From: Thermomicrobium sp. 4228-Ro
GTDB taxonomy: Bacteria > Chloroflexota > Chloroflexia > Thermomicrobiales > Thermomicrobiaceae
NCBI RefSeq assembly: GCF_026241205.1
Contig: NZ_JAPFQM010000006.1
Location: forward strand, 310,001 to 374,000
Length of the DNA stretch: 64,000 nt
Direction of reading: 5' to 3'
Under the pieces are notes generated by a model, which worked only from the letters and a program-made list of their open reading frames with translations, did no database searches and was not told the origin of the DNA. Position numbers and translations under genes: made by a program. Shown in pieces: positions 1-64,000 of the stretch; position 1 is the stretch's first letter, and the number at the start of each line of letters is the position of its first letter.

Positions 1-925
1 CTGTCGCACCACCAGCGAGCGCGAGCAGGCGAGGACGTCCCACCTCGACACCGCTCCTCATCGCCACCGCGGCAGAGCGTCCAAGCACCGGTGCGCGTCC
101 CGGTTGCTGCGCGGCAGCCTGCAGCGCAGCGAGCATCGCCTCAGCCGAGCGGTAGCGCGCTCCTGGATCCTTCGTCAGCGCCCGGAGCACGACCTGCTCG
201 AGTGCTGGCGGGATATCGCGACGCCAGCGCCGGGGAGGAACCGGCACGGCGTGCAGATGCTGGGCGAGGAGTTCTTCGGGCGTTTGCCCGGGATAGGGGA
301 GGTGCCCCGTCAAGAGCTCGTAGAGGATGACGCCGACTGCATAGAGGTCGCTCGCTGGGGTAGCTGGCTCACCGCGCACGCGCTCCGGGGCAACGTAGGC
401 TGCAGTACCCACGAGTTCGACCGGGCCACTGAGCGTCGGATCATCGCTGCGCCGCGCGATCCCGAAATCGGTCAGCTTGGCCCGTCCCTGACGATCGAGG
501 AGCACGTTGGCCGGCTTGACGTCGCGGTGGACGATGCCGGCCCGGTGGATCGCCGCGAGTCCCTGGAGGATGTCGACCGTGATCCGCACCGCCTCCTTGA
601 CGGGAAGCGGCGCGCGCTCGCGGATGAGGCGCGCCAGGTCACCGCCATCGACCCACTCCATGACGATGTAGCGGCGTTCGCCATCCTGTCCCGCGTCGAA
701 GACCTGCACCACGTTCGGGTGGGAGACGGCGGCGGCTGCCCGCGCTTCTCGCTCGAAGCGTGCGAGATCGGTCGCCTGGGAGCTAGTGAGACGCAGCACC
801 TTGACTGCGACTGGGCGATCGAGCACCAGGTCACGGGCGAGATAGGTCGTCGCCATCCCACCGCTGCCGAGTGGGGCTTCGACCCGATAGCGACCAGCGA
901 TGACCGTCGGCGGCGAGCTCGACAC
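1..925 (-). CDS. Ser/Thr protein kinase (PASTA/PknB-like class), C-terminus cut by window edge
   Basis: Eukaryotic-type protein kinase that phosphorylates Ser/Thr of target proteins at the membrane. The kinase domain starts almost at the N-terminus: glycine loop LGSGGMATTYLAR, ATP-binding Lys in VAVKVL, catalytic loop GIVHRDVKPANVLL, DFG in KLTDFGIARR, and the APE-like motif AAYVAPERVRGEPA. The domain ends around residue 265 and a basic/hydrophobic stretch begins near the left edge, so a transmembrane segment and extracellular part probably follow outside the window. Start is a GTG at 925 with GGGAG seven bases upstream. It follows panC by 65 bp and may be the last gene of that operon. Target unknown. 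Confidence 0.9.
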   Translation of the reverse strand, partial: MSSSPPTVIAGRYRVEAPLGSGGMATTYLARDLVLDRPVAVKVLRLTSSQATDLARFEREARAAAAVSHPNVVQVFDAGQDGERRYIVMEWVDGGDLARLIRERAPLPVKEAVRITVDILQGLAAIHRAGIVHRDVKPANVLLDRQGRAKLTDFGIARRSDDPTLSGPVELVGTAAYVAPERVRGEPATPASDLYAVGVILYELLTGHLPYPGQTPEELLAQHLHAVPVPPRRWRRDIPPALEQVVLRALTKDPGARYRSAEAMLAALQAAAQQPGRAPVLGRSAAVAMRSGVEVGRPRLLALAGGAT

Positions 926-990
926 GACAGAACTCCCGAACCGCGCTCGTCGGGGCCGATTGTACGCGGGGCACGTCCGGCATGACGACC

Positions 991-1839
991 TCAGGGTGCC
1001 GCCGGATCGAGCGGGACGTTGTCGATCAGGCGCGTGGTGCCGACCCAGGCGGCGACGAGCAGCAGTGCTGGTCGCTCGACCCGCTCGACTTCTTCGAACG
1101 ATTCCCGGTCGCTCACGCTGACGTATTCGAGGCGCACCGGGGTGCCAGCGAGCCTCTCGCGCACCGTGCGCCGGAGCGCTTCAGCCGCGCGCTCGCCAGC
1201 CTGGAACTGCTCGAGCGCTGCGAAGAGGGCACGCGGCAACGCAGCAGCAGCTTGCCGTTCCTCCGGATCGAGGTAGACGTTACGGCTGCTCATCGCCAGC
1301 CCGTCGGGCTCGCGCACGGTCGGTACCGGGACGATCGCGACGGGTAGCGCGAGATCGCTGACCAGGCGCTGGACGACCAGCACCTGCTGCGCATCCTTCC
1401 AGCCGAAGTAGGCACGCTGCGGCTGGACGAGATTCAGGAGGCGCGCCACCACGGTGGCGACACCGCGGAAGTGGCCGGGTCGCGCCGCCCCCTCGAGCCG
1501 CTCGGCGACCGGCCCGCGCACGACGACCGTCGTCGCGAAGCCGGGCGGGTACATCTCCGCGACCGCTGGAGCGAAGACGAGGTCGACCCCTTCCGCTCGC
1601 AGCAAGGCGAGGTCGCGTTCCAGGTCGCGCGGGTACCGCTCGTAGTCTTCCTCTGGCCCGAACTGGAGCGGATTGACGAAGATGCTCACGACGACCCGCT
1701 CGTTCTCGACACGCGCCCGCCGGACGAGCGCGAGATGCCCGTCGTGGAGATACCCCATGGTCGGGACGAAACCGACCGAGCGACCAGCCTGCTCGGCTCG
1801 CCAGCGACGGAGCTCAGCCACAGTCCGAGCCACGTGCAT
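991..1839 (-). CDS. panC: Pantoate--beta-alanine ligase
   Basis: Cytosolic ATP-dependent condensation of pantoate with beta-alanine to pantothenate, the last step of vitamin B5 synthesis. About 282 residues, the normal family length. Seen: VPTMGYLHDGHLALV (HIGH-like nucleotide motif), SIFVNPLQFGP, GHFRGVATVV, YFGWKDAQQ and the KMSKS-like stretch AMSSRNVYL. The ATG at 1839 is preceded by GGGAGG and lies 26 bp inside the end of panB, so translation is probably coupled. A longer reading frame upstream has no family-like sequence and is rejected. Confidence 0.97.
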   Translation of the reverse strand: MHVARTVAELRRWRAEQAGRSVGFVPTMGYLHDGHLALVRRARVENERVVVSIFVNPLQFGPEEDYERYPRDLERDLALLRAEGVDLVFAPAVAEMYPPGFATTVVVRGPVAERLEGAARPGHFRGVATVVARLLNLVQPQRAYFGWKDAQQVLVVQRLVSDLALPVAIVPVPTVREPDGLAMSSRNVYLDPEERQAAAALPRALFAALEQFQAGERAAEALRRTVRERLAGTPVRLEYVSVSDRESFEEVERVERPALLLVAAWVGTTRLIDNVPLDPAAP

Positions 1840-2716
1840 CGCGGCCTCCCTCCCGTCGAGCGCGGTACTCCTGCGCGATCGCCTCGACGGTCTCGGCATC
1901 GAGATCGCGCGGCAACCCGAAACTCTCCGCCTCGCCAGGGAAGGCACCGTTTCGCACGTCTTCGGCATAGCGCCGGAGCGCCTCGCTCACGATGCCCGCC
2001 AGGTCAGCGTAGGCGCGAGCATGGCGTGGGAGGGGGCCAGGAGTGAGACCCAGGAGGTCGGTCAGCACCTGCACCTGACCGTCGCAACCCGGGCCAGCTC
2101 CGATCCCGATCGTCGGGACCTGCACGACCTCGCTGACCGCGCGGGCGACCGGTGCCGGGATCAGCTCGAGCACGATCGCGAACGCGCCGGCTTCCTCGAG
2201 CGCGAGGGCGTCCGCAAAGAGCTGGCGTATGGCAGCGACACTGCGCGCCTGCACCCGGTAGCCCCCCAGCGCGTGCACCGATTGCGGCGTGAGCCCGAGG
2301 TGGCCCATCACCGGAATACCGGCACGGACCAGGCGTGCCACCGTCTCGACCACCGGCCCACCGCCCTCCACCTTGACGGCCTGTGCACCGCCCTCCTGGA
2401 CGAGGCGACCAGCGTTGCGCAGCGCCTCTTCCGGCGTCACCTGGAAGGTGAGGAACGGCATGTCAGCCACGACGAGCGCCCGGCGAACAGCACGCGTGAC
2501 CGCGCGCGTGTGGTGGAGCATGTCGGAGAGCGTCACCGGGATCGTCGTCTCGTAGCCGAGAACGGTGTTCCCGAGCGAGTCACCGACCAGGATGACCGGG
2601 ATACCGGCCTCGTCGGCGAGCCGTGCCGTCGGATAGTCGTAGGCTGTGACCATCACGATCCGTTCGCCACGCCGCTTCATCGCGACCAGATCGGCGACCG
2701 TGACCCGCTGCGTCAT
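1814..2716 (-). CDS. panB: 3-methyl-2-oxobutanoate hydroxymethyltransferase
   Basis: Transfers a hydroxymethyl group from 5,10-methylene-THF to alpha-ketoisovalerate, giving ketopantoate, the first committed step of pantothenate synthesis. About 300 residues, with family motifs VMVTAYDYPTARLADEAG, VGDSLGN, KVEGG, VMGHLGLTPQS and IGIGAGPGCDGQVQV. Start chosen at the ATG (MTQRVTVADL); its ATGA overlaps the stop of the DUF2520 gene by 4 bp. Co-transcribed with panC. Confidence 0.97.
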   Translation of the reverse strand: MTQRVTVADLVAMKRRGERIVMVTAYDYPTARLADEAGIPVILVGDSLGNTVLGYETTIPVTLSDMLHHTRAVTRAVRRALVVADMPFLTFQVTPEEALRNAGRLVQEGGAQAVKVEGGGPVVETVARLVRAGIPVMGHLGLTPQSVHALGGYRVQARSVAAIRQLFADALALEEAGAFAIVLELIPAPVARAVSEVVQVPTIGIGAGPGCDGQVQVLTDLLGLTPGPLPRHARAYADLAGIVSEALRRYAEDVRNGAFPGEAESFGLPRDLDAETVEAIAQEYRARREGGRDARGSDCG

Positions 2717-3597
2717 CGTGGCACCTCCTCGCCATGCTGCCCCGCAGCCAACCACTGGGCGAGCGCCTCGAGCGCGGCCAGGCGCTCGGGGTCAGCGGCT
2801 GCGCGTTCGCGCGCGAGCGGGAGCATCGCCCGAGCGAGCGCCCGATAGAGGGCAAGCTGTTCTGGGGCGGCCTGTGCGAGCGCCTGCAGGTGTCGCTCGA
2901 GCGTCGCCCGGTCGGCCCGCGCCACCGGCCCGGTGAGCGCCTGCGGCAAGCCGAGCCACTCCAGATTGTCCAACACGCCACGCAGGAGTGGCAGGAGATG
3001 GCGTACCGCGTGCGCTCGTTCGAAGCCGGCTGCTCGGGCGAGGAGCTCGGCCGCCGTCCCCACCAGCGCGACGAACCCGTTGGCGGCGATCGCCGCCGCG
3101 GCATGGTAGAGCGGTCGCTGGGCTGGGTCGAGCGCGAACGGCTCGGCACCGAGCCGTCGAGCCAACCAGGTCAGTTCGGCGGCGAGCGGTGGATCGGCAT
3201 CGATGGCGACGCCCACGCCGCGCCAGGCTGAGGGATCGGTCCGGCCGGCGAAGGTCTGAAGCGGATGGAACGCGCCCGTCTCAGCGCCGGCGCGAGCGGC
3301 CGGTTCGAGCAGCTCGCGACCGTAGGCACCAGCCAGATGGATCACTGCCTGACCGGCTCGCCAGCGAAGCTGGCTGCAGAGCGGAGCGATCGCGCTGTCC
3401 GGCACCGCCAGGACGACGAGCGCGCCGCGATCGACCGCAGCCTGCGGATCAGCGACCGCCTCGGCACGAGGCAGCTGGGCTGCCAACGCCTGTGCCCGCT
3501 CGAACCGGCGGCTCCATACAGCGGCTACGACGATCCCAGCGACTGCGAGCGCGGTACCGAGCGCAGTCGCGGCACCACCGGCCCCGAGCAGCGCCAC
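2713..3597 (-). CDS. Rossmann-fold DUF2520 protein in pantothenate operon
   Basis: NAD(P)-binding protein of the Rossmann-like/DUF2520 family, related in fold to 6-phosphogluconate and ketopantoate reductases. Seen: N-terminal dinucleotide motif LLGAGGAATALG, VLAVPDSAI, then a helical C-terminal half with AAAAIAANGFVALV. Its position directly upstream of panB and overlapping it suggests a part in pantoate formation, possibly as the missing ketopantoate reductase (inference; no panE is visible here). Start is uncertain: GTG at 3597 has AGG six bases upstream and places the nucleotide motif at the N-terminus as usual; an ATG at 3645 would add 16 serine-rich residues and overlap the sortase gene. 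Confidence 0.8.
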   Translation of the reverse strand: MALLGAGGAATALGTALAVAGIVVAAVWSRRFERAQALAAQLPRAEAVADPQAAVDRGALVVLAVPDSAIAPLCSQLRWRAGQAVIHLAGAYGRELLEPAARAGAETGAFHPLQTFAGRTDPSAWRGVGVAIDADPPLAAELTWLARRLGAEPFALDPAQRPLYHAAAAIAANGFVALVGTAAELLARAAGFERAHAVRHLLPLLRGVLDNLEWLGLPQALTGPVARADRATLERHLQALAQAAPEQLALYRALARAMLPLARERAAADPERLAALEALAQWLAAGQHGEEVPR

Positions 3598-3604
3598 CGG
3601 CTGC

Positions 3605-4417
3605 CTAATCGACCGGCTTGGCGACGACGATGATGCGGTGGTCATCGATCCCGTACGGCCAGCAGGTCACCAGCGTCACGCGCTCCTCCGGCATCGGGTC
3701 GAGGAACCGGCCGGTCGCGATCCGCTCCTCGAGCGGAACGCCGACCTCCTTCCGGTAGTGGATCTCCGTGACGCGGTACCGGAACACGCCAGCGTCACTG
3801 GTCAGGATGACCTCGTCGCCGAGCTTGACATGTTCGAGGGTCCGGAAGACTTCACCCTTCCAGTCGTTATGCCCCGTAATGACGATGTTCCCTCCCTCGC
3901 CGGGGTTGGCCGACGTGTTATGATGCCCAGCCGCGTACTCGGCAACCTCCCACTCGATCACCTGCACGCCCTCGATTTCGACGACCTTGTATCCCACCTC
4001 GACGACCGGTGCGTCGATGCCGACCGATGGAATCTGAATCCGCGTCGGCGGCGGCAGCTTCGGCTTCGGGGTTGGAGTCGGCACGGCGGTCGGCTCGACC
4101 GTCGGTTGTACCGCGGCCCCCAGACCAGGCGTGGCCGTGGGGGATGGTGCTGGAGTCGGTATCGTCGTCGGCACGGCTTGCAGTGGCGGCGGTGGGGTGG
4201 TCAGCGTCGCGACCTGGCTCGGTGGGGGTTCCGGAGTCGGCCGGGTCGCTGCCGTTCCCATCGCCGCCACCGCGAGCAGGAACAGGCCGATCAGGATCAG
4301 GATTCCACCGAGGAGGGACAGCTGGACACGCCCCGAACGATCCTGGGCTGCTGGGGCTGCACGACCGAAGCGAAACCACTGGCGCGCCTGTCTTGCACCC
4401 GCATCGTGACCAGGCAT
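3605..4417 (-). CDS. Sortase (class E/D-like) with proline-rich stalk
   Basis: Membrane-anchored cysteine transpeptidase that joins surface proteins to the envelope or to each other. Architecture: short basic N-terminus, one transmembrane helix (LSLLGGILILIGLFLLAVAA), a Pro/Thr-rich linker of about 60 residues, then the sortase barrel. Catalytic residues are visible: His in NIVITGHNDW, Cys in VTLVTCWPYG, Arg in DDHRIIVVAKPVD. First gene of the sortase-DUF2520-panB-panC cluster. Start uncertain: ATG at 4417 is used because a TATACT element lies at 4505-4510, only a few bases from the alternative GTG at 4498; that GTG would be the start only if the mRNA were nearly leaderless. Confidence 0.85.
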   Translation of the reverse strand: MPGHDAGARQARQWFRFGRAAPAAQDRSGRVQLSLLGGILILIGLFLLAVAAMGTAATRPTPEPPPSQVATLTTPPPPLQAVPTTIPTPAPSPTATPGLGAAVQPTVEPTAVPTPTPKPKLPPPTRIQIPSVGIDAPVVEVGYKVVEIEGVQVIEWEVAEYAAGHHNTSANPGEGGNIVITGHNDWKGEVFRTLEHVKLGDEVILTSDAGVFRYRVTEIHYRKEVGVPLEERIATGRFLDPMPEERVTLVTCWPYGIDDHRIIVVAKPVD

Positions 4418-4504
4418 CGAGAGCTTGCGTAAGGGGCGCCGCTTCTCCAAACTGGTTTCCCTCGAGCGATTGGGAACCGCGTTCCCGCTTCTCGACACAC
4501 GCTA

Positions 4505-4510
4505 AGTATA
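4505..4510 (-). promoter_or_regulatory. -10 element for the sortase-pan operon
   Basis: Minus-strand TATACT preceded by GGG, a form that recurs upstream of many genes in this window (near 29.1, 31.3, 32.7, 36.3, 45.4, 47.1 and 47.3 kb). No good -35 box is seen. Confidence 0.45.
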
Positions 4511-4625
4511 CCCGTGGCCGACGAGATACCAGGTTTGTGCCTCGCTCCGCCGTGCCCGGTTGCGACACAGCCAACCTTCGGGCACACTCGGAAGGACGGC
4601 CGCCGACAACCGGAGGGAGACCGCC

Positions 4626-4859
4626 ATGGCAGCCCGTGCGTACGTTCTCGTCCACTGCGATGTCGGGAAAGCGCGAGCTGTGAAGGAAGCGCTCGAGCAC
4701 GTCCCTGGCGTCTTGCACGCTGATATCGTCACCGGTGACTACGACCTGATCGTCGTCGCCGAGCAGCCGACGGTCGAAGAACTCGGCCGGCTCGTTCTCG
4801 AGCGGATCCACGGCACGCCCGGCGTGACGGCAACCAGCACCCACGTCGTCGTCGGCTGA
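4626..4859 (+). CDS. Stand-alone Lrp/AsnC ligand-binding (RAM) domain protein
   Basis: A 77-residue protein that is only the effector-binding RAM domain of Lrp/AsnC regulators, without a DNA-binding part. Seen: AYVLVHCDVGKARAVKEAL, VLHADIVTGDYDLIVVAE and the closing TATSTHVVV strand. Such small RAM proteins usually form rings that bind amino acids. Start ATG at 4626 with GGAGGGAG upstream. It sits between the divergent sortase operon and the dikinase genes, so it may sense a ligand for either, but nothing in the sequence proves this. Confidence 0.85.
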   Translation: MAARAYVLVHCDVGKARAVKEALEHVPGVLHADIVTGDYDLIVVAEQPTVEELGRLVLERIHGTPGVTATSTHVVVG

Positions 4860-5004
4860 CCGGATCCGCTCGCACACCGATGGCATCCGACGCCCCCGGC
4901 AGCGCGCCCGTTCAGCAATGCCGATCGGGTATCTTGCGTTCCGCACCATTCGCGTCATCATTAGCAATGAAGTCAGTGGAATCAGACGAAGATCGGGGGA
5001 GCGG

Positions 5005-6818
5005 ATGAGCGGCGCATTGCGGTTTCCGAGCCCGTTCGAGGTCGGCACACCACCCGGTGCGGAAGGGTGGGAGCAGCTCTATCCGTACTATCTCCTCTTC
5101 AGCGAGGATCGGCGGGAGGAAGAGGAACGCCGCCTGTGGTTCTTCAACGGGATGCATTTCCCCGAGGCGATGACACCGTTCGACATCATCACCGCCGAGG
5201 CCGGGTACCTGGCGATCGGCGAGATGAGCAGCCGCATGTTCTGCATTCCGCCAGCGATGGGGATCGACTTCCGCGTCCTCAACGGCTACGTCTACATCAG
5301 CCCCACACCGGTGACCGATCCGGCGCAGATCGAGCAGCGAGCAGGCTGGTTCCAGGAACGCGCTGGCTATTACTATGCCAACTGGCGCACGCTCTACGAC
5401 GAGTGGAAGCAGAAACTCAGCGCTGAAGTCGATCGCCTGGTCGCGATCCGCTTCCCGGAGCTCCCCGAGGTCGAACCAGCCGAGTACGTGTTCCAGCGGC
5501 GCGGTTACGGCGCCTCGATGGACAACCTGGCCGCCTACCATGACCTCATCGACAGCATCTTCCGCGTCTGGCAGATCCACATGGACATCGTGATGATCGG
5601 GTTCGCCGCCTACTTTACGTTCTACGACTTCTGCAAGAAGGCGTTCCCGGAGATTTCCGACCAGCAAGTGACGCGGATGGTCGGCGCGATCGACGTCAGC
5701 ATGTTCCGCCCCAACGACGAGCTGAAGCGCCTGGCCAAAGTCGCGCTCGAGCTCGGCGTCCACGACGTCTTCCTCGCCAATGGATCGGGCGAGCAGGTCT
5801 TCGCCAGGCTACGGGCGAGCGACGCTGGACAGCGCTGGCTGGCCGAGTGGGAAAAGAGCGCCGACCCGTGGTTCTACATGAATACCGGCGACGGCTTCCA
5901 GCATCACCACCGGGCCTGGATCGACGATCCCACGCCGTCGTCAGCGTGCTGGCCGACTCTATCCAGCGGCTGCAGCGCGGCGAAAACCTCGACCGCGATA
6001 CCGCCTCGCTTCGCGAGGAACGCGACCGGATCACACAAGGCTACCGCGAACTCCTGGCGACCGAGGAGGAGAAGCAGGCATTCGATCAGATCCTGGCACT
6101 CACCCGCGATGTCTATTACTCGATCGAGGACCACAAGTTCTACGTCGAGCACTGGTACCAGAGCCGCTTCTGGAACAAGGTACGCGAACTCGGCAAGCTC
6201 TTCGTCGCCGGCGGCTTCTTCCAGGACATCGAGGACATCTTCCTCCTCCACTACACCGAGCTCGAGCGAGCGCTCATGGACCTCTTGCTCAGCTGGAGCA
6301 TCGGAACCGTCGCGCGCGGGCCGAAGTATTGGCCGCCGGAAATCGCCCGACGCAAGCAGATCATGGAGCGCCTGCGCGCCTGGGCACCGCCGCCCGCGCT
6401 CGGCGTGGTGCCGGAGGTCATCGGCGACCCAGCGATCATCATGTTGTGGGGAATCACGCCGGAGCGCTTGCGGGCGTGGCTTGCGCCCGAGGAGGGGAAC
6501 GTCCTGCGCGGCTTCGCCGCCGCACCCGGCGTCGTCGAAGGACCCGCGCGTGTCGTCCTCAGCATCGAGGAACTGCAAGAGGTCAAGGACGGCGAAATCC
6601 TGGTCTGCTCGGTGACCGAACCGAGCTGGGCACCCGTTCTCGCCCGGGTCCGTGGTATGGTTTCCGACATCGGCGGCGTCATGTCGCACGCAGCGATCGT
6701 TGCCCGCGAATACCGGATCCCGGCTGTCCTCGGTACCGGCGTCGCCACCAAACGGATCCGCACCGGGCAGATGCTGCGCGTCGACGGTGACAACGGCGTA
6801 GTCACGATTCTCGACTGA
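5005..6818 (+). pseudogene. PEP-synthase-like phosphotransfer subunit (phenylphosphate synthase subunit 1-like), frameshifted
   Basis: Would encode about 604 residues carrying the phosphohistidine mobile domain of the PEP-synthase/PPDK superfamily. The C-terminus has the swivel domain: WAPVLARVRGMVSDIGGVMSHAAIVAREYRIPAVLGTGVAT, where the His after MS is the phosphorylated residue. The N-terminal 480 residues lack the ATP-grasp domain, which is encoded by the next gene. A large subunit with the catalytic His plus a 40-kDa ATP-binding subunit is the known layout of phenylphosphate synthase of anaerobic phenol degraders. The frame breaks near 5939-5941: the protein runs to DGFQHHHRAWIDDP and continues in the -1 frame at HAVVSVLADSIQ. 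Reading CCCC instead of CCC would restore it. Start ATG 5005 follows GGGGGAGCGG. Confidence 0.75.
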
Positions 6819-6850
6819 CGACCTCGCCCTGGAGAGGAGTACGGGGAACG

Positions 6851-7930
6851 ATGCGCGACGCACCATTCGTCTTCGATTTCGCTGCACTCAGCGAGCACGA
6901 CCGCCCGCTCGTCGGTGGGAAAGCCGCGAGTCTCGGCGCACTCCTCGCTGCCGGGTGCCCGGTCCCGCCGGGCTTCGCCCTCACCACGGCAGCGTACCGG
7001 TATTTTCTCGAGGCGAACGGCCTGACTGGCCTCTTCCGTCTCGACCACTTCGACGGAGCGAATCTCGACGAGGCCGCCGCCGCGCTATCGCGGCGCGTGG
7101 AGGAGACATTCCTCGCGGCCTCGCTTCCGGACGACCTGGCGAACCAACTCGCCGAGTCGTACGCGCGGCTCGGGCAGCTCGTCGGCAGCGAGGCACCGGC
7201 CGTCGCCGTACGGTCCAGCGCCGCCGACGAGGACAGCCAGACTGCTAGTTTCGCCGGCCAGCACGAGACCTATCTCGGTATCCAGGGCTTCGACCAGCTC
7301 GCCCGGGCTGTGCGCCGCTGCTGGGCGAGCGCCTACACCCCGCGCGCGATCGCCTACCGGATTCACCGTGGGCTTTCGCTCGAGGACGCCGCTGTCGGCG
7401 TCGCCGTGCAGGTTCTCGTCGAACCGCGGGCAGCTGGTGTGCTCTTCACCTTGAGTCCACGCACCGGTGACCGCTCACTAGTCGTCATCGAAGGCAGCTG
7501 GGGGCTAGGACAAGCGGTCGTCGCTGGCGAGGTGACACCGGACGAATACGTCGTCAGCAAAGTCACGCTCGAAGTCCTGCGCAAGCACGTCAACCCGAAA
7601 CCGTTCCGCTATCGCCGCGGTGGGCCAGACGGCTCGCTCGTCCGGGAGGAACTCCCGCCAGAGCAGGCCAACGCACCGTGTCTCGACGACACGGAAATCG
7701 TCGAGCTGGCACAGCGCGCCCGCGCGCTGGAGAAGCATTTCGGTTACCCGATCGACGTCGAGTGGGCGATCACCGACGAGCCAGCGAAAGGAACGATCTA
7801 CTTCCTCCAGTGCCGGCCGGAGACAGTGTGGAGCCAGAAAGAGCGTCCAGCCGTCACGATGGCGATCAACAACCCGATCATGGCGATCGCCCAGACGCTG
7901 GTCCGCCCCGCCGGGAACACGCGGAACTGA
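6851..7930 (+). CDS. PEP-synthase-like ATP-binding subunit (phenylphosphate synthase subunit 2-like)
   Basis: A 359-residue protein equal to the N-terminal ATP-grasp (PPDK_N) domain of PEP synthase. Seen: VGGKAASLGALLAAG, VPPGFALTT, AVAVRSSAADEDSQTASFAGQHETYLG, LVEPRAAGVLFT, GSWGLGQAVVAGEVTPDEY and the final IEWA-type motif VDVEWAI-like plus FLQCRPETVWS. It would load phosphate from ATP onto the histidine of the preceding gene product. The gap is 32 bp, so both are one operon. The substrate (phenol, another aromatic, or something else) cannot be read from sequence; rifampicin phosphotransferases have the same domains but as one chain. Confidence 0.85.
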   Translation: MRDAPFVFDFAALSEHDRPLVGGKAASLGALLAAGCPVPPGFALTTAAYRYFLEANGLTGLFRLDHFDGANLDEAAAALSRRVEETFLAASLPDDLANQLAESYARLGQLVGSEAPAVAVRSSAADEDSQTASFAGQHETYLGIQGFDQLARAVRRCWASAYTPRAIAYRIHRGLSLEDAAVGVAVQVLVEPRAAGVLFTLSPRTGDRSLVVIEGSWGLGQAVVAGEVTPDEYVVSKVTLEVLRKHVNPKPFRYRRGGPDGSLVREELPPEQANAPCLDDTEIVELAQRARALEKHFGYPIDVEWAITDEPAKGTIYFLQCRPETVWSQKERPAVTMAINNPIMAIAQTLVRPAGNTRN

Positions 7931-7975
7931 GCGGGGAACCGGAGCGGGATCGTCCGCTTCGCAGCGCGAGCAAGC

Positions 7976-8003
7976 GCGGCGCTCGCCGGTCGGCGAGCGC
8001 CGC
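7976..8003. terminator. Bidirectional hairpin between convergent genes
   Basis: Perfect 12-bp inverted repeat GCGGCGCTCGCC / GGCGAGCGCCGC around a GGTC loop, placed between the end of the dikinase operon and the end of accC. There is no T-run, as is usual for GC-rich thermophiles, so function as a terminator is inferred from position and stem strength. Confidence 0.6.
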
Positions 8004-8023
8004 CTGTGTCCGCTGGAGCGAGA

Positions 8024-9370
8024 TCACTGTGGTGACGCCAGCCGCTCGTCCAGGAACTGCACGTGGTAGGCGGCAGCGATCACCTCGGGGTCGTCGGCGA
8101 GCTGCTGATGGAACGGGGCCGTGGTCGCGATCCCCTCGATCACCAGCTCGTCGAGCGCGCGCCGGCCGCGAGCGAGCGCCTCGGCGCGATCGCGTCCCCA
8201 GACGATGAGCTTGCCGATCAGCGAGTCGTAGAACGGCGGCACCTCGTCGCCCGGGCCGAAGCCGAAGTCGCAGCGGACGCCCGGCCCAGCCGGCAGCTCC
8301 ATCCGCTCGATGACGCCGGGTGAGGGGAAGAACTGCATCGCCGGATCCTCGGCATTGATGCGGAATTCGATCGCGTGGCCTCGCAGGGAGACCTCCTCCT
8401 GCGACCACGGAAGCCGCTCGCCAGCCGCGATCCGGATCTGCTCCTTGACGATGTCGATACCGGTCACCAGTTCAGTGACAGGGTGCTCGACCTGGATACG
8501 GGTGTTCATCTCCAGGAAATAGAACGAACCGCCGGAATCGACCAGGAACTCGATGGTACCGGCGTTGGTGTACCCAGCGGCCCGCGCCAGGCGGACTGCC
8601 GCCTCGCAAATCTGCGCGCGGAGGCCAGGCGAGAGGGCCGGCGAGGGTGCCTCCTCCCACAGCTTCTGGCGTCGCCGCTGGATCGAGCACTCGCGCTCGA
8701 AGAGGTGCACGACGTTGCCGTGGTGGTCAGCGAGCACCTGGACTTCGATGTGACGCGGGCGGTCGAGGAACTTCTCGAGGTAGAGCGACCCGTCACCGAA
8801 CGCAGCGTGCGCCTCCTGCGCGGCGATCTGGAGTGCCTGCTCGAACTCCGCCCGGTCACGGACGATCCGAATGCCGCGGCCGCCGCCACCCGCTGCCGCT
8901 TTGACCATGATGGGGAAGCCGATGCGCTCAGCGAACGCGAGTGCCTCCTCCGGCGTCACCTTGTCGGGCGTACCGGGGACGATCGGCACGCCAGCGGCAT
9001 CGGCTAGCTTGCGCGCTTCGGCTTTGTCCCCCATGAGCTGGATCGCTTCGGGACTCGGACCGATGAAGACAAGACCAGCGTCGCGGCAGGCGCGAGCGAA
9101 ATCCGCGTTCTCAGCGAGAAAGCCGTAGCCGGGATGGATCGCTTCGGCACCGGTCTCGCGGGCAGCAGCGATGATCGCCTCGCTGTTCAGGTAACTGCGG
9201 GTGGCAGCCGCTGGTCCCATCAAGCGAGCCTCGTCGGCATAGCGGACATGCCGCGCCTGGGCATCGGCTTCGGAATAGACGGCGACGGTCCGGATACCGA
9301 GCTCGCGGCACGCCCGCAGCACGCGGATCGCGATCTCACCGCGGTTGGCGACGAGCACCTTGCGGAACAT
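8024..9370 (-). CDS. accC: Biotin carboxylase subunit
   Basis: ATP- and bicarbonate-dependent carboxylation of biotin on a carrier protein. 448 residues, normal length. Motifs: KVLVANRGEIAIRVLRACRELG, IHPGYGFLAENADFA, FIGPSPEAI, KAAAGGGGRGIRIV (ATP-binding glycine loop), HIEVQVLADHHGNVVHLFERECSIQRRRQK, FLEMNTRIQVEHPVTE. Start ATG 9370 gives the canonical MFRKVLVANRGE. It stands alone and divergent from the molybdenum hydroxylase genes; the nearest biotinyl carrier is at 17320, next to KipI/KipA-type carboxyltransferase genes, which are likely partners, though a general acetyl-/propionyl-CoA carboxylase role is possible. Confidence 0.95.
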   Translation of the reverse strand: MFRKVLVANRGEIAIRVLRACRELGIRTVAVYSEADAQARHVRYADEARLMGPAAATRSYLNSEAIIAAARETGAEAIHPGYGFLAENADFARACRDAGLVFIGPSPEAIQLMGDKAEARKLADAAGVPIVPGTPDKVTPEEALAFAERIGFPIMVKAAAGGGGRGIRIVRDRAEFEQALQIAAQEAHAAFGDGSLYLEKFLDRPRHIEVQVLADHHGNVVHLFERECSIQRRRQKLWEEAPSPALSPGLRAQICEAAVRLARAAGYTNAGTIEFLVDSGGSFYFLEMNTRIQVEHPVTELVTGIDIVKEQIRIAAGERLPWSQEEVSLRGHAIEFRINAEDPAMQFFPSPGVIERMELPAGPGVRCDFGFGPGDEVPPFYDSLIGKLIVWGRDRAEALARGRRALDELVIEGIATTAPFHQQLADDPEVIAAAYHVQFLDERLASPQ

Positions 9371-9409
9371 CAGCCCATCCCTTCGCATTTGTGTCGACCG
9401 ACAAGCGGA

Positions 9410-9427
9410 TTTGTACTCGATTACAAA
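9410..9427. promoter_or_regulatory. Palindromic operator candidate between accC and coxM-like gene
   Basis: TTTGTA-CTCGAT-TACAAA, a perfect 6-bp inverted repeat with a 6-bp centre, in the divergent intergenic region. The TTGTA..TACAA form resembles GntR-family operators. AT-rich arms stand out against the GC-rich background. Binding protein unknown. Confidence 0.4.
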
Positions 9428-9437
9428 AGCTCAACTC

Positions 9438-9467
9438 TTGACAGGCGAACCTTCTGGGCCTTAGCAT
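9438..9467 (+). promoter_or_regulatory. Promoter for the molybdenum hydroxylase genes
   Basis: Consensus -35 TTGACA at 9438-9443 and TAGCAT at 9462-9467, 18 bp apart, upstream of the coxM-like start at 9591. It lies 11 bp beyond the palindrome at 9410-9427, so a bound regulator could control it. Confidence 0.45.
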
Positions 9468-9590
9468 ACCCTTGTCGCTCGTCGCTGTCATCGTGCCGAA
9501 TCCAAAACAGACACGTGCCTCGAGGGCCAAAACGAGTGCGAGAACGGCTGATGGGGTTCGTCTCTCGGTGAGCGAGCGAGGAGGACCGCA

Positions 9591-10463
9591 ATGAAACCGG
9601 CACCCTTCGCCTACGAACGCCCGTCGAGCCTCGAGGAGGCTCTCGCCGTCCTCGGCGCGCATGGTTCGGAGGCGCGCCCCTTGGCAGGCGGGCAGAGCTT
9701 GATCCCGATGCTGACCTTGCGCATCGCTCGGCCGAGCTTGCTCGTCGATCTGGGACGCTTGAGCGAACTTGACGCATTGAAGCTGGACGACGGTGTACTG
9801 GAAGTCGGGGCAATGACCAGGTAGCGGCGCGTCGAGCGGGATCCGCTCGTCCGGGAACACGTCCCGCTGCTGGCTGATGCGCTTCGTCTCGTCGGGCATC
9901 CTGCCATCCGCAACCGCGGCACTGTCGGTGGCAGTCTGGCACACGCTGATCCCTCAGCCGAACTCCCGGCAGTCGCGCTGGCCCTCGACGCGGAGATCGT
10001 CGCTCGGGGTAACCAGGGCACACGAATCATCCCGGCACGTGACTTCTTCCTCGGCCCCTTCACGACCGCGCTCCAAGACAGTGAACTCGTCGTGGCTGTT
10101 CGCTTTCCCACACCCCGGGCCGGTACCGGCTGGGGGATCGCTGAGCTCGCCCGCCGCCACGGCGACTTCGCGCTCGCCGGAGCAGTCGCTGTGCTCGAGT
10201 GCGGGAGCGATGGCACCTGCACACGTGCAGCCGTTGCGCTCTTCGGTGTGAATTCCCGGCCGACACGCGCCGCAGCGACCGAGCAGGTACTGGTCGGCAG
10301 CACCCTGAGTGGCGATGTGCTACGGGAGGCTGCTGCGCGAGCGGTGGAGGCGATCGACGAGCCCCTCTCCGATGTCCACGGTTCAGCAGCCTACCGACGT
10401 CAGGTCACTCCGGTCGTCGTCCGACGAGCGCTCGAGGCAGCAGCCCAGCGAGCCAAGGCCTGA
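9591..10463 (+). pseudogene. FAD-binding subunit of molybdenum hydroxylase (CoxM family) with in-frame TAG
   Basis: FAD subunit of the xanthine oxidase/CO dehydrogenase family, passing electrons from the iron-sulfur subunit to an acceptor. The frame is open over about 290 codons, the usual CoxM length, except for one TAG at 9822-9824. Before it: FAYERPSSLEEALAVL, PLAGGQSLIPMLTLRIARPSLLVDLG, LEVGAMTR. After it in the same frame: RRVERDPLVREHVPLLADAL, IRNRGTVGGSLAHADPSAELPAVALAL (FAD loop), ARDFFLGPFTT. In relatives the stop position reads Gln or His, so CAG-to-TAG is the simplest change. Everything else is intact, which points to a recent mutation, a base error, or readthrough. Start ATG 9591 with a GAGGAGG-type site upstream. 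Confidence 0.85.
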
Positions 10464-10487
10464 GCGAGCGGGAGGGTGAGAAGAGCG

Positions 10488-10973
10488 ATGCAGCGCGTTA
10501 CGATCAGCTTGACGGTGAACGGGCAACCAGTCTCGGCCGAGGTCGATGCCCGCATGACGCTGGCCGATTTCCTGCGCGACCAGCTGGGGCTCACCGGCAC
10601 CAAGCTCGGTTGCGAGCATGGCGTCTGCGGAAGCTGCACGGTGCTCTGGGACGGCGCGGCAGTCCGCTCCTGCCTCGCCCTGGCTGCCCAAGCTGACGGA
10701 GCGACCATCACGACGATCGAGGGGTTGGCCACCGACTCGACCATGCACCCGGTCCAACGGGCGTTCTGGGAAGAGCATGCGCTCCAATGCGGCTTCTGCA
10801 CCCCGGGCATGGTGCTGACGGCCGTCGCGCTCTTACAGGAGAACCCTGCGCCGAGCGAGGCGGAAATCCGTGAGGCGTTGAGCGGCAATCTCTGCCGGTG
10901 CACCGGATACCAGAACATCGTGCGGGCCGTTCAGATCGCTGCCGAACGGATGCAGAGTGACCGGGGATCCTGA
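10488..10973 (+). CDS. [2Fe-2S] subunit of molybdenum hydroxylase (CoxS family)
   Basis: Small electron-transfer subunit, 161 residues. Two iron-sulfur clusters are visible: plant-ferredoxin-like GCEHGVCGSCTVLWDG with the later Cys in VRSCLA, and the helical-bundle cluster ALQCGFCTPGMV plus LSGNLCRCTGYQNIV. Start ATG 10488 follows GGGAGGGTGAG. Its end overlaps the intergenic ribosome-binding region of the large subunit gene by position only; the order M-S-L is the usual cox-type operon. Confidence 0.95.
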   Translation: MQRVTISLTVNGQPVSAEVDARMTLADFLRDQLGLTGTKLGCEHGVCGSCTVLWDGAAVRSCLALAAQADGATITTIEGLATDSTMHPVQRAFWEEHALQCGFCTPGMVLTAVALLQENPAPSEAEIREALSGNLCRCTGYQNIVRAVQIAAERMQSDRGS

Positions 10974-10983
10974 AGAGGGGAGA

Positions 10984-13344
10984 ATGACCATGACGCTCCA
11001 GCTGATACCGCGCGGCAAATGGGTCGGAGCCCGCGTCAAGCGAGTCGAGGATCCACGCTTCCTGACCGGGGAAGCACGCTATCTCGCCGATATCCAGATT
11101 CCGGGAACGGTGCATGCTGCCTTCGTCCGTTCGCCCTACGGGCATGCCCGGATCCGGAGCATCGAGACGAGCGCGGCCAAGGCGCACCCCGGTGTCATCG
11201 CGGTGTTCACTGCGGAGGACGTCGCCGCGCTCCCGCCACTCGCGAGTGGCCTCCCAATCGAAGGGCTGGTACCGACACCCCAACCGGTCCTGGCTAAAGA
11301 CAAGGTGCGCTTCGTCGGCGAGGCGGTCGCCGTGGTGGTCGCCGAAAACCGCTACGTCGCCGAGGACGCAGCCGAACTCGTGCAGGTGGACTACGAGCCG
11401 CTCCCAGCCGTCACGCACGCCGAGCGCGCGATGGCACCAGATGCGCCGATCCTGCACGAGGATCTCGGCACGAATATCGTCTACCGGAAGGTCACCACGC
11501 TCGGCGATGTCGAGGGAGTATTCGCGCAGGCTGATCGAATCTTCCGGCGCCGCTTCCACACCAATCGCTTCGTCGCCTCGCCGATGGAAACGCGAGGTTG
11601 TCTGTCGATCTACGAGCGTGCGAGCGGACAGCTGACGTTCTACTCGTCCACGCAGATGCCGCACATGCTGCGACTCTTCCTGTCGCTCTTCCTCGGCATT
11701 CCCGAGCACAAGGTGCGTGTCATCTCACCGGAAGTCGGTGGCGGTTTCGGGCAGAAGATGACGATCTACCCCGAGGAAGTCGTCATCGCCTATCTCGGCA
11801 AAGTTCTCGGGCGACCGGTCAAGTGGGTCGAGGACCGGCGCGAGAACCTCGCTGCCGCGACCCACGCGAAGGAACAGATTATCGAACTCGAGGCAGCCGT
11901 CCGAGCCGACGGCAAGGTGCTCGGGATGAAGGCGCGGCTGATCGGTGACGGTGGGGCGTACTCCTTCAACACCGCGAGTGCACTGATCGAACCCCTGGCA
12001 GCTGCTGGCATCGTGCCCGGCGTCTACGACATCCCAGCCTACCAGCACGAGGTCATCGCCGTCTGCACGAACAAGGCACCGGTCGGTGCCTTCCGCGCTG
12101 TCGGCTGGACAGCTGCGCAAACGGCTCGCGAGCTGTTCTTCGACGAGATCGCGCGCGAACTCGGGCTCGATCCCGCCGAGTTCCGGCGCCGCAACCTGAT
12201 CACCTCGTTCCCGCATACGACGGTTACCGGGATGGTCTACGACAGCGGCAGCTATCGCGAATCGCTCGAGCGAGCACTGGAGCTGGTCGGCTACGAGGAA
12301 CTCCGGAAGCGGCAGCAGGAGCTCCGCAAGCAGGGACGGTACCTCGGCATCGGGATCAGCCTCTACGTCGAACCGACCGCTTGGGGCTCGGAGATCGCCC
12401 TGCAAGCCGGCTTCCCGTTCCCCTCGCACGACAACGCGACGGTCACGATCGATCCGACCGGCAAGGTTCGCGTCGCGGTGAGCGTGCATAGCCACGGACA
12501 AGGGCACGAAACGACACTGGCCCAGGTCGCGGCCGAAATCCTGGGAGTCTCTATCGACGACGTCATCGTCGAGCATGGTGATACCGACCGGGCGCCCTGG
12601 GGCATGGGTACCTATGCCAGCCGGAGCGCGGTGATCGGTGGCGGCATGGTGGCACTTGCAGCGCAGGAAGTCCGGCAGAAGGTCCTGCGCGTCGCCAGCC
12701 GCCTCCTCGAGGTGGCACCGGAAGATCTCGAGATCCAGGACGGCACGATCTTCGTCCGGGGCGCGCCCGACCGCTCGCTGAGCATGTTCCAGGTCGCCTT
12801 CGCCGCGTACCTCGACGGCCGTGTCCGAGCGGAAGGGGAAGAACCGCTCCTCTCGGCAACCAAGTTCTACGATCCGCGCGCCACGTATTCGAACGGCTGC
12901 ATCGTGACCGTCTGCGAGGTGGACGGGGAAACTGGACTGGCCCGTCTCGACAAGATCGTCGCGGTCGAGGACTGCGGCACGATGTTGAACCCCATGATCG
13001 TCGAAGGTCAGGTGATGGGAGCGATCGCCCAAGGGATCGGCGGCGCCTTGTACGAGGCGATGGTCTACGATGAGAACGGGCAGCTTCTGACGGACACCTT
13101 CCTCACGTACGCACTACCAACGGCGACGGAGGTACCCGAGCTCGTCATCGACCACCTGGAGACCCCCTCGCCGGTGACGATCGGCGGGATCAAGGGGATC
13201 GGTGAGGGTGGCTTGTTGGCCACGCCGGCGTCCGTCGCTGGGGCAGTGCTCGATGCGATCTGGCCAGCGGGACGCACCATCGAGCAGTTGCCGCTGACAC
13301 CGGAGCGGGTGCTGGAAGCACTCCAGGCTGAGAACGAAGGATGA
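10984..13344 (+). CDS. Molybdopterin-binding large subunit of xanthine oxidase/CO dehydrogenase family
   Basis: Catalytic subunit (786 residues) that hydroxylates a carbon centre using Mo-molybdopterin cytosine dinucleotide. Seen: KRVEDPRFLTGEARYLADI at the N-terminus, FVGEAVAVVVAE, cofactor motif EVGGGFGQKMTIYPEE, a region GAFRAVGWTAAQTARE at the active-site loop, FRRRNLI, and the conserved catalytic Glu in GIKGIGEGGLLATPAS. The loop is neither the AYRCSFR of form I CO dehydrogenase nor the AYRGAGR of form II, so CO is an unlikely substrate; an aromatic, N-heterocyclic or aldehyde substrate is more plausible. ATG 10984 with GAGGGGAGA. Confidence 0.92.
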   Translation: MTMTLQLIPRGKWVGARVKRVEDPRFLTGEARYLADIQIPGTVHAAFVRSPYGHARIRSIETSAAKAHPGVIAVFTAEDVAALPPLASGLPIEGLVPTPQPVLAKDKVRFVGEAVAVVVAENRYVAEDAAELVQVDYEPLPAVTHAERAMAPDAPILHEDLGTNIVYRKVTTLGDVEGVFAQADRIFRRRFHTNRFVASPMETRGCLSIYERASGQLTFYSSTQMPHMLRLFLSLFLGIPEHKVRVISPEVGGGFGQKMTIYPEEVVIAYLGKVLGRPVKWVEDRRENLAAATHAKEQIIELEAAVRADGKVLGMKARLIGDGGAYSFNTASALIEPLAAAGIVPGVYDIPAYQHEVIAVCTNKAPVGAFRAVGWTAAQTARELFFDEIARELGLDPAEFRRRNLITSFPHTTVTGMVYDSGSYRESLERALELVGYEELRKRQQELRKQGRYLGIGISLYVEPTAWGSEIALQAGFPFPSHDNATVTIDPTGKVRVAVSVHSHGQGHETTLAQVAAEILGVSIDDVIVEHGDTDRAPWGMGTYASRSAVIGGGMVALAAQEVRQKVLRVASRLLEVAPEDLEIQDGTIFVRGAPDRSLSMFQVAFAAYLDGRVRAEGEEPLLSATKFYDPRATYSNGCIVTVCEVDGETGLARLDKIVAVEDCGTMLNPMIVEGQVMGAIAQGIGGALYEAMVYDENGQLLTDTFLTYALPTATEVPELVIDHLETPSPVTIGGIKGIGEGGLLATPASVAGAVLDAIWPAGRTIEQLPLTPERVLEALQAENEG

Positions 13345-13369
13345 GAGGAGGCTCGACGATTCGAAAGGT

Positions 13370-13433
13370 TGCCGGACAACCGGCATGGGATGAATGGGAC
13401 GGTTCCGTTCCTCGGCTCCATAGTGAGGAACGG
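13370..13433. promoter_or_regulatory. Two hairpins between hydroxylase and ABC importer operons
   Basis: TGCCGG-ACAA-CCGGCA at 13370-13385 and CCGTTCCTC / GAGGAACGG at 13405-13433 (11-base loop). They could end the hydroxylase transcript or act as a leader control element for the importer, whose ATG is 48 bp further on. Confidence 0.4.
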
Positions 13434-13480
13434 TGTGCTCGGGATCGGAGGGGAATGTGATGCAGCGAGGAGGATATTCG

Positions 13481-14761
13481 ATGAACCAGTCCACGCGTCT
13501 GACGCGACGCACGGTCTTGCGTGCGCTCGCCCTCGGTGGCGCAGCCACCGCGGCAGGCAGTCTCCTCGCCGCCTGCGGTGGCAGTGGTGCAACCCCCACT
13601 CCGGCAGCCAGCGGAGCTCAGCCCACGACGGCAGCGCCCGCGGCGACACCGACCAGCACCTCAGCAGCCACTACACCGACTGCAGCTGCCGCAGCTTCGC
13701 CGGCCGCAGCTGAGGAACTCTGGGAGGTCGTCGCCTACTATGGGACGTACGACGTCTCGACCAAGCAGCCTGGCCGTCCAGCGAAGAGCCTCGAAGGACC
13801 GAAATACGAGAAGTGGACACGGCCCAAGGCGAACAAGCCGTACATGATCGGCGTCTCGTTCCCGCACCTGAAGGACCCGTACTGGCTCGCCGTCGACTAC
13901 GGGATCGTGGACGAGGCGCAGATTCTCGGTGTCGGTATCGAGCTCGTGGCTGCCCAGGGCTACAATGACCTCACGGGGCAGATCAACCAGGTCGAGAACC
14001 TGGCCAACCGAGCCGACATCGAGGGAATCATCCTGGCCGCGATCAGCTATGCCTCGCAGGACCAGCTGGTCACCGACATCGTCAAGAACAAGAAGAAGCC
14101 GGTCATCGAGGTGATCAACGACATCCAGGCGCCGGACATCATGGCCAAGGCGCTGGTGTCGTTCTACGACATGGGCTACGCAGCGGGCGAGTTCGTTGCG
14201 AAGGATTCGGGTGGTCAGAATGTAACGGTGGTCTTCCTGCCCGGTCCAGCTGGTTCCGGCTGGGCACCGGATACGGTCGACGGCTTCAAGGCAGCCGTCG
14301 AGGAGAAGGTGCCCGGTAAAGTGCAGATCCTGGATGTCAAGTGGGGCGACACTGGTAAGGATGTCCAGGTTTCGCTCATCGAGGATGCACTCAACGCGTA
14401 TCCCGACGTCACGTACCTGGTTGGGAATGCTGTCGCGGCTGATGCAGCGCCGGACATCCTCGCCAATCGCTCGAAGAAGCCGAAGATCGTGTCGACCTAC
14501 ATCATCCCGCCGCTCTACGACAAGATCGCCGAGGGAAAGGTGGCTGCGGCACCGACCGACTTCACTGCGCTCCAGGGTCGGATGGCTGTCGACATGATGG
14601 TACGGATTCTGAACGGCGAGAAGCCAGGTGTCGACTTCCCGTTCCGAGCTGGGCCGATCATCAAGGTCGTCACACCGCAGAACTACAAGGACTTCAAGTA
14701 CGAGGACATGTTCGGTCCGCGCGACTTCCGCCCGGTGTTCTCTGTCAAGCCGAAGCCGTAA
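13481..14761 (+). CDS. Sugar-type ABC importer substrate-binding lipoprotein (TorT/RbsB-like)
   Basis: Extracellular binding protein of the periplasmic-binding-protein type I fold. N-terminus has twin Arg (TRRTVLRALALGG) and a lipobox LLAACGG, so it is probably a Tat-exported lipoprotein, followed by an Ala/Thr/Pro linker of about 55 residues. The binding domain shows MIGVSFPHLKDPYWLAVDYG, NQVENLANRADIEGIILAAISY and VTYLVGNAVAADAA. 426 residues. Start ATG 13481 follows AGGAGGATATTCG. First gene of an operon reaching bioY; the substrate is unknown but the downstream genes suggest a small nitrogen-containing or carboxylated compound rather than a sugar. Confidence 0.88.
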   Translation: MNQSTRLTRRTVLRALALGGAATAAGSLLAACGGSGATPTPAASGAQPTTAAPAATPTSTSAATTPTAAAAASPAAAEELWEVVAYYGTYDVSTKQPGRPAKSLEGPKYEKWTRPKANKPYMIGVSFPHLKDPYWLAVDYGIVDEAQILGVGIELVAAQGYNDLTGQINQVENLANRADIEGIILAAISYASQDQLVTDIVKNKKKPVIEVINDIQAPDIMAKALVSFYDMGYAAGEFVAKDSGGQNVTVVFLPGPAGSGWAPDTVDGFKAAVEEKVPGKVQILDVKWGDTGKDVQVSLIEDALNAYPDVTYLVGNAVAADAAPDILANRSKKPKIVSTYIIPPLYDKIAEGKVAAAPTDFTALQGRMAVDMMVRILNGEKPGVDFPFRAGPIIKVVTPQNYKDFKYEDMFGPRDFRPVFSVKPKP

Positions 14762-14773
14762 TGGACGACGCGT

Positions 14774-16309
14774 ATGCCGGCGCTGTTACGGGCTCACGAG
14801 ATCAGCAAACGGTTTCCCGGTGTCCTCGCTCTCGATCGCGTCTCGTTCGAACTCCAGGCTGGCGAAGTGCATGCCCTGGTCGGTGAGAACGGGGCCGGGA
14901 AATCCACACTGGTCAATATCTTCGCTGGCTCTCTGCGACCCGACAGCGGCACGATCGAACTCGAGGGGCGACCGGTGCAGATCCGGTCGCCCCACCATGC
15001 CCAACAGCTCGGTATCCGGGCCGTTTTCCAGCAACTGAGTCTCGTCCCCGCCCTGACGGTGGCAGAGAACATCTTTCTCGGGCGCGAACTCACCGCACCA
15101 GTGGTACTCCGCAAACCCGCGATGCAAGCGCAGAGCCTCGCCCGCCTGGGGCTCTTCGACGCTGGCATCGCACCGACGGCACGGGTGCGCGACCTCACGG
15201 TACCGCAGCGCTATCTCGTCGAGATCGCCAAAGCCACACTCGAGCAGCCGAAGGTGCTCATCCTCGACGAGCCGACCGCCTCACTGACCGACCGAGAAAC
15301 GCAGGTCCTGTTCGGGCTCGTCCGGGAACTCCGCGAGCGTGGTGTCGGCATCATCTGGATCACGCACCGACTCGAGGAACTCTGCGAGATCGCCGACCGC
15401 GTCACCGTGATGCGGGACGGTCGGCACGTGGCGACGCTCGCGGTGGGCGACACGACGACCGACCGGCTGATCACGCTCATGACCGGTCGCGAATACGAGC
15501 AGATCTACCCCGTCCTCCAACCCGTTCCCGAGGACGCCCCGGTGGCGCTCGAGGTTCAGGGATTGCATACCGTCCACGGCTTGCGGGGCGTGCATTTCAC
15601 GCTGCGTGCTGGGGAAATCCTCGGTGTCGGTGGACTGATCGGCTCCGGAAAGCAACTGATCGGTCGCGCCTTAGTCGGGCTCGAACCGGCGACTGCAGGC
15701 CAGATCGAGCTCGCCGGCCAGCGCGTACCCCTCGACGAGATCAGTCCGTATGTCATGCTCCACCGCGGGCTCATGTACTTCCCCGCCGATCGTCGCAACG
15801 AGGGGCTGCTCACCAACCGCTCTGTCCTCGAGAACATGACGATCGCAGCGCTCGAGCAGTTCGAGCTCCTCGGTGCACTGCTGGACAAGCGACGCGAACG
15901 TCGAACCGTCCTGGACTTCATCCGACGACTCGCGATCGTCCCGCCGAATCCCGACATGCGCGTGCGCAATCTTTCCGGTGGCAACCAGCAGAAAGTCGCG
16001 CTCGCCCGTGGATTGATCCGCGAGACCCGCGTGTTCGTGCTCGATGAGCCGACGCAGGGAATCGACGTCGGCGCGAAGATCGCGATCTACGAGCTGCTCC
16101 ACGAACTCGCACGGCAGGGGGCGGCGGTGCTCTTCATCACTTCCGACATCTTGGAACTGCTCCATGTCTGTCACCGGGTAGCAGTCATGTTCCAAGGTGA
16201 GCTAGTCGCCATCGTACCGCACGAGGAGGCAACCGAAGAACGCCTCTTGCAGTACTACTTCGGGCATCTACGAGAGGAGGTCGGGCGAACCGGTGTCGAC
16301 GCCGCGTGA
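14774..16309 (+). CDS. Sugar-type ABC importer ATPase with two nucleotide-binding domains
   Basis: 511-residue RbsA/MglA-type protein with fused ATPase domains energising uptake. First domain: Walker A VGENGAGKSTLVNI, Walker B VLILDEPTASLTDRE and H-loop IWITHRLEEL. Second domain: degenerate Walker A GVGGLIGSGKQLIG, signature LSGGNQQKVALARGLI, Walker B VFVLDEPTQGIDVGAK. The first signature region reads LTVPQRYLVEIAKA, weakened as in other members. Start ATG 14774 lies 12 bp after the binding-protein gene. Confidence 0.95.
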   Translation: MPALLRAHEISKRFPGVLALDRVSFELQAGEVHALVGENGAGKSTLVNIFAGSLRPDSGTIELEGRPVQIRSPHHAQQLGIRAVFQQLSLVPALTVAENIFLGRELTAPVVLRKPAMQAQSLARLGLFDAGIAPTARVRDLTVPQRYLVEIAKATLEQPKVLILDEPTASLTDRETQVLFGLVRELRERGVGIIWITHRLEELCEIADRVTVMRDGRHVATLAVGDTTTDRLITLMTGREYEQIYPVLQPVPEDAPVALEVQGLHTVHGLRGVHFTLRAGEILGVGGLIGSGKQLIGRALVGLEPATAGQIELAGQRVPLDEISPYVMLHRGLMYFPADRRNEGLLTNRSVLENMTIAALEQFELLGALLDKRRERRTVLDFIRRLAIVPPNPDMRVRNLSGGNQQKVALARGLIRETRVFVLDEPTQGIDVGAKIAIYELLHELARQGAAVLFITSDILELLHVCHRVAVMFQGELVAIVPHEEATEERLLQYYFGHLREEVGRTGVDAA

Positions 16310-17300
16310 AGTCGCGACCAAGCGATTCGCGCCCGCCGGGCGCTTCCACTGGGTGCGAAGTACGATCGAGCAACTCGGGCTCCTACCGGTCCTGCTCGTC
16401 CTGCTCTTGATCTTCTTCTCGATCGCTTCGCCGAACTTCTTTACACGAGGCAATCTTTCAACGATTCTGACGCAGGCACTCTTCCTCATCATCGTCTCGG
16501 TTGCGCAGACGCTCGTCCTGTTGACAGGCGGTTTCGATCTCTCGATGGGATCGTCGATCGCCCTGGTGAGCATCGTCGCCGGTCTCCAGCTGCTCGACCA
16601 TCCCGATGCACCAGCGACGGGACTGCTCATCGCGATGGTCGCTGCGATCGCTGTCGCTACTGGTATCGGGGCAATCAATGGCCTCTTCGTTGCGATCTTC
16701 CGCGTGCCACCCTTCATCGTCACGCTCGCGATGATGACCGCGATATCGGGCCTCGCGCTCAAGGTGTCGCGAGGGGTACCGGTATTCGGACTGCCAGGAT
16801 ACTTTTCGAACACGCTCTACACCGGCAAGGTCATCGGTCTGCCGGTACCGTGGCTGGTGACCATACTCGTTCTGGTGGTCATGTATCTGGTCCTCCACTG
16901 GACTCGCTTCGGTCGCTACTGGTATGCGATCGGGAGCAACGCCGAGGCTGCCCGGCTCTCGGGTATCACGGTGCGGTTCTACCTGTTTCTGGCATACACG
17001 ATTGCTGGTGTCCTGGTCGGGATTACCGGGTTGCTCCTGACCGCTCGGGTTGGCTCGGGCGAACCGACTTTGGGAGCGAGCTTTCCCTTGGAATCGATCG
17101 CTGCGGCTGTACTCGGTGGGGTATCGATCCGCGGCGGTGAGGGAAACCTGTTCGGCGCAGCGATCGGGGCCATCTTCCTGGTCATGCTCCGCAACGGTAT
17201 GGACATCATGGGCATCAGCACCTACACCCAAATGATCATCACCGGCGGGCTACTGGTGATCGCCGTGATCATCGATAACTGGGTGCACCGCGAACGCTAA
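16293..17300 (+). CDS. Sugar-type ABC importer permease (RbsC-like)
   Basis: 335-residue inner-membrane permease of the BPD_transp_2 family with eight or more hydrophobic segments and the family motif TGGFDLSMGSSIALVSIVAG and INGLFVAIFRVPPFIVTLAMMTAISGLAL. A single permease gene suggests a homodimer. GTG start at 16293 overlaps the ATPase gene by 17 bp, with AGGAGG upstream, so the two are translationally coupled. Confidence 0.94.
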   Translation: MSTPREVATKRFAPAGRFHWVRSTIEQLGLLPVLLVLLLIFFSIASPNFFTRGNLSTILTQALFLIIVSVAQTLVLLTGGFDLSMGSSIALVSIVAGLQLLDHPDAPATGLLIAMVAAIAVATGIGAINGLFVAIFRVPPFIVTLAMMTAISGLALKVSRGVPVFGLPGYFSNTLYTGKVIGLPVPWLVTILVLVVMYLVLHWTRFGRYWYAIGSNAEAARLSGITVRFYLFLAYTIAGVLVGITGLLLTARVGSGEPTLGASFPLESIAAAVLGGVSIRGGEGNLFGAAIGAIFLVMLRNGMDIMGISTYTQMIITGGLLVIAVIIDNWVHRER

Positions 17301-17319
17301 GAAGGGAAGGGGGAATCTC

Positions 17320-17568
17320 ATGGCTGAGCACACGATCAAATCACCGTTACCGGGTATCTTTTACCGGCGTCCCAGCCCGGATGCTGAGCCATTCGTGAAG
17401 GAGGGCGACACGATCGCACCGGGCACTGTGATCGGCTTGGTCGGCGTGATGAAGACGTTCCATCAGATCACGTCCGATGTCGGGGGCAGAGTCGTCCGGT
17501 TTCTCGTCGAAAACGAGGAGGCGATCCGTCCCGGCCAGCCGATCGCTGTCGTCAGCGACGAGGCTTGA
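17320..17568 (+). CDS. Biotinyl/lipoyl carrier protein next to KipI/KipA-type genes
   Basis: 82-residue single biotinyl-domain protein. KSPLPGIFYRRPSPDAEPFVKEGDTI, then IGLVGVMKTFHQITSDVGG with the candidate biotin Lys in VMK, and the mirrored half VRFLVENEEAIRPGQPIAVV. The VMKTF form differs from the EAMKM of acetyl-CoA carboxylase BCCP and is typical of carriers near KipI/KipA homologues. It could be loaded by the AccC at 8024-9370 and serve the carboxyltransferase-like proteins that follow; bioY in the same operon supports a biotin requirement. Confidence 0.85.
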   Translation: MAEHTIKSPLPGIFYRRPSPDAEPFVKEGDTIAPGTVIGLVGVMKTFHQITSDVGGRVVRFLVENEEAIRPGQPIAVVSDEA

Positions 17569-17599
17569 GCTCCGTAGAAGCGGGAAGGAGCGCGCAGTC

Positions 17600-18592
17600 A
17601 TGACGGGTCATGCAACGCAACCGTCGGGGGTCATCTTGGCCAGCTATCCCGAGCGGAACGGGCGGCCGAGCGTCGTCTACCGCAACGCCGGTGACAGTTT
17701 TCTCCTCGTCGAGTTCGGCGAGATGGTGTTCGACCTGACGATGAGCTTCCGCGTCCTCGGGCTCGACGATGCGATCAAGCGCAGTCGACCAGCCGGGTTG
17801 ATCGAGACGATCCCGGCCTTACGGAGCGTCCTCATCAATTACGACTGCCGGCAGATCTCGGCCCGGGATCTCATCGACTTCGTCGAGGAGCAGTACGAGC
17901 ATCTGCCCCCCTTCGAGAACCTCGTCGTCCCGAGCCGGATCGTCGAGCTCCCGATCGCCTTCGACGACAAGTGGACGCGCGAGGCGATCGCCCGCTATGT
18001 CCAGTACCAGCGAGCCGACGCACCCAACATCATCGACGGCACGAACTCCAAGTACGCCGCCATGTACAACGGGCTGCGCGACGAGGAGGAGTTCTTCAGC
18101 TACATCATGGCGACCGACTGGTGGAACGCGGCACTCGGCTTCTTCCCGGGGTTGCCGTTCGCCTATCCGCTCGACCCGCGATACGCGGTCGTGTTGCCCA
18201 AGTACAACCCGACGCGACACTGGACACCAGCCGGAACCGTCGGCATCGCTGGGCCCTGTCTCGCGATCTACCCGGTCGAGTCGGCCGGTGGATATCAGAT
18301 CTTCGGTCACACCGTGCCGATCTACGATCCGCAGCAGCGCAATCCAGCCTTCCGCGAGAGCCCCGTCCTCCTACGCCCAGGCGACCGCCTGCGCTTCCGC
18401 CCACGGGTGACCGACGACGAACTGGAGGCCATGATCCAAGCGGTCTACGACGGCACGTACCAGTACCGAATCGACGAGACGGCGACCTTCGATGTCGGCG
18501 CCTATCTCCGCTTCCTCAAGGAGGTCGAACCGGAAGCGGAGGCGTTCCGACGCCGTCAGGCCGAGGCAGCTGCTCGGGTGCCGGTTCCGTGA
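17600..18592 (+). CDS. KipI/PxpB-like carboxyltransferase-domain subunit 1 (AHS1 family, long form)
   Basis: 330 residues, longer than the roughly 230 of 5-oxoprolinase subunit PxpB. AHS1 domain with GDSFLLVEFGEMVFDL, FVEEQYEHLPPFENLVVPSRIVELPIAFDD and the C-terminal core LGFFPGLPFAYPLDPRYAVV, PAGTVGIAGPCLAIYPVESAGGYQIFGHT. Family members form the ATP-dependent 5-oxoprolinase PxpBC with PxpA, and the same fold makes up the carboxyltransferase half of urea carboxylase. Extra segments at 130-175 and the C-terminus, and the neighbouring biotinyl carrier, favour a biotin-dependent version (inference). ATG 17600 follows GGAAGGAG; a longer frame upstream overlaps the carrier gene and is rejected. 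Confidence 0.85.
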   Translation: MTGHATQPSGVILASYPERNGRPSVVYRNAGDSFLLVEFGEMVFDLTMSFRVLGLDDAIKRSRPAGLIETIPALRSVLINYDCRQISARDLIDFVEEQYEHLPPFENLVVPSRIVELPIAFDDKWTREAIARYVQYQRADAPNIIDGTNSKYAAMYNGLRDEEEFFSYIMATDWWNAALGFFPGLPFAYPLDPRYAVVLPKYNPTRHWTPAGTVGIAGPCLAIYPVESAGGYQIFGHTVPIYDPQQRNPAFRESPVLLRPGDRLRFRPRVTDDELEAMIQAVYDGTYQYRIDETATFDVGAYLRFLKEVEPEAEAFRRRQAEAAARVPVP

Positions 18593-18621
18593 TGCTCGCC
18601 TGAACGTAGGGGAAGGTTGGT

Positions 18622-19620
18622 GTGGTCATGCTCGAGGTACGGAACGGCGGCTTCGAAACGACGGTACAGGACTATCCTGGCCGGATCGGGATGTTGTCGC
18701 TGGGGTTCGCTCCAGCTGGTCCGATGGACGACTACGCGTTCCGTTTCGCCAACGTACTGGTCGGAAATCCCCCCGGTGCCGCGGGCCTGGAGATCACCGC
18801 GGGCGGTCTCGTGGTCGCGTTCCACGACGAACGAGCTATCGCCGTCTGCGGAGCCGACATGGGCGCGCGACTCAACGGGCAGCCGATCGAACTCTGGCGT
18901 AGCTACCTCGTCCGCGCTGGTGACGTCCTGGAGTTCGACTATCTCCAGGGCGCGGGCTTCCGCACCTACCTCGCTGTGAGCGGGGGGATCGATGTCCCAC
19001 CGGTCCTCGGCAGCCGAGCGACCTATCTGCCGGGTGCGATCGGCGGTCTCGAGGGGCGCAAGCTGCAACAGGGCGACCGTTTGCCGCTCGGTGAGCCCAT
19101 GACCGATCCAGCCCAAGCAGCCGGTCGGCGAGTTCCCGCCTCGCTCGTGCCGACCTACCCCGGCTACAACGAGGTGTGGGAAGTCGAAGCAACGCGCGGT
19201 CCGCAGGCCGACCCGGACTATATGACTCCGGACGACATGGCTTTCTTCTTCTCGCACCATTGGAAACTCGATGCCGCTTCCAACCGAACCGGCTACCGAC
19301 TGGACATCCACAAGTGGCAGTGGGCCCGCACGAGCGGTGGTGCCGGTGGCGGTCACCCATCCAACATTCTCGACAACGGCTATCCGGTCGGCGCGGTGAA
19401 CGTCTGCGGCGACCAGCCGATCATCCTCTGCATCGACGGGCCGACGCTGGGCGGCTTCATCTGCAACGCCGTGGTCGCCAAGGCAGCGATGTGGAAACTG
19501 GGACAGATGGTTCCTGGCTGGAGTTACATCCGTTTCAAGGAAGTCACCCTCGAAGAAGCGATCGCACTGGTGAAGAAGCAAGACGAGACGATCCACGAGA
19601 GCAACCTCGAAAGGAGCTGA
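18622..19620 (+). CDS. KipA/PxpC-like carboxyltransferase-domain subunit 2 (AHS2 family)
   Basis: 332 residues, normal KipA/PxpC length. Seen: VRNGGFETTVQDYPGRIGMLSLGFAPAGPMDDYAFRFANVLVGN, LEITAGGLVVAF, AVCGADMGARLNG, and C-terminal GYPVGAVNVCGDQPIILCIDGPTLGGF. It pairs with the preceding AHS1 protein. Start GTG 18622 has AGGGGAAGG five bases upstream; ATG 18628 is the alternative. Confidence 0.9.
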   Translation: MVMLEVRNGGFETTVQDYPGRIGMLSLGFAPAGPMDDYAFRFANVLVGNPPGAAGLEITAGGLVVAFHDERAIAVCGADMGARLNGQPIELWRSYLVRAGDVLEFDYLQGAGFRTYLAVSGGIDVPPVLGSRATYLPGAIGGLEGRKLQQGDRLPLGEPMTDPAQAAGRRVPASLVPTYPGYNEVWEVEATRGPQADPDYMTPDDMAFFFSHHWKLDAASNRTGYRLDIHKWQWARTSGGAGGGHPSNILDNGYPVGAVNVCGDQPIILCIDGPTLGGFICNAVVAKAAMWKLGQMVPGWSYIRFKEVTLEEAIALVKKQDETIHESNLERS

Positions 19621-19623
19621 TCC

Positions 19624-20397
19624 ATGGCCCGCGTCATCGACATCAACTGCGACATGGGCGAAAGCTTCGGTCGCTGGACGCTCGGCAACGATGCGGCACT
19701 GATGCCCTCCATCACCTCAGCGAACATCGCCTGCGGCTGGCACGCCGGCGATCCGGCCGTTATGCGGCAGACGGTCGAACTCGCCGTCGCACACGGCGTC
19801 GGTATCGGTGCTCATGTCGGCTTTCCCGACCTCCTCGGCTTCGGCCGTCGCCGCATCGACGTCACGCCGCAGGAGGTCTATGACTATACGCTGTACCAAG
19901 CTGGTGCCCTGCAAGCGTTCGCGCAGGCAGCCGGCTCGCGGCTCCAGCACGTCAAGCCGCACGGAGCGTTCTACGTCATGTGCTCGCAGAACGAAGAACT
20001 GTGTGAAGCGCTCTGCCGGGCGATCAAAGCACTCGGCAACGGGATCGCGCTCGTGATGATGGGCGATATCGCTCCGCGGGTCGCTGCCTCGGTCGGTATC
20101 CCGATGGCGCGCGAGGGTTACATCGATCTGAACTACAACCGGCAGGGGCAACTGGTGCTCGAGCGTCGCAAGCAGGCCTGGGATCCCGAGGAGGTCGCCC
20201 GGCGCGCCGTGGAGCTGGTCCTGCACGGTCGTATCCCGACGATCGAGGGGGAGACGCTCCAGGCCGAGGTGGAGACGATCTGTATCCACGGCGACGCGCC
20301 GAACGCGCCGGAGATCGCCCAGCGAGTGCGCCAGCGGTTGGAGGAAGCTGGTGTCATCGTCCGGCCACTCGGCACCGGAATGACGGCGAGAGCCTGA
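19624..20397 (+). CDS. pxpA: 5-oxoprolinase subunit PxpA (LamB/YcsF family)
   Basis: 257-residue TIM-barrel-like hydrolase. Motifs: IDINCDMGESFGRWTLGND, SANIACGWHAGDPAVMRQTVELA, GIGAHVGFPDLLGFGRR, HVKPHGAFYV, EGYIDLNYNRQGQLVLE and ICIHGDAPNAPEIAQ. In the characterised system PxpA with PxpBC opens 5-oxoproline to glutamate using ATP. Here it is separated by 3 bp from the KipA-like gene. The actual ring-opened substrate may be 5-oxoproline or a related lactam. Confidence 0.92.
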   Translation: MARVIDINCDMGESFGRWTLGNDAALMPSITSANIACGWHAGDPAVMRQTVELAVAHGVGIGAHVGFPDLLGFGRRRIDVTPQEVYDYTLYQAGALQAFAQAAGSRLQHVKPHGAFYVMCSQNEELCEALCRAIKALGNGIALVMMGDIAPRVAASVGIPMAREGYIDLNYNRQGQLVLERRKQAWDPEEVARRAVELVLHGRIPTIEGETLQAEVETICIHGDAPNAPEIAQRVRQRLEEAGVIVRPLGTGMTARA

Positions 20398-20450
20398 GTG
20401 GGACGGTAGGAGTTTCCGGATATCGAGAAGGGTAAGGAGGGAGAGGTCGC

Positions 20451-21065
20451 ATGCAGTCGGTCGTTCTCGCCGATCTGACGATGCCGCGCAGCTGGCGGGC
20501 CAACGCGAATGCGCGCCTGTTGACGAGCGCTGCGCTCGTCGTGGCCGGGAGCGTCCTCACGGCACTGGCTGCGCACGTATCGATTCCGCTGCCGTTCACC
20601 CCGGTTCCGATCACGGGGCAGACGTTCGCGGTGCTCCTGGTCGGTGCTGCTCTCGGCAGCCGGCGCGGTGCAGCCAGCATGGCGCTCTACCTGGCCGAGG
20701 GCCTGGCCGGACTGCCGGTCTTCGCGGGCGGGAAGGCTGGTCTAGCCGTCCTCCTCGGGCCGACCGGTGGATACCTCATCGGCTTCATCGCGGCGGCGTT
20801 CGTCACCGGCTGGCTGGCCGAGCGAGGCTGGGACCGCCGGCCGCTGACCACGGCCTTGGCGATGGTTCTCGGGAATCTCGTGATCTACCTCTTCGGGGTC
20901 TCCTGGCTCGCTGTTTTCGTCGGCATCAGCAAGGCACCGCTCCTCGGTATGATCCCCTTCTTGCCAGGGGACCTTCTGAAGATCCTCTTGGCCACTGCCG
21001 CGCTGCCGGGTGCCTGGTGGATCGTCCAGCGCAGCGGCATGGCTGGGCTCACCGCACAGCGGTAG
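20451..21065 (+). CDS. bioY: Biotin ECF transporter S component
   Basis: 204-residue integral membrane protein of the BioY family, six hydrophobic segments, with VSIPLPFTPVPITGQTFAVLLVGAALGSRRGA and GLPVFAGGKAGLAVLLGPTGGYLIGF. Captures biotin for import, either with a shared ECF energising module or alone. Placement at the end of the importer/KipI-KipA operon points to supply of the biotinyl carrier. ATG 20451 with AAGGAGGGAGAGG. Confidence 0.95.
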   Translation: MQSVVLADLTMPRSWRANANARLLTSAALVVAGSVLTALAAHVSIPLPFTPVPITGQTFAVLLVGAALGSRRGAASMALYLAEGLAGLPVFAGGKAGLAVLLGPTGGYLIGFIAAAFVTGWLAERGWDRRPLTTALAMVLGNLVIYLFGVSWLAVFVGISKAPLLGMIPFLPGDLLKILLATAALPGAWWIVQRSGMAGLTAQR

Positions 21066-21308
21066 CGCACCAGCGCGAGCGGAATACCTCGATCGGGAGC
21101 CGTCGGCAGTCACCGGCGGCCCCGGTCTCGTTCGGCTGCCGAGAGCCTCGAGCGCGCGGGACGCTCCCTTGAGTACTCCCGGTTTCGCTTCCACGAAACC
21201 TCGCACACATGTGGCACAGTCCGCTCAATGCCATGCACAGAGCGGCTCCACCATTCACCGTGCAGCGAGGGAGCGGGAACGCCGCAGTCGCTGCCAGGAA
21301 CGATTCAT

Positions 21309-22190
21309 CTAGAGGCGGAGGCTGAAGAGGCTGGGGTCTTCACCAAGCTGCCGGAGAAGCTTCTGCGTATACCGTACGATATCCTCGGAGCTGAGGCTCG
21401 TTTCCACCCAAAGTTGATTGGGCAACGCATGTCCGGAAAGGAAGTTCTTTCCACTCGGGTGCCTCGGCTCAGTATGCACGAGATACCGCGTCGGGCCGAG
21501 GAGTATCGGGCACACTGCACTCGTCAACTTCCCCCGTGTAACCAGCCATTCGGCGACTTCGACGAGCAGTGACTTCCACGTCTTCAGGTCGCGCTCGCTG
21601 CCGTCCGGAAAGCGAAGGCACCGCGGTGGGGGATCACCGAGTTTCGGCCGTAGCCCAGCCAGCGATCGCCAGCTATCGGGCGGCGGCGGAGGGGGCGACG
21701 GCGTCTCGCGCAGGAACAGCGGCCGCCAGAGCGCCTCGGCCAGCGCGACGGCGATCGCTGGGACGGTGCGCTTGCTGTCGGCCAGGTCGATAGCGTACCG
21801 GGGCTGTTTCAAGTCCCTCGGATCGTAGAGGAGCCAGCGGCACCCATCCGTCACACCGACGGCGCGCGGGGCGGCTCCCTGGCGCTGGAGTTCCCAGGCA
21901 TAGCTCAGCGCTGCCGAGTGACCGATCTCCAGCTTCTGGCCCAGCCGCTTCGCCTCCAGCACCAAGACTGGCTGCCCATCGACCCGGAGGACGTAGTCGG
22001 CGACCCCGCTCCCCGCACGCACTTCGACCTGAACGGCCGCTGGATCGTCGGTCGCCCAACCGAGCGTCTGCAGCAAGGGATCGATCAGCGAGACCCGCGT
22101 CTGTGCCTCGCTCGTCTCCAGGAGTCCTCGGTACTCCTGCATCCGCTGCCGCAAGCGCTCGATGAGCGCACACAGGTTCTCCAACACCAT
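21309..22190 (-). CDS. Type I restriction HsdR-N-like nuclease domain protein
   Basis: 293 residues. N-terminal PD-(D/E)XK-type domain as in the N-domain of type I restriction HsdR: TRVSLIDPLLQTLGW, AVQVEVRAGSGVADYVLRVDGQPVLVLEAKRLG (Asp and Glu-x-Lys visible), then GVTDGCRWLLYD. No helicase part follows; the second half has a proline-rich hinge and an unassigned domain. It may be a solitary nuclease or a regulator that kept the fold. ATG 22190 is preferred to a longer frame because TACACT at 22206-22211 lies just upstream. It is downstream of parA-parB with a 152-bp gap. Confidence 0.75.
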   Translation of the reverse strand: MVLENLCALIERLRQRMQEYRGLLETSEAQTRVSLIDPLLQTLGWATDDPAAVQVEVRAGSGVADYVLRVDGQPVLVLEAKRLGQKLEIGHSAALSYAWELQRQGAAPRAVGVTDGCRWLLYDPRDLKQPRYAIDLADSKRTVPAIAVALAEALWRPLFLRETPSPPPPPPDSWRSLAGLRPKLGDPPPRCLRFPDGSERDLKTWKSLLVEVAEWLVTRGKLTSAVCPILLGPTRYLVHTEPRHPSGKNFLSGHALPNQLWVETSLSSEDIVRYTQKLLRQLGEDPSLFSLRL

Positions 22191-22205
22191 TGCACCTCTC
22201 GGGTG

Positions 22206-22211
22206 AGTGTA
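22206..22211 (-). promoter_or_regulatory. -10 element for the HsdR-N-like gene
   Basis: TACACT on the minus strand, 15 bp before the chosen ATG at 22190. It implies an own promoter separate from parAB and a very short leader. Confidence 0.35.
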
Positions 22212-22342
22212 GCGGACGAGCGGGAAATCGCTCAAGAGCGGAGTGTCCGATCCAGCCGCTCCAGCGTCCAGGCACCGGAGCGCATGCGACGCAGCGACGG
22301 GTGGACGAGTCCGCCTCGTGCTGCTCGGCGGTGCGGGAGGAG

Positions 22343-23347
22343 TCAGCGCAGGAGCTGGTCAGGATCCGGCGCGGAACGACTCGCCAGGGCGCGCCAGCGC
22401 AGCAGCGCCGGGCGGAGCCGCTGGAACGCTTCGACGATGACCTGCCGTTCGGCCTCGTCCAGGGCCGCCGGATCGGTCGTATCCAGTAACTGGCGCAGGC
22501 GCTCGAGCGCGGCGACGAGCTCGCTGACCGGTGAGGCACGCCGGGTCACCGCAGGAGTTCGCGGCGATGGGCGTGGGCTGGAACGCACGAGCGAGCGCAG
22601 CTGCCCGATAAGTTCCTCCGGCGGGAGTGCCGCGAGCTCTGGCCGGGTACGGAGTGCGCGGGCGAGTCGCTCGATCTCCGCTTGCGCGAGGCCGTCCTGC
22701 TCGATCAGCTGGGCCACCGCGATCTGCAGCGGCTCGGGGAGTCCCTGGAGCGGTCGCGTCTGCTTTTCCGAGAGTCGACCGGCCCGGATCGCTTCCTGCA
22801 CCGGTTCCGGCAGCTTCTCCGTGGCGAGGAGCTGGAACAGCCGGCTGCGCTTGATCCCGACCGCTTCGGCGACCTGCTCCCAGGGCACGTCACCGAGCTG
22901 CTGCTTGAGCCGACGGAGCGCGGCGGCACGGTCGAGCGCGTTCAGATCCTCGCGGAGGATGTTCTCCATCAGCTGCTGGACGAGCCGCTGCTCGTCGCTT
23001 ACCTCCCGGACGATGGCCGGGATGCTGGTGAGGCCAGCCAGCTGCGCAGCCCGCCAACGACGCTCGCCGTGGATGATGACGTACCGGTCGCGCGTCGCGT
23101 CGTAGCGCACCGCGATCGGCTGGAGGACACCCTGCAGACGGATCGAGGCTGCGAGCTCCTCGAGCCGCTCCGGGTCGAAAGTACGCCGGGGCTGCTCCGG
23201 ATCCGGCTCGATCCGATCGAGCGCGATCTCGCGCGCTTCGGTCAGCTCGCGCGTGCCGCGTGCCTGCGGCGAGGTGTCGGCGAGGAGGTCTTCGACCGTG
23301 AAGCGACGGCGACGGGTGGTTGTACGGGAGATGGGCACCTCAGACAC
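22343..23347 (-). CDS. parB: Chromosome/plasmid partitioning protein ParB
   Basis: 334-residue ParB/Spo0J family CTPase and centromere-binding protein. Seen: IEPDPEQPRRTFDPERLEELAASIRLQGVLQPIAVR, the GERRWRAAQLAGLTSIPAIV motif of the CTP-binding domain, QLMENILREDLNALDRAAALRRL, the helix-turn-helix WEQVAEAVGIKRSRLFQLLATEKLPEPVQEAI, and a C-terminal dimer part. The start overlaps the parA stop by 8 bp. No consensus parS site was found by eye, so whether this is the chromosomal or a megaplasmid copy is open. Confidence 0.92.
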   Translation of the reverse strand: MSEVPISRTTTRRRRFTVEDLLADTSPQARGTRELTEAREIALDRIEPDPEQPRRTFDPERLEELAASIRLQGVLQPIAVRYDATRDRYVIIHGERRWRAAQLAGLTSIPAIVREVSDEQRLVQQLMENILREDLNALDRAAALRRLKQQLGDVPWEQVAEAVGIKRSRLFQLLATEKLPEPVQEAIRAGRLSEKQTRPLQGLPEPLQIAVAQLIEQDGLAQAEIERLARALRTRPELAALPPEELIGQLRSLVRSSPRPSPRTPAVTRRASPVSELVAALERLRQLLDTTDPAALDEAERQVIVEAFQRLRPALLRWRALASRSAPDPDQLLR

Positions 23348-24122
23348 GGCTCGTGCTCCCGACCATCTCGGCGATGGCTGCTGCAGCTTGACGGTAGGCC
23401 GCCGCCAACGGCGAGCGCGGCTGGTACTGCAGGATCGAGGTATGTTCGGCTACTGCCTCGGCCCCCTTGACGGAAAGCGGGATACTCGGCAAGAGCGGGA
23501 GATCGGGAAAGCGCTCGCGCAGCGTCGCCAGCATGTCAGCAACGAGGCGCGAGGAATGGTGCACCTTGGTCGGCAAGAAGCCGAGGACGGTGAGGCGCGG
23601 GTTGAGCCGGCGCACCCGGTTAACCGTCTCGAACAGACGCCGCAGCACCATGAGCGAGAGCGGGTGCGGCTCGATCGGAATGACGAGGGCCGTGGCAGCG
23701 ACCAGGATGTTGACGCTCAGGATATTGAGCGCCGGTGGGCTGTCGATGAGGACGTAGTCGTAGGGCAGGGGTTCAGCCGCAGCGAGCGCGTGCGCCAACC
23801 GCCGCTCGCGCTCGAGTGCGTTCAAGAGTTCCAGCTCGGCGGCAGCCAGATCCGGATGGCTGGGGACGAGGTCGAACCCGTCGATCCGCGTCGACACAAT
23901 GACCTCGCTGAGGGGAAGGGGATCTTCGACGAGCAAGTCGTAGACCGAGACTGCCAGGCGCGCGATGTCGATCCCGAGCGCCATCGTGAGGCTGGCTTGC
24001 GGGTCGAGGTCGAGGGCGAGGACACGGTGTCCCCGCTCGGCGAGTGCAGCTCCGACGTTGAGCGTGCTGGTCGTCTTGGCAGTCCCACCCTTCTGGTTGA
24101 AGAACGCGATGACTGGCGTCAC
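23340..24122 (-). CDS. parA: Partitioning ATPase ParA
   Basis: 260-residue deviant-Walker ATPase: VIAFFNQKGGTAKTTSTLNVGAALA (signature Lys in KGGTAKT), VLALDLDPQASLTMALG, YDYVLIDSPPALNILSVN, VLGFLPTKVHHSS. Moves ParB-parS complexes over the nucleoid. GTG start at 24122 with GGGAGCGG upstream gives the usual short N-terminus; a longer frame adds 34 unrelated residues. Confidence 0.93.
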   Translation of the reverse strand: MTPVIAFFNQKGGTAKTTSTLNVGAALAERGHRVLALDLDPQASLTMALGIDIARLAVSVYDLLVEDPLPLSEVIVSTRIDGFDLVPSHPDLAAAELELLNALERERRLAHALAAAEPLPYDYVLIDSPPALNILSVNILVAATALVIPIEPHPLSLMVLRRLFETVNRVRRLNPRLTVLGFLPTKVHHSSRLVADMLATLRERFPDLPLLPSIPLSVKGAEAVAEHTSILQYQPRSPLAAAYRQAAAAIAEMVGSTSRV

Positions 24123-24447
24123 GACCCGCTCCCGCTGTACGGACACCCGCAGAGGAAGGCTACCAGAGGTCAGCGCCGGTGTCCAGGAGCGCAGGACGGT
24201 TCCCATCCCCTCCGGCACCTCCACCGCCCCGAATTTGTCTCGAAGCTGAACCAGAGCGGAGACACGCTGAGCCCAGCGAGCGGCACCTGATGCTGCCCGA
24301 CGAGCGCGTCCCGATGCCGAAGGTCGGGTGCATGCTGGTCACTCGAACTGCACGACCACCGCTGATCCGCGGCAGGCTGACGCGTGCCTCACCCACCTGG
24401 ACCGAGAGAACGGGCAAGCTCCCTTTCCCGCGCCTGTCGGCGCGGCT

Positions 24448-24467
24448 GGGCGAGGCACGCCTCGCCC
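24448..24467. repeat. Palindrome, right end of repeat unit 1
   Basis: GGGCGAGGC-AC-GCCTCGCCC, perfect 9-bp arms; followed by CCCTAC, the reverse complement of the GTAGGG that starts left ends. Confidence 0.7.
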
Positions 24468-24545
24468 CTACAGAGCGTGGCCAATGAGGGACGATCACCT
24501 GCGCACCGCCCACCTGCGGCCGAGAGACCACCGCCATCCCTGTAG

Positions 24546-24565
24546 GGGTCAGGCGTGCCTGACCC
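24546..24565. repeat. Palindrome, left end of repeat unit 2
   Basis: GGGTCAGGC-GT-GCCTGACCC, perfect 9-bp arms. Confidence 0.7.
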
Positions 24566-24724
24566 GTCCGGCCCGCCAGGGCCGGAAACCGCCCCCGTTC
24601 CCGCGTCTGCTGCGCGGACAGGCCAGGCACGCTTCACCTCTACACGGGAATGGGCCATGGCCGATCAAGAACGGTTCCCTACGCGTTGCCCACCGGCCCG
24701 AACTGACCACCGCGGTTCCAGTAG

Positions 24725-24744
24725 GGGTCACGCGTGCGTGACCC
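24725..24744. repeat. Palindrome, left end of repeat unit 3
   Basis: GGGTCACGC-GT-GCGTGACCC, perfect 9-bp arms; differs from unit 2 by a paired change (G to C in one arm, C to G in the other). Confidence 0.7.
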
Positions 24745-24820
24745 AGCCGGGCCGTCAGACCCGGGAACGAACCACGTACCCGTACCTTCCGGCGTGGATC
24801 GGCGCGGTAGGCTTGCGGCC

Positions 24821-24898
24821 ACCCTCACCCCCAGCCCCCTCTCCCGGACGGTGCGGGAGAGGGAGCGGCGAGCGCCAGCGAGCCCGGGGTGAGGGGTG
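24821..24898. repeat. Second dispersed repeat family, inserted beside unit 3
   Basis: A 78-bp element bounded by CCCTCACCCC and GGGGTGAGGG inverted ends and containing CCCTCTCCCG-GACGGTG-CGGGAGAGGG (24837-24863), perfect 10-bp arms. Sequences starting CCCTCACCCCCAGCCCC are common intergenic elements in Chloroflexota genomes (general knowledge). It replaces the expected right half of repeat unit 3. Confidence 0.7.
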
Positions 24899-24973
24899 TC
24901 GTACCGGCACGCAACACCGACGGTCGCCTGCCGGTCGCCCACCGGCCCGCATCGACCACCGTCACCCCTGTAG

Positions 24974-24993
24974 GGGTCAGGCGTGCGTGACCC
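24974..24993. repeat. Palindrome, left end of repeat unit 4
   Basis: GGGTCAGGC-GT-GCGTGACCC, one mismatch; the unit closes with GGGCGACG-CACA-CGTCGCCC near 25045-25065, the inverted right end. Confidence 0.65.
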
Positions 24994-25147
24994 AGCCGGG
25001 CCGTCAGGCCCGGGAACGAACCACGTACCCGTACCTTCCGGCGCGGCCGGGCGACGCACACGTCGCCCCGACCAGGGTGCGGCTGGTAAGGGATGCTTGC
25101 CTATGGATCGATCACCCACGGGGAAGAGACCACTACCATCCCCGTAG

Positions 25148-25167
25148 GGGTCAGGCACGCCCGACCT
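25148..25167. repeat. Palindrome, left end of repeat unit 5
   Basis: GGGTCAGGC-AC-GCCCGACCT, imperfect; the right half of this unit is not recognisable. Confidence 0.5.
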
Positions 25168-25258
25168 GTCCGGCCCGGTAAGGCTGAGGCGCCCGCACTG
25201 CGCTCGCACCGCGAGCCCGGCTGGGTGCAGTCTGCTGCGCCCACACGCGGACGACGGC

Positions 25259-25435
25259 TCACCCGCCTGCAGCCGCCGGCGCACCACCGCCGCACTCGAG
25301 GTGCGCGAACGCTGCGTTCACGAAGGCAGCCAGCGCCACCAGGAGGAAGAGGATCAGCACGACGAGCAACACCAGCACCAGCCGCCGGATCCAGACGACC
25401 TCCCAGGGTATCGGCTGGGGAGACTGACTGCTCAT
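25259..25435 (-). CDS. Small single-pass membrane protein, 58 residues
   Basis: Starts MSSQSPQPIPWEVVWIRR, then one hydrophobic helix LVLVLLVVLILFLLVALAAF and an outward tail ending HLECGGGAPAAAGG. ATG 25435 has GAGGTGG seven bases upstream, and the frame ends at a TGA just before the repeat array. It is the last of four same-strand genes for membrane or secreted proteins (25.2-27.7 kb). No family recognised. Confidence 0.65.
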   Translation of the reverse strand: MSSQSPQPIPWEVVWIRRLVLVLLVVLILFLLVALAAFVNAAFAHLECGGGAPAAAGG

Positions 25436-25484
25436 CACGTACCCACCTCGTACGACCAGTCACCGTTCCCGAAGGCATCATGCG

Positions 25485-26268
25485 TCACATAGGGATACCA
25501 CACCGTACAGAGGGGCAGTTCAGCTGTGGCAAGAAGCAGATCTTGCCGGACCGATACACACGAACGAACGGTTGGCCTACACCACCGGCTACACCGTAGC
25601 CGCTTTCACCGAGGTAGCGATAGAGTGGGTCGTTGACACGCACTTGCACCCAACTCTGCCAGCGGGTAATGCTCGATCCGTCTCCGCACCAGTAAAGATA
25701 ATGTTCGTAGCTCCACAGCACATAGCCGAGCGAGGGAGAGCGGGATCTAACGTACTGCATCCGCGTCCAGCATCCGGAGGCAGCGACAGCGAAGTCGCCG
25801 ATTCCCGAACTCGTCGAACCGGTCCTCGCCGGCATACTGCCAAAACGGATCATCCAGATAGACCTCGGGCCAGCTGGAAAAATACGTGATAACCGTACCG
25901 CTATAACAATATCGAAGCCAGTGCGTATACCTCCACAAGAGTGCACCCACGAATGTCGAACGCGCGGTCACCGTATATCCAACAGTCCGGCACGACGCTG
26001 TTACCGGAGCAGCCAGTTCACTTCGGCCCTCGACCACGCTCGTCTCGATGTTGACGTGCCGATACAGTTCCATCACTGCCCGCTGCTGAGCCGGCGTCAA
26101 CGCGCGCCAGGCAGCGACGAAATCCGGTGCCGTCACGAGCTGCTGCCGGAGCGCGACTGCCTCGGCGAGCGAGACCTCGTCTCCCTTCGCACCGGCGCCG
26201 AGCGGGAGCACGGTGAAGAGGACGAGCGCTGTCAGCACAGCGGCAAGCCGACGCCATGACCGATCCAT
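25485..26268 (-). pseudogene. Secreted protein with two copies of an aromatic-rich domain, frameshifted
   Basis: About 260 residues if repaired. Signal peptide MDRSWRRLAAVLTALVLFTV-LPLGAGA, a helical segment, then two repeats about 80 residues apart: RSTFVGALLWRYTHWLRYC, continuing GTVITYFSSWPEVYLDDPFWQYAGE, and RSPSLGYVLWSYEHYLYWC, continuing SSITRWQSWVQVRVNDPLYRYLGE. Both keep LW-Y-H/Y-C, SW, DP and YxGE. The frame shifts at the CCC at 25804-25806 (GGG on the coding strand): after DEFG the good frame continues IGDFAVAASGCW. Removing one G restores it. Start ATG 26268 follows GGGGGG. No known family; role unknown. Confidence 0.7.
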
Positions 26269-26320
26269 CGCACACCCCCCGTTCTCTCGGTCGACACAGG
26301 TGGGTTACCCCAACCAACGG

Positions 26321-26342
26321 AGTATCAGAGAGAGATGTCAAC
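26321..26342 (-). promoter_or_regulatory. Shared upstream motif, copy 1
   Basis: Minus strand TTGACATCTCTCTCTGATAC, 53 bp before the ATG at 26268; 24 bp after the TTGACA lies GGGGTAAC. Nearly the same arrangement precedes the secreted-protein gene at 27664. TTGACA could be a -35 box with the CTCTCTCTG a regulator or spacer element. Confidence 0.55.
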
Positions 26343-26458
26343 CCCCTCCCGCAGGCGCACGGCCCTATAGGCGCCACCCGTTCCACACAGGCGCTGCGGT
26401 TCCCAGCGCGACGGACGGCACCGATGGCTCCAGCGAGTCGACGCGGTCGACCGGCCGC

Positions 26459-27217
26459 TCAGTTTGCCGATAGGGGGACGCGGTCGAGCACTGTCCGCTC
26501 GAGCGCGAGGCGGTCGCACACCTGCCCGAGCAGGTCGCGGAGCACGGGAACTGCCCGGTCGCTGGCCTGTACCGAAACCGAGGCGACCGTCTCGCCGAAG
26601 ACGAGCACGAGCGTGAGTTCGTGCGACCGCAGCGACTGAACCGGAACCGCGACAGCCCGGAGGGCAGCTGGCAGCGCCTCCGCCGCCAGCTCGTACGTCA
26701 CCAGGCTCCATCCCCGGAGCTGGTCTGGCTCCTTACCGGTCACCGCCCGACGGACCGAGAGCGGCCAGCCGTCGACCTCGACGACCGTCCCCTCGGTCAG
26801 ACCGGCACGCGCGAGTTCCGCAGCGTTCTGGGTGGCGAGCGCGTCAGCAGCCGCCGCTGCACGCTGGGCGTCGGCGAACCGGTGGAGCGTCACCGCGACG
26901 TGCAGCCATTCGACCTCGGGCTGTCGTTGTCCGGCCAGCTGCCAGACGACCCGCGCTCCCTCGCGGTAGGCGCTTGCAGTGGCAGGAGCCACGCCGGAGA
27001 GCGGGAACGCAGCGACCGGCTCGACCGGAGCAGCTTCGATGCTCCAACCAGCCGGGGACACCGGCGGGCCGAGCAGGTCCGAGAGCGGTCGGCTGGTCCC
27101 ACCCCGCGCCGCTGTCCAGTACCAGCCGAACGCCAGTGCCAGCACCAGCAGACCGGCGACCGCCACGACACGATCCAGTCTCCCACCCCGGCTCTGTCCG
27201 TTGGTAGACCCGCCCAT
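26459..27217 (-). CDS. Membrane-anchored extracellular protein of unknown function
   Basis: 252 residues: basic N-terminus, one transmembrane helix VVAVAGLLVLALAFGWYWTA, then an extracytoplasmic domain with VEWLHVAVTLHRFADAQRAAAAADALATQ and LTLVLVFGETVASVSVQASD. The pattern resembles secreted sensor-like or PknH-type extracellular domains but no family is assigned. ATG 27217 with GAGGAG. Stands between two genes for secreted proteins on the same strand. Confidence 0.7.
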   Translation of the reverse strand: MGGSTNGQSRGGRLDRVVAVAGLLVLALAFGWYWTAARGGTSRPLSDLLGPPVSPAGWSIEAAPVEPVAAFPLSGVAPATASAYREGARVVWQLAGQRQPEVEWLHVAVTLHRFADAQRAAAAADALATQNAAELARAGLTEGTVVEVDGWPLSVRRAVTGKEPDQLRGWSLVTYELAAEALPAALRAVAVPVQSLRSHELTLVLVFGETVASVSVQASDRAVPVLRDLLGQVCDRLALERTVLDRVPLSAN

Positions 27218-27346
27218 GGCACAGCTCCTCCCCGCTCAGCCGATCCACATCGCGGCCCGACCGTTCGCCGGCGTCCACGCCCCGGAACGCTGAGCGAGGC
27301 ACGGGACGGTGGAGAGCCAGGACTTCGGCAGGAGCAGGACGTTGCG

Positions 27347-27664
27347 CTACGCGCCGCCGGCGTTCGTCCAGTTCCACTGCGAGATACACCCATGGTTACT
27401 CCCGCACGTCGCTGCATCGCCTCCTGGCCCGACGTCGTGCTGGTCATGCCCATACTGGCCGGGGAAGAAGGCACCGTATTCGGCGAACGGGCAGAACGAC
27501 CCCGTCACCTCGTCCACACGGTAGGCCGAGGCGACGACCCACGAGCCAGCGCTGACCGAGAGCGGCGGGAAGAGACCGATCCCGAGGACGAGCAAACGTG
27601 CGAGGAACGTCCGTCGGGCGGCAGACGATCGGTCACCCACGCGGCACCCCGGTGCTCGCCGCAT
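27347..27664 (-). CDS. Small secreted Cys-containing protein
   Basis: 105 residues. Twin-Arg-containing N-terminus followed by a hydrophobic signal FLARLLVLGIGLFPPLSVSA, so exported. The mature part is about 65 residues rich in Gly, His, Phe and Trp with three Cys: FCPFAEYGAFFPGQYGHDQH, GGDAATCGSNHGCISQWNW. ATG 27664 preceded by AGGGGCACGGC. The upstream motif at 27721-27740 is shared with the gene at 26268. No family recognised; a structural or antimicrobial role is conceivable but unproven. Confidence 0.65.
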   Translation of the reverse strand: MRRAPGCRVGDRSSAARRTFLARLLVLGIGLFPPLSVSAGSWVVASAYRVDEVTGSFCPFAEYGAFFPGQYGHDQHDVGPGGDAATCGSNHGCISQWNWTNAGGA

Positions 27665-27720
27665 GCCGTGCCCCTTTCCTGGACTCACGAACTGGTCGAG
27701 CGATACCCCTACCGATAGCC

Positions 27721-27740
27721 TACCAGAGAGAGTCGTCAAC
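27721..27740 (-). promoter_or_regulatory. Shared upstream motif, copy 2
   Basis: Minus strand TTGACGACTCTCTCTGGTA, 57 bp before the ATG at 27664; 24 bp after TTGACG lies GGGGTATC. Compare copy 1: same CTCTCTCTG core and the same 24-bp distance to GGGGTA. Confidence 0.55.
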
Positions 27741-28074
27741 ACGTCACTCAGGGTAGCCGGAACCGCCATGCACAGCGCGGCGAGCCGAACCGGCGAGCCC
27801 TTCCGGAAATGCGGCAGAGCGAAAGAGCACGAGAGCAGCTGTGCGCTGCTGTTCAGGCAGAAGCGTTCACCGATCGCAAGCACCAGCGTAGCGGTGCCCG
27901 AGTAGGCAGAGCAGGAACCGAACGATCGACCCTTGCCGATACACGCAGCGACGCGAGCGCGACGCAGCGTCAGCCCGCAGCTCGACGGCGGTCGAGCGCA
28001 CCAGCAGGTCACTCTGGCACTGCACGATCGAAGGTGGTCGGACGTCCCCCTTCGGGCCAGCCGGAAGACGCTCC
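27741..28074. other. Non-coding stretch between secreted-protein cluster and alcohol dehydrogenase
   Basis: No reading frame here has a good start, a ribosome-binding site and recognisable protein features on either strand. No strong hairpin or repeat seen. Confidence 0.5.
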
Positions 28075-29079
28075 TTACGGCACCAGGGCCACGCGGCTTT
28101 CGACCTCACCCGCCCGCAACCGTTCGACCCAGGTCAGGATCTCCTCGAGCGGGTGCGTCTCGACCCGCGGGCGAACCAGGCCGCGCGCGATCACGTCGAG
28201 CACCGTCGCCAGCTCCGCCCGCGTACCCCAGAAAGAACCGAGCACGGCGATCTCCTCAGAGATATCGCGTAGCGCGAGCAACGGTCCACCGACGCTGGCC
28301 AGGCCGACGAGTACCACCCGACCACCGCGCGCCACCAGCTGCTGGGCCAGGAGCTTCGTCTGGTCGTTGCCGACGAAGTCAGCGACGAGCGTGATCGGCC
28401 GATCGAGGGGCGGCTGCTGCGGATCGAGCTGGCGGCTGTCCAGCGCGACGGCTGCGCCGTGTCGCCGGGCGAGTTCGAGCTTGCGCTCGTCGATATCGAC
28501 CGCGAGCACGACAGCGCCCAGCGCGCTCGCGATCTGCACCGCGTTGAGGCCGAGTCCACCGACGCCGAGAATGGCGACCCCCTCACCGGGTTGCAAGCGA
28601 CCGACGGTCAGGAGCGCATGGTAGGAGGTCAACACCGCATCGGTCGCCACCGCAGCCACGGCATCGGGCACAGCGTCAGGAACCGGGACGAGCGCTTGGG
28701 CGGGCACCGCGACGTAGTCAGCATACCCACCGTCGCGGGCGATGCCCATCCAGCGGCTCCCGGTACACAGGTTGTCGCGGCCAGCGCGGCAGTAGGCGCA
28801 GTTGCCGCAACCGACCGGCCCGAAGACCGCATACCGCCGCCCGATCTCGATCCCGGTCACGTCCTCGCCCAGCTCGACCGCTTCGCCGCAGATCTCGTGG
28901 CCGAGCGTGAGGGGTGCCGGGATCGGGAAACCACCGAGCTCGTCGAAGATGATGTGCAGGTCAGAATGGCAGAGCCCGGCCGCTCGCACGCGGAGCAGCA
29001 CCTCGCCGCGCGCCGGAACCGGGCGCTCCACCTCGACCAACCGGAAATCGCGTGGGCCGAAGTAGCGCGCTGCACGCAT
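28075..29079 (-). CDS. Zinc-dependent alcohol dehydrogenase (MDR family)
   Basis: 334-residue medium-chain NAD(P)-dependent dehydrogenase. Catalytic zinc ligands in AAGLCHSDLHI and LGHEICGEAVELG; structural zinc Cys cluster VGCGNCAYCRAGRDNLC; Rossmann motif GVAILGVGGLGLNAVQIASALG; cofactor Asp in VLAVDIDERK favours NAD. Start ATG 29079 with GGGGAGGGG. Alone behind its own TATACT. Substrate could be a primary alcohol or another hydroxy compound. Confidence 0.93.
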   Translation of the reverse strand: MRAARYFGPRDFRLVEVERPVPARGEVLLRVRAAGLCHSDLHIIFDELGGFPIPAPLTLGHEICGEAVELGEDVTGIEIGRRYAVFGPVGCGNCAYCRAGRDNLCTGSRWMGIARDGGYADYVAVPAQALVPVPDAVPDAVAAVATDAVLTSYHALLTVGRLQPGEGVAILGVGGLGLNAVQIASALGAVVLAVDIDERKLELARRHGAAVALDSRQLDPQQPPLDRPITLVADFVGNDQTKLLAQQLVARGGRVVLVGLASVGGPLLALRDISEEIAVLGSFWGTRAELATVLDVIARGLVRPRVETHPLEEILTWVERLRAGEVESRVALVP

Positions 29080-29123
29080 CGTCGAGCCCCTCCCCTGTAC
29101 CACGAACCGTGCCTCGGCGGAGG

Positions 29124-29129
29124 AGTATA
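29124..29129 (-). promoter_or_regulatory. -10 element for alcohol dehydrogenase
   Basis: Minus-strand TATACT 45 bp before the ATG at 29079; the region upstream is locally AT-richer. Confidence 0.45.
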
Positions 29130-29255
29130 GCGTACCCATCGCTGGACAACACGCCTCTTTGACAGAAGAGATAACGAAACCATAAACCGGTGAACAGCAC
29201 CGGCGATACCAGGCAAGTAGACGAGAACAAGCACTGGCTGCAGTCCTGGCGGGCC

Positions 29256-30554
29256 TCACCTGAGAAGTGACGGCTCGGCGAGGATCGCATCGAGTGCTGC
29301 TGCGAAGACCTCGAGCGTCCGCTCGACATCCTCGTCACTGTGCGCGAGCGAGACGTAGCACTTTTCGCCCGGATTCACGAACAACCCCCGTTCGAGACAG
29401 GCCAGGCCGAAGCGGACTGCCCGGTCGCGGTCGGCACGGAGCAACTCACTGTAGTCGCGCGGCTCCTCCTCGGCGAAGACGACCTGGAACAGCGGCCCGT
29501 CGCCGATGACCTGCAGCGGGATACCCCGCGCAGCAGCCAGCTCGCGCAAGCCCGCCTTCAGCCGCTCGGTGATCCGATAGAGCTGCTCGTAGACGCCAGG
29601 CTGGCGCAGGACGGCGAGGGTCGCGAGGCCAGCGGCCGCCGCGAGCGGGTTCCCGTTGAGCGTCCCGCTCAGGTAGGCGAGCGGCTCGCCACGCGCACGG
29701 CGGCCGAAATCGGTCACACTCATGATCTCTCGCCGACCGGCGACCGCTGCCAACGGGTAGCCGCCGCTGAGCGCCTTGCCGAAGGTGGCCAGGTCAGGGA
29801 CGACGCCGTATCGCTCCTGTGCCCCACCGTACGCGAGACGAAAGCCCGTCACGACTTCGTCGAAGATGAGGAGGATGCCGTGTTGCTGGGTGAGTTCCCG
29901 CAAGCCGCTCAGGAAACCGAGAGCTGGCGGTAACGCGCGCTGGAGCGGCTCGCAGATGACCGCCGCGAGCTCGTCGGCGTGCTGCTCGATCAACGTGCGG
30001 GTCAGCTCGAGATCGTTCCAGCGCGAGACCAGGACTGTCTCGGCGACTTGAGCGGGAATGCCGGCCGAATCGGGGCGTGGTACCGGATAGTCGGAGGGCT
30101 CTGGCGGGAAGGTGCTCATGAGCGCGTAGTCGTGCGTCCCGTGGAAGCCGCCCTCGAACTTCAGCACCTTCGTGCGACCGGTGTAGGTACGCGCGATGCG
30201 CAAGGCGTGAAAGGTCGCTTCCGATCCCGACGAAACGAACTTCACGACCTCGGCACAGGGCACTGCTCGGACGATCTCTTCAGCCAGCTCGATCGCCGCC
30301 GGGGTCAGTGTGTAGAAGGTCGAACCGAGCGCTGCCTGCCGCGAGACCGCTTCTACGATTGCCGGATGAGCATGCCCGAGGATGAGCGGGCCGGAACCGA
30401 GAACGTAATCGATGTACTCACGCCCATCCACATCGACGACCCGACTGCCGAGCCCGTGGGAGAGAAGGATCGCGTGCGAATCGGGCAAGACGAAACTGGT
30501 GAGCGAGCTACCGAGCACGGATCGGCCGCGCCGGAGCCACTCGTCATGCGCCAC
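29256..30554 (-). CDS. Class III PLP aminotransferase (glutamate-1-semialdehyde aminomutase-like)
   Basis: 432 residues. Motifs: DVDGREYIDYVLGSGPLILGHAHPAI, KFVSSGSEATFHALRIARTYTGR, FEGGFHGTHDYAL, ILLIFDEVVTGFRLAYGGAQ, and the PLP Lys in LATFGKALSGGYPLAAVAG. Related to GSA aminomutase but without heme genes nearby; probably an aminotransferase on an amino or keto acid. GTG start at 30554 lies one base after the lrp stop with GAGGCG upstream; a start at 30587 would overlap lrp. Operon with the Lrp regulator suggests control by an amino acid. Confidence 0.9.
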   Translation of the reverse strand: MAHDEWLRRGRSVLGSSLTSFVLPDSHAILLSHGLGSRVVDVDGREYIDYVLGSGPLILGHAHPAIVEAVSRQAALGSTFYTLTPAAIELAEEIVRAVPCAEVVKFVSSGSEATFHALRIARTYTGRTKVLKFEGGFHGTHDYALMSTFPPEPSDYPVPRPDSAGIPAQVAETVLVSRWNDLELTRTLIEQHADELAAVICEPLQRALPPALGFLSGLRELTQQHGILLIFDEVVTGFRLAYGGAQERYGVVPDLATFGKALSGGYPLAAVAGRREIMSVTDFGRRARGEPLAYLSGTLNGNPLAAAAGLATLAVLRQPGVYEQLYRITERLKAGLRELAAARGIPLQVIGDGPLFQVVFAEEEPRDYSELLRADRDRAVRFGLACLERGLFVNPGEKCYVSLAHSDEDVERTLEVFAAALDAILAEPSLLR

Positions 30555-30555
30555 G

Positions 30556-31134
30556 CTACGCCTCGGCACCGCCCGCTCCCGTTCCACTGACCGACGTTAC
30601 CTGGGCTTCCGCCTGATTGCGCAACGTCCGGCGACGCCGACGTCGCACCACGCGACGGCCGACTACCGCCCCGCTCTCCGAGGGGAGCGACCAGTTGTGG
30701 AGCCACTTCAGCACCCGCGGAACGACGTAGGTCGTTGTGCCGACTACGCCCGGGATGCGCTGCAGTTTTTCGGTGATGAACCGGTAGAGCGCATCCACCG
30801 AGGGGACGAAGACCTGGATACTGATATCCCGGTCACCCGTCGTGAGGCCGACGTAGGCGACCTCCTCCATCTCGACGAGCTTGTGGGCCACTTCCTCGAG
30901 TCGTCCCGGCTCGACCTCGAGGAAGATATCAGCCGTGACATCGTGGCCGAGCGCCGAGGGGTTGACGATCGCCACGAGCTTGATCACTCCGTCCTGGACC
31001 AGCCGGTTGATCCGCGCGCGCACCGTCCGCTCAGCCACACCGAGCCGCCGCGCGATCTCCGCGCTCGGCATCCGGCTGTCTTCTTGAAGGAGGTGAATGA
31101 TCTGGCGATCGAGTTCATCGATCGGTCGTACCAT
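30556..31134 (-). CDS. Lrp/AsnC family transcriptional regulator
   Basis: 192 residues. N-terminal helix-turn-helix IDELDRQIIHLLQEDSRMPSAEIARRLGVAERTVRARINRLVQDGVI, then the RAM domain DVTADIFLEVEPGRLEEVAHKL, YVGLTTGDRDISIQVFVPSVDAL, VVGTTTYVVPRVLK. A basic Arg-rich tail (GRRVVRRRRRRTLRNQ) is unusual. ATG 31134 chosen because the frame upstream has no family sequence. Likely controls the downstream aminotransferase. Confidence 0.93.
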   Translation of the reverse strand: MVRPIDELDRQIIHLLQEDSRMPSAEIARRLGVAERTVRARINRLVQDGVIKLVAIVNPSALGHDVTADIFLEVEPGRLEEVAHKLVEMEEVAYVGLTTGDRDISIQVFVPSVDALYRFITEKLQRIPGVVGTTTYVVPRVLKWLHNWSLPSESGAVVGRRVVRRRRRRTLRNQAEAQVTSVSGTGAGGAEA

Positions 31135-31279
31135 CGTGACCGCACTCCTCTCCCGGTCTTCCTCGACCGCAAACTGCACTCGCACCGTGCCGTACGTCCA
31201 GCAGTGCACCGTCGCCTGCTCGTCCTCCCGGTTCTCACACACGGAGGGCTGAGCGCCGGTTCCATCAGTCACGCGCTCG

Positions 31280-31285
31280 AGTATA
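31280..31285 (-). promoter_or_regulatory. -10 element upstream of lrp-aminotransferase operon
   Basis: Minus-strand GGGTATACT. It implies a leader of about 140 bases before the ATG at 31134, room for autoregulation. Confidence 0.4.
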
Positions 31286-31302
31286 CCCCCTTCCCATCCC
31301 TC

Positions 31303-31671
31303 TCACCTCCTTTCAGGGCCGGAGAGCAGCGCCGCTCTTCCCAGAACGAGCAGGATCCCGGCGACAACGTCCACACCGACCAGGAAGTACACCCGCACGA
31401 GGATCGCTACGATGACCCCGAGCGCGACCGCTGCGAGGCTGGCCAGGAAAGCGAGTGACCCCCGGCGGACATTCGCCAGCCCGGCCAGGACGTGCACGCC
31501 CGCCACGAACAGTGCGGCCAGCATCGCGCGCGGAGCGGCAGCGACCTGGAAGCGATAGGCCAGCGAGGCCCAGACGAACCCGAGTGCGATGAAACCACCG
31601 ACGAGAACCAGCCAGGTGCCGGACAGCGCTCGCTCAGGTGAAGTATCCAGCCGGGGCGACCATCTCCCCAC
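31303..31671 (-). CDS. Four-helix integral membrane protein of unknown function
   Basis: 122 residues with hydrophobic segments GTWLVLVGGFIALGFVWASL, AMLAALFVAGVHVLAGLA, SLAFLASLAAVALGVIVAIL and VGVDVVAGILLVLGRAALL. GTG 31671 preceded by AAGGGAG. It follows the agmatinase-like gene by 17 bp on the same strand, so co-transcription is likely. No family assigned. Confidence 0.7.
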   Translation of the reverse strand: MGRWSPRLDTSPERALSGTWLVLVGGFIALGFVWASLAYRFQVAAAPRAMLAALFVAGVHVLAGLANVRRGSLAFLASLAAVALGVIVAILVRVYFLVGVDVVAGILLVLGRAALLSGPERR

Positions 31672-31688
31672 GCTTTCGCTCCCTTCCG

Positions 31689-32666
31689 CTAGCCGAACTG
31701 CCCCGCGTGGGCCATCGCACCGACTGCGACGAGGAGGATCCGCACCGCGTGGGCGAGCGTCACCCCGCTCGGATCTCGCTCCGGTGCGATCTCGACGAGG
31801 TCCAATCCGACGATCGGCCCCCGGTGCGCGATGCCACGCAGGAGATCGAATACCTGCCAGTACGTCAATCCCCCGGGTGCTGGCGCATTGACTCCCGGCA
31901 TGAGACTCGGCTCGATGCCATCGGCATCGATAGTAACGTAGTAACCGGCTGCCTCGGGCAACTGCTCGAGGACCCAGGTTACACCACGCTCGTGCACCGT
32001 ACGAGCTGAGACGAAGACACTGCCCCACTCCTGTGCCGCTCGGAACTCCGCATCCCGGCCACTACCGGCTCCCCGCAGGCCGACTTGCAGCATCGCCCCG
32101 ACCCATGGCAACTCGCTCGCCCGGCGCATCGGGCTGGAGAATCCCTCGCGGATTCCTCCGATCTCGTCCCGCCAATCGAGATGCGCGTCGATCTGCACCA
32201 CACACAACCCGCCGAAGCGGTCGTAGGCCCGCAAGACCGGAACAGTCACCGCATGGTCGCCACCGAGCACGAGCGGCACGGCTCCGCGGTCGAGGAGGAC
32301 ACGAACAGCCGCACGCGTGCGCTCGAGATTCCCGACCGGGTCACCGGGCACGAGCGCGACGTCACCGGCATCGACGAGCACCAGGTCACGCCCGGCGAAG
32401 AGATCGCCGTCGAAGTCGAAGTCGTAGTTGCGGTAGTAAGGCTGGAAGGAGAGAGAAGCCTCCCGGATGGCGGCTGGTGCCTTCGCCGACGGTAACTCTG
32501 GACCAAGCCCACGGTAGGGGACACCGTACGGAATGCCGAGAAAGGCGATGTGCGGTGTCGTCGGTACAGCGCCGAGGCAGGGAAGACCGAGAACGGTGGG
32601 GCGACCGGACTGGACCGGCACGAAGAGGGTTTCGAGGCGGGCCGCATCGTACTCGGCTCTTTCCAT
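31689..32666 (-). CDS. Ureohydrolase (agmatinase/arginase/formiminoglutamase family)
   Basis: 325-residue binuclear manganese hydrolase cleaving a guanidino or formimino group. Metal ligands visible: VLGGDHAVTVPVL, VVQIDAHLDWRDE, and the signature YYVTIDADGIEPSLMPGVNAPAPGG. Agmatinase-like N-terminus HIAFLGIPYGVPYRGLGPELPSAKAPAAIRE. ATG 32666 selected; upstream residues are not family-like. Substrate cannot be fixed from sequence. Confidence 0.92.
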   Translation of the reverse strand: MERAEYDAARLETLFVPVQSGRPTVLGLPCLGAVPTTPHIAFLGIPYGVPYRGLGPELPSAKAPAAIREASLSFQPYYRNYDFDFDGDLFAGRDLVLVDAGDVALVPGDPVGNLERTRAAVRVLLDRGAVPLVLGGDHAVTVPVLRAYDRFGGLCVVQIDAHLDWRDEIGGIREGFSSPMRRASELPWVGAMLQVGLRGAGSGRDAEFRAAQEWGSVFVSARTVHERGVTWVLEQLPEAAGYYVTIDADGIEPSLMPGVNAPAPGGLTYWQVFDLLRGIAHRGPIVGLDLVEIAPERDPSGVTLAHAVRILLVAVGAMAHAGQFG

Positions 32667-32739
32667 CAGCCCTGTCGCGTGCGCTTCACTTCTGCAGCAT
32701 TGTGGCTGCACGAGAGGCTGTCGTCAAGTGATGCTTCGC

Positions 32740-32745
32740 TATACT
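32740..32745 (+). promoter_or_regulatory. -10 element for phosphodiesterase gene
   Basis: TATACT at 38 bp before the GTG at 32783. Confidence 0.4.
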
Positions 32746-32782
32746 GACTCTGTCGAAACCAGTCAGCGAAGGGAAGCTGGCG

Positions 32783-34042
32783 GTGGAACGACGACTCACC
32801 CCCAGTGAACTGATCCGCGAACGAACGCGCTTTTCCAGCGACCGCCCGCACTGGATACGCCCGAGCTACGACGGCTACGGAATCGTCAATCTTCCCTGGT
32901 CGATTCTCGCGGCGTTGGGCGCCGAACCTGCTGGTCAGCCCGTGGCCGACATCCTCTGGCCCGCCGGGCTGGCCAACGCTCTCGACGCCGTGCTGCTGGT
33001 GGTGATCGACGGCCTCGGTTACGAACAGCTGGAACGCGCGCTCGCGGAAGGCGACGCACCCGGACTCCAGCACTTGGTGGGTGATGGCGTGTCGTTCCCA
33101 CTCACCTCGGTTTTCCCCTCGACGACGGTCGCTGCACTCACTGCGCTGGCCACTGGTGAGCCGCCAGCACGGCACGGGTTACTCGGCTTCACGGCCTTCC
33201 TCCGTGAGTTCGGGATGCTCACGAACCTCTTGTTCTGGTCACCGCTCGGTCGCTTTCCGAGCTACGCGACTACGGGGCTCGACCCTCGTTCCTTCTTGCC
33301 GGTCCGGACGGTCGCCGAACGGGCGACAGAAGCCGGCATCCAGACAACGGTCGTCAGCCCGGAGGCATTCCGCGACACACCGCTCACCAAGATGCAGACT
33401 GCCGGCGCGACGTTCCGCGGCTACCGGACCGCTGGCGAGTTCGTCGCGCAGGTGCACGCAGCACTGGCCCAGCCCGGGAAACAACTCGTCACCGCCTACT
33501 GGGACACGCTCGACACGCTCGGGCACTTCGCTGGCCCCGATTCACCGGCTTGGCAGGTCGAGTTCCGACAGCTCGACCGCTTGCTGGTCGAGGAACTGCT
33601 CGCCCGCCTGCCCCGGCGGGACGTACTCGTGGTGATTACGGCCGACCACGGCATGGTCCCGCTCGATCCGGAGCGGCAGTACCGGCTGGACGATCCGGCC
33701 TTGCTGGCCGGACTTGCGCTGCCCCCGGCCGGCGAGCGGCGGGCTGTCTATTTCCACCCACTTCCCGAGCAGGCCAGCGCGGTCGCGGAACGGGTCCGGG
33801 CGCTCGCTGGTTCGGATGGTGTCCTCTTCGAGCGGACGCGACTGTTCCAGGAGGAGCTGTTCGGCCCACCGCCTCATCATCCGGAAGCCTGGCACCGGGT
33901 CGGCGAGTTCGTGCTCGTTGCCGTCGGACGTGCCAGCTTCCCCTGGGATCCGCCCGGTGCACAGCCCCGGCCGTTCCTCGGCGCCCATGCCGGGTTCGAA
34001 TCGGCCGAACAACTGGTCCCCTGCCTCCTCTGGCGCCGGTGA
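32783..34042 (+). CDS. Alkaline-phosphatase-superfamily phosphodiesterase/nucleotide pyrophosphatase
   Basis: 419 residues of the type I phosphodiesterase/nucleotide pyrophosphatase family. Metal and nucleophile motifs: LLVVIDGLGYEQL, FPSTTVAALTALATGEPPARHGLLGF (Thr nucleophile), TAYWDTLDTLGHFAGPDS, VLVVITADHGMVPLDP and C-terminal FLGAHAGF. No signal peptide, so probably cytoplasmic. GTG 32783 preceded by AAGGGAAGCTGGCG. Its stop is 5 bp from the stop of the convergent permease gene, with no room for a terminator. Confidence 0.88.
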   Translation: MERRLTPSELIRERTRFSSDRPHWIRPSYDGYGIVNLPWSILAALGAEPAGQPVADILWPAGLANALDAVLLVVIDGLGYEQLERALAEGDAPGLQHLVGDGVSFPLTSVFPSTTVAALTALATGEPPARHGLLGFTAFLREFGMLTNLLFWSPLGRFPSYATTGLDPRSFLPVRTVAERATEAGIQTTVVSPEAFRDTPLTKMQTAGATFRGYRTAGEFVAQVHAALAQPGKQLVTAYWDTLDTLGHFAGPDSPAWQVEFRQLDRLLVEELLARLPRRDVLVVITADHGMVPLDPERQYRLDDPALLAGLALPPAGERRAVYFHPLPEQASAVAERVRALAGSDGVLFERTRLFQEELFGPPPHHPEAWHRVGEFVLVAVGRASFPWDPPGAQPRPFLGAHAGFESAEQLVPCLLWRR

Positions 34043-34047
34043 CCGGA

Positions 34048-35313
34048 TCAGTGCAGGAGCCAGATCCACAGCGAGCCGAGCGTCAGCACGGCCGGTACGA
34101 CCAGAAGACCGAGGACGATGTATTGCCGGAGCGAGACCGTGATGCCGTAGCGCCGCAGCAAGAACACCCAGAGGACCGTCGCGAGCGATCCGACCGTCGT
34201 GACATTGGGCCCGAGGTCAGCACCGAGCAGGACGGCATAGCGAAGCGGTTCGAGCGGGAATGTCGACGGCGCGCTCTGAGCGAGCGCCGTGCGCATGATG
34301 AGCGCCATCGGTACGTTGTTGACGAGGTTGGCCCCGATCGCTGTCCCGAAGGTCACGACCAGCACGGCGCGGAAGAACGATCCCTCACCGAGCGCGAGCA
34401 GCCAGGCCCCGAAGCGCCTGGTGAGACCGAGTTCCTCGAGCCCGCGCACGACGACGATCATGCCGGTGAGAAATCCGAAAAGTGACCAGGAGATACCGCG
34501 AGCGAGGCGTCGCGGATCGAGCTGGCCAGCACGCCAGGCCACGAGGGCCAACCCGAGCGCCCCGCAACAGGCGACCGGGCCGAGCGGGAGCTGCCACCAG
34601 GCTGCTCCCACCTCGGCCAGAGCGAGCAGGACGAGGCCGACCAGCATCGGTCGGGCCAGTGGGGACACGTGCTTCTCCAGTGCAGCAACACGAGCTGGGT
34701 CGTAGCGCTGGCGTAGTGCCCGGCGGAACCACCACAAGAAGACGACGAGATTCACCAGAATCCCCCCGAGCGCTGGAACGAGGAGGAAGCGGAAGAAGGT
34801 AGGGAGATCGATCCGCTCACCCAGCACGAGCACGTTGACCGGATTACTGACCGGTAGCGAGAACGAGGCGGTATCGGCGATGAAGGTCGTCGCGAAGAGA
34901 AACGGCATCGGCGAGAGCCCGAGCGAGAGAACGAGCGTGGCGACCACCGGGGTGAGGAGCAAGGCTGTCGCATCGTTCGACAGCACCGCGGTAACGACCG
35001 TACCGACCGCGAAGAGGGCGACGTACAGCCGGACGCTCGACCCGCCTGCCCAGACCGCAGCGAGGCGAGCGAGCAAGGCGAAGACCCCAGCCTGCTCGGC
35101 CAACACCGTCGTCGTCATCAGACCGAGAAAGAACAGGTAAACGTTCCACTCGTGGAGCAGGGCACGGAACGCAGCATCGAGCGGGACGATGCCGGTGAGC
35201 AGCATCGCGAGAGCACCGGCTAAAGCAGCCTGTGCCTCCGAGAGGCGTGCTGGCCGAGCGAGAATGGCAGCGAGCGTCGTGACGAAGATTCCGAGCCCGA
35301 GGACGAGCTGCAT
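34048..35313 (-). CDS. ArsB/NhaD-type ion permease
   Basis: 421-residue membrane protein of the IT superfamily with about eleven helices. Seen: LSEAQAALAGALAMLLTGIV, WNVYLFFLGLMTTTVLAEQAG, ALFAVGTVVTAVLSNDATALLLTPVVATL (the SNDATALLL motif of ArsB and relatives), FIADTASFSLPVSNPVN, IGANLVNNVPMALIM and LGADLGPNVTTVGSLATVLW. Likely arsenite efflux or Na+/H+ or anion exchange; no arsR or arsC is nearby. ATG 35313 chosen; 45 upstream residues in frame are rejected. Confidence 0.88.
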   Translation of the reverse strand: MQLVLGLGIFVTTLAAILARPARLSEAQAALAGALAMLLTGIVPLDAAFRALLHEWNVYLFFLGLMTTTVLAEQAGVFALLARLAAVWAGGSSVRLYVALFAVGTVVTAVLSNDATALLLTPVVATLVLSLGLSPMPFLFATTFIADTASFSLPVSNPVNVLVLGERIDLPTFFRFLLVPALGGILVNLVVFLWWFRRALRQRYDPARVAALEKHVSPLARPMLVGLVLLALAEVGAAWWQLPLGPVACCGALGLALVAWRAGQLDPRRLARGISWSLFGFLTGMIVVVRGLEELGLTRRFGAWLLALGEGSFFRAVLVVTFGTAIGANLVNNVPMALIMRTALAQSAPSTFPLEPLRYAVLLGADLGPNVTTVGSLATVLWVFLLRRYGITVSLRQYIVLGLLVVPAVLTLGSLWIWLLH

Positions 35314-35509
35314 CGTCCGCCTCCGACACACGGCTCGGAAGCCTACCACGCAGTGGGTGACACAGGCAACCGCGATGCGACCGCAAAAGCGGAAAGTCAG
35401 TAGTGCAGCCACAACGCTGGCTCGCGTCGCAAGTATGCTGCGTCGCACCCAGTGCTACACTCGCTCGCGCCAGGACAGCGAGGAACGTGGGGCAGAACGG
35501 AGGAACCCG

Positions 35510-36112
35510 ATGACCGGTTATCCGGAACACCAGGTCGCCGACGCGCGCGCACGTCAGGTGCTCGATCGGCTGGCCGCACAAGATGCGGCCGAACGAGCAG
35601 CAGGGCTCCCCCAAGACCAGCGGATCCGTGCCCTCACCCCGCCGACTGGGGCGTTCCTCTACGGTGTCCTCCTCGCCGTGCGCCCGCAACTCATCTTCGA
35701 GGCAGGGTCGGCAGTCGGCTACTCGACCATCTGGCTGGCTCTGGCAGCGCGTACCTACGGCGGACGCGTTATCGGCAGCGAGATCCGCCCGGAGCGCGTC
35801 AGACTGGCGAACGGGCATCTGGCCGAAGCTGGTCTCGCCGAGGTGGCGACCGTCCTGGAGGGGGATGCCGCTGAGCTCGTCCAACGGTTCGATGGGATCG
35901 GTTTCCTCTTCCTCGACGCCGAGAAGGACGATTACGGGCGACTGTTCCTGGCCGGTATCGACCGGGTCGTTCCGGGCGGGCTCATCGTCGCGGACAACGT
36001 CGTCTCGCACGACTGCCGGGAGTATCAGGAACTCGTCCGCTCGCGACCGGATGTCTACACCGTGACGCTCGCCATCGAGCGTGGGCTCGAGTGGACAGTC
36101 AAGCGCTGGTGA
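35510..36112 (+). CDS. Class I SAM-dependent O-methyltransferase
   Basis: 200 residues of the catechol/caffeoyl-CoA O-methyltransferase family. SAM motif IFEAGSAVGYSTIWLALAA, acidic ribose-binding Glu in VIGSEIRPERV, metal-binding DAEKDDYGRLFLAGIDRVVPGGLIVADNVV. ATG 35510 with GGAGG. The gene has its own weak TATGCT near 35433. Substrate unknown. Confidence 0.9.
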   Translation: MTGYPEHQVADARARQVLDRLAAQDAAERAAGLPQDQRIRALTPPTGAFLYGVLLAVRPQLIFEAGSAVGYSTIWLALAARTYGGRVIGSEIRPERVRLANGHLAEAGLAEVATVLEGDAAELVQRFDGIGFLFLDAEKDDYGRLFLAGIDRVVPGGLIVADNVVSHDCREYQELVRSRPDVYTVTLAIERGLEWTVKRW

Positions 36113-36316
36113 TTGCCGTGGTGAATGGTTCACCGATCAGTGAAGCGGTTGGCACGGCAGCTCACTGGAACAGTCGATGAGACACCGAACCAGGGGCAGT
36201 CCGAAACCGACCGTTCCCTGAGTACGATGCACCGGCCGCCCGCCGGACGAGTCCGGCTGCCGGAAGAATACTGGGCGATTCGTCACTGACCGAAGAGCCG
36301 CTCGAGCGATTTCTGG

Positions 36317-36322
36317 TATACT
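36317..36322 (+). promoter_or_regulatory. Extended -10 promoter for coiled-coil gene
   Basis: TGGTATACT, an extended -10, 43 bp before the ATG at 36365. Confidence 0.5.
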
Positions 36323-36364
36323 GGGTCGAGTACGTGCTCCGCCTGGCGGGAGAGCGACACGACG

Positions 36365-37270
36365 ATGACGATCGAAGAGCTGCGAGCGTTTCTCTCTGCT
36401 GTCGAAAAGCATCCGGAACTCCGGGAAGAACTGCGCCGGCACGTCCTGACGCAGGAACTGCTGGCTATGCCGGCGGAGCTGTACCGTCAGACCGCTCGAC
36501 TCGATCGGGTCGAAGAGGAACTGGCCGAGCTGCGCGACGCCGTCCGCGCCCTGGTTTCCTCGAGCCAGCACCACGAGGAGGAACTGCGCGCGCTGCGCGC
36601 GATCGCTGAACGCCACGAGCAGCGCCTCTCCGATATCGACGCCCGTCTCGACCGCTTGGTCGCCATCACCGAACGCCACGACCAGCGCCTCTCCGACATC
36701 GATGAACGGCTTGCGCGGTTGGTGACTATTACCGAGCGCCATGAGGAGGAGCTTCGGGCGCTCCGCGAGTTGGCCCAGAAGCACGACGACGATCTCCGCT
36801 CTCTCCGGGAGCTCGCCCAGAAGCACGACGACGATCTCCGCCAGCTTCGCAGCACGGTAGCATCCCTCACGACCACTGTCGGAGCGATGGTCGAGGCGGA
36901 TGCCGTGGACGCGCTCCTCACCGTCCTGGAGCAGAAGGGCTTCACGGCCGAAGAGCTTCCGGCGAGTATCGCCGTGAACGGGGAGCTCGACATCGTGGCA
37001 CCGGTCGTCGCACCGGATGGGCAGCGATACTGGGTCGTGGTCGAGGTCAAGGTGCAGCTCCATCCGCGCGATATCCGCAGCTGGCTCCGCAAGCTGCACT
37101 CCCAGTCGTTCCGCGAGCGCTTGGCAGCGGCCGGTATCGAGCCCCCGTTCCTCGCCTACGTGTACGGTCAGCGGGTCTATCGACCTGCTCTCGAGCGGGC
37201 ACGAGAACTGGGGATCGGGATCCTCAGCCGCCGCGGCGAATACGTCGCACCGGCGAGTCTGGTGGTGTGA
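36365..37270 (+). CDS. Coiled-coil protein with C-terminal restriction-endonuclease-like domain (DUF3782-type)
   Basis: 301 residues. Residues about 40-165 are a long heptad coiled coil with repeated ERHEQRLSDIDARLDRLV and ELAQKHDDDLRSLR units. The C-terminal domain (about 175-301) has GELDIVAPVVAPDGQRYWVVVEVKVQ, matching the PD-(D/E)XK core, and YVYGQRVYRPALERARELGIGIL. Similar proteins are expanded in Chloroflexota and cyanobacteria with unknown function. ATG 36365 lacks a strong ribosome-binding site. Single-gene unit behind an extended -10. Confidence 0.8.
   Translation: MTIEELRAFLSAVEKHPELREELRRHVLTQELLAMPAELYRQTARLDRVEEELAELRDAVRALVSSSQHHEEELRALRAIAERHEQRLSDIDARLDRLVAITERHDQRLSDIDERLARLVTITERHEEELRALRELAQKHDDDLRSLRELAQKHDDDLRQLRSTVASLTTTVGAMVEADAVDALLTVLEQKGFTAEELPASIAVNGELDIVAPVVAPDGQRYWVVVEVKVQLHPRDIRSWLRKLHSQSFRERLAAAGIEPPFLAYVYGQRVYRPALERARELGIGILSRRGEYVAPASLVV
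36767..36841 (+). repeat. Near-identical tandem 42-bp repeat inside coiled coil
   Basis: GAG(C/T)T(C/G)GCCCAGAAGCACGA and the following GACGATCTCCGC occur at 36767-36799 and 36809-36841, period 42 bp or two heptads (ELAQKHDDDLRSLR). Nucleotide identity is high, so the duplication is recent or kept by conversion. Confidence 0.75.
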
Positions 37271-37519
37271 CTTCCGCTGCTCGACGCACCATCTCGGCGT
37301 TCTCGACGCAGCGCGAACCCAACCGACGGAAACGGCGCTTGCACGACAGCAGGACCCTCTCGACCGTGCCGCGTCGAACTTCGACGCAACCATCGACCCG
37401 CTCGCAGCCGATCGAAAGGGCACAAAGCGCAGCAGCGTGCACGGGGCCGGCGCGGGCTTTCGTCGCTCCGGCCGACCGGCTACCATGGAGCCGACCACTT
37501 CGATGGATGGAGGGGGCCG

Positions 37520-38647
37520 ATGCCGGCAGCGGACGTCATCGTGGTCGGACTGGGCGCGATGGGGAGTGCAGCGGCTTTTGCACTCGCGCAGCGTGGCTAT
37601 CGGGTGCTCGGTCTCGACCGGTTCGCACCTGGGCACGATCGAGGGTCATCGCACGGAAAAACGAGGATCATCCGCACAGCGTATTACGAGTCACCGGAAT
37701 ACGTGCCGCTCATTCGGCGCGCCTGGACGCTCTGGCGCGAGCTGGAAGCGCTGAGCGGACGGCCGCTTCTTCGCCTGACCGGCGGACTGTACATCGGACG
37801 ACCGGAGACAGAACTCGTGCGCGGGACACTGGCCAGCGCACGGCAACACGGGCTGGCGCACGAACTCCTCGATGCCGGTGAGGCGATGCGCCGCTTTCCA
37901 GGATTGCGCCTCGCTCCGGATCAGGTCGCAGTGTACGAGGAGCAAGCCGGGCTGATCGATCCGGAGGCGGCGGTCGCCGCGCTGCAGGATCTGGCGAGAG
38001 GAGCTGGTGCTGAACTCCGGCACTCCACCCCGGTGGAAACGTGGTCATTCGACAGGGACGAGGTACAGGTCGAGACACCCAGCGGAACCTTCCGCGCCGG
38101 GCGGGCGATCATCGCAGCTGGGGCATGGATGGGGCAGCTCGTCCCGGAACTCGCGCCATCGCTCACCGTCTGGCGGATTCTTCACGTGCACTTCGCACCG
38201 ATCGTCCCTGACCGGTACGATGCCCGTCGTTTCCCGTTCGCGTTGTGGGAAGACGAGTCAGGGCTCTACAGTGCGTTTCCGGAACTCCCCGGGCAGGGAG
38301 TCAAGTTCGGGCGACACGACAGCGGAGAACCGTGCACCCCAGAGACCGCACGACGAACGGTGACTGAAGGAGAGATCGCGATCCTCCGCGAGACATTGCG
38401 TCGCTACTGGCCGGACGCCGGTGGGCCGGTTCTCTGGTACCTGACTTGCCTCTATACGATGACACCGGACCATCACTTCGTGATCGACCGGCATCCAGCT
38501 AACCCGAACGTGATCGTGTGTAGCGCGTGCTCCGGACACGGGTTCAAGTTCGCTCCAGCGATCGGAGAACTCCTCGCCGACCTGGCGACCGATCCGCACC
38601 GTACTCCGCCGTCACTCTTCCGGCTGAAGCGATTCAGCGATCGGTAG
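37520..38647 (+). CDS. FAD-dependent amine oxidase (monomeric sarcosine oxidase / SolA family)
   Basis: 375 residues. N-terminal FAD motif DVIVVGLGAMGSAAAFALAQRGYRVLGLDRF, conserved GSSHGKTRIIRTAYYE, and the C-terminal LTCLYTMTPDHHFVIDRHP, whose Cys is the covalent flavin site in sarcosine oxidase, followed by SACSGHGFKFAPAIGELLADL. Oxidises N-methyl or secondary amino acids producing H2O2. ATG 37520 with GGAGGGGGCCG. Confidence 0.93.
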   Translation: MPAADVIVVGLGAMGSAAAFALAQRGYRVLGLDRFAPGHDRGSSHGKTRIIRTAYYESPEYVPLIRRAWTLWRELEALSGRPLLRLTGGLYIGRPETELVRGTLASARQHGLAHELLDAGEAMRRFPGLRLAPDQVAVYEEQAGLIDPEAAVAALQDLARGAGAELRHSTPVETWSFDRDEVQVETPSGTFRAGRAIIAAGAWMGQLVPELAPSLTVWRILHVHFAPIVPDRYDARRFPFALWEDESGLYSAFPELPGQGVKFGRHDSGEPCTPETARRTVTEGEIAILRETLRRYWPDAGGPVLWYLTCLYTMTPDHHFVIDRHPANPNVIVCSACSGHGFKFAPAIGELLADLATDPHRTPPSLFRLKRFSDR

Positions 38648-38854
38648 GGTATCCCGCCGAGCCTGAGCGGGCGAAACGGCTGCTCTTCCGGCTTCCCCGC
38701 TCGCTGCGTTCGTCTCCTACCCAGCCGAGCCCTGTTCGATGGCGATCGGCCCGCGATTGAGACGGCGACAGACGGTAAACGGATCGAACGTAGCAGCGAG
38801 CACCAGAAGAGGCAGAGCTCACACTCGCGCGCGGTTGCGGCGGGTCCCGCTGCT

Positions 38855-39487
38855 TCAGCTCGCAGACAAGGCGAGGCCGAGGTCATGAAGTGCGCGAACG
38901 ACCGAGTCGTAGGTCAGTGGACCGACCCAGGCCTTGCGGATCACCCCATCGGGGCCGACCAGATAGGTCTGCGGAATACCGTAGACGCGCCAGTCGCGGC
39001 TAGCCACTCCGTCTCGGTCGAGTGCAATGGTGAAGGAAAGGCCGAATTCCTGGACGAACTGCTCGACCGTTTGCGGATCCTCCAGCTGGTTGATGCCCAC
39101 CACGACGAGACCACGCTGCTGGTACTCGCGCGCGATCCGGTCGAGGGCCGGCATTTCCGAGCGGCAGGGCGCACACCAGGAAGCCCAGAAATTGACGAGG
39201 ACCGGGCGACCGCGCAGGTCACTGAGGCGGATCTGCCCACCGTCGAGGCGGGGCAAGGTGAAGTCCGGTGCAGGCGTACCGACTGTAAGCGCCTGAGCAG
39301 CCAGGAAATCTCCGGAAGACGGAGCCGCCGGCTCGCCCTGGTCGCGTCGCACGTACCAGGCGGCCAGCCAGACGGTGCTCACGAGCACGGCGAGGAGCGC
39401 CAGGTTGAGCCCGAGCAGGAGCCAGAGCGGTCGCTCGCGCCGTTCGGCCGGAGCATTCGACCCGCTGGTCGAGTTCTGGGTGTCCAT
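38855..39487 (-). CDS. TlpA/ResA-like membrane-anchored thiol-disulfide oxidoreductase
   Basis: 210 residues: one N-terminal transmembrane helix ([25 protein letters not shown]), then an extracytoplasmic thioredoxin fold with [21 protein letters not shown] (CxxC = CAPC), [11 protein letters not shown] and cis-Pro [14 protein letters not shown]. Reduces disulfides in exported proteins, for example during cytochrome c maturation. ATG 39487; TACACT at 39531. Confidence 0.93.
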
Positions 39488-39530
39488 CGTTCGGCCGCCC
39501 TCCTGGTACGACCTTCGATCCGCCGCAAAA

Positions 39531-39536
39531 AGTGTA
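39531..39536 (-). promoter_or_regulatory. -10 element for TlpA-like gene
   Basis: Minus-strand TACACT, 43 bp before the ATG at 39487, followed by an A/T-rich TTTTTGC stretch. Confidence 0.35.
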
Positions 39537-39613
39537 TCCCCGGCGCAGTGACGGATCATCCGTCGAGACCAGGAATCCGGGGTCGACAGCACTCGCTCAC
39601 TGGCCGAAGGGGT

Positions 39614-40096
39614 TTACCAGGCGAGTTCGTGGTACTGGCGCTCGTAGTAGATCAGGGGGTCATCGGCCGGGCCGAGCTCGAGGGCGACCACTTCACCGAC
39701 GAAGATCGAGTGATCGCCACCATCGTAGCGCGCCCAGGGACGACATTCGATCCAGGCCAGGCAGCCTTCGATGCGAGGGATACCGAGTATGCCGGGACGG
39801 TGCGGCACCCGGGAGAAGCGCGGATCGGCGAGCGGTGCGCGACCAGCGAACTGCTCGGCGAGAAATTCCTGGTCGCGTGCCAGCAGGTTGACCACCCAGC
39901 CAGCTGCCTGCTCGAGGAGTCGATGGCTCTGCTGTTCCCGAGCGAGACAGACGAGCACGAGCGGGGGCTCCAGCGAGACCGGGCAGAAGGCGGTCACCGT
40001 CACGCCGTGGTAGCCGGACGGTCCGGCTGTGGTCACGACCGTGACCCCGGCGGCATGCCGCGCCATCACGTCACGGAACCGTTCCGGATCGATCAT
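39614..40096 (-). CDS. Flavin reductase-like FMN-binding protein
   Basis: 160 residues of the flavin_Reduct (HpaC-like) family: FRDVMARHAAGVTVVTTAG, GVTVTAFCPVSLEPPLVLVCLAREQQSHRLL, VNLLARDQEFLAEQFAG, CLAWIECRPWARYDGGDHSIFVGEVVAL. Supplies reduced flavin to a monooxygenase, or reduces FMN/FAD itself. ATG 40096. Divergent from the hydrolase gene at 40264. Confidence 0.9.
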   Translation of the reverse strand: MIDPERFRDVMARHAAGVTVVTTAGPSGYHGVTVTAFCPVSLEPPLVLVCLAREQQSHRLLEQAAGWVVNLLARDQEFLAEQFAGRAPLADPRFSRVPHRPGILGIPRIEGCLAWIECRPWARYDGGDHSIFVGEVVALELGPADDPLIYYERQYHELAW

Positions 40097-40263
40097 AGTA
40101 GCCTCCGCTCTCCGTCGCGTCGCAGTCCTCGACGATCATAGAGGGTACCGTACTGGCATCGGTGCTCGCATTCGGGCCAGGCAGGTGCGGTAGCCGACTG
40201 GCGAGACCTTCCCGCGCAGGCTTCCGCCATGATAATGGCGACGAGGGACGAAGGAGGTCCGCG

Positions 40264-41145
40264 ATGACACGTATCGAAACCGCCCAGGGTGCATTCGTCT
40301 ACGTCGCGGCGCGGCGCTGGTTCGTCCGCGATATGGGGAGGGGTGACCCGGTCGTCCTCCTGCATGGCATTCCGACCTCGAGTTTCCTCTGGCGGAAGGT
40401 GCTCTCTGTCCTCGCCCGCGACGCGCGTGCCATCGCGCCTGACTTGCTCGGTTTCGGATTTTCGGACAAGCCGGCAGCTGGTATCCCTCCCGTTCGCGAG
40501 CTGGCGACCGAACTCGCTCGCTTGCTCGATCGGCTCGAGATCGAACGAACAGCACTGGTCGGCCATGATCTCGGGAGTCTGGTCGCCGCAGCATTCCTCG
40601 AACACTGGCCGGAGCGCGTGACCCACCTCGTCCTGACGAACACGAGCTTCCGTTTCGAACGCTGGCGCGGTGAAGGCTGGACGCTGCTCTCCGTCCTGCG
40701 GATACCGCTCCTCGGGGATCTCGCCATTCAGTTCGCCCGCCCCTGGATGCTCCGTCTCGCGATGCGTCCGTTCCTCGCCGACCCGTCGGTGCTCGATGCC
40801 GCGACGCTCCGTGGGTACTGGGAGCCGTTCGAACGATCCTTCCGGCGAATGCTGGTGCAACTGGTGCGCCGGCCGCTCTTCGATAGCGTGGAGCTGGAAC
40901 GCTGGCGAACAGTGGTCCTCACGCGGTGCGGTACCGGCAAGATTCCTGTCCTGATCGCCTGGGGTGCACAGGACCCCCAGTTTCGGATCGACGAGGCTGA
41001 GCACTTGGCACGAGGAGTCAACGGCGCGCGCTTCCTCGCCTTCACCACCGCGGGCCATTTTCTCCCGGAGGAACGCCCGCGAGCGCTCGGCCGGGCGATC
41101 GCGGTCTTCCTCGCCCGGCCGGAAGCGCTCCCGGCTCCCCGTTAG
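40264..41145 (+). CDS. Alpha/beta hydrolase (haloalkane dehalogenase / epoxide hydrolase type)
   Basis: 293 residues. Oxyanion motif VVLLHGIPTSSFLWRKV, nucleophile elbow LVGHDLGSLVAAAFLE with Asp as nucleophile (GHDLG), second Asp region LIAWGAQDPQFRID, and His in TTAGHFLPEE. An Asp nucleophile points to dehalogenase or epoxide hydrolase chemistry rather than an esterase. ATG 40264 with AAGGAGG. The stop overlaps the stop of the convergent HDOD gene by 4 bp. Confidence 0.9.
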   Translation: MTRIETAQGAFVYVAARRWFVRDMGRGDPVVLLHGIPTSSFLWRKVLSVLARDARAIAPDLLGFGFSDKPAAGIPPVRELATELARLLDRLEIERTALVGHDLGSLVAAAFLEHWPERVTHLVLTNTSFRFERWRGEGWTLLSVLRIPLLGDLAIQFARPWMLRLAMRPFLADPSVLDAATLRGYWEPFERSFRRMLVQLVRRPLFDSVELERWRTVVLTRCGTGKIPVLIAWGAQDPQFRIDEAEHLARGVNGARFLAFTTAGHFLPEERPRALGRAIAVFLARPEALPAPR

Positions 41146-42380
41146 CGGGCGAGGTCGAGCGCCTGGAGCGCATCCGCTGCGAACGCGAGCGCGTCGATGT
41201 AGGCATCGATGAGCAGCGCCGGGGGCAGCGAGAGGTTGGGTATCGACACCCACTCACCTGCCTCGTAGGCGAGGACCACATCCAGCACACGCCCCAGCTC
41301 GCCCGAGCGTTCGAGCAGTGCCGCTTCGACCTCATGCGCCAGGGGGAGCGCCGCGAGCGCGTCAGCCAGTGGCACGTCGAGCGCAGCGTCGAGGACCGAG
41401 AGCAGTCCGACGAGAAAGGCGGACTCGCGCGGCCACACACCGAGCGCACCAGCGAGCAACTCGCACATGCGGGCGCGCACGAGTCCCGTGCGGACCAGCT
41501 CGACTGGCTTCCGTTCGATACCAGCGAGGACGAGGACCGTCACCCACGTCGCGACGTTCCGCAGGCCGAGGACGAGCAACGCCTGACGGAGCGACTCGAC
41601 CCGCGTCCGCCGGGCGAACCAGACAGAGTTGACGAGCTTGAGTAACTTATAGGCGAGCGAGACATCCTGGGCAATGAGCCGCTCGACCTCGTCGAAGTCG
41701 ACTGTCGGATCGTGCAAGCGAGCCAGCACAGTGAGCGCGGCAGTGGACACCGGTTGTCGCCTGCCTCGCACGAGCAGGGGACGGAAGAGGAAGTCTCCCT
41801 GGAAGAGATCGGCGCCGATATCGCGGGATCGAGCGAAGGCGGGAAAATCGCGGATATCCGAGACCAGCACGCGCACTCCTCCGGAGCGATACGACGCGAG
41901 GTCAGCCATCCGCTCGGCCAGCCAGCGATCGAGCACGCCGCTGCGTCGTGGGGCGTGGCCCAGCCGGGGAAGGCGGAGGCGGACGATGTCGACATCGGCG
42001 ACGCACGCGGGGACGGGCTGTACCTCATCGAGGTCGAGGAGCAACTGGCAACCGCGGGCGACGAGTCGATTGACTGCCTCGCACCCGGCCGGATGCTGCG
42101 CGACGGCTGGATCGAGCACGAGGACGAGTTGCTCGGTCGGCAACGTCGAGACGAGTTGTGGCAGCTTCTCGACCACGAAGGAAGCGGGAAGTGTGACGAC
42201 GGCGAGGCGCGAACCGGCGAGCGTCTCGAGACCGGTATCGAGGAGCGTCGCGAGGAAGCGTCCGGCCTCTTCCTCGGCGTCGACCCTTGCTTGACCGAGC
42301 TGGCCATACCGCAACTCGTAGGCGACCGTTTCCAGATGGCGATCGAAGATCGGCTGACGAGCGATCGCGATCTCGTGCAT
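41142..42380 (-). CDS. EAL-like/HDOD signalling protein 1
   Basis: 412 residues, YuxH/CdgJ-type. N-terminal degenerate EAL-like domain (RQPIFDRHLETVAYELRYG, LLLDLDEVQPVP, ADLFQGDFLFRP) lacking the catalytic acidic set, then an HDOD domain (VERLIAQDVSLAYKLLKLVNSVWF, ESLRQALLVLGLRNVATWVTVLVLAG, ESAFLVGLLSVLDAALDVPLADALAALPL). Such proteins act as regulators, for example of c-di-GMP-linked behaviour, without enzyme activity. ATG 42380; 7 bp after its paralogue. Confidence 0.88.
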   Translation of the reverse strand: MHEIAIARQPIFDRHLETVAYELRYGQLGQARVDAEEEAGRFLATLLDTGLETLAGSRLAVVTLPASFVVEKLPQLVSTLPTEQLVLVLDPAVAQHPAGCEAVNRLVARGCQLLLDLDEVQPVPACVADVDIVRLRLPRLGHAPRRSGVLDRWLAERMADLASYRSGGVRVLVSDIRDFPAFARSRDIGADLFQGDFLFRPLLVRGRRQPVSTAALTVLARLHDPTVDFDEVERLIAQDVSLAYKLLKLVNSVWFARRTRVESLRQALLVLGLRNVATWVTVLVLAGIERKPVELVRTGLVRARMCELLAGALGVWPRESAFLVGLLSVLDAALDVPLADALAALPLAHEVEAALLERSGELGRVLDVVLAYEAGEWVSIPNLSLPPALLIDAYIDALAFAADALQALDLAR

Positions 42381-42387
42381 CGAGGCC

Positions 42388-43644
42388 TCACGCTGCCAGC
42401 GCGAGATCGATTTCCCGAGCGAGCGCGAGCGCATCGAGGTACGACGAGGTGAGGAGCGCTGGGCGCAAACCGAGGCGAGCGGCGGCGAGCCAGTCACCGC
42501 GCTCGTAGGCGAGCACGGTGTCGAGAATCACGCCGAGCTCGCCCTCGCGACTCACCAGGGCTCGCTCGAGTTCCTCGGCCAATGGCAAGGCGGCGAGGAT
42601 CTCCTCCATCGGCTGGTCGAGCAGTGCATCGAGAACCGAGAGGAGACCGACCAGAAAAGCCGACTCGCGGGCAACTCGACCGCGCGCAGCAGCGAGCAGC
42701 TCGGCCATCCGCGCCCGGACGGCGGCGGTGACCAGCAGCTCGTGCGGCTTGTCCGGCACGTCAGCCATGAGAAGGAGCGTGACCCAGGCCGAGACCAGCC
42801 GCGTCCCGAGCAGGAGCAGCGCCTGGCGGACCGACTCGATGCGGCGCCGTCCGTACCAGACCGAATTCACGAGACGCAAGAGACGGTAGGTGAGACCGAC
42901 GTCGAGCGAAATGAGTGCCTCCAGTTCGGAGAATTCGACCTCCGGGTCCTGGAGTCGCGCGAGCAAGAGGAGGAGCGCACGGCTCGACGGTGTCCGCGGC
43001 CCGCGGACCGGGCGAGGCACCGCGAGGAAGGGGCCAGCGAAGAACGCGACCCGGAGCTCACGACAAGCATCGAACGCCTCGTAGCTCTCGATTTCGGTCA
43101 CCAGGACCTGTGCGCGTCCAGCGCGCAAATCGGTAGTGAGCGCGGCGAGCCGATCAAGCGAGTACTCACGCAGGCTGACCGCGACGAGGTCAGCCGCGCG
43201 AGCCAGTGCGAGCGCTCCCGGATACTCGAGGCACCCATACAAGCCGACCCGGAAGCCGTGCCCGCGCAACGCTGCGAATGCCGCTTCGACCTGCCCAGGC
43301 TCGCTCTCGGGTTCCAGGACGAGGAGCGGGACGATGCGATCCGGCGGTGCGAGCGCGAAGAGCGCCTCGTGGAGAGCGAGTGCGCTTCCGGGCGCGAGGC
43401 GGAAGACAGCTGGCGCCTCACCGACCAGCGCCGGAAGGCCGACCTCGGCCAACGCATCGAAGAGGAGGCGCGCTTCACTCGTGACGACCGGCATGCTGGG
43501 AGGAGAGGACGGACCGGTCTGCGGGAGCGCGCCGGGTGCGGCTTCACGGTCCAGCATCCCGAAGCGGCCAGCCGAGATCTCGTATGCCCAGACCTCGAGG
43601 CGCCGCGTGAAGATCGGCTGGCGACGCAGGAAGACTTCGCGCAT
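42388..43644 (-). CDS. EAL-like/HDOD signalling protein 2 (paralogue)
   Basis: 418 residues, same architecture as the next gene: FLRRQPIFTRRLEVWAYEISAGRFG, an even more degenerate EAL part, and HDOD motifs LEALISLDVGLTYRLLRLVNSVWYGRRRIESVRQALLLLG and ESAFLVGLLSVLDALLDQPMEEILAALPLAEE. The tandem pair arose by duplication and has diverged mostly in the first half. Start MREVF at 43644 is chosen by alignment with the paralogue's MHEIA; a start at 43671 is possible. Confidence 0.87.
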   Translation of the reverse strand: MREVFLRRQPIFTRRLEVWAYEISAGRFGMLDREAAPGALPQTGPSSPPSMPVVTSEARLLFDALAEVGLPALVGEAPAVFRLAPGSALALHEALFALAPPDRIVPLLVLEPESEPGQVEAAFAALRGHGFRVGLYGCLEYPGALALARAADLVAVSLREYSLDRLAALTTDLRAGRAQVLVTEIESYEAFDACRELRVAFFAGPFLAVPRPVRGPRTPSSRALLLLLARLQDPEVEFSELEALISLDVGLTYRLLRLVNSVWYGRRRIESVRQALLLLGTRLVSAWVTLLLMADVPDKPHELLVTAAVRARMAELLAAARGRVARESAFLVGLLSVLDALLDQPMEEILAALPLAEELERALVSREGELGVILDTVLAYERGDWLAAARLGLRPALLTSSYLDALALAREIDLALAA

Positions 43645-43830
43645 GAACACCCCGCTCGCTCCCTCGCTCATGAGTAAGGATCGGCAGGGAGCAGGGGGAA
43701 GCCACTGAGAAAGGTGTCTCGAATCTTCCAGGACTTCCTGGCCAGACGCCGTGCTGACGACGCAGGAAAGCGTGAGAGCAGCGCACCAGTGAGTGATGGA
43801 CCGGGACGGTTCGTCCCACACTGGTGGGAT

Positions 43831-44125
43831 TCACGCGCCACTCGCCTCGTTCGGGTCCAGCAGCCAGCCGAGCGGGAAGACAACGAGCATGCCACCGTAC
43901 TCCACGATGAGCGGCCACCACCAGTCGAGCGCAACAGCGGCGCAGAAGGGTGCGAGGGCAACGACGATCGGTGTGAACAGCGAACGCCAGCACGAGACCG
44001 AGACCACCGAATCCGTTGTAGAGCGCGATCAGGTCGCGAAGCGTCGTGGCAACAGCCCATATGATCACTGGCGCCCTTGAGATTCGTGCCACCAGCCCTT
44101 TCCCTGACGACTTCTGTGCACCCAT
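43831..44125 (-). pseudogene. Small integral membrane protein, frameshifted
   Basis: 97 residues if one base is removed near 43978-43984. Frame 1 gives MGAQKSSGKGLVARISRAPV then IIWAVATTLRDLIALYNGFG and GLGLVLAF; the frame then continues FTPIVVALAPFCAAVALDWWW, LIVEYGGMLVVFPLGWLLDP, NEASGA stop. Three hydrophobic helices. ATG 44125 follows GAGGGGGACAGG. No family recognised. Confidence 0.55.
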
Positions 44126-44521
44126 CCTGTCCCCCTCATCAGTGGTTCGCCACCCATCCGGCGCACGACGCGCCATGTGCTGGTCCATCGTGCGAGATCC
44201 AGGCACGGCTCGCGGGGCCGGTGACGACCTCGCTGCGTGGTTCCTCCCTCGATGCGGGACAACAGCCCTCCTGCCCATCTCGCGCATCGGCACCGGGTGG
44301 GAACACCGGTGTACTGGCTGGGCGCCTGATCGGTACAGGAGCGAGGACATGCGACAGGTCACGCTCGCACTGTTCTCGGTGCCCGTCCAGTGGAACACGC
44401 ACTCTCTCAGCGCCACGAGGAAACTCGCCCCAAATCGGCACCACACAGCGACGCGTTCGGGGCGAGGGCTCCGAGCAGGCGAGCGAAGAGGGGTCAGCAG
44501 CGCAGCCGCCGGAGGTGGCCG
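44126..44521. other. Non-coding stretch, nothing recognised
   Basis: About 396 bp between a small membrane-protein gene and the NmrA-like gene. Open frames here have no good starts and low-complexity composition. No RNA gene or repeat seen. Confidence 0.45.
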
Positions 44522-45382
44522 TCAGCGGGTCGCGAACCAGCTCCGGACTGCCTCGCGCAACGGGGTGGTCGGCCGCCCGATGAGCTGGCTCAGCTGATGG
44601 CTGTCGTCGAAGAGCGCGTCCTGTGCAATACCCGCTTCCAGTACGGCGAGCACCTCGGCCACCGCTGGTGGCGTGCCCTGCTGTACGAGATACGCCTTGT
44701 AGTCCTCGGGTGTCAGGTTCCGGTAGGTGACGGGTCGTCCAGTGACCTCGCCGACGATCCGAGCGAGATCGTTCATCGTCCAGGCTTCGTCGCCAGCCAG
44801 TTCGTAGATCCGACCAGCGTGCCCCTCGGTCGTGAGCACGACGGCAGCAGCAGCGGCGTAGTCAGCACGCGTCGCCGAGGAGATCCGGGCCTCACCGGTC
44901 GCACCGACCAGCTCGCCGGTCGCTGCCGCGGCACGCACCCGATCCTCGTAATTCTCCGTGTACCAGCTGTGGCGGAGGAAAGTCCAGGCGAGACCGCTCG
45001 CTCGGAGTGCTTCTTCGGTGGCCACATGTTCTTCGGCCAGCGCACGGAGGGGCGTCCGATCGGCATGGAGGATACTCGTGTAGGCGATGAAGCGGACACC
45101 GGTACGGACCGCAGCCTCGATCACATTGCGATGCTGGACAATCCGGCGACCGACCTCGGAACCGGAAACGAGGAGCAGCCGCTCGACACCAGCGAGCGCA
45201 GGCGCGAGCGTCGCCGGATCGTCGTACTCGGCACGCCGGACCGTGACACCACGGACTGCCAGATCAGCGATTTTGTCCGGCGTGCGGGCGAGCGCGACGA
45301 TCTGGTCGGTCGGTAGGCGCTGGAGAAGCTCGGTGATCACCAGTCTCCCCAGACGACCACTCGCTCCCGTCACACCGATCAT
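44522..45382 (-). CDS. NmrA/QorB-like NAD(P)-binding oxidoreductase
   Basis: 286-residue atypical short-chain dehydrogenase: MIGVTGASGRLGRLVITELL (glycine motif), VERLLLVSGSEVGRRIVQHRNVIEAA, IAYTSILHAD, WTFLRHSWYTENY and ISSATRADYAAAAAVVLTTEGHAG. Typical of NADPH:quinone reductase 2. ATG 45382; TATACT at 45421. Confidence 0.93.
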   Translation of the reverse strand: MIGVTGASGRLGRLVITELLQRLPTDQIVALARTPDKIADLAVRGVTVRRAEYDDPATLAPALAGVERLLLVSGSEVGRRIVQHRNVIEAAVRTGVRFIAYTSILHADRTPLRALAEEHVATEEALRASGLAWTFLRHSWYTENYEDRVRAAAATGELVGATGEARISSATRADYAAAAAVVLTTEGHAGRIYELAGDEAWTMNDLARIVGEVTGRPVTYRNLTPEDYKAYLVQQGTPPAVAEVLAVLEAGIAQDALFDDSHQLSQLIGRPTTPLREAVRSWFATR

Positions 45383-45420
45383 GATGCTCTCCCTTCCCAA
45401 GATCGAAACAGCGGGAGAAC

Positions 45421-45426
45421 AGTATA
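45421..45426 (-). promoter_or_regulatory. -10 element for NmrA-like gene
   Basis: Minus-strand TATACT, 38 bp before the ATG at 45382; TTGGTC lies 15 bp upstream of it as a poor -35. Confidence 0.45.
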
Positions 45427-45493
45427 GCGCCAAACTGCCCTGACCAACTCGTGTCCGCGAGGCCGGAGGCCAGGCAGCATTCCGGGGCACCGG

Positions 45494-47071
45494 CTAGCCG
45501 CTCTCGCAGCCGATGCCGTCACGGTCCGGGTCGAACCGATGCGGGTCGGGCGGCAGGACCGGGAAGCGCCGGTAGGGGATATCCGCGCAGTCGAGATCAG
45601 GCGGTGGCGGCGGGATGCAGACCGTCGGATAGCTCGGATCGCAGTTCGGCGCGGGAGTCGGGGTGGTTGCCGGCGGAGGTGACGGCGTGGGTTGCGGCGC
45701 TGGGGCGGGCTCCTGCCCACCGCCCACCGGCGAGACCGGGCAGGCACCCCAGAGTCCCGCCTGCTCCTCGCGAGCGGCTCGCTCGGCTTCGACGAACCGC
45801 CAGGTGTACTTCACGTCGGGCGGGTAGGTGGCGACACCCGCGTAACCCTGACGCACGAGGAGCTCGTTGAAGAGATAGGGGCCGACCCACACGTAACGAA
45901 GCAAGCGACCGTAGCGGTCGGTCTCCGAGACGTCGCGCTCGAGCGCTACCTGCTTGCCGTTCAGCCAGTCGGCAGTGAACTGCGAGGCAGTGGGGCCGTA
46001 GCATTCGATCTCGCCGTGGACCTCGGGCGTGTCGACGCCGATGAGCCGGACACGAGCCGTCCGGCCGTCGGTGAACTGGACGTCGATCGTGTCGCCGTCG
46101 ACGACGTTGGTGACGGTCGCCAGCTCGTAGACCGCTGCATCTTGCGGCACCTGTCCCAGCTGCTCGTAGCGCCAGCGGTAGTAGTGCTGCCCCACGTTCC
46201 CCGCCTCGACCTGCCAGCCCGGTGGGTTGTCCGGCGTGTAGGTGAGACAGCGCCGCTCGAAGCACTGGACGAGCACGTCGCGCGGGGTCCCGCCGACGCG
46301 GACACGCGTCCAGTACGGCTCGGTGATCGGGAAGCCTGTGGCGTAGAAGGGGTTCGGGAACAGCGCATCCTCCCGGAACCGCCAGCTGGTGTAGACCGGC
46401 CCACGACTGTTCATGAAAGCCCAGAAGACCGAGGCGATCGTATGGTTCGTCTCCGGGACATGCACGCTCGCGACCACGCCATAGCGGGCGAGCGCCGGAT
46501 CCTCGCCGACCGTACCGGAGCGATCGAGCGTCTGTGTCACCAGCGTACCGACCGGAAGCGGCGGCGTCACGAGCAGAGGGCCGAACGTGGCATAGGTGGG
46601 TGCAGCGGGGTCATCGGGATCGCCAGCGACGTTGACCTGGGCAGGGGGATGTGGCTCGAAGGTCGCATCGCCGAGCTGGAGCTGGCCAGTGATGAGCTCC
46701 TTGGCGAGAAGGCCGTTGGTCACGTACCAGGGCGAGGAGCGATCGAGAGCGGGATCGGTGATCTCCATGCGCGACTTGTCGAAGTACTGGACGAGGCGCG
46801 TGCCGCCAGGAGCATCGGCATAGGGTTCGCGGAGCGGCCTCGTGAACGGTTCCGGCCCCCACATCCAGGTCCGGCTGACGCGCCCTGCAGCGACGGGCAG
46901 GTCGCTCCGAGCCCACGTATCCAAGAAGGCGTCGTGCCCGGTCGGGAGCGCGGATACCGGGATCGGGAACGCGGCAGCGAGCAGGACGAGCGCGACAATC
47001 AGCGACCACGCGACTGCTCGGCACACGATGCGGTACCGCGGTAGTGGGCATGGAACGGTCCGGACGGGCAT
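45494..47071 (-). CDS. Secreted thermonuclease with surface domain and Excalibur motif
   Basis: 525 residues. Signal peptide SLIVALVLLAAAFPIPVSA, then about 290 residues of a surface domain (FLDTWARSDLPVAAGRVSRTW, LVQYFDKSRMEITDP, WYVTNGLLAKELITGQLQLGD) seen in Thermomicrobia exported proteins. Next a staphylococcal-nuclease domain with VTNVVDGDTIDVQFTDGR, RVRLIGVDTPEVHGEIECYG and DRYGRLLRYVWV (catalytic Asp, Glu and Arg present). A Pro/Thr linker leads to a calcium-binding Excalibur end DRDGIGCESG. It degrades extracellular nucleic acid. ATG 47071 with GAGGAGCGAAG. Confidence 0.9.
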   Translation of the reverse strand: MPVRTVPCPLPRYRIVCRAVAWSLIVALVLLAAAFPIPVSALPTGHDAFLDTWARSDLPVAAGRVSRTWMWGPEPFTRPLREPYADAPGGTRLVQYFDKSRMEITDPALDRSSPWYVTNGLLAKELITGQLQLGDATFEPHPPAQVNVAGDPDDPAAPTYATFGPLLVTPPLPVGTLVTQTLDRSGTVGEDPALARYGVVASVHVPETNHTIASVFWAFMNSRGPVYTSWRFREDALFPNPFYATGFPITEPYWTRVRVGGTPRDVLVQCFERRCLTYTPDNPPGWQVEAGNVGQHYYRWRYEQLGQVPQDAAVYELATVTNVVDGDTIDVQFTDGRTARVRLIGVDTPEVHGEIECYGPTASQFTADWLNGKQVALERDVSETDRYGRLLRYVWVGPYLFNELLVRQGYAGVATYPPDVKYTWRFVEAERAAREEQAGLWGACPVSPVGGGQEPAPAPQPTPSPPPATTPTPAPNCDPSYPTVCIPPPPPDLDCADIPYRRFPVLPPDPHRFDPDRDGIGCESG

Positions 47072-47137
47072 CTTCGCTCCTCGCGGGGGACGGTACCCGG
47101 CTCCGTGCTGATCTTCGCCTCGTGCTCCGTCACCGCC

Positions 47138-47143
47138 AGTATA
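47138..47143 (-). promoter_or_regulatory. -10 element for secreted nuclease
   Basis: Minus-strand TATACT, 66 bp before the ATG at 47071. Confidence 0.4.
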
Positions 47144-47330
47144 CGCGAAGCGGCTGGACAGCGCCAGACGAACCATTCCGCCCTGACAGCAGTACGCAGC
47201 GAGGAGGCGGGCGGGACGGCGTGGAGCGCCGCCGAGCCCTCCCGCGCCGCGAGGAAGCGCCCTGCGATCCGGGCAGGGGCTGCTGGGCCGTTCCTGGGGC
47301 GCCAGCCGCCCGAACGGCACCGCGGGCGGT

Positions 47331-47336
47331 TATACT
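47331..47336 (+). promoter_or_regulatory. -10 element for MFS exporter
   Basis: TATACT, 36 bp before the GTG at 47373; divergent from the nuclease promoter about 190 bp away. Confidence 0.5.
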
Positions 47337-47372
47337 GCACGCGCGCCGGAAAGAGCGGATGCCGGAAGCGAC

Positions 47373-48917
47373 GTGGACGGAACACGGGAGATACCGAGGC
47401 AACGCGGTAGCGAGCAGGCACAGCGCCCGCCGCTCGGGCGTGGGACGACGATCGCGATCGTGAGCGGGGTGCTGGCAGCGACCTTCCTGGCCGCCCTGGA
47501 CGCGACCGTCGTCGGCACGGCGATGCCGACCATCGTCGGGCAACTCGGCGGACTGGCGCTCTACCCGTGGGTCTTCTCCGCCTACCTCCTGACTTCGACT
47601 ACGACCATCCCGCTCTACGGGCGGCTGGCCGACCTGTACGGCCGCAAGCGTGTCCTCCTGGTCGCGATGGGGCTCTTCCTCGCTGGCTCGCTGCTCTGCG
47701 GGCTGGCGCAGTCGATGCCGCAGCTCGTCCTCTTCCGGGCTCTCCAGGGGCTCGGGGCGGGGGGCATCCTCCCGGTAACGCTGACGATCCTCGGCGATCT
47801 CTTCCCGATCGAGCAGCGGGCACGCCTGCAGGGACTGACCAGTGCCGTGTGGGGCGCATCCGCCGTCGCGGGGCCGACGGTGGGTGGCTTTCTCACCGAC
47901 ACGCTCAGCTGGCGCTGGGTCTTCACCGTGAACGTGCCCTTCGGCCTGGTCGCGATCGCCCTCATCGGGCTGGCGCTGCGGGAACAGCTAGCACCGAAGC
48001 GACGGACGATCGACTACGCTGGTGCCGCGACGCTGACGCTCGGGCTGACGGTACTCCTGACCGGCCTCCTGGCAGCCGGTGAGGGGAGCGCGGTGCTCTC
48101 GCCGCGGTCGCTCGGCGGGATCGCTCTCGGTATCGGCATCCTGGCGTTTTTCGGGTGGATCGAACGGCGTGCTGCTGAACCGGTCATCCCGCTCGACCTC
48201 GTCCGGCGCCGGCTGGTCGCCGTGGTGACGCTGGGAAGCGTCCTGATCGGGGCGGGGATGTTCGGGGTGACCTCGTACTTACCGCTCTACGTCCAGGGCG
48301 TCCTCGGTGGGACAGCCAGCACGGCCGGGATGACGGTCATGCCGTTCGCCGTCGCGTGGTCGGTCGCGTCGACCGTCTCCGGTCGGGTCATCCTGCGCTT
48401 CGGCTTCCGGAGCTCGGTCCTGGCAGGGATGGCAGCGATGCTGGCAGCTGGTCTCGCGCTGCAACTCGTCCCGCGCCTCGAGCGTCTCGCCTGGGCGGTG
48501 ACGGCAGCCGCCCTGTTCGGGACCGGCATGGGGTTCAGCGCGACGGCGTTTTTGATCGCCGTCCAGAACGCGGTCAGTTGGGCCGAGCGGGGGATCGCGA
48601 CTGCGCTGGTCGGCTTTTCGCGCTCGATCGGCGGTGCCGTGGGCGTCGCGGCACTCGGCGCGGTCCTGGCCGCCCAGCTGCGGGCGACGACGAGCGCGGG
48701 CGTCTCGCCCGACAGGCTGCTCGATCCGGCGCTGCGGTCGACGCTCGATCCAGCAACCCTGGCAGCGCTGCGCGGGTCCCTGGCCGGGGCACTGGGTGCG
48801 GTGTACCTAGCGGTCTTGCTCGTCGTCATCGCGGCAGTCGTTCTGGTGGCGCTCGGCTTCCCGCGCCAGGTCGCCGGTGGGCCGGAGCGGGCACGCGGGG
48901 TACCGACGGGACGCTGA
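47373..48917 (+). CDS. MFS drug:H+ antiporter, DHA2 (EmrB/QacA) family
   Basis: 514 residues, 14 predicted helices. Motif D1 ATFLAALDATVVGTAMPTIVGQL, motif A YGRLADLYGRKRVLLVAMGLF, motif B LFRALQGLGAGGILPV and motif C LTSAVWGASAVAGPTVGGFLTD. Exports toxic organic compounds. GTG 47373 with GGAAGCGAC. The next gene (M23 peptidase) starts 14 bp after its stop. Confidence 0.93.
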   Translation: MDGTREIPRQRGSEQAQRPPLGRGTTIAIVSGVLAATFLAALDATVVGTAMPTIVGQLGGLALYPWVFSAYLLTSTTTIPLYGRLADLYGRKRVLLVAMGLFLAGSLLCGLAQSMPQLVLFRALQGLGAGGILPVTLTILGDLFPIEQRARLQGLTSAVWGASAVAGPTVGGFLTDTLSWRWVFTVNVPFGLVAIALIGLALREQLAPKRRTIDYAGAATLTLGLTVLLTGLLAAGEGSAVLSPRSLGGIALGIGILAFFGWIERRAAEPVIPLDLVRRRLVAVVTLGSVLIGAGMFGVTSYLPLYVQGVLGGTASTAGMTVMPFAVAWSVASTVSGRVILRFGFRSSVLAGMAAMLAAGLALQLVPRLERLAWAVTAAALFGTGMGFSATAFLIAVQNAVSWAERGIATALVGFSRSIGGAVGVAALGAVLAAQLRATTSAGVSPDRLLDPALRSTLDPATLAALRGSLAGALGAVYLAVLLVVIAAVVLVALGFPRQVAGGPERARGVPTGR

Positions 48918-48931
48918 AGGGAGCGACGACC

Positions 48932-49915
48932 GTGCGCGCGCTCCTGGCACGGCTCGAGCGCTGAGAAAGGGAACTGTTCCGCATCGGCCTGGCTGGGTGG
49001 GGCCTGCCGGCACTCTTCGAGCCGCTCACGGTCCTCGCACCGCTGCGGCTCGCGCTCGTCCTCGTCGCCGTCCTCTGGCTGGCCCGTGTTGCTGGCTGGT
49101 GGAGGGAAGCGGGCACGAGGCGAGCCGCTCGCCTCGTCGCCAGCCAGCTGGTCACGCTCCTTCCACCGCCGGTGTGGCTCTTCAGCCTGCGACAGGTAGC
49201 CGGGGAACTCCGGGGACGCTGGCGGTATCGTTGGCGGCCACCCACGATCGCGACCTGGCAGTTGCGCGCCCGCTACCGCTTGCCGGTCGACGGTTGCTGG
49301 ACGGTGTACAACGGTGGCCCGACACCGGAGACGTCGCACTCCTGGTCGCTCTGGGGGCAACGCTACGCCGACGACCTCGTGGTCACCGACGCCCACGGCC
49401 GGAGCGCACCGGAGGGTGCCCGACGTCCCGAGCAGTACGACGCCTGGGGCCGACCGATCGTGGCTCCAGCGGACGGTGTGGTGGTGGCAGCGCGCGGCGG
49501 GCACCGTGACTGTCCGTGGGTCGGGGTGATCGACCCCTTCGCCTGGAGCCCGCTCGGGAACTTCGTGGTGATCGAGCACGCGCCGGGCGAGTGCAGCCTG
49601 GCTGCCCACCATCAGCGGGGGAGCCTCGCGGTCCGACCGGGCCAGCGCGTGCGGGCTGGCGACGTGATCGGGCGCTGCGGCAACTCGGGACATTCGACCG
49701 AGCCGCACCTGCACTGGCAGCTAATGGACCGGCCCGATCCGACGCAGGCCGTCTCCTTACCAGTCCGCTTCACCCGGTACTGGCGCGAACGCGACGGCAG
49801 GCTCGAACTCGTCGAGGACGGAACGCCGGTCCGGGGCGAGCGGGTGTGCGCCGGTGACACCGCTAACCTGACACAGCACCAAGACACGCGCCGGAGCCAG
49901 GCTCCGAACGCCTGA
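48932..49915 (+). pseudogene. Membrane-anchored M23-family peptidase with early in-frame TGA
   Basis: About 327 codons from a GTG at 48932, which has AAGGGAG eight bases upstream. Codon 11 (48962-48964) is TGA; then the same frame continues ERELFRIGLAGWGLPALFEP, LRLALVLVAVLWLARVAGWW (membrane helix) and a LytM/M23 domain: VDGCWTVYNGGPTPETSHSW, GNFVVIEHAPGECSLAAHHQ, GDVIGRCGNSGHSTEPHLHWQL (zinc-binding HLHW). CGA-to-TGA restores LERRERELFR. Without it, only a downstream CTG or a late ATG could start translation. Seen as a recent nonsense change or base error. Forms one unit with the MFS gene. Confidence 0.75.
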
Positions 49916-51192
49916 GCGCCGCTGGAGCGCGATGGAAACCGGTGGGCCAGCACAGGGCTAGTTCGCCGTGCGTGCTGGCTGCCAGGCGCAGGTCATCACA
50001 CGGGCGGTCTCCAGTCGGTGAACCGGGTGTGGTTGCGGAGTCGCGCTGCGCAGGACCGTGGGCAGGACGAGAGTGACATCGAGCAGATCGCCACTGGAGC
50101 CCAGGGCATCGGCGAGTCCCAAAACGAGCCAGAACGACTCGAGCGTGGGAGGGCGCGTTTGTGGGTCGGCACGGTGGGACGAGAGCGAGGAGCGACTGCG
50201 TGTCCAGCCTGACGGCCAGCGCGATCCGGCGTGGCTCGCAGACCGGGTGCAGGAGAGCTGGGGAGCGACGGGGGTCCTGCGCCAGTGCCCAGAGATGGAT
50301 GCGCACGGGTCCTGCCTGGAGGAGCAGCATGACAAACGAGGGGAGCAGACTCGATCAGTAGCTGGTCGAGCGGTTTTTCGCGAGGCGATTGGGAACGGGG
50401 AGTGGGGCTCGAACATCGGTAACGAGGGCCATGATTCCCTCTGGACACGGTGATGGCGCTGGAACGGCGGGAGCGCCGCATGTCCTCCCTGGATCTCTGT
50501 GCAGGTCCCGGTCGGCGACCACACGGCAGGGGGACAGCCGCTCGGGTCGAAACCCTTGCCAATCCTCTCTCCGCACGAGAAACGCAGATCATCGCCCCTT
50601 TTCGAAGGCCGACGAGCGTTCGGTTGCTCACGCTTCGCGGCGTACGCGGGTGTCAACCGCGTGGCAAAAGCGGCTAGAAAGGGCCAGAAAGCCCGAGGCC
50701 TGAAGCTTCGCTGTGGAGGAGCAGCGACTGTAGAATTTTCTTCAACGCTCCTATACATACATAGAAAACGTATCTGTATTCTCTGTCTCTTCCGTGATAT
50801 GATGGAAAGAGAAAGAATAGGAGAAGCCAGTGAATATTTCGCTTTGCAACCTCTGTCTTTCTTGTCTGGCAACCGACGAGTCGGGTATCGCACTGCGGTC
50901 CTGCTTCTCTGCAGTCGGCAAGACGAGACGCTGGATCGGGGCGGGTATCGGCCTGGTCGCATCGCGATCGTTCGCCCATCCGCTGTCTGGTGCGGAAACC
51001 CTGAGGCTGCTGCGCCCGGGATCAGAACCAGGAGTCGTCCGCGAAGAGCTGCTCAGCCACGGTCGAGGCACGGCAAACCGACGAGCGCCCATCCTCGACT
51101 CGCATGGGTACCTTGCGGTGCATACGGGACGCAGGTGTGTGTCAGCGGCCGGACCTGCAGGCGGAGCAGACGGTTGCGCGCAGGCCGATACG
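49916..51192. other. Intergenic region with decayed coding traces and an AT-richer island
   Basis: No intact gene supported. On the minus strand near 49960-50130 a fragment reading FWLVLGLADALGSSGDLLDV looks like real protein (perhaps the end of a DUF3267-type membrane metalloprotease), but the frame breaks on both sides. From about 50720 to 50900 the sequence becomes clearly AT-richer than its surroundings and contains an extended -10, TGATATGAT (TATGAT at 50798-50803). This precedes the recombinase remnant and may mark the edge of acquired DNA. Confidence 0.5.
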
Positions 51193-52464
51193 ATGGCGTG
51201 GGATACGGTGTGGCAGATGCTGGTGCACGCTTTCGAAAACACCGAAGACGAGTTCGCTGATTGGTTGCTGGCCAGGGAGGCAGGCAGGCTCATCGTGCGC
51301 TTGCCGTATACCCCTGAGCGGGTGGCGAAGCTCAAGACCGTCGTCGGCCGCCGGTGGCATCCCCAGGAGAAGTCTTGGACGGTGCCCCATACCGATGAGG
51401 CTCTTGCCCACCTGTTGGCCTTCTTTGCCGGAGAGCCGGTCGCGGTCGATCCATGGCTTCGTCCTGGGCGGGTCCCGGCCCATCGGGGGCCATCGTCTGA
51501 ACCGGCGGTCCTTCAAGACGCGAAGCTCCTTGACCAGGTGCGCTAGGCCGTTCGCGCCCGACACTCTAGCCAGAGAACGGAACAAACCTATGTTGGGTGG
51601 ATCAGCCGGTTTCTCGTCTTCCACAACAACCGCCCCCGGCCGAGATAGGGGGAGATCGCTCGGTTCCTTTCCAGCCTTGCCAGCGATGGGCATGTCAGCG
51701 CCTCTACCCAGAACCAGGCCCGGAACGCGCTGTTGTTCCTCTACCGGGAGGTCTCACACCAAGAGATCGCGTACGTGCACGGGGTCGGCCGGGCGAAAAG
51801 GCCGAAGCGGCTACCGGTGCTGTCGACCCGGCAGGAGGTCCAGTCCATCCTCGGTCGACTCCAGGGACTCGACTGGCTCATGGCCATGCTGTTCTAGGGG
51901 CCGGGCTTCGCCTTATGGAATGCCTGCGCTTCAGGGTGAAGGAGATCGAGTTCTCGCAGAGCGAGATCCGGGTTCGCAGCGGGAAGGGGACCTGGACCGG
52001 GTGACCATGCTGCCCGCGGCCGTAAAGGAGCCGCTCCGGCAGCATTTGGAGCAGGTGAAACAGCAGGACGAGGCCGATCTGACGGACGGCTCCTCCGGTG
52101 TTCCCTTACCTGATGCTCTGCGCCGAAAGTACCCGAACGCAGCGAAGGACTGGGCCTGGTACTGAGTCTTCCCGGCCTCGAGGCTCTCCGTGGACCCCCG
52201 TTCCGGCACCAGATGGCCGTACCACCTTCATGAGTCGGTGTTGCAAAAGGCGGTCAAGGAGGCCTTCCGGCGAGCGGGGTTCTCAAAGCCTGCCAGCTGC
52301 CACACCTTCCGGCACTCCTTTGCGACTCACCTGCTGGAGGACGGCTATGACATTCGGACCGTCCAGGAGCTCTTGGGGACAAGGACGTGAGCACGACCAT
52401 AGTCTATACCCATGTTTTGGACAAAGGTGGGCAGGGCGTGGCGAGTCCGACCGGTCGGCTGTGA
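51193..52464 (+). pseudogene. Integron-type tyrosine recombinase (IntI-like), decayed
   Basis: Several frames together give a full site-specific recombinase: an extra N-terminal domain RLIVRLPYTPERVAKLKTVV, GRRWHPQEKSWTVPHTDEAL; the SAM-like domain RTEQTYVGWISRFLVFHNN; then GLRLMECLRFRVKEIEFSQS (catalytic Arg), LDRVTMLPAAVKEPLRQHLE (after the beta-hairpin Lys), [60 protein letters not shown] (His-x-x-Arg), TVQELLG and [21 protein letters not shown] (Tyr nucleophile). The YWVFP..DPRSG block and the ending are typical of integron integrases rather than XerC/D. Broken by a TAG near 51544 and at least three frameshifts. Confidence 0.75.
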
Positions 52465-52526
52465 CTCCTTTCCTGGCGAACGCAGAGCGTGGGCAGCGCT
52501 CCCGGGAGAGACTGCGGGCCGATATC

Positions 52527-52558
52527 TGGATATCCTGCCAGGCCCGGCAGGATATCCA
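52527..52558. promoter_or_regulatory. Strong hairpin downstream of recombinase
   Basis: TGGATATCCTGCC-AGGCCC-GGCAGGATATCCA, perfect 13-bp arms. Position fits a terminator of the recombinase gene or an operator. Confidence 0.5.
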
Positions 52559-52571
52559 GGCGATCACGGCC

Positions 52572-52600
52572 TTGACAGAAGGACCCAAGGGGTGGATACG
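52572..52600 (+). promoter_or_regulatory. Candidate cassette promoter
   Basis: Consensus TTGACA at 52572-52577 and GATACG at 52595-52600, 17 bp apart, pointing into the SnoaL gene at 52712. The -10 box is poor. Confidence 0.35.
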
Positions 52601-52664
52601 GTTGGTGTTTACGAGAGGAACCGACCCGAGCTGGAACGGGATAGACTGCACCGTCTATCCCAGA

Positions 52665-52671
52665 GTTAGGC
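52665..52671 (+). other. Core recombination site GTTAGGC before first cassette
   Basis: GTTAGGC matches the GTTRRRY core where integron integrases cut (after G). It lies between the recombinase and the first cassette-like gene, where attI or an upstream attC end is expected. A 7-bp motif alone is weak; context raises it. Confidence 0.45.
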
Positions 52672-52711
52672 CGACATGCCAGTCGATTAGGGCCAGAGAA
52701 AGGAGGACCTT

Positions 52712-53164
52712 GTGTCATCGTTAGAAGAGAACAAAGCGTTGGTACGGCGGTTCTACGAGGGGATCGACAAGGGGAACATCGACGCGATGGACGAGTTAGT
52801 CGCCGAGGACTACATCAACCACGATCCGCCTCCGTTTCCGGGCTTGGCCACTGGCCGCGCCGGTTTGAAGCAAGCATTCGAAATGTTCTGGAAGGCTACG
52901 CCGGGCCGCCACATTATCGAAGACCAGGTCGCTGAAGGCGACAAGGTCGTAACCCGGCTGAGAGCGGTGGGCAAGCATGAGGGTGAGTTGGCAGGGATCC
53001 CACCATCGGGTAATGACCTCGACGTAAAGGCGATAGCCATTCACCGGATCGAGAATGGAAAGCTCGCGGAACACTGGTCGGCAGTCGATTCCGCGGCCTT
53101 GCTGTCCCAACTGGGTGTCATCCAGCTCCCATTCGCCCCGAAGCATGGTAATGGTGCGACCTAA
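52712..53164 (+). CDS. SnoaL-like/ester cyclase family protein (cassette gene)
   Basis: 150 residues of the NTF2-like SnoaL fold: ENKALVRRFYEGIDKGNIDAMDELVAEDYINHDPP, QAFEMFWKATPGRHIIEDQVAEGDKVVTRLRAVGKHEGEL and IHRIENGKLAEHWSAVDSAALLSQLGVI. Family members are small cyclases or hydrolases of polyketides and other substrates. GTG 52712 with AAAGGAGGACCT. The TAA stop sits inside the first core of the attC-like site at 53159, as in many integron cassettes. Intact, unlike its neighbours. Confidence 0.88.
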   Translation: MSSLEENKALVRRFYEGIDKGNIDAMDELVAEDYINHDPPPFPGLATGRAGLKQAFEMFWKATPGRHIIEDQVAEGDKVVTRLRAVGKHEGELAGIPPSGNDLDVKAIAIHRIENGKLAEHWSAVDSAALLSQLGVIQLPFAPKHGNGAT

Positions 53165-53227
53165 CTCGCGGTTGGAGCCGACCGCTCGCCTGTGGCTCGC
53201 AGCGGCTCAACCGCAGTATCGTTCGGC
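53159..53227 (+). other. attC-like recombination site
   Basis: 69 bp with the attC plan: R'' core ACCTAAC (RYYYAAC) at 53159-53165; arm GCGGTTGGAGCCG, matched downstream by CGGCTCAACCGC so that a single G stays unpaired in the first arm (extrahelical base); central loop GCTCGCCTGTGGCTCGCAG; R' core GTTCGGC at 53221-53227, one base from GTTAGGC. The unpaired base and the cores at both ends distinguish it from a terminator. Cutting G/TT at 52665 and 53221 would define a 556-bp cassette holding the SnoaL gene. Confidence 0.7.
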
Positions 53228-53282
53228 CACTGGGTTATAGCTAGTCTGTCGTATGTTGCGAGTTAAGCATAATAGCAGTAAC

Positions 53283-53697
53283 ATGTCAGCGGAAGAGAAC
53301 AAAGCAGTCTTTCGGCGTGTAATTGAGGAAGGTCTCAACAAGGGTGATTTAGCCGTGCTAGACGATTGCTTTCCTCCACAGTACATCGAACACCAATTCG
53401 GTTTGCCGTCCACGTTAGAGGAATTTAAGGATTCGATCCGCTTCCTGCGCGACACCTTCGCGCCCTTCAGCCTCACCATCGAGGAGATGGTGGCGGATGG
53501 GGATAAAGTCTGGGCGCGGATGACAGGGCGTGGCACGGACAGCAAAGGGTTGATGGGACGTCCGGCGACGGGCAAATCCTCGTGATTACCGTGTTTGATG
53601 AACTGCGTTTGAAGAACGGGAAGATCGTTGAACATTGGGGGTGCCGGATCGCTTTCACCAGATGATCCAACTTGGCCTCCTCCCTCAACCAGCGTAG
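53283..53697 (+). pseudogene. Second SnoaL-like gene, two frameshifts
   Basis: About 138 residues if repaired. MSAEENKAVFRRVIEEGLNK, FPPQYIEHQFGLPSTLEEFK, MTGRGTDSKGLMGRPATGK, then after a break at AAA 53574-53576 ILVITVFDELRLKNGKIVEHWG, and after a break at GGGGG 53637-53641 VPDRFHQMIQLGLLPQPA stop. Each break is mended by one extra A or G. Paralogous to the preceding intact gene at family level but not a recent copy. Confidence 0.7.
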
Positions 53698-53751
53698 TAG
53701 CCAGCGTGGGGGCACTGCGAGTGTAAGCTAGACAAGCAAGCACGAACAACA

Positions 53752-53823
53752 GGCCGAGCAAGGGGTTGCGGCGGACGCGCTCCCTTCGGTCACGCGGTCG
53801 CTCATCGGCGCAGCTTTTCGGCC
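53752..53823 (+). other. Degenerate attC-like site
   Basis: GGCCGAGCAA (compare GGCCTAACAA) followed by GGTTGCGGCGGACGCGC, a CTTCGG turn, and GCGCAGCTTTTCGGCC (compare GCGTTAGGCC). The layout mirrors the site at 53159, but both cores are mutated, so it would not recombine well. Confidence 0.4.
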
Positions 53824-53889
53824 TCGGCGGGAGGTGGTGGGAAATATCCCCGCGCGCCGCTGAAACCCAGACCCTCAGGAGGAAACCCG

Positions 53890-54260
53890 ATGCCACAACT
53901 CTGAGGAGGGAGCTGCGACAAGGCACGGATCGGACAGGAGATCGTAAACCCCCGCATCGGGCAATGCGTGCGGTTCGTTGAAACCGCAAGCGCGTCCGCC
54001 GGTTCGCGGCTCGTTCTCGGGTGCGTGAGTCCGCCCAGTGCGGAACGAGAACCCGAGCATGTGCACCCGCTCCAGACCAATCGGTTCGCGGTGCGTCGCG
54101 GCGCACTCCCTTCCGCCTTGCTGGCCTGGAGCGCGTCGTGGCCGCCGGTGAAGAGATCAGCATCCCGCCGGGTATGCCGCACCACTTCTGGGTCGAAGGC
54201 AGCGAGCCCGCAGAGTACCGACAGGCATTCGAGCCGGCCCTGAACACGGAAACCTTATAG
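53890..54260 (+). pseudogene. Cupin-domain protein remnant
   Basis: ATG at 53890 has AGGAGG nine bases upstream, but codon 5 is TGA. The frame goes on ARIGQEIVNPRIGQCVRFVE, ETASASAGSRLVLGCVSPPS, EHVHPLQTNRFAVRRGAL and, after a one-base shift near 54110, FRLAGLERVVAAGEEISIPP, GMPHHFWVEGSEPAEYRQAF, EPALNTETL stop. HVHP...F and the later H in MPHHFW are the metal-binding cupin residues. Third decayed gene in the cassette-like series. Confidence 0.6.
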
Positions 54261-54269
54261 TTTCTCTTG

Positions 54270-54481
54270 CCTGGTTCGGCCTTCGCCAGCACCAAGCGTG
54301 GGCGTTCGTCACCCTCGTCCTGGCGGGGCTGATCGTTCTCCCCTACTGGTTTCTCGTTTTCAAGCCCTACTGGAACGCTGGCATCGCCATTCGGTTCGCT
54401 GACCTTCCGCCAGTCTTCTGGATTCCGACCCTCCTCCTGTTTCCAGGGGTCACCTTCGGTTGGCTCGGCCTACGATCCTGA
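54270..54481 (+). pseudogene. C-terminal piece of a small membrane protein
   Basis: Open frame without a start codon: SLAWFGLRQHQAWAFVTLVL, AGLIVLPYWFLVFKPYWNAG, IRFADLPPVFWIPTLLLFPG, VTFGWLGLRS stop. Two or three hydrophobic helices and clear protein-like composition. May be a separate truncated gene or the displaced end of the cupin gene. Confidence 0.45.
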
Positions 54482-55338
54482 ACGATCCTGGCTGGCCTGC
54501 GCCGCCGAGACACCCGAGAGAGTCGGTGCAACAGCTGCAGAACCGTGCTGAGGGAACGGGCGAGGCACAGGCCGGACGATGAGCCGTCCAGCTGTTGCGC
54601 GGCTAGCGAAAGGAAGTGCGGAATCGTCATCGAAATTCTCGACCCGGGCAGGATCGGAAAGTCGATCGGCTGGAAGCTCGCTCAGCTGCGACACGAAGCC
54701 GGGAGAGACTCGCGTACAGCAAAGAACGAGAAGGCAGCTTGCAGAGGGAGCAGCGAAGGGCCTGCTGTCATCGCATGCGACGATTGCGGATGCCGCCGAG
54801 TGCGGAGCTTCTGTGTAACTGCACCGCTGGAGTCGGTTCTCTCCAGGCGCTACAGCTAGCCGGCACAGCAAGCGCACAGGGAACATCCCGATCGAGAGGA
54901 CGAAAGCGCTGGGCTTCGCGCACGGCACGCCACCTCCCTGGCGGTCTACCACACGTCTTCGCCGGGCGAGCAGATTCGGTCGCCCGTTCTCGAAACCCCG
55001 AGATGCCGAGCCGGAGAACACCCTGACGTGCACTGTCAGGGTGAGCCCTTCTCGCCTCCTGCACCGCGCCCTGGTTCGACAGCATGTCCGCGAGCTTCGG
55101 GAACAACGAGGCGAGCTGGATCGTCGAGAAGCGAGAGAGGGGTCGACCCTATACTCGCAGGCACTGCCATACCTGGATTGCTGCAGCGTGCATCGCGGGG
55201 TACACTCGCGGCAGGTGCTTCGAAACCGGTTGCTTCGCGAGGCGCAACGACGCGCGGTGGTCCCGATGTTGCACAGGGATGCGTGATGCCCTAGCATACT
55301 GAGGACCAGGGGATTTTTCCGTTCGGAGGAGCGGGGCG
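54482..55338. other. No recognisable gene; boundary of accessory region
   Basis: Long open frames exist on both strands but give Arg/Ser/Cys-rich sequences without family motifs or good starts. A CATACT near 55298-55303 could be the -10 of the ABC transporter operon, 36 bp before its ATG. Confidence 0.45.
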
Positions 55339-56646
55339 ATGCAGGACAGCGCGAATCCGCAACGGACGTGGCGCCAGACTCCTTCGCTCACGCGCCGGCG
55401 ATTTCTGCGAACAGTGCTCGCGAGCAGCGTGTTGGTCGGGTCTGCTCTCCTTCCAGCGTGCGCCGGAGGGGAATCGGCAACCCCAACCAGTCGACCGGCA
55501 ACAGGGCCGACGGTGGTGAGTTCACCGCCTGCGACAGGTGAGCGGGTGCGCGTTCCGATCGTGAACCGAGAGATGACGCGCGACGAACTCATCGCTGCAA
55601 TTCGAGAGGAGGGCAGCCTGGTTGTTGCGAACTGGACCTACACGGCAAACGACAAGATCGTCGAACAATTCCAAAAGTATGTCAAAGATACGTATGGAGT
55701 CGACATCAAGCTGATTTATGAAGGGACGCAGGCTCCCAGTACGTATCTCACGAATCTCTATACGGCACTCAAAGCCAACAAACCTTCTCCTTACGACGTG
55801 ATGGCAATCGAGGAAAACTATTGGGCAGAGGCGAAACTGCAGACGCCGCCGGTCTTGGAGGAATTTCTGCCTTCTCCGCTCGTGCCGAATGCGGAGCGTG
55901 TCGACCCCATGTTCCGGCGCTTTCCGACGGCTGTTGCTTTCCAGGCATCAGCGACACCGGGCATCGTGTACAACAAGGCGAAGGTCGACTTCCTGAAGGA
56001 CTGGAAGGATCTCGCCGATTCTCGTTTGAAGGGAAATTGACGCTGCCGTTGCCGGGTGATATCACCTGCGGGGGTTCCTGCTCGGCCTGGCAGCATCGCT
56101 GGGTAAAGACTACAAGAATCCGGACCAGATGAAAGAGGTCATCGATTATACTGTCGAGAAGATCGGCCCGAATGTTCTCAAATATACTACCGATAGCGCC
56201 GAGATGCAACAGCTCCTCCGCAGTGGAGCGGCATGGGCAGTCGGTTTTGGAACTCCCTGGCGCGTCTGGAGTTCCTTTCCGGGTACCAGGATACGGTCTT
56301 CTTGATTGCGGAATCGGGACAGTATCTCGTGAATGGGTATCTGTGGATTCCCAAGAATGCTCCACATCCCGTGCTGGCCCAGATCTTCTGCGACTGGCGC
56401 TTGAGTGACAGTGCACAGTTCCCCAACGATTGGGGCATCGAAAAGGGTGCGTGGGCAGAACTGCAGGAAGGAATACTCGGACCCTCCTATGAAAAGGATA
56501 TTCCAGATTGGTTCAAGAATGAATATTACAATTATTTCCCCACACTCGAGCAGTTGAAGTCGAAGTACAAGACTGTGGATTGGGATTACTACGCCAAGCA
56601 TAGCAAGGAATGGTTCGACTATTATTCACAGCGCCTCGGTCTCTAG
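55339..56646 (+). pseudogene. Spermidine/putrescine-type ABC substrate-binding lipoprotein, three frameshifts
   Basis: About 436 residues if repaired. Twin-Arg signal TRRRFLRTVLASSVLVGSALLP with lipobox LLPACAGG, then a PotD/type II binding fold: EEGSLVVANWTYTANDKIVEQFQKY, LYTALKANKPSPYDVMAIEE, ATPGIVYNKAKVDFLKDWKDL. Frame breaks at AAA 56034-56036, GGGGG 56070-56074 and TTTT 56245-56248; one more base at each restores LTLPLPGDITCGG-FLLGLAASLGKDY, WAVGF-WNSLARLEFL and the end YYAKHSKEWFDYYSQRLGL. ATG 55339 with GGAGGAGCGG. The permeases and ATPase that follow are intact, so a sequence error is a real option. Confidence 0.8.
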
Positions 56647-56706
56647 CAGCTGGCTCGGGAATCCGGGTGAGCGCGACAGCGACAGGACAGAACGGAGGAG
56701 TGAGCG

Positions 56707-57603
56707 TTGGCGCGCGTCGTCGAGCCCGTTCTCGCTCTGGGAAGCCACCTGCCGGGTACCGGATGGCTGCACGAGCGGCGAGCGTTCTTGAGCGGCATCC
56801 TGTTGCTCCTTCCTGCCTTCGTCACCTCGCTGCTCCTGTCGGTCATCCCCCTCATCTATCTGGTTCGCTTGAGCCTGACACGAGAAGCGACCTTCTTTTT
56901 CAGCCCAGAGTACACACTCGAAAATTACCGCATCATCGTGACTCGTTATATGCCGAATCTCTGGGAGACGATCTATTTGGCCGGCATCTCCTCGATACTC
57001 GACCTCGTCGTTGGCTATCCTTTTGCGTACATTCTCGTGCGGCGGGTGCGGTATCGGGATCTCGTGCGGGCGACGATGATGTTCCCGTTGTTCGGTCCGC
57101 TCTACCTATCTCTGGGCATGCACTATCTCTTTCTGCCGAATGGGCCGCTTGCTCCCTTCCTCCGAGCCATCGGTGTAGAGGGTACACAGCTTCTCTATTC
57201 CCAAGCATCGGTCGTCTTCGCTATGGCGATCTTCACGCTCCCCTTCATGGTGATGAACATCGGGGCGGCCTTATCGAACGTCGATGTAACCCTCGAGGAA
57301 GCAGCGACCTGTCTCGGTGCACAGCCGTGGCAGACATTCGTGCATATTCTTCTGCCTCTCAGTCGGAGTGGCATCCTGGCAGGGGTACTTATGTGCTTCG
57401 GGTGGAATCTCGGTGTGTACGTGCAGCCACTCGTACTCGGCACGCTGCGCGAGCAGCGTGTGCTCGCCATCGCGTTGTATCAGAAAGGGATGATCCAGTT
57501 CGACTACGGCTTAGCTGCAGCGATGGGAGTCGTGCTGATGGCTCTCGCATTCAGCGTCACCTGGCTCTCCTTGCGTCTCTCGCGTGGTGCACTGGGAGCA
57601 TGA
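56707..57603 (+). CDS. ABC permease 1 (PotB-like)
   Basis: 298 residues, six helices, with the EAA loop LEEAATCLGAQPWQTFVHILLPLSRSGI that docks to the ATPase. TTG start at 56707, GGAGG seven bases upstream. Codon choice and GC are slightly lower than in the cox-type region. Confidence 0.9.
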   Translation: MARVVEPVLALGSHLPGTGWLHERRAFLSGILLLLPAFVTSLLLSVIPLIYLVRLSLTREATFFFSPEYTLENYRIIVTRYMPNLWETIYLAGISSILDLVVGYPFAYILVRRVRYRDLVRATMMFPLFGPLYLSLGMHYLFLPNGPLAPFLRAIGVEGTQLLYSQASVVFAMAIFTLPFMVMNIGAALSNVDVTLEEAATCLGAQPWQTFVHILLPLSRSGILAGVLMCFGWNLGVYVQPLVLGTLREQRVLAIALYQKGMIQFDYGLAAAMGVVLMALAFSVTWLSLRLSRGALGA

Positions 57604-57606
57604 GCG

Positions 57607-58479
57607 ATGAACAGGCGAGCAAGCGTTCCCTATCCGTGGAGGAAGGGACGATCCGAGCACCGATTCGCGCCTCGGTGGTGGGCCATCGTGGTGCGCCATC
57701 GGCGAGATCTGATTCTGCTGCTCCAGCACGGATATATTTGGTTGTGGATGCTGATCTTCGTGCTCCCGTTCCTGGCGACACTCGTCTATTCGTTGCGCAC
57801 CGCTGATGGATGGTCACTGCGGCCATATGCCGCGATATTCGGGAGCTTCAAGGACAACCTCCTCCTGTCCTTCGAGACGACCCTCATCAGCATCGTTGTG
57901 AACCTCTTGCTTTCGCTTCCAGCCGCCTATGCGATTGTCCGATTCCCGGTGCCCGGCAAGGGTTTCATTCTTTCGGTACTCAATCTCGCCCTCTATACGC
58001 CAGCGGTCGTGATGGGAATCAGCCTGGTCATCGTCTACAATTTCTTGTTCCACATCGCGCAGTCCTTGCTCGGCCTCATCGGTGCCTATGTCGTTGGGAC
58101 GTATCCGCTGATGTTGATTCCGATCGTGGTGGCGTTGCGCGACTTACCCACCGTCTACGAAGAAGCAGCACGGTGTCTCGGAGCCAACCGGCTGCAGACG
58201 CTCCTGCGCGTGGAGATCCCATTACTCGGCGCGGGTATCAGCGCAGGAATTCTCCTGACGTTCGTCATCGTCTTCAACGAATTCCTGGTTACCCTGTTCG
58301 TCGCAGGGCCTGGAAACACGACCGCTGCACTGCGGGTCTTCAACTTGACCCGGACGGCAGGCATTCAACCTTCGACAGCCGCGCTGGCAACCACGATGCA
58401 GCTCGTCTCCTTCGTCATGGTGGTCGCGTTTTTCCGCTTCTTCGGGTCACGGTATCTGAAGGGCACTTATCTCATCTAG
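57607..58479 (+). CDS. ABC permease 2 (PotC-like)
   Basis: 290 residues, six helices, EAA loop YEEAARCLGANRLQTLLRVEIPLLGAGI. ATG 57607, 3 bp after permease 1. Forms a heterodimer with it. Confidence 0.92.
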   Translation: MNRRASVPYPWRKGRSEHRFAPRWWAIVVRHRRDLILLLQHGYIWLWMLIFVLPFLATLVYSLRTADGWSLRPYAAIFGSFKDNLLLSFETTLISIVVNLLLSLPAAYAIVRFPVPGKGFILSVLNLALYTPAVVMGISLVIVYNFLFHIAQSLLGLIGAYVVGTYPLMLIPIVVALRDLPTVYEEAARCLGANRLQTLLRVEIPLLGAGISAGILLTFVIVFNEFLVTLFVAGPGNTTAALRVFNLTRTAGIQPSTAALATTMQLVSFVMVVAFFRFFGSRYLKGTYLI

Positions 58480-58509
58480 GGATCGCGGGGAACGGAACCG
58501 AGGGGCACA

Positions 58510-59625
58510 ATGGCACGCGTCGAGTTGGTCGAAGTCACGAAGCGTTACGGACAGACGATCGCAGTCGATCGTGTCAGTCTGGATATCGCCGAAGGAGAAT
58601 TCGTCACTCTCCTCGGCCCCTCCGGGTGCGGGAAGACGACGACGTTACGCATGATAGCCGGGCTTATCGAACCGAGTGACGGGGAAATTCGATTCGACGG
58701 TCGTGTCGTGAACCATATCCCGCCACACAAGCGGAATATCGGTTTCGTCTTTCAATTTCATGCCCTCTTTCCGCACATGACCGTGGCGGATAACATTGCT
58801 TTCGGCTTGAAGATTCGAGGACGCCCCAAGGCGGAAATCGCCCAACGTGTCGAGGAACTGCTCGAGTTAGTGAATTTGCAAGGCTTCGGGACACGTCTGC
58901 CCGCACAACTGTCTGGTGGACAACAGCAGCGTGTTGCCCTGGCACGGGTACTGGCAACCGATCCGCAGGTTCTCCTCTTCGATGAGCCGTTGTCGGCACT
59001 CGATCGCAATCTCCGCGACCAGTTGAAGTACAGCATTCTCGAACTCCAGCGGCGAACTCGGAAGACGGCGATCTATGTGACCCACGACCAGTCCGAAGCG
59101 TTCGCGATTTCTGATCGCATCTGTGTCATGAATGCTGGCCGCGTGGAACAGGTCGGCACGCCGGTCGAGCTGTACCTCCAGCCACGGACGGAGTTCGTGG
59201 CGAACTTCGTTGGGGATAACAACGTTCTGCGCGGTCTCGTCGTGCGAACAGAGCTGCGCGACGATGGGCAGCGCGGCGTGCTCATCCGCAGTAATGGCAT
59301 CGAATTGCACGCAGTCGATCCGCACGGATTACAGATCGGCGACCCTGCTGTCGTTTTCGTTCGACCGGAGAATATCGAGATCGTCAGCGATGACCCGATC
59401 GGGAGCCCTGACACACTCCTGGAAGGCCTCATCGATCAGGTCATTTTCGAGGGGCCAACCGTCCGCGTTGTCATCGACGTCCATGGTGTGCCGATCCGTG
59501 TGGTCGTGAGTGGGCCGCAACGGCTGACTCTTCTCGGTCGTAACGGGCGACGCGTCTACCTTCGACCGCATGCTGCTGTTGCCATCCGCGACACGTCCGT
59601 CGTGGAGTCGAGCGTGCGGAGATGA
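58510..59625 (+). CDS. ABC ATPase (PotA/FbpC-like)
   Basis: 371 residues. Walker A LLGPSGCGKTTTLRMIAG, Q-loop VFQFHALFPHMTVADNI, signature LSGGQQQRVALARVLATDPQVLLFDEPLSALD, H-loop IYVTHDQSEAFAISDRICVMN, then a C-terminal TOBE regulatory domain with PAVVFVRPENIEI. Energises the two permeases; substrate polyamine-, iron- or other type II ligand. Confidence 0.95.
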   Translation: MARVELVEVTKRYGQTIAVDRVSLDIAEGEFVTLLGPSGCGKTTTLRMIAGLIEPSDGEIRFDGRVVNHIPPHKRNIGFVFQFHALFPHMTVADNIAFGLKIRGRPKAEIAQRVEELLELVNLQGFGTRLPAQLSGGQQQRVALARVLATDPQVLLFDEPLSALDRNLRDQLKYSILELQRRTRKTAIYVTHDQSEAFAISDRICVMNAGRVEQVGTPVELYLQPRTEFVANFVGDNNVLRGLVVRTELRDDGQRGVLIRSNGIELHAVDPHGLQIGDPAVVFVRPENIEIVSDDPIGSPDTLLEGLIDQVIFEGPTVRVVIDVHGVPIRVVVSGPQRLTLLGRNGRRVYLRPHAAVAIRDTSVVESSVRR

Positions 59626-59926
59626 CAGCGGTCGGCACTGATTCGAGCCGTTCGACGCTCTCCATACTGTTACGGTTCCCCGATCTCCGAGACGATGCAG
59701 CAGACGCTCTCCGCGGTGGAGATCGGTCGAAGCGAACGAACCGGAGCAGTCCGATGTTGGACTAGCGAACGAGAGACCATCCAGCGACGGCTCGCGCTCT
59801 CGATCGAGCATGGTGGAGGGTCTCGTTCCTGCGCTGAGTAGCATCCTGCCGGGCGGTAAACCACGGCAGAGTCGTCACGCCGCGGGGCCTCACCCGTCAA
59901 CTGACGGTTGGGGCATCGAGCACTCC

Positions 59927-60975
59927 TCAGAACGTCCGGATGACTTTCTCTAGTCCCCGCGGCCGATCGGGATCCACACCACGCGCCCGGGCCAGCGCCA
60001 CCGCCAGCAGCTGCCCGGGCACCACCGCCACCACCGGCGACAGCCACTCCGGCACGCCCCGCGGCAGCGGTAGGGCCGCCCTCCCCGCTGGAGCAGCTCC
60101 GGACGATCGGAGACAACCAGCAGCACCGCCCGCCGCTCGCTCAACTCCTCCAGCAAGCGCTCCAGATCCGCGCTCACCGCGCCCGTCGGCACGATCACCA
60201 GAACCGCCACCTCCTCCCCGATCAGCGCAATCGGCCCATGCCGAAGCGCCGCCGACGAGTACGCTTCGGCACCCACCAGACACAGCTCTTTGACCTTCAG
60301 CGCTACCTCACACGCCGTCGCATAGTTGCCCCCGACTCACCACGACAAGCTGCCCCGCCGCACGCACCACCTCCGCGACCACCCCTACGCGCTCGTTCCC
60401 CTCCAGCGCCTCCGCAACTGCCGTCGGAACCCGCTCCAGCTCCCTCCAGCGCCCTACCTCACCCCCCAGCGCCGTACTCAGCATCGCCAGCATCAGGAGC
60501 TGCGCCGTGTACGTCTTGGTCGCGGCAATTCCCCGCTCTTCCCCTACGCCAAGCGGCAGCACCATCTCAGCCACCCGGCCAAGCGGCGCTTCCGGATCGT
60601 TGGTGATCGCCACCGTCAGCGCCCCCTGCCGGCGCCCCTCGGCCAGCACCGCAACGATGTCCGGCGACTGCCCACTCTGGCTGACCCCTACCACGAGCCC
60701 ACCTGTCAGCTCCGGCGGTCGCCCATACACCGTGAACAGCGACGGTGTCGTACGCACCACGGGCAAGCGATTGTGCGCCCCAAACAGATACTGTCCGTAC
60801 CGCGCCGCATTCTCCGAACTCCCCGCGCAGCAAGCACGACAAACCGCGGCGCCGCCGCGCGAATCCGCGCCGCCACCTTCTCCACGAGTGGTCACGCGCG
60901 TGCGAGCAACGCCTCCAGCACCACCGGCTGTTCGAAAATTTCCCGCTCAACCACCAACATCGTTTCCCCAACCAT
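59927..60975 (-). pseudogene. SIS-domain sugar isomerase/deaminase (GlmS C-terminal-like), multiple lesions
   Basis: About 343 residues if repaired: two SIS domains as in the isomerase half of glucosamine-6-phosphate synthase and related AgaS-type proteins. Seen in pieces: MLVVEREIFEQPVVLEALLA, stop TGA 60892-60894 (CGA would restore RARPLVEKVAARIRAAAPRF), then [149 protein letters not shown]. Frames change at CCCC 60821, CCCCC 60329 and CCCC 60083. ATG 60975 or 60960. Confidence 0.75.
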
Positions 60976-61018
60976 CCGCTTTCCAAACGATACCGATCGT
61001 ACACCGCCCGAGATCCCC

Positions 61019-61107
61019 GTACACCCCCACGTGCGTGGGGACGACCTCCAGGTATCCAGAGGCGTGGCACAGCCGGTTCGGTACACCCCCAGGTGCGTGG
61101 GGACAAC
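61019..61107 (+). CRISPR. Two-repeat CRISPR fragment, type I-E-like
   Basis: GTACACCCCCACGTGCGTGG-GGACGAC at 61019-61045 and GTACACCCCCAGGTGCGTGG-GGACAAC at 61081-61107, two mismatches, start-to-start 62 bp as in type I-E arrays (29-bp repeat, 33-bp spacer). The first repeat has a perfect CCCCACG-TG-CGTGGGG stem; the second has a broken stem, as expected for a terminal repeat. A third partial ACACCCCC lies near 61138. No cas gene in the window. Confidence 0.65.
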
Positions 61108-61325
61108 ACTCTGATACGACGCCGATTTTTGGCTCGCACACCCCCGATAGTCTCGTTTCGCCGTCGCGACGCGAAAAACCGCTCTGTAAGCGGGCAAGAG
61201 CACACCAGCCTGCCCAAACACACCCCGCTCCAGCACCGTCACCGGCCAGTTCCAGCCGGTCACCGCCTCGGACGCACGACGCACTGCCAGCACGCCGCCA
61301 CCGCCCCCCCCACGCGGCACGCGCG

Positions 61326-62654
61326 TCAGCGTGACACCCCGCCGTGCTGGGCGAGGAGGTCCCGCCAGACCGGCCCGTCAGGGTACCGGTACTGTTCCAG
61401 CGACTCGCGCTTCATCTCGATCGAGTAGCCGGGCCGCTCCGGCGGCAGGTAACGCGCCTGCCGTACCCGCACCGGGTCGACGAAGTGCTCGTGCAGGTGG
61501 TCGACGTGCTCGATCAGCCGGTCCTCCATGCTGCCGCTCACGGCGATGAAGTCGAACATCGAGAGGTGCTGCACGTACTCGCACAGCCCGACGCCACCCG
61601 CGTGCGGGCACACCGGCACCCCGAACTTGGCGGCGAGGAGCAGCACGGCGATGACTTCGTTCACCCCGCCGAGCCGACAGGCGTCGATCTGGCAGAACCG
61701 GATGGCACCGGAGGCCAGTAGCTGCTTGAAGACGATCCGGTTGGCCACGTGCTCGCCGGTCGCCACACCGATCGGTGCGATGGCCTCGGCGATCGCCTTG
61801 TGCCCCAGGACGTCGTCCGGGTGCGTCGGCTCCTCGATCCACCAGGGGTCGAACTCGGCCAGTTCCCGCATCCAGGCGATGGCCTGGGGGACGTCCCAGC
61901 GCTGGTTCGCGTCCATCATCAGCTTGCGGTCGGGACCGATGACGTCCCGCAAGAGCCTGGCCCGAGCCCGGTCGTGCACGAGATCCTGGCCGACCTTCAT
62001 CTTGATGGCGGTGAACCCCTGCTCGATCGCTTGCCGGGCGAGCGCCGCGACCTGCTCGTCGCTGTAGCCGAGCCAACCCGCCGAGGTGGTGTAGCAGGGA
62101 TAACCGTCGCGCAGGAGCTGCTGCTCGCGCTCGGCGCGCGTGGGGGCCTGCCGGCGGAGGAGTGCCAGCGCTTCGTCCGGGGTGAGCGCATCGGTGATGT
62201 GGCGGAAGGGGACGAGGCGGACGATCTCCTCGGGCGAGAGGTCGGCCAGGAGCTTCCAGACCGGCTTCCCGAGCGCACGCGCCCACAGGTCCCAGATGGC
62301 ATTGACGATCGCAGCAGTGGACAGATGCAGGACACCCTTTTCCGGCCCGACCCAGCGGAGCTGGCCGTCGTTGGCCAGCCGCTCCCAGTAGCGGCCGAAG
62401 TCGGCGACGATCTCCTCGAGCCGCTGGCCGACGACGAAGGGCGCGAGCGAGTGGACAGCAGCGACGCAGAGCTCGTTGCCACGGCCGATGGTGAAGGTGA
62501 GGCCGTGTCCCTCGAGCCCCGGCGTGTCGGTGTACAGGATCACATAGGCCGCCGAGTAGTCGGGGTCGGGATGCATGGCGTCGGAACCAGCCAGGGTGAG
62601 CGAGGTGGGGAAGCGGACGTCGAAGACTTCGAGTCGAGTGATCGTCGTCGGCAT
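61326..62654 (-). CDS. Enolase-superfamily sugar acid dehydratase (L-fuconate dehydratase-like)
   Basis: 442 residues of the mandelate racemase/enolase family. Seen: [58 protein letters not shown]-like lid, [25 protein letters not shown] (catalytic Lys), [11 protein letters not shown] and [11 protein letters not shown] (metal ligands), [11 protein letters not shown], and [22 protein letters not shown] (His and terminal Glu region). These match L-fuconate dehydratase, giving 2-keto-3-deoxy-L-fuconate. ATG 62654; an extension upstream is rejected. Confidence 0.9.
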
Positions 62655-62809
62655 GGTCGGATCCCCTTCCGTTCGATCGCAGCGCGCGACGCGCTCCGCA
62701 AGCAGCTTTCTCCCTCGACCGGATGATGGCAAAAAGGCGCTGCCGCGTGAAGTGGGGCACCGGGTGCCACCGCTCCCGCACGGAACGCGGGGCACCAGGC
62801 ACCGCCGGT

Positions 62810-64000
62810 TCAACGCGCGTCGTCGCGTGTCCGTCCAGCTTGGGCCAGGACAGCGCGGATGTCCGGCGGCAGTTCGTCGGTCCCGACCAGCTCAGCGAGA
62901 CGCTGGAGCTCGGCCAGACCCTCCTCCCAGAGGGCACGGTAGCCAGCAGCATCGTAGCTCCGCAGCTCGGCATCGAGGGGCTGGCCGGACTCGACACGCC
63001 GGCGCTGCTCGGCCAGCCAGGCGAGCGCGGCCGCGTACCGGGCGTCGAGCGCCGCGAAGCGATCGAGCATCTGCCGGATCTCGCTGCGGCGGGCATGGCG
63101 GAGCCAGACAGCCTCGAACTCGGCGGCGAGTGCCGCCAGGCGCCGCCGCTGGTCGCTGAACTCAGCGATCGCCCGGTCGAGCGTCGCGAGCACCTCCGAG
63201 CGGTCCGCACCGCGCGGACCAGCGCATTCGCGGAGGTCTTGCCGGATCCGCTGGCTCGCACGCAGCTTTTCGGCAGCGAAGAGGACGAGCCGGGCCACGA
63301 AGGTGTAGTCGTGTCGGACGTCGGGTCGCGGCACGCGACTCCAGGCCGCGAGTGCCTCCAGCGCTGCCCTGCGAAGTCCCTCGAGCGCCACCAGGTCGAC
63401 CGTGTCGATGAGCCGCCCAGCCAGCGGTTCGTCGAAGAGGGCGAGGGCACTGTTCGAGCGGTTGAACGCACCGAGCGTCGGTGCGGTGACAGCGCGTCCG
63501 AGCCGGTGGATCGCCTCGACGGCAGGATCGTCCGGTGCGGAGCGCAGGACCTGGACAGCGAAAGCTCGGTCGAGCGACTCCGGCGGGACATCGGGCCCCG
63601 ACCAGGCGACCGCAGCGCCTACCGCGTACGGAAAGAGCGAGAGGGAGAGCGGCTGGTAGTGACCGTAGTCGCCCCAATCGGTCAGCAGCATGCCGGAGGC
63701 ACCGTGGGCGAGCCCGTCGCGGACGAGGCCACGGATGTTGGCGAGCGCGTTTTCGATGCGGGGAAAGAGGGTGTTCCAGCTCGATGTCCCCGGACAGACC
63801 CAGAAGGTACGGCCGAGCGAGCCGAGGAGCTCGGTCGAGGGGTACCGTTCCTGCGCCTCGTAGTGCCAGTCGAGCACGAGCACGTCGTCGGGCAGCTCGC
63901 GGACGAGGTCGGGATAGTGGAGCAGGATGTCGGCCCAGACCATGATCCGCCGACCGTAGCGGGCCGCGAGGTCACGCAAGCGCAAGAGGTGCCGGAGATA
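62810..64000 (-). CDS. Glycoside hydrolase family 20-like protein, N-terminus beyond window
   Basis: Partial, at least 396 residues. The visible part begins at the late barrel strands of a hexosaminidase-like domain: [80 protein letters not shown]; then a helical C-terminal part of about 220 residues with a coiled-coil-like stretch. The catalytic Asp-Glu pair would be upstream. With the fuconate dehydratase and the broken SIS gene it suggests breakdown of fucose- and amino-sugar-containing glycans. Confidence 0.75.

Follow-up and report, generated by a model that had tools for sequence, protein, structure and literature searches.

Is the hairpin that closes a SnoaL-like gene in this Thermomicrobium genome a simple terminator stem, or is it a recombination site through which an integron once acquired the gene? 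The original prediction, made by eye from the letters of the DNA, had proposed an attC-like site. Having analysed the whole 64-kb stretch that surrounds it (the window, to which all coordinates refer), we are highly confident that the hairpin is the attC site of a SnoaL cassette and that this cassette belongs to a degenerate chromosomal integron of reverse layout, whose probable origin is horizontal transfer from a cross-phylum lineage. The relevant features are collected in Table 1.

Table 1. Features of the integron locus, with positions in the window.
Feature	Position	Strand	Basis or remark
N-terminal extension in the same IntI frame, WHPQEKSWTVP motif	51217-51525	+	
intI pseudogene (integron integrase, TIGR02249)	51526-52464	+	profile match in four pieces
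Near-perfect palindrome, 17-bp	52526-52559		60 bp after the intI pseudogene; no loop, no T tract
Perfect hairpin, 9-bp	52638-52661		directly upstream of the attI-like core
attI-like core G^TTAGGC	52665-52671	+	position and core
Gene cassette 1, inferred boundaries TTAGGC...G	52666-53221	+	core positions
RBS of the cassette 1 SnoaL ORF, AAAGGAGG	52699-52706		
Intact SnoaL-like ORF of cassette 1	52712-53164	+	PF07366 6.3e-35
attC site 1	53159-53227	+	bulged-stem scan, bottom-strand fold, covariance model
R'' of attC site 1, ACCTAAC	53159-53165		
L'' arm of attC site 1, GCGGTTGGAGCCG	53168-53180		
L' arm of attC site 1, CGGCTCAACCGC	53203-53214		
R' of attC site 1, GTTCGGC	53221-53227		
Gene cassette 2, left boundary TTCGGC, right end decayed	53222-53879	+	
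Second SnoaL-like gene, frameshifted pseudogene	53253-53697	+	PF07366 4.9e-13 for 53253-53582
Probable decayed attC site 2	53753-53879	+	unfiltered covariance-model search

Structure and statistical standing of attC site 1

The two outer cores of the hairpin are as originally described. The R'' core matches the consensus RYYYAAC in full and contains the stop codon of the SnoaL gene (TAA, 53162-53164), while R' is one base off GTTRRRY, in a form that also serves as R' in true arrays of relatives (L096, L148, L060 and L049). The original prediction further held that the arms pair completely except for one extra G and that the site has this single extrahelical base. The letters and coordinates of the arms are correct, but the site has two extrahelical bases, G53174 (or the equivalent G53175) and A53181, the second of which had been overlooked. 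Both are in the R''-L'' arm, the first at inner position 9 (or, equivalently, 8) and the second at 15. These places are conserved among attC sites, those of relatives included. Single bases on this arm are what Bouvier et al. define as extrahelical bases, and their description of the bottom strand has a conserved G in L'' and then a T 6-8 nt further (PMC2727003). A53181 fits this T, and the base opposite the first extrahelical base is C, not G, on the bottom strand. The central spacers measure 5 nt on the R''-L'' side and 9 nt on the L'-R' side; the latter is usually 5-6 nt in relatives, and the model alignment places an extra TAT at attC site 1.

Folding of each strand, a check suggested with the original prediction, gave -19.2 kcal/mol (z -2.9) for the bottom strand, with single-base bulges in the R''-L'' arm, and a weaker fold for the top strand (-16.8 kcal/mol, z -2.1). 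The bottom strand is expected to be the recombinogenic one.

We used a structure-aware scanner that combines cores with a bulged stem to evaluate whether such a site stands above chance. Over the 64-kb window it returned attC site 1, with a score of 11.4, as the sole site scoring at least 7, and it returns series of sites where contigs carry intact arrays. Among 100 dinucleotide shuffles of the window (6.4 Mb), seven sites were as good, corresponding to a chance expectation of about 0.07 per window and far fewer near an intI gene. A second check that had been suggested was scoring with an attC model. By a covariance model trained on 18 sites, all from other genomes and picked by a scanner demanding similar geometry (the window's site was left out), attC site 1 receives 34.3 bits. 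Its E value is 3.4e-6 when the window is searched and 1.6e-4 for the 3.07-Mb genome, where the second-ranking match reaches 17.6 bits. The L stem of the training alignment is strongly covarying, being 96.9% paired with 8 of its 11 pairs changed on both sides. Reverse-integron sites, most of them outside the training set, score 22-66 bits by the same model, and attC site 1 scores in the lower half among real sites.

An Rfam search of the window gave no match, and a DNA search of the genome with attC site 1 found no copy besides the site itself. An absence of further copies, named at the outset as a refutation, is close to being the case within the genome, which has just one other, decayed candidate (attC site 2, below), but relatives carry many such sites.

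A G+C-rich stem that closes a gene on its 3' side also invites the reading that had been named at the outset as a refutation, namely that the hairpin ends SnoaL transcription as an intrinsic terminator. We consider this extremely unlikely, because the stem has no T tract, a scan of positions 52300-54000 found zero terminator-like sites, and a terminator would leave unexplained the flanking cores, the extrahelical bases, the match to attC sites of other genomes and the presence of an intI pseudogene.

A broken integrase gene and its cassettes

This intI pseudogene ends about 700 bp upstream of attC site 1 and has the strand of the cassettes. The TIGR02249 profile matches it, over 51526-52461, in pieces of 112, 36, 170 and 30 bits that together cover profile positions 1-315 and sum to about 347 bits (cut-off, 265), each piece alone being below the cut-off. 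At least four in-frame stops (three TAG and one TGA) and three frame changes interrupt the gene, whose joined translation is 52-63% identical to most of the intact IntIs compared. As far as can be judged, this decay is unlike sequencing noise, since the neighboring MFS gene gives a gapless alignment of 1242 bp, at 87% identity, to the nearest relative (G005). The N-terminal extension is 50-61% identical to those of the Elusimicrobia IntIs L117, L126 and L130, and no match to it was found in the other loci of the 120 compared. About one third of the intI genes surveyed previously carry stops or frameshifts and are thus pseudogenes, and in one intI clade an N-terminal fusion or extension lengthens the proteins by about 120 aa (PMC2426708).

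The attI-like core, which was placed by position and core alone, follows the intI stop by 200 bp. Its counterpart is found in L096, a locus of another Chloroflexota family (genome G425), which reads intI(+), 216 bp, GTTAGGT, a cassette, ACCTAAC...GTTCGGC, and a second cassette ending GCCGAAC...GTTCGAC. Order, strand, both outer cores of the first attC and the distance from intI to attI (216 versus 200 bp) are common to the two loci; L096 differs in its intact intI and in its cassette genes, which do not include SnoaL. The R'' core of cassette 1 is complementary to the attI-like core in six of seven bases, as would be expected if both had once been joined in one circle, and in intact L096 the corresponding complementarity is 7/7 in both cassettes. 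The sequence shows the structure of attC site 1, the pseudogene, the order and orientation of the elements, the cassette boundaries as deduced from the cores, and the tree placement of the IntI (below).

The intact SnoaL gene of cassette 1 differs from its two nearest homologues by dN values of about 0.24-0.28 and dS values of about 1.7-2.3 (0.24 and 1.7 against L211), a ratio that fits purifying selection, with dS near saturation and the homologues residing outside cassettes. No attC was found near the homologues L211-L215. The second SnoaL-like gene has 68% DNA identity to a gene of genome G028, near which likewise no attC was found. For attC site 2, an unfiltered covariance-model search of 6 kb gave 17.0 bits (E 0.0056), the best matches elsewhere in such a search being 10-13 bits. 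Its R'' core, GCCGAGC, is one base from GCCGAAC, the complement of the left core of cassette 2 (6/7). The fold of this segment is no better than those of shuffles, and for this reason we call it probably, and not certainly, a decayed second attC. Counted by attC, the locus holds one cassette with a good site and one with a weak site.

Given that cassettes without an intI are common and that attC site 2 is weak, a CALIN-like isolated cassette could have come to lie beside an unrelated decayed integrase by chance. Such a coincidence seems to us very improbable, as intI, attI-like core and cassette have the order and spacing of intact L096, and the window's IntI is a member of the reverse lineage described below.

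The downstream border of the integron seems to fall between 53880 and 54016, within a stretch of broken genes; in G005, contigs stop at both borders of the integron, and no empty site was found. Remnants of two genes, one cupin-like and one for a membrane protein, occupy 54016-54480, and both genes are open in G005 (L208, 4426-5484). The gene at 55339-56646, which precedes an ABC transporter operon and looks like its substrate-binding protein, is apparently interrupted in the region of about 56040-56230, by stops or frame changes. At 61019-61107 a 27-nt sequence (GTACACCCCCACGTGCGTGGGGACGAC) is directly repeated at a distance of 62 bp; the two copies match a long CRISPR-like array in G005 (L208, about 2980-3866) and are probably a CRISPR remnant.

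Reverse layout and kinship of the integrase

Ordinary integrons have an intI gene that is directed away from the array. The intI pseudogene of the window is transcribed toward the attI-like core and on the same strand as the cassettes, which is the reverse (inverted) layout. Among loci with oriented sites, 41 are divergent and seven are good reverse loci, from Elusimicrobia (L117), Acidobacteria (L120 and L153), Rokubacteria (L148 and L149), Planctomycetota (L154) and Chloroflexota (L096). All 23 covariance-model sites in reverse-lineage loci share the strand of intI and lie 3' of it. L109 was dropped as a reverse locus, its site being a poor repeat-based match (AATCAAC), and the candidate site of L064 is inside intI.

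In a tree of 37 IntI rows, from which Treponema IntIs were left out, the IntI of the window groups with 12 reverse-lineage IntIs (support 97/93), its neighbors being integrases of reverse layout from Elusimicrobiota, Acidobacteriota, Rokuibacteriota and one other member of Chloroflexota. The reverse label is clustered among IntIs, and L154 has the reverse layout yet is just outside the supported set. This placement bears on whether the locus might be a typical divergent integron with a locally inverted intI segment, as could be suspected from the divergent layout of most Chloroflexota integrons in the comparison set. However, forcing the window's IntI to join 17 Chloroflexota IntIs outside the reverse lineage costs 30 log units (p-AU 0.0098), and the spacing between intI and core is near that of L096. 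We therefore think that a local inversion has little chance of being the correct explanation.

None of the 20 nearest genomes of the genus and family has an intI over the cut-off, and the same locus is absent from genus and family, the sole match being that of the second SnoaL gene in G028. Horizontal arrival is the simplest reading of the degenerate reverse integron. A separate locus, L015 (contig C266 of genome G030), has about 10 long attC sites (~113-129 bp) and an IntI just 47% identical to that of the window; this contig may be mis-binned into G030.

From this arrangement we infer past recombination, an order of capture, a present loss of mobility and a possible use of attC in trans. A working integrase would have recognised attC as a folded bottom strand, binding its R and L boxes while the extrahelical bases determined the strand used, and would have joined attC to the attI-like core downstream of intI, thereby placing the cassettes there. 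By integron logic, the intact SnoaL cassette nearest attI would be the later arrival. The integron probably arrived horizontally from the cross-phylum reverse-integron lineage; point stops and frameshifts have since wrecked its integrase gene, and the second SnoaL gene and probably its attC have decayed, with the first SnoaL gene staying intact. A dead integrase would leave the array frozen unless another integrase acts in trans.

It is possible, if rather doubtful, that the window is a fossil of a lineage that moves between phyla as a unit, some of its IntIs having an extra N-terminal domain. Such a lineage would include Chloroflexota, Rokuibacteriota, Acidobacteriota, Elusimicrobiota, Gemmatimonadota and Myxococcota, with attI roughly 160-220 bp downstream of intI, and the attC left in the window could even now be moved in trans.

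Relation to known integrons

A single hairpin, spotted by eye, led to a degenerate integron, the integrase gene of which has decayed too far for gene callers to recognise. The attC-like character first proposed for it has been upheld by its structure, the covariance model, the logic of the cassettes and the neighboring intI pseudogene; the second extrahelical base, the pseudogene itself, the attI-like core, the second cassette and the reverse layout go beyond the original prediction. The locus brings a reverse-layout integron to a Chloroflexota family whose other sampled members show no integron integrase over threshold, and it would exemplify an integron that arrived horizontally and decayed while one cassette gene was kept. 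Moreover, intact sister loci make attI and cassette expression testable where the integrase gene faces the array.

With the sites of resistance cassettes such as attC-aadA, attC site 1 has in common the order R''/L''/L'/R', the presence of extrahelical bases in the R''-L'' arm and an extra base directly after the GTT of L'' (compare PMC2727003). It differs from them in its longer L'-R' spacer and in the remaining sequence.

The reverse layout has precedents. In Treponema integrons, intI transcription faces attI, and T. phagedenis retains only remnants (PMC3607928); T. brennaborense provides a precedent for a small integron, with the attI core GTTAGGT (PMC3607928; PMC8352920). Other reverse integrons are those of Kuenenia, Chlorobium phaeobacteroides and Blastopirellula marina (PMC3607928; PMC8352920), and inverted IntIs have been described as forming a sub-clade within the soil/freshwater clade (PMC8352920). 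We found no description of a reverse integron in Chloroflexota in the limited open literature consulted, and a prior description is possible. The window differs from the Treponema-type systems in its Chloroflexota host and in that its intI is a pseudogene; the IntIs closest to its own come from Elusimicrobiota, Acidobacteriota and Rokuibacteriota, in a tree that does not include those of Treponema. With the pseudo-integrons described previously (PMC2426708) it has in common an intI broken by stops and frameshifts. The window is a fossil of a known kind of element in a known but uncommon layout.
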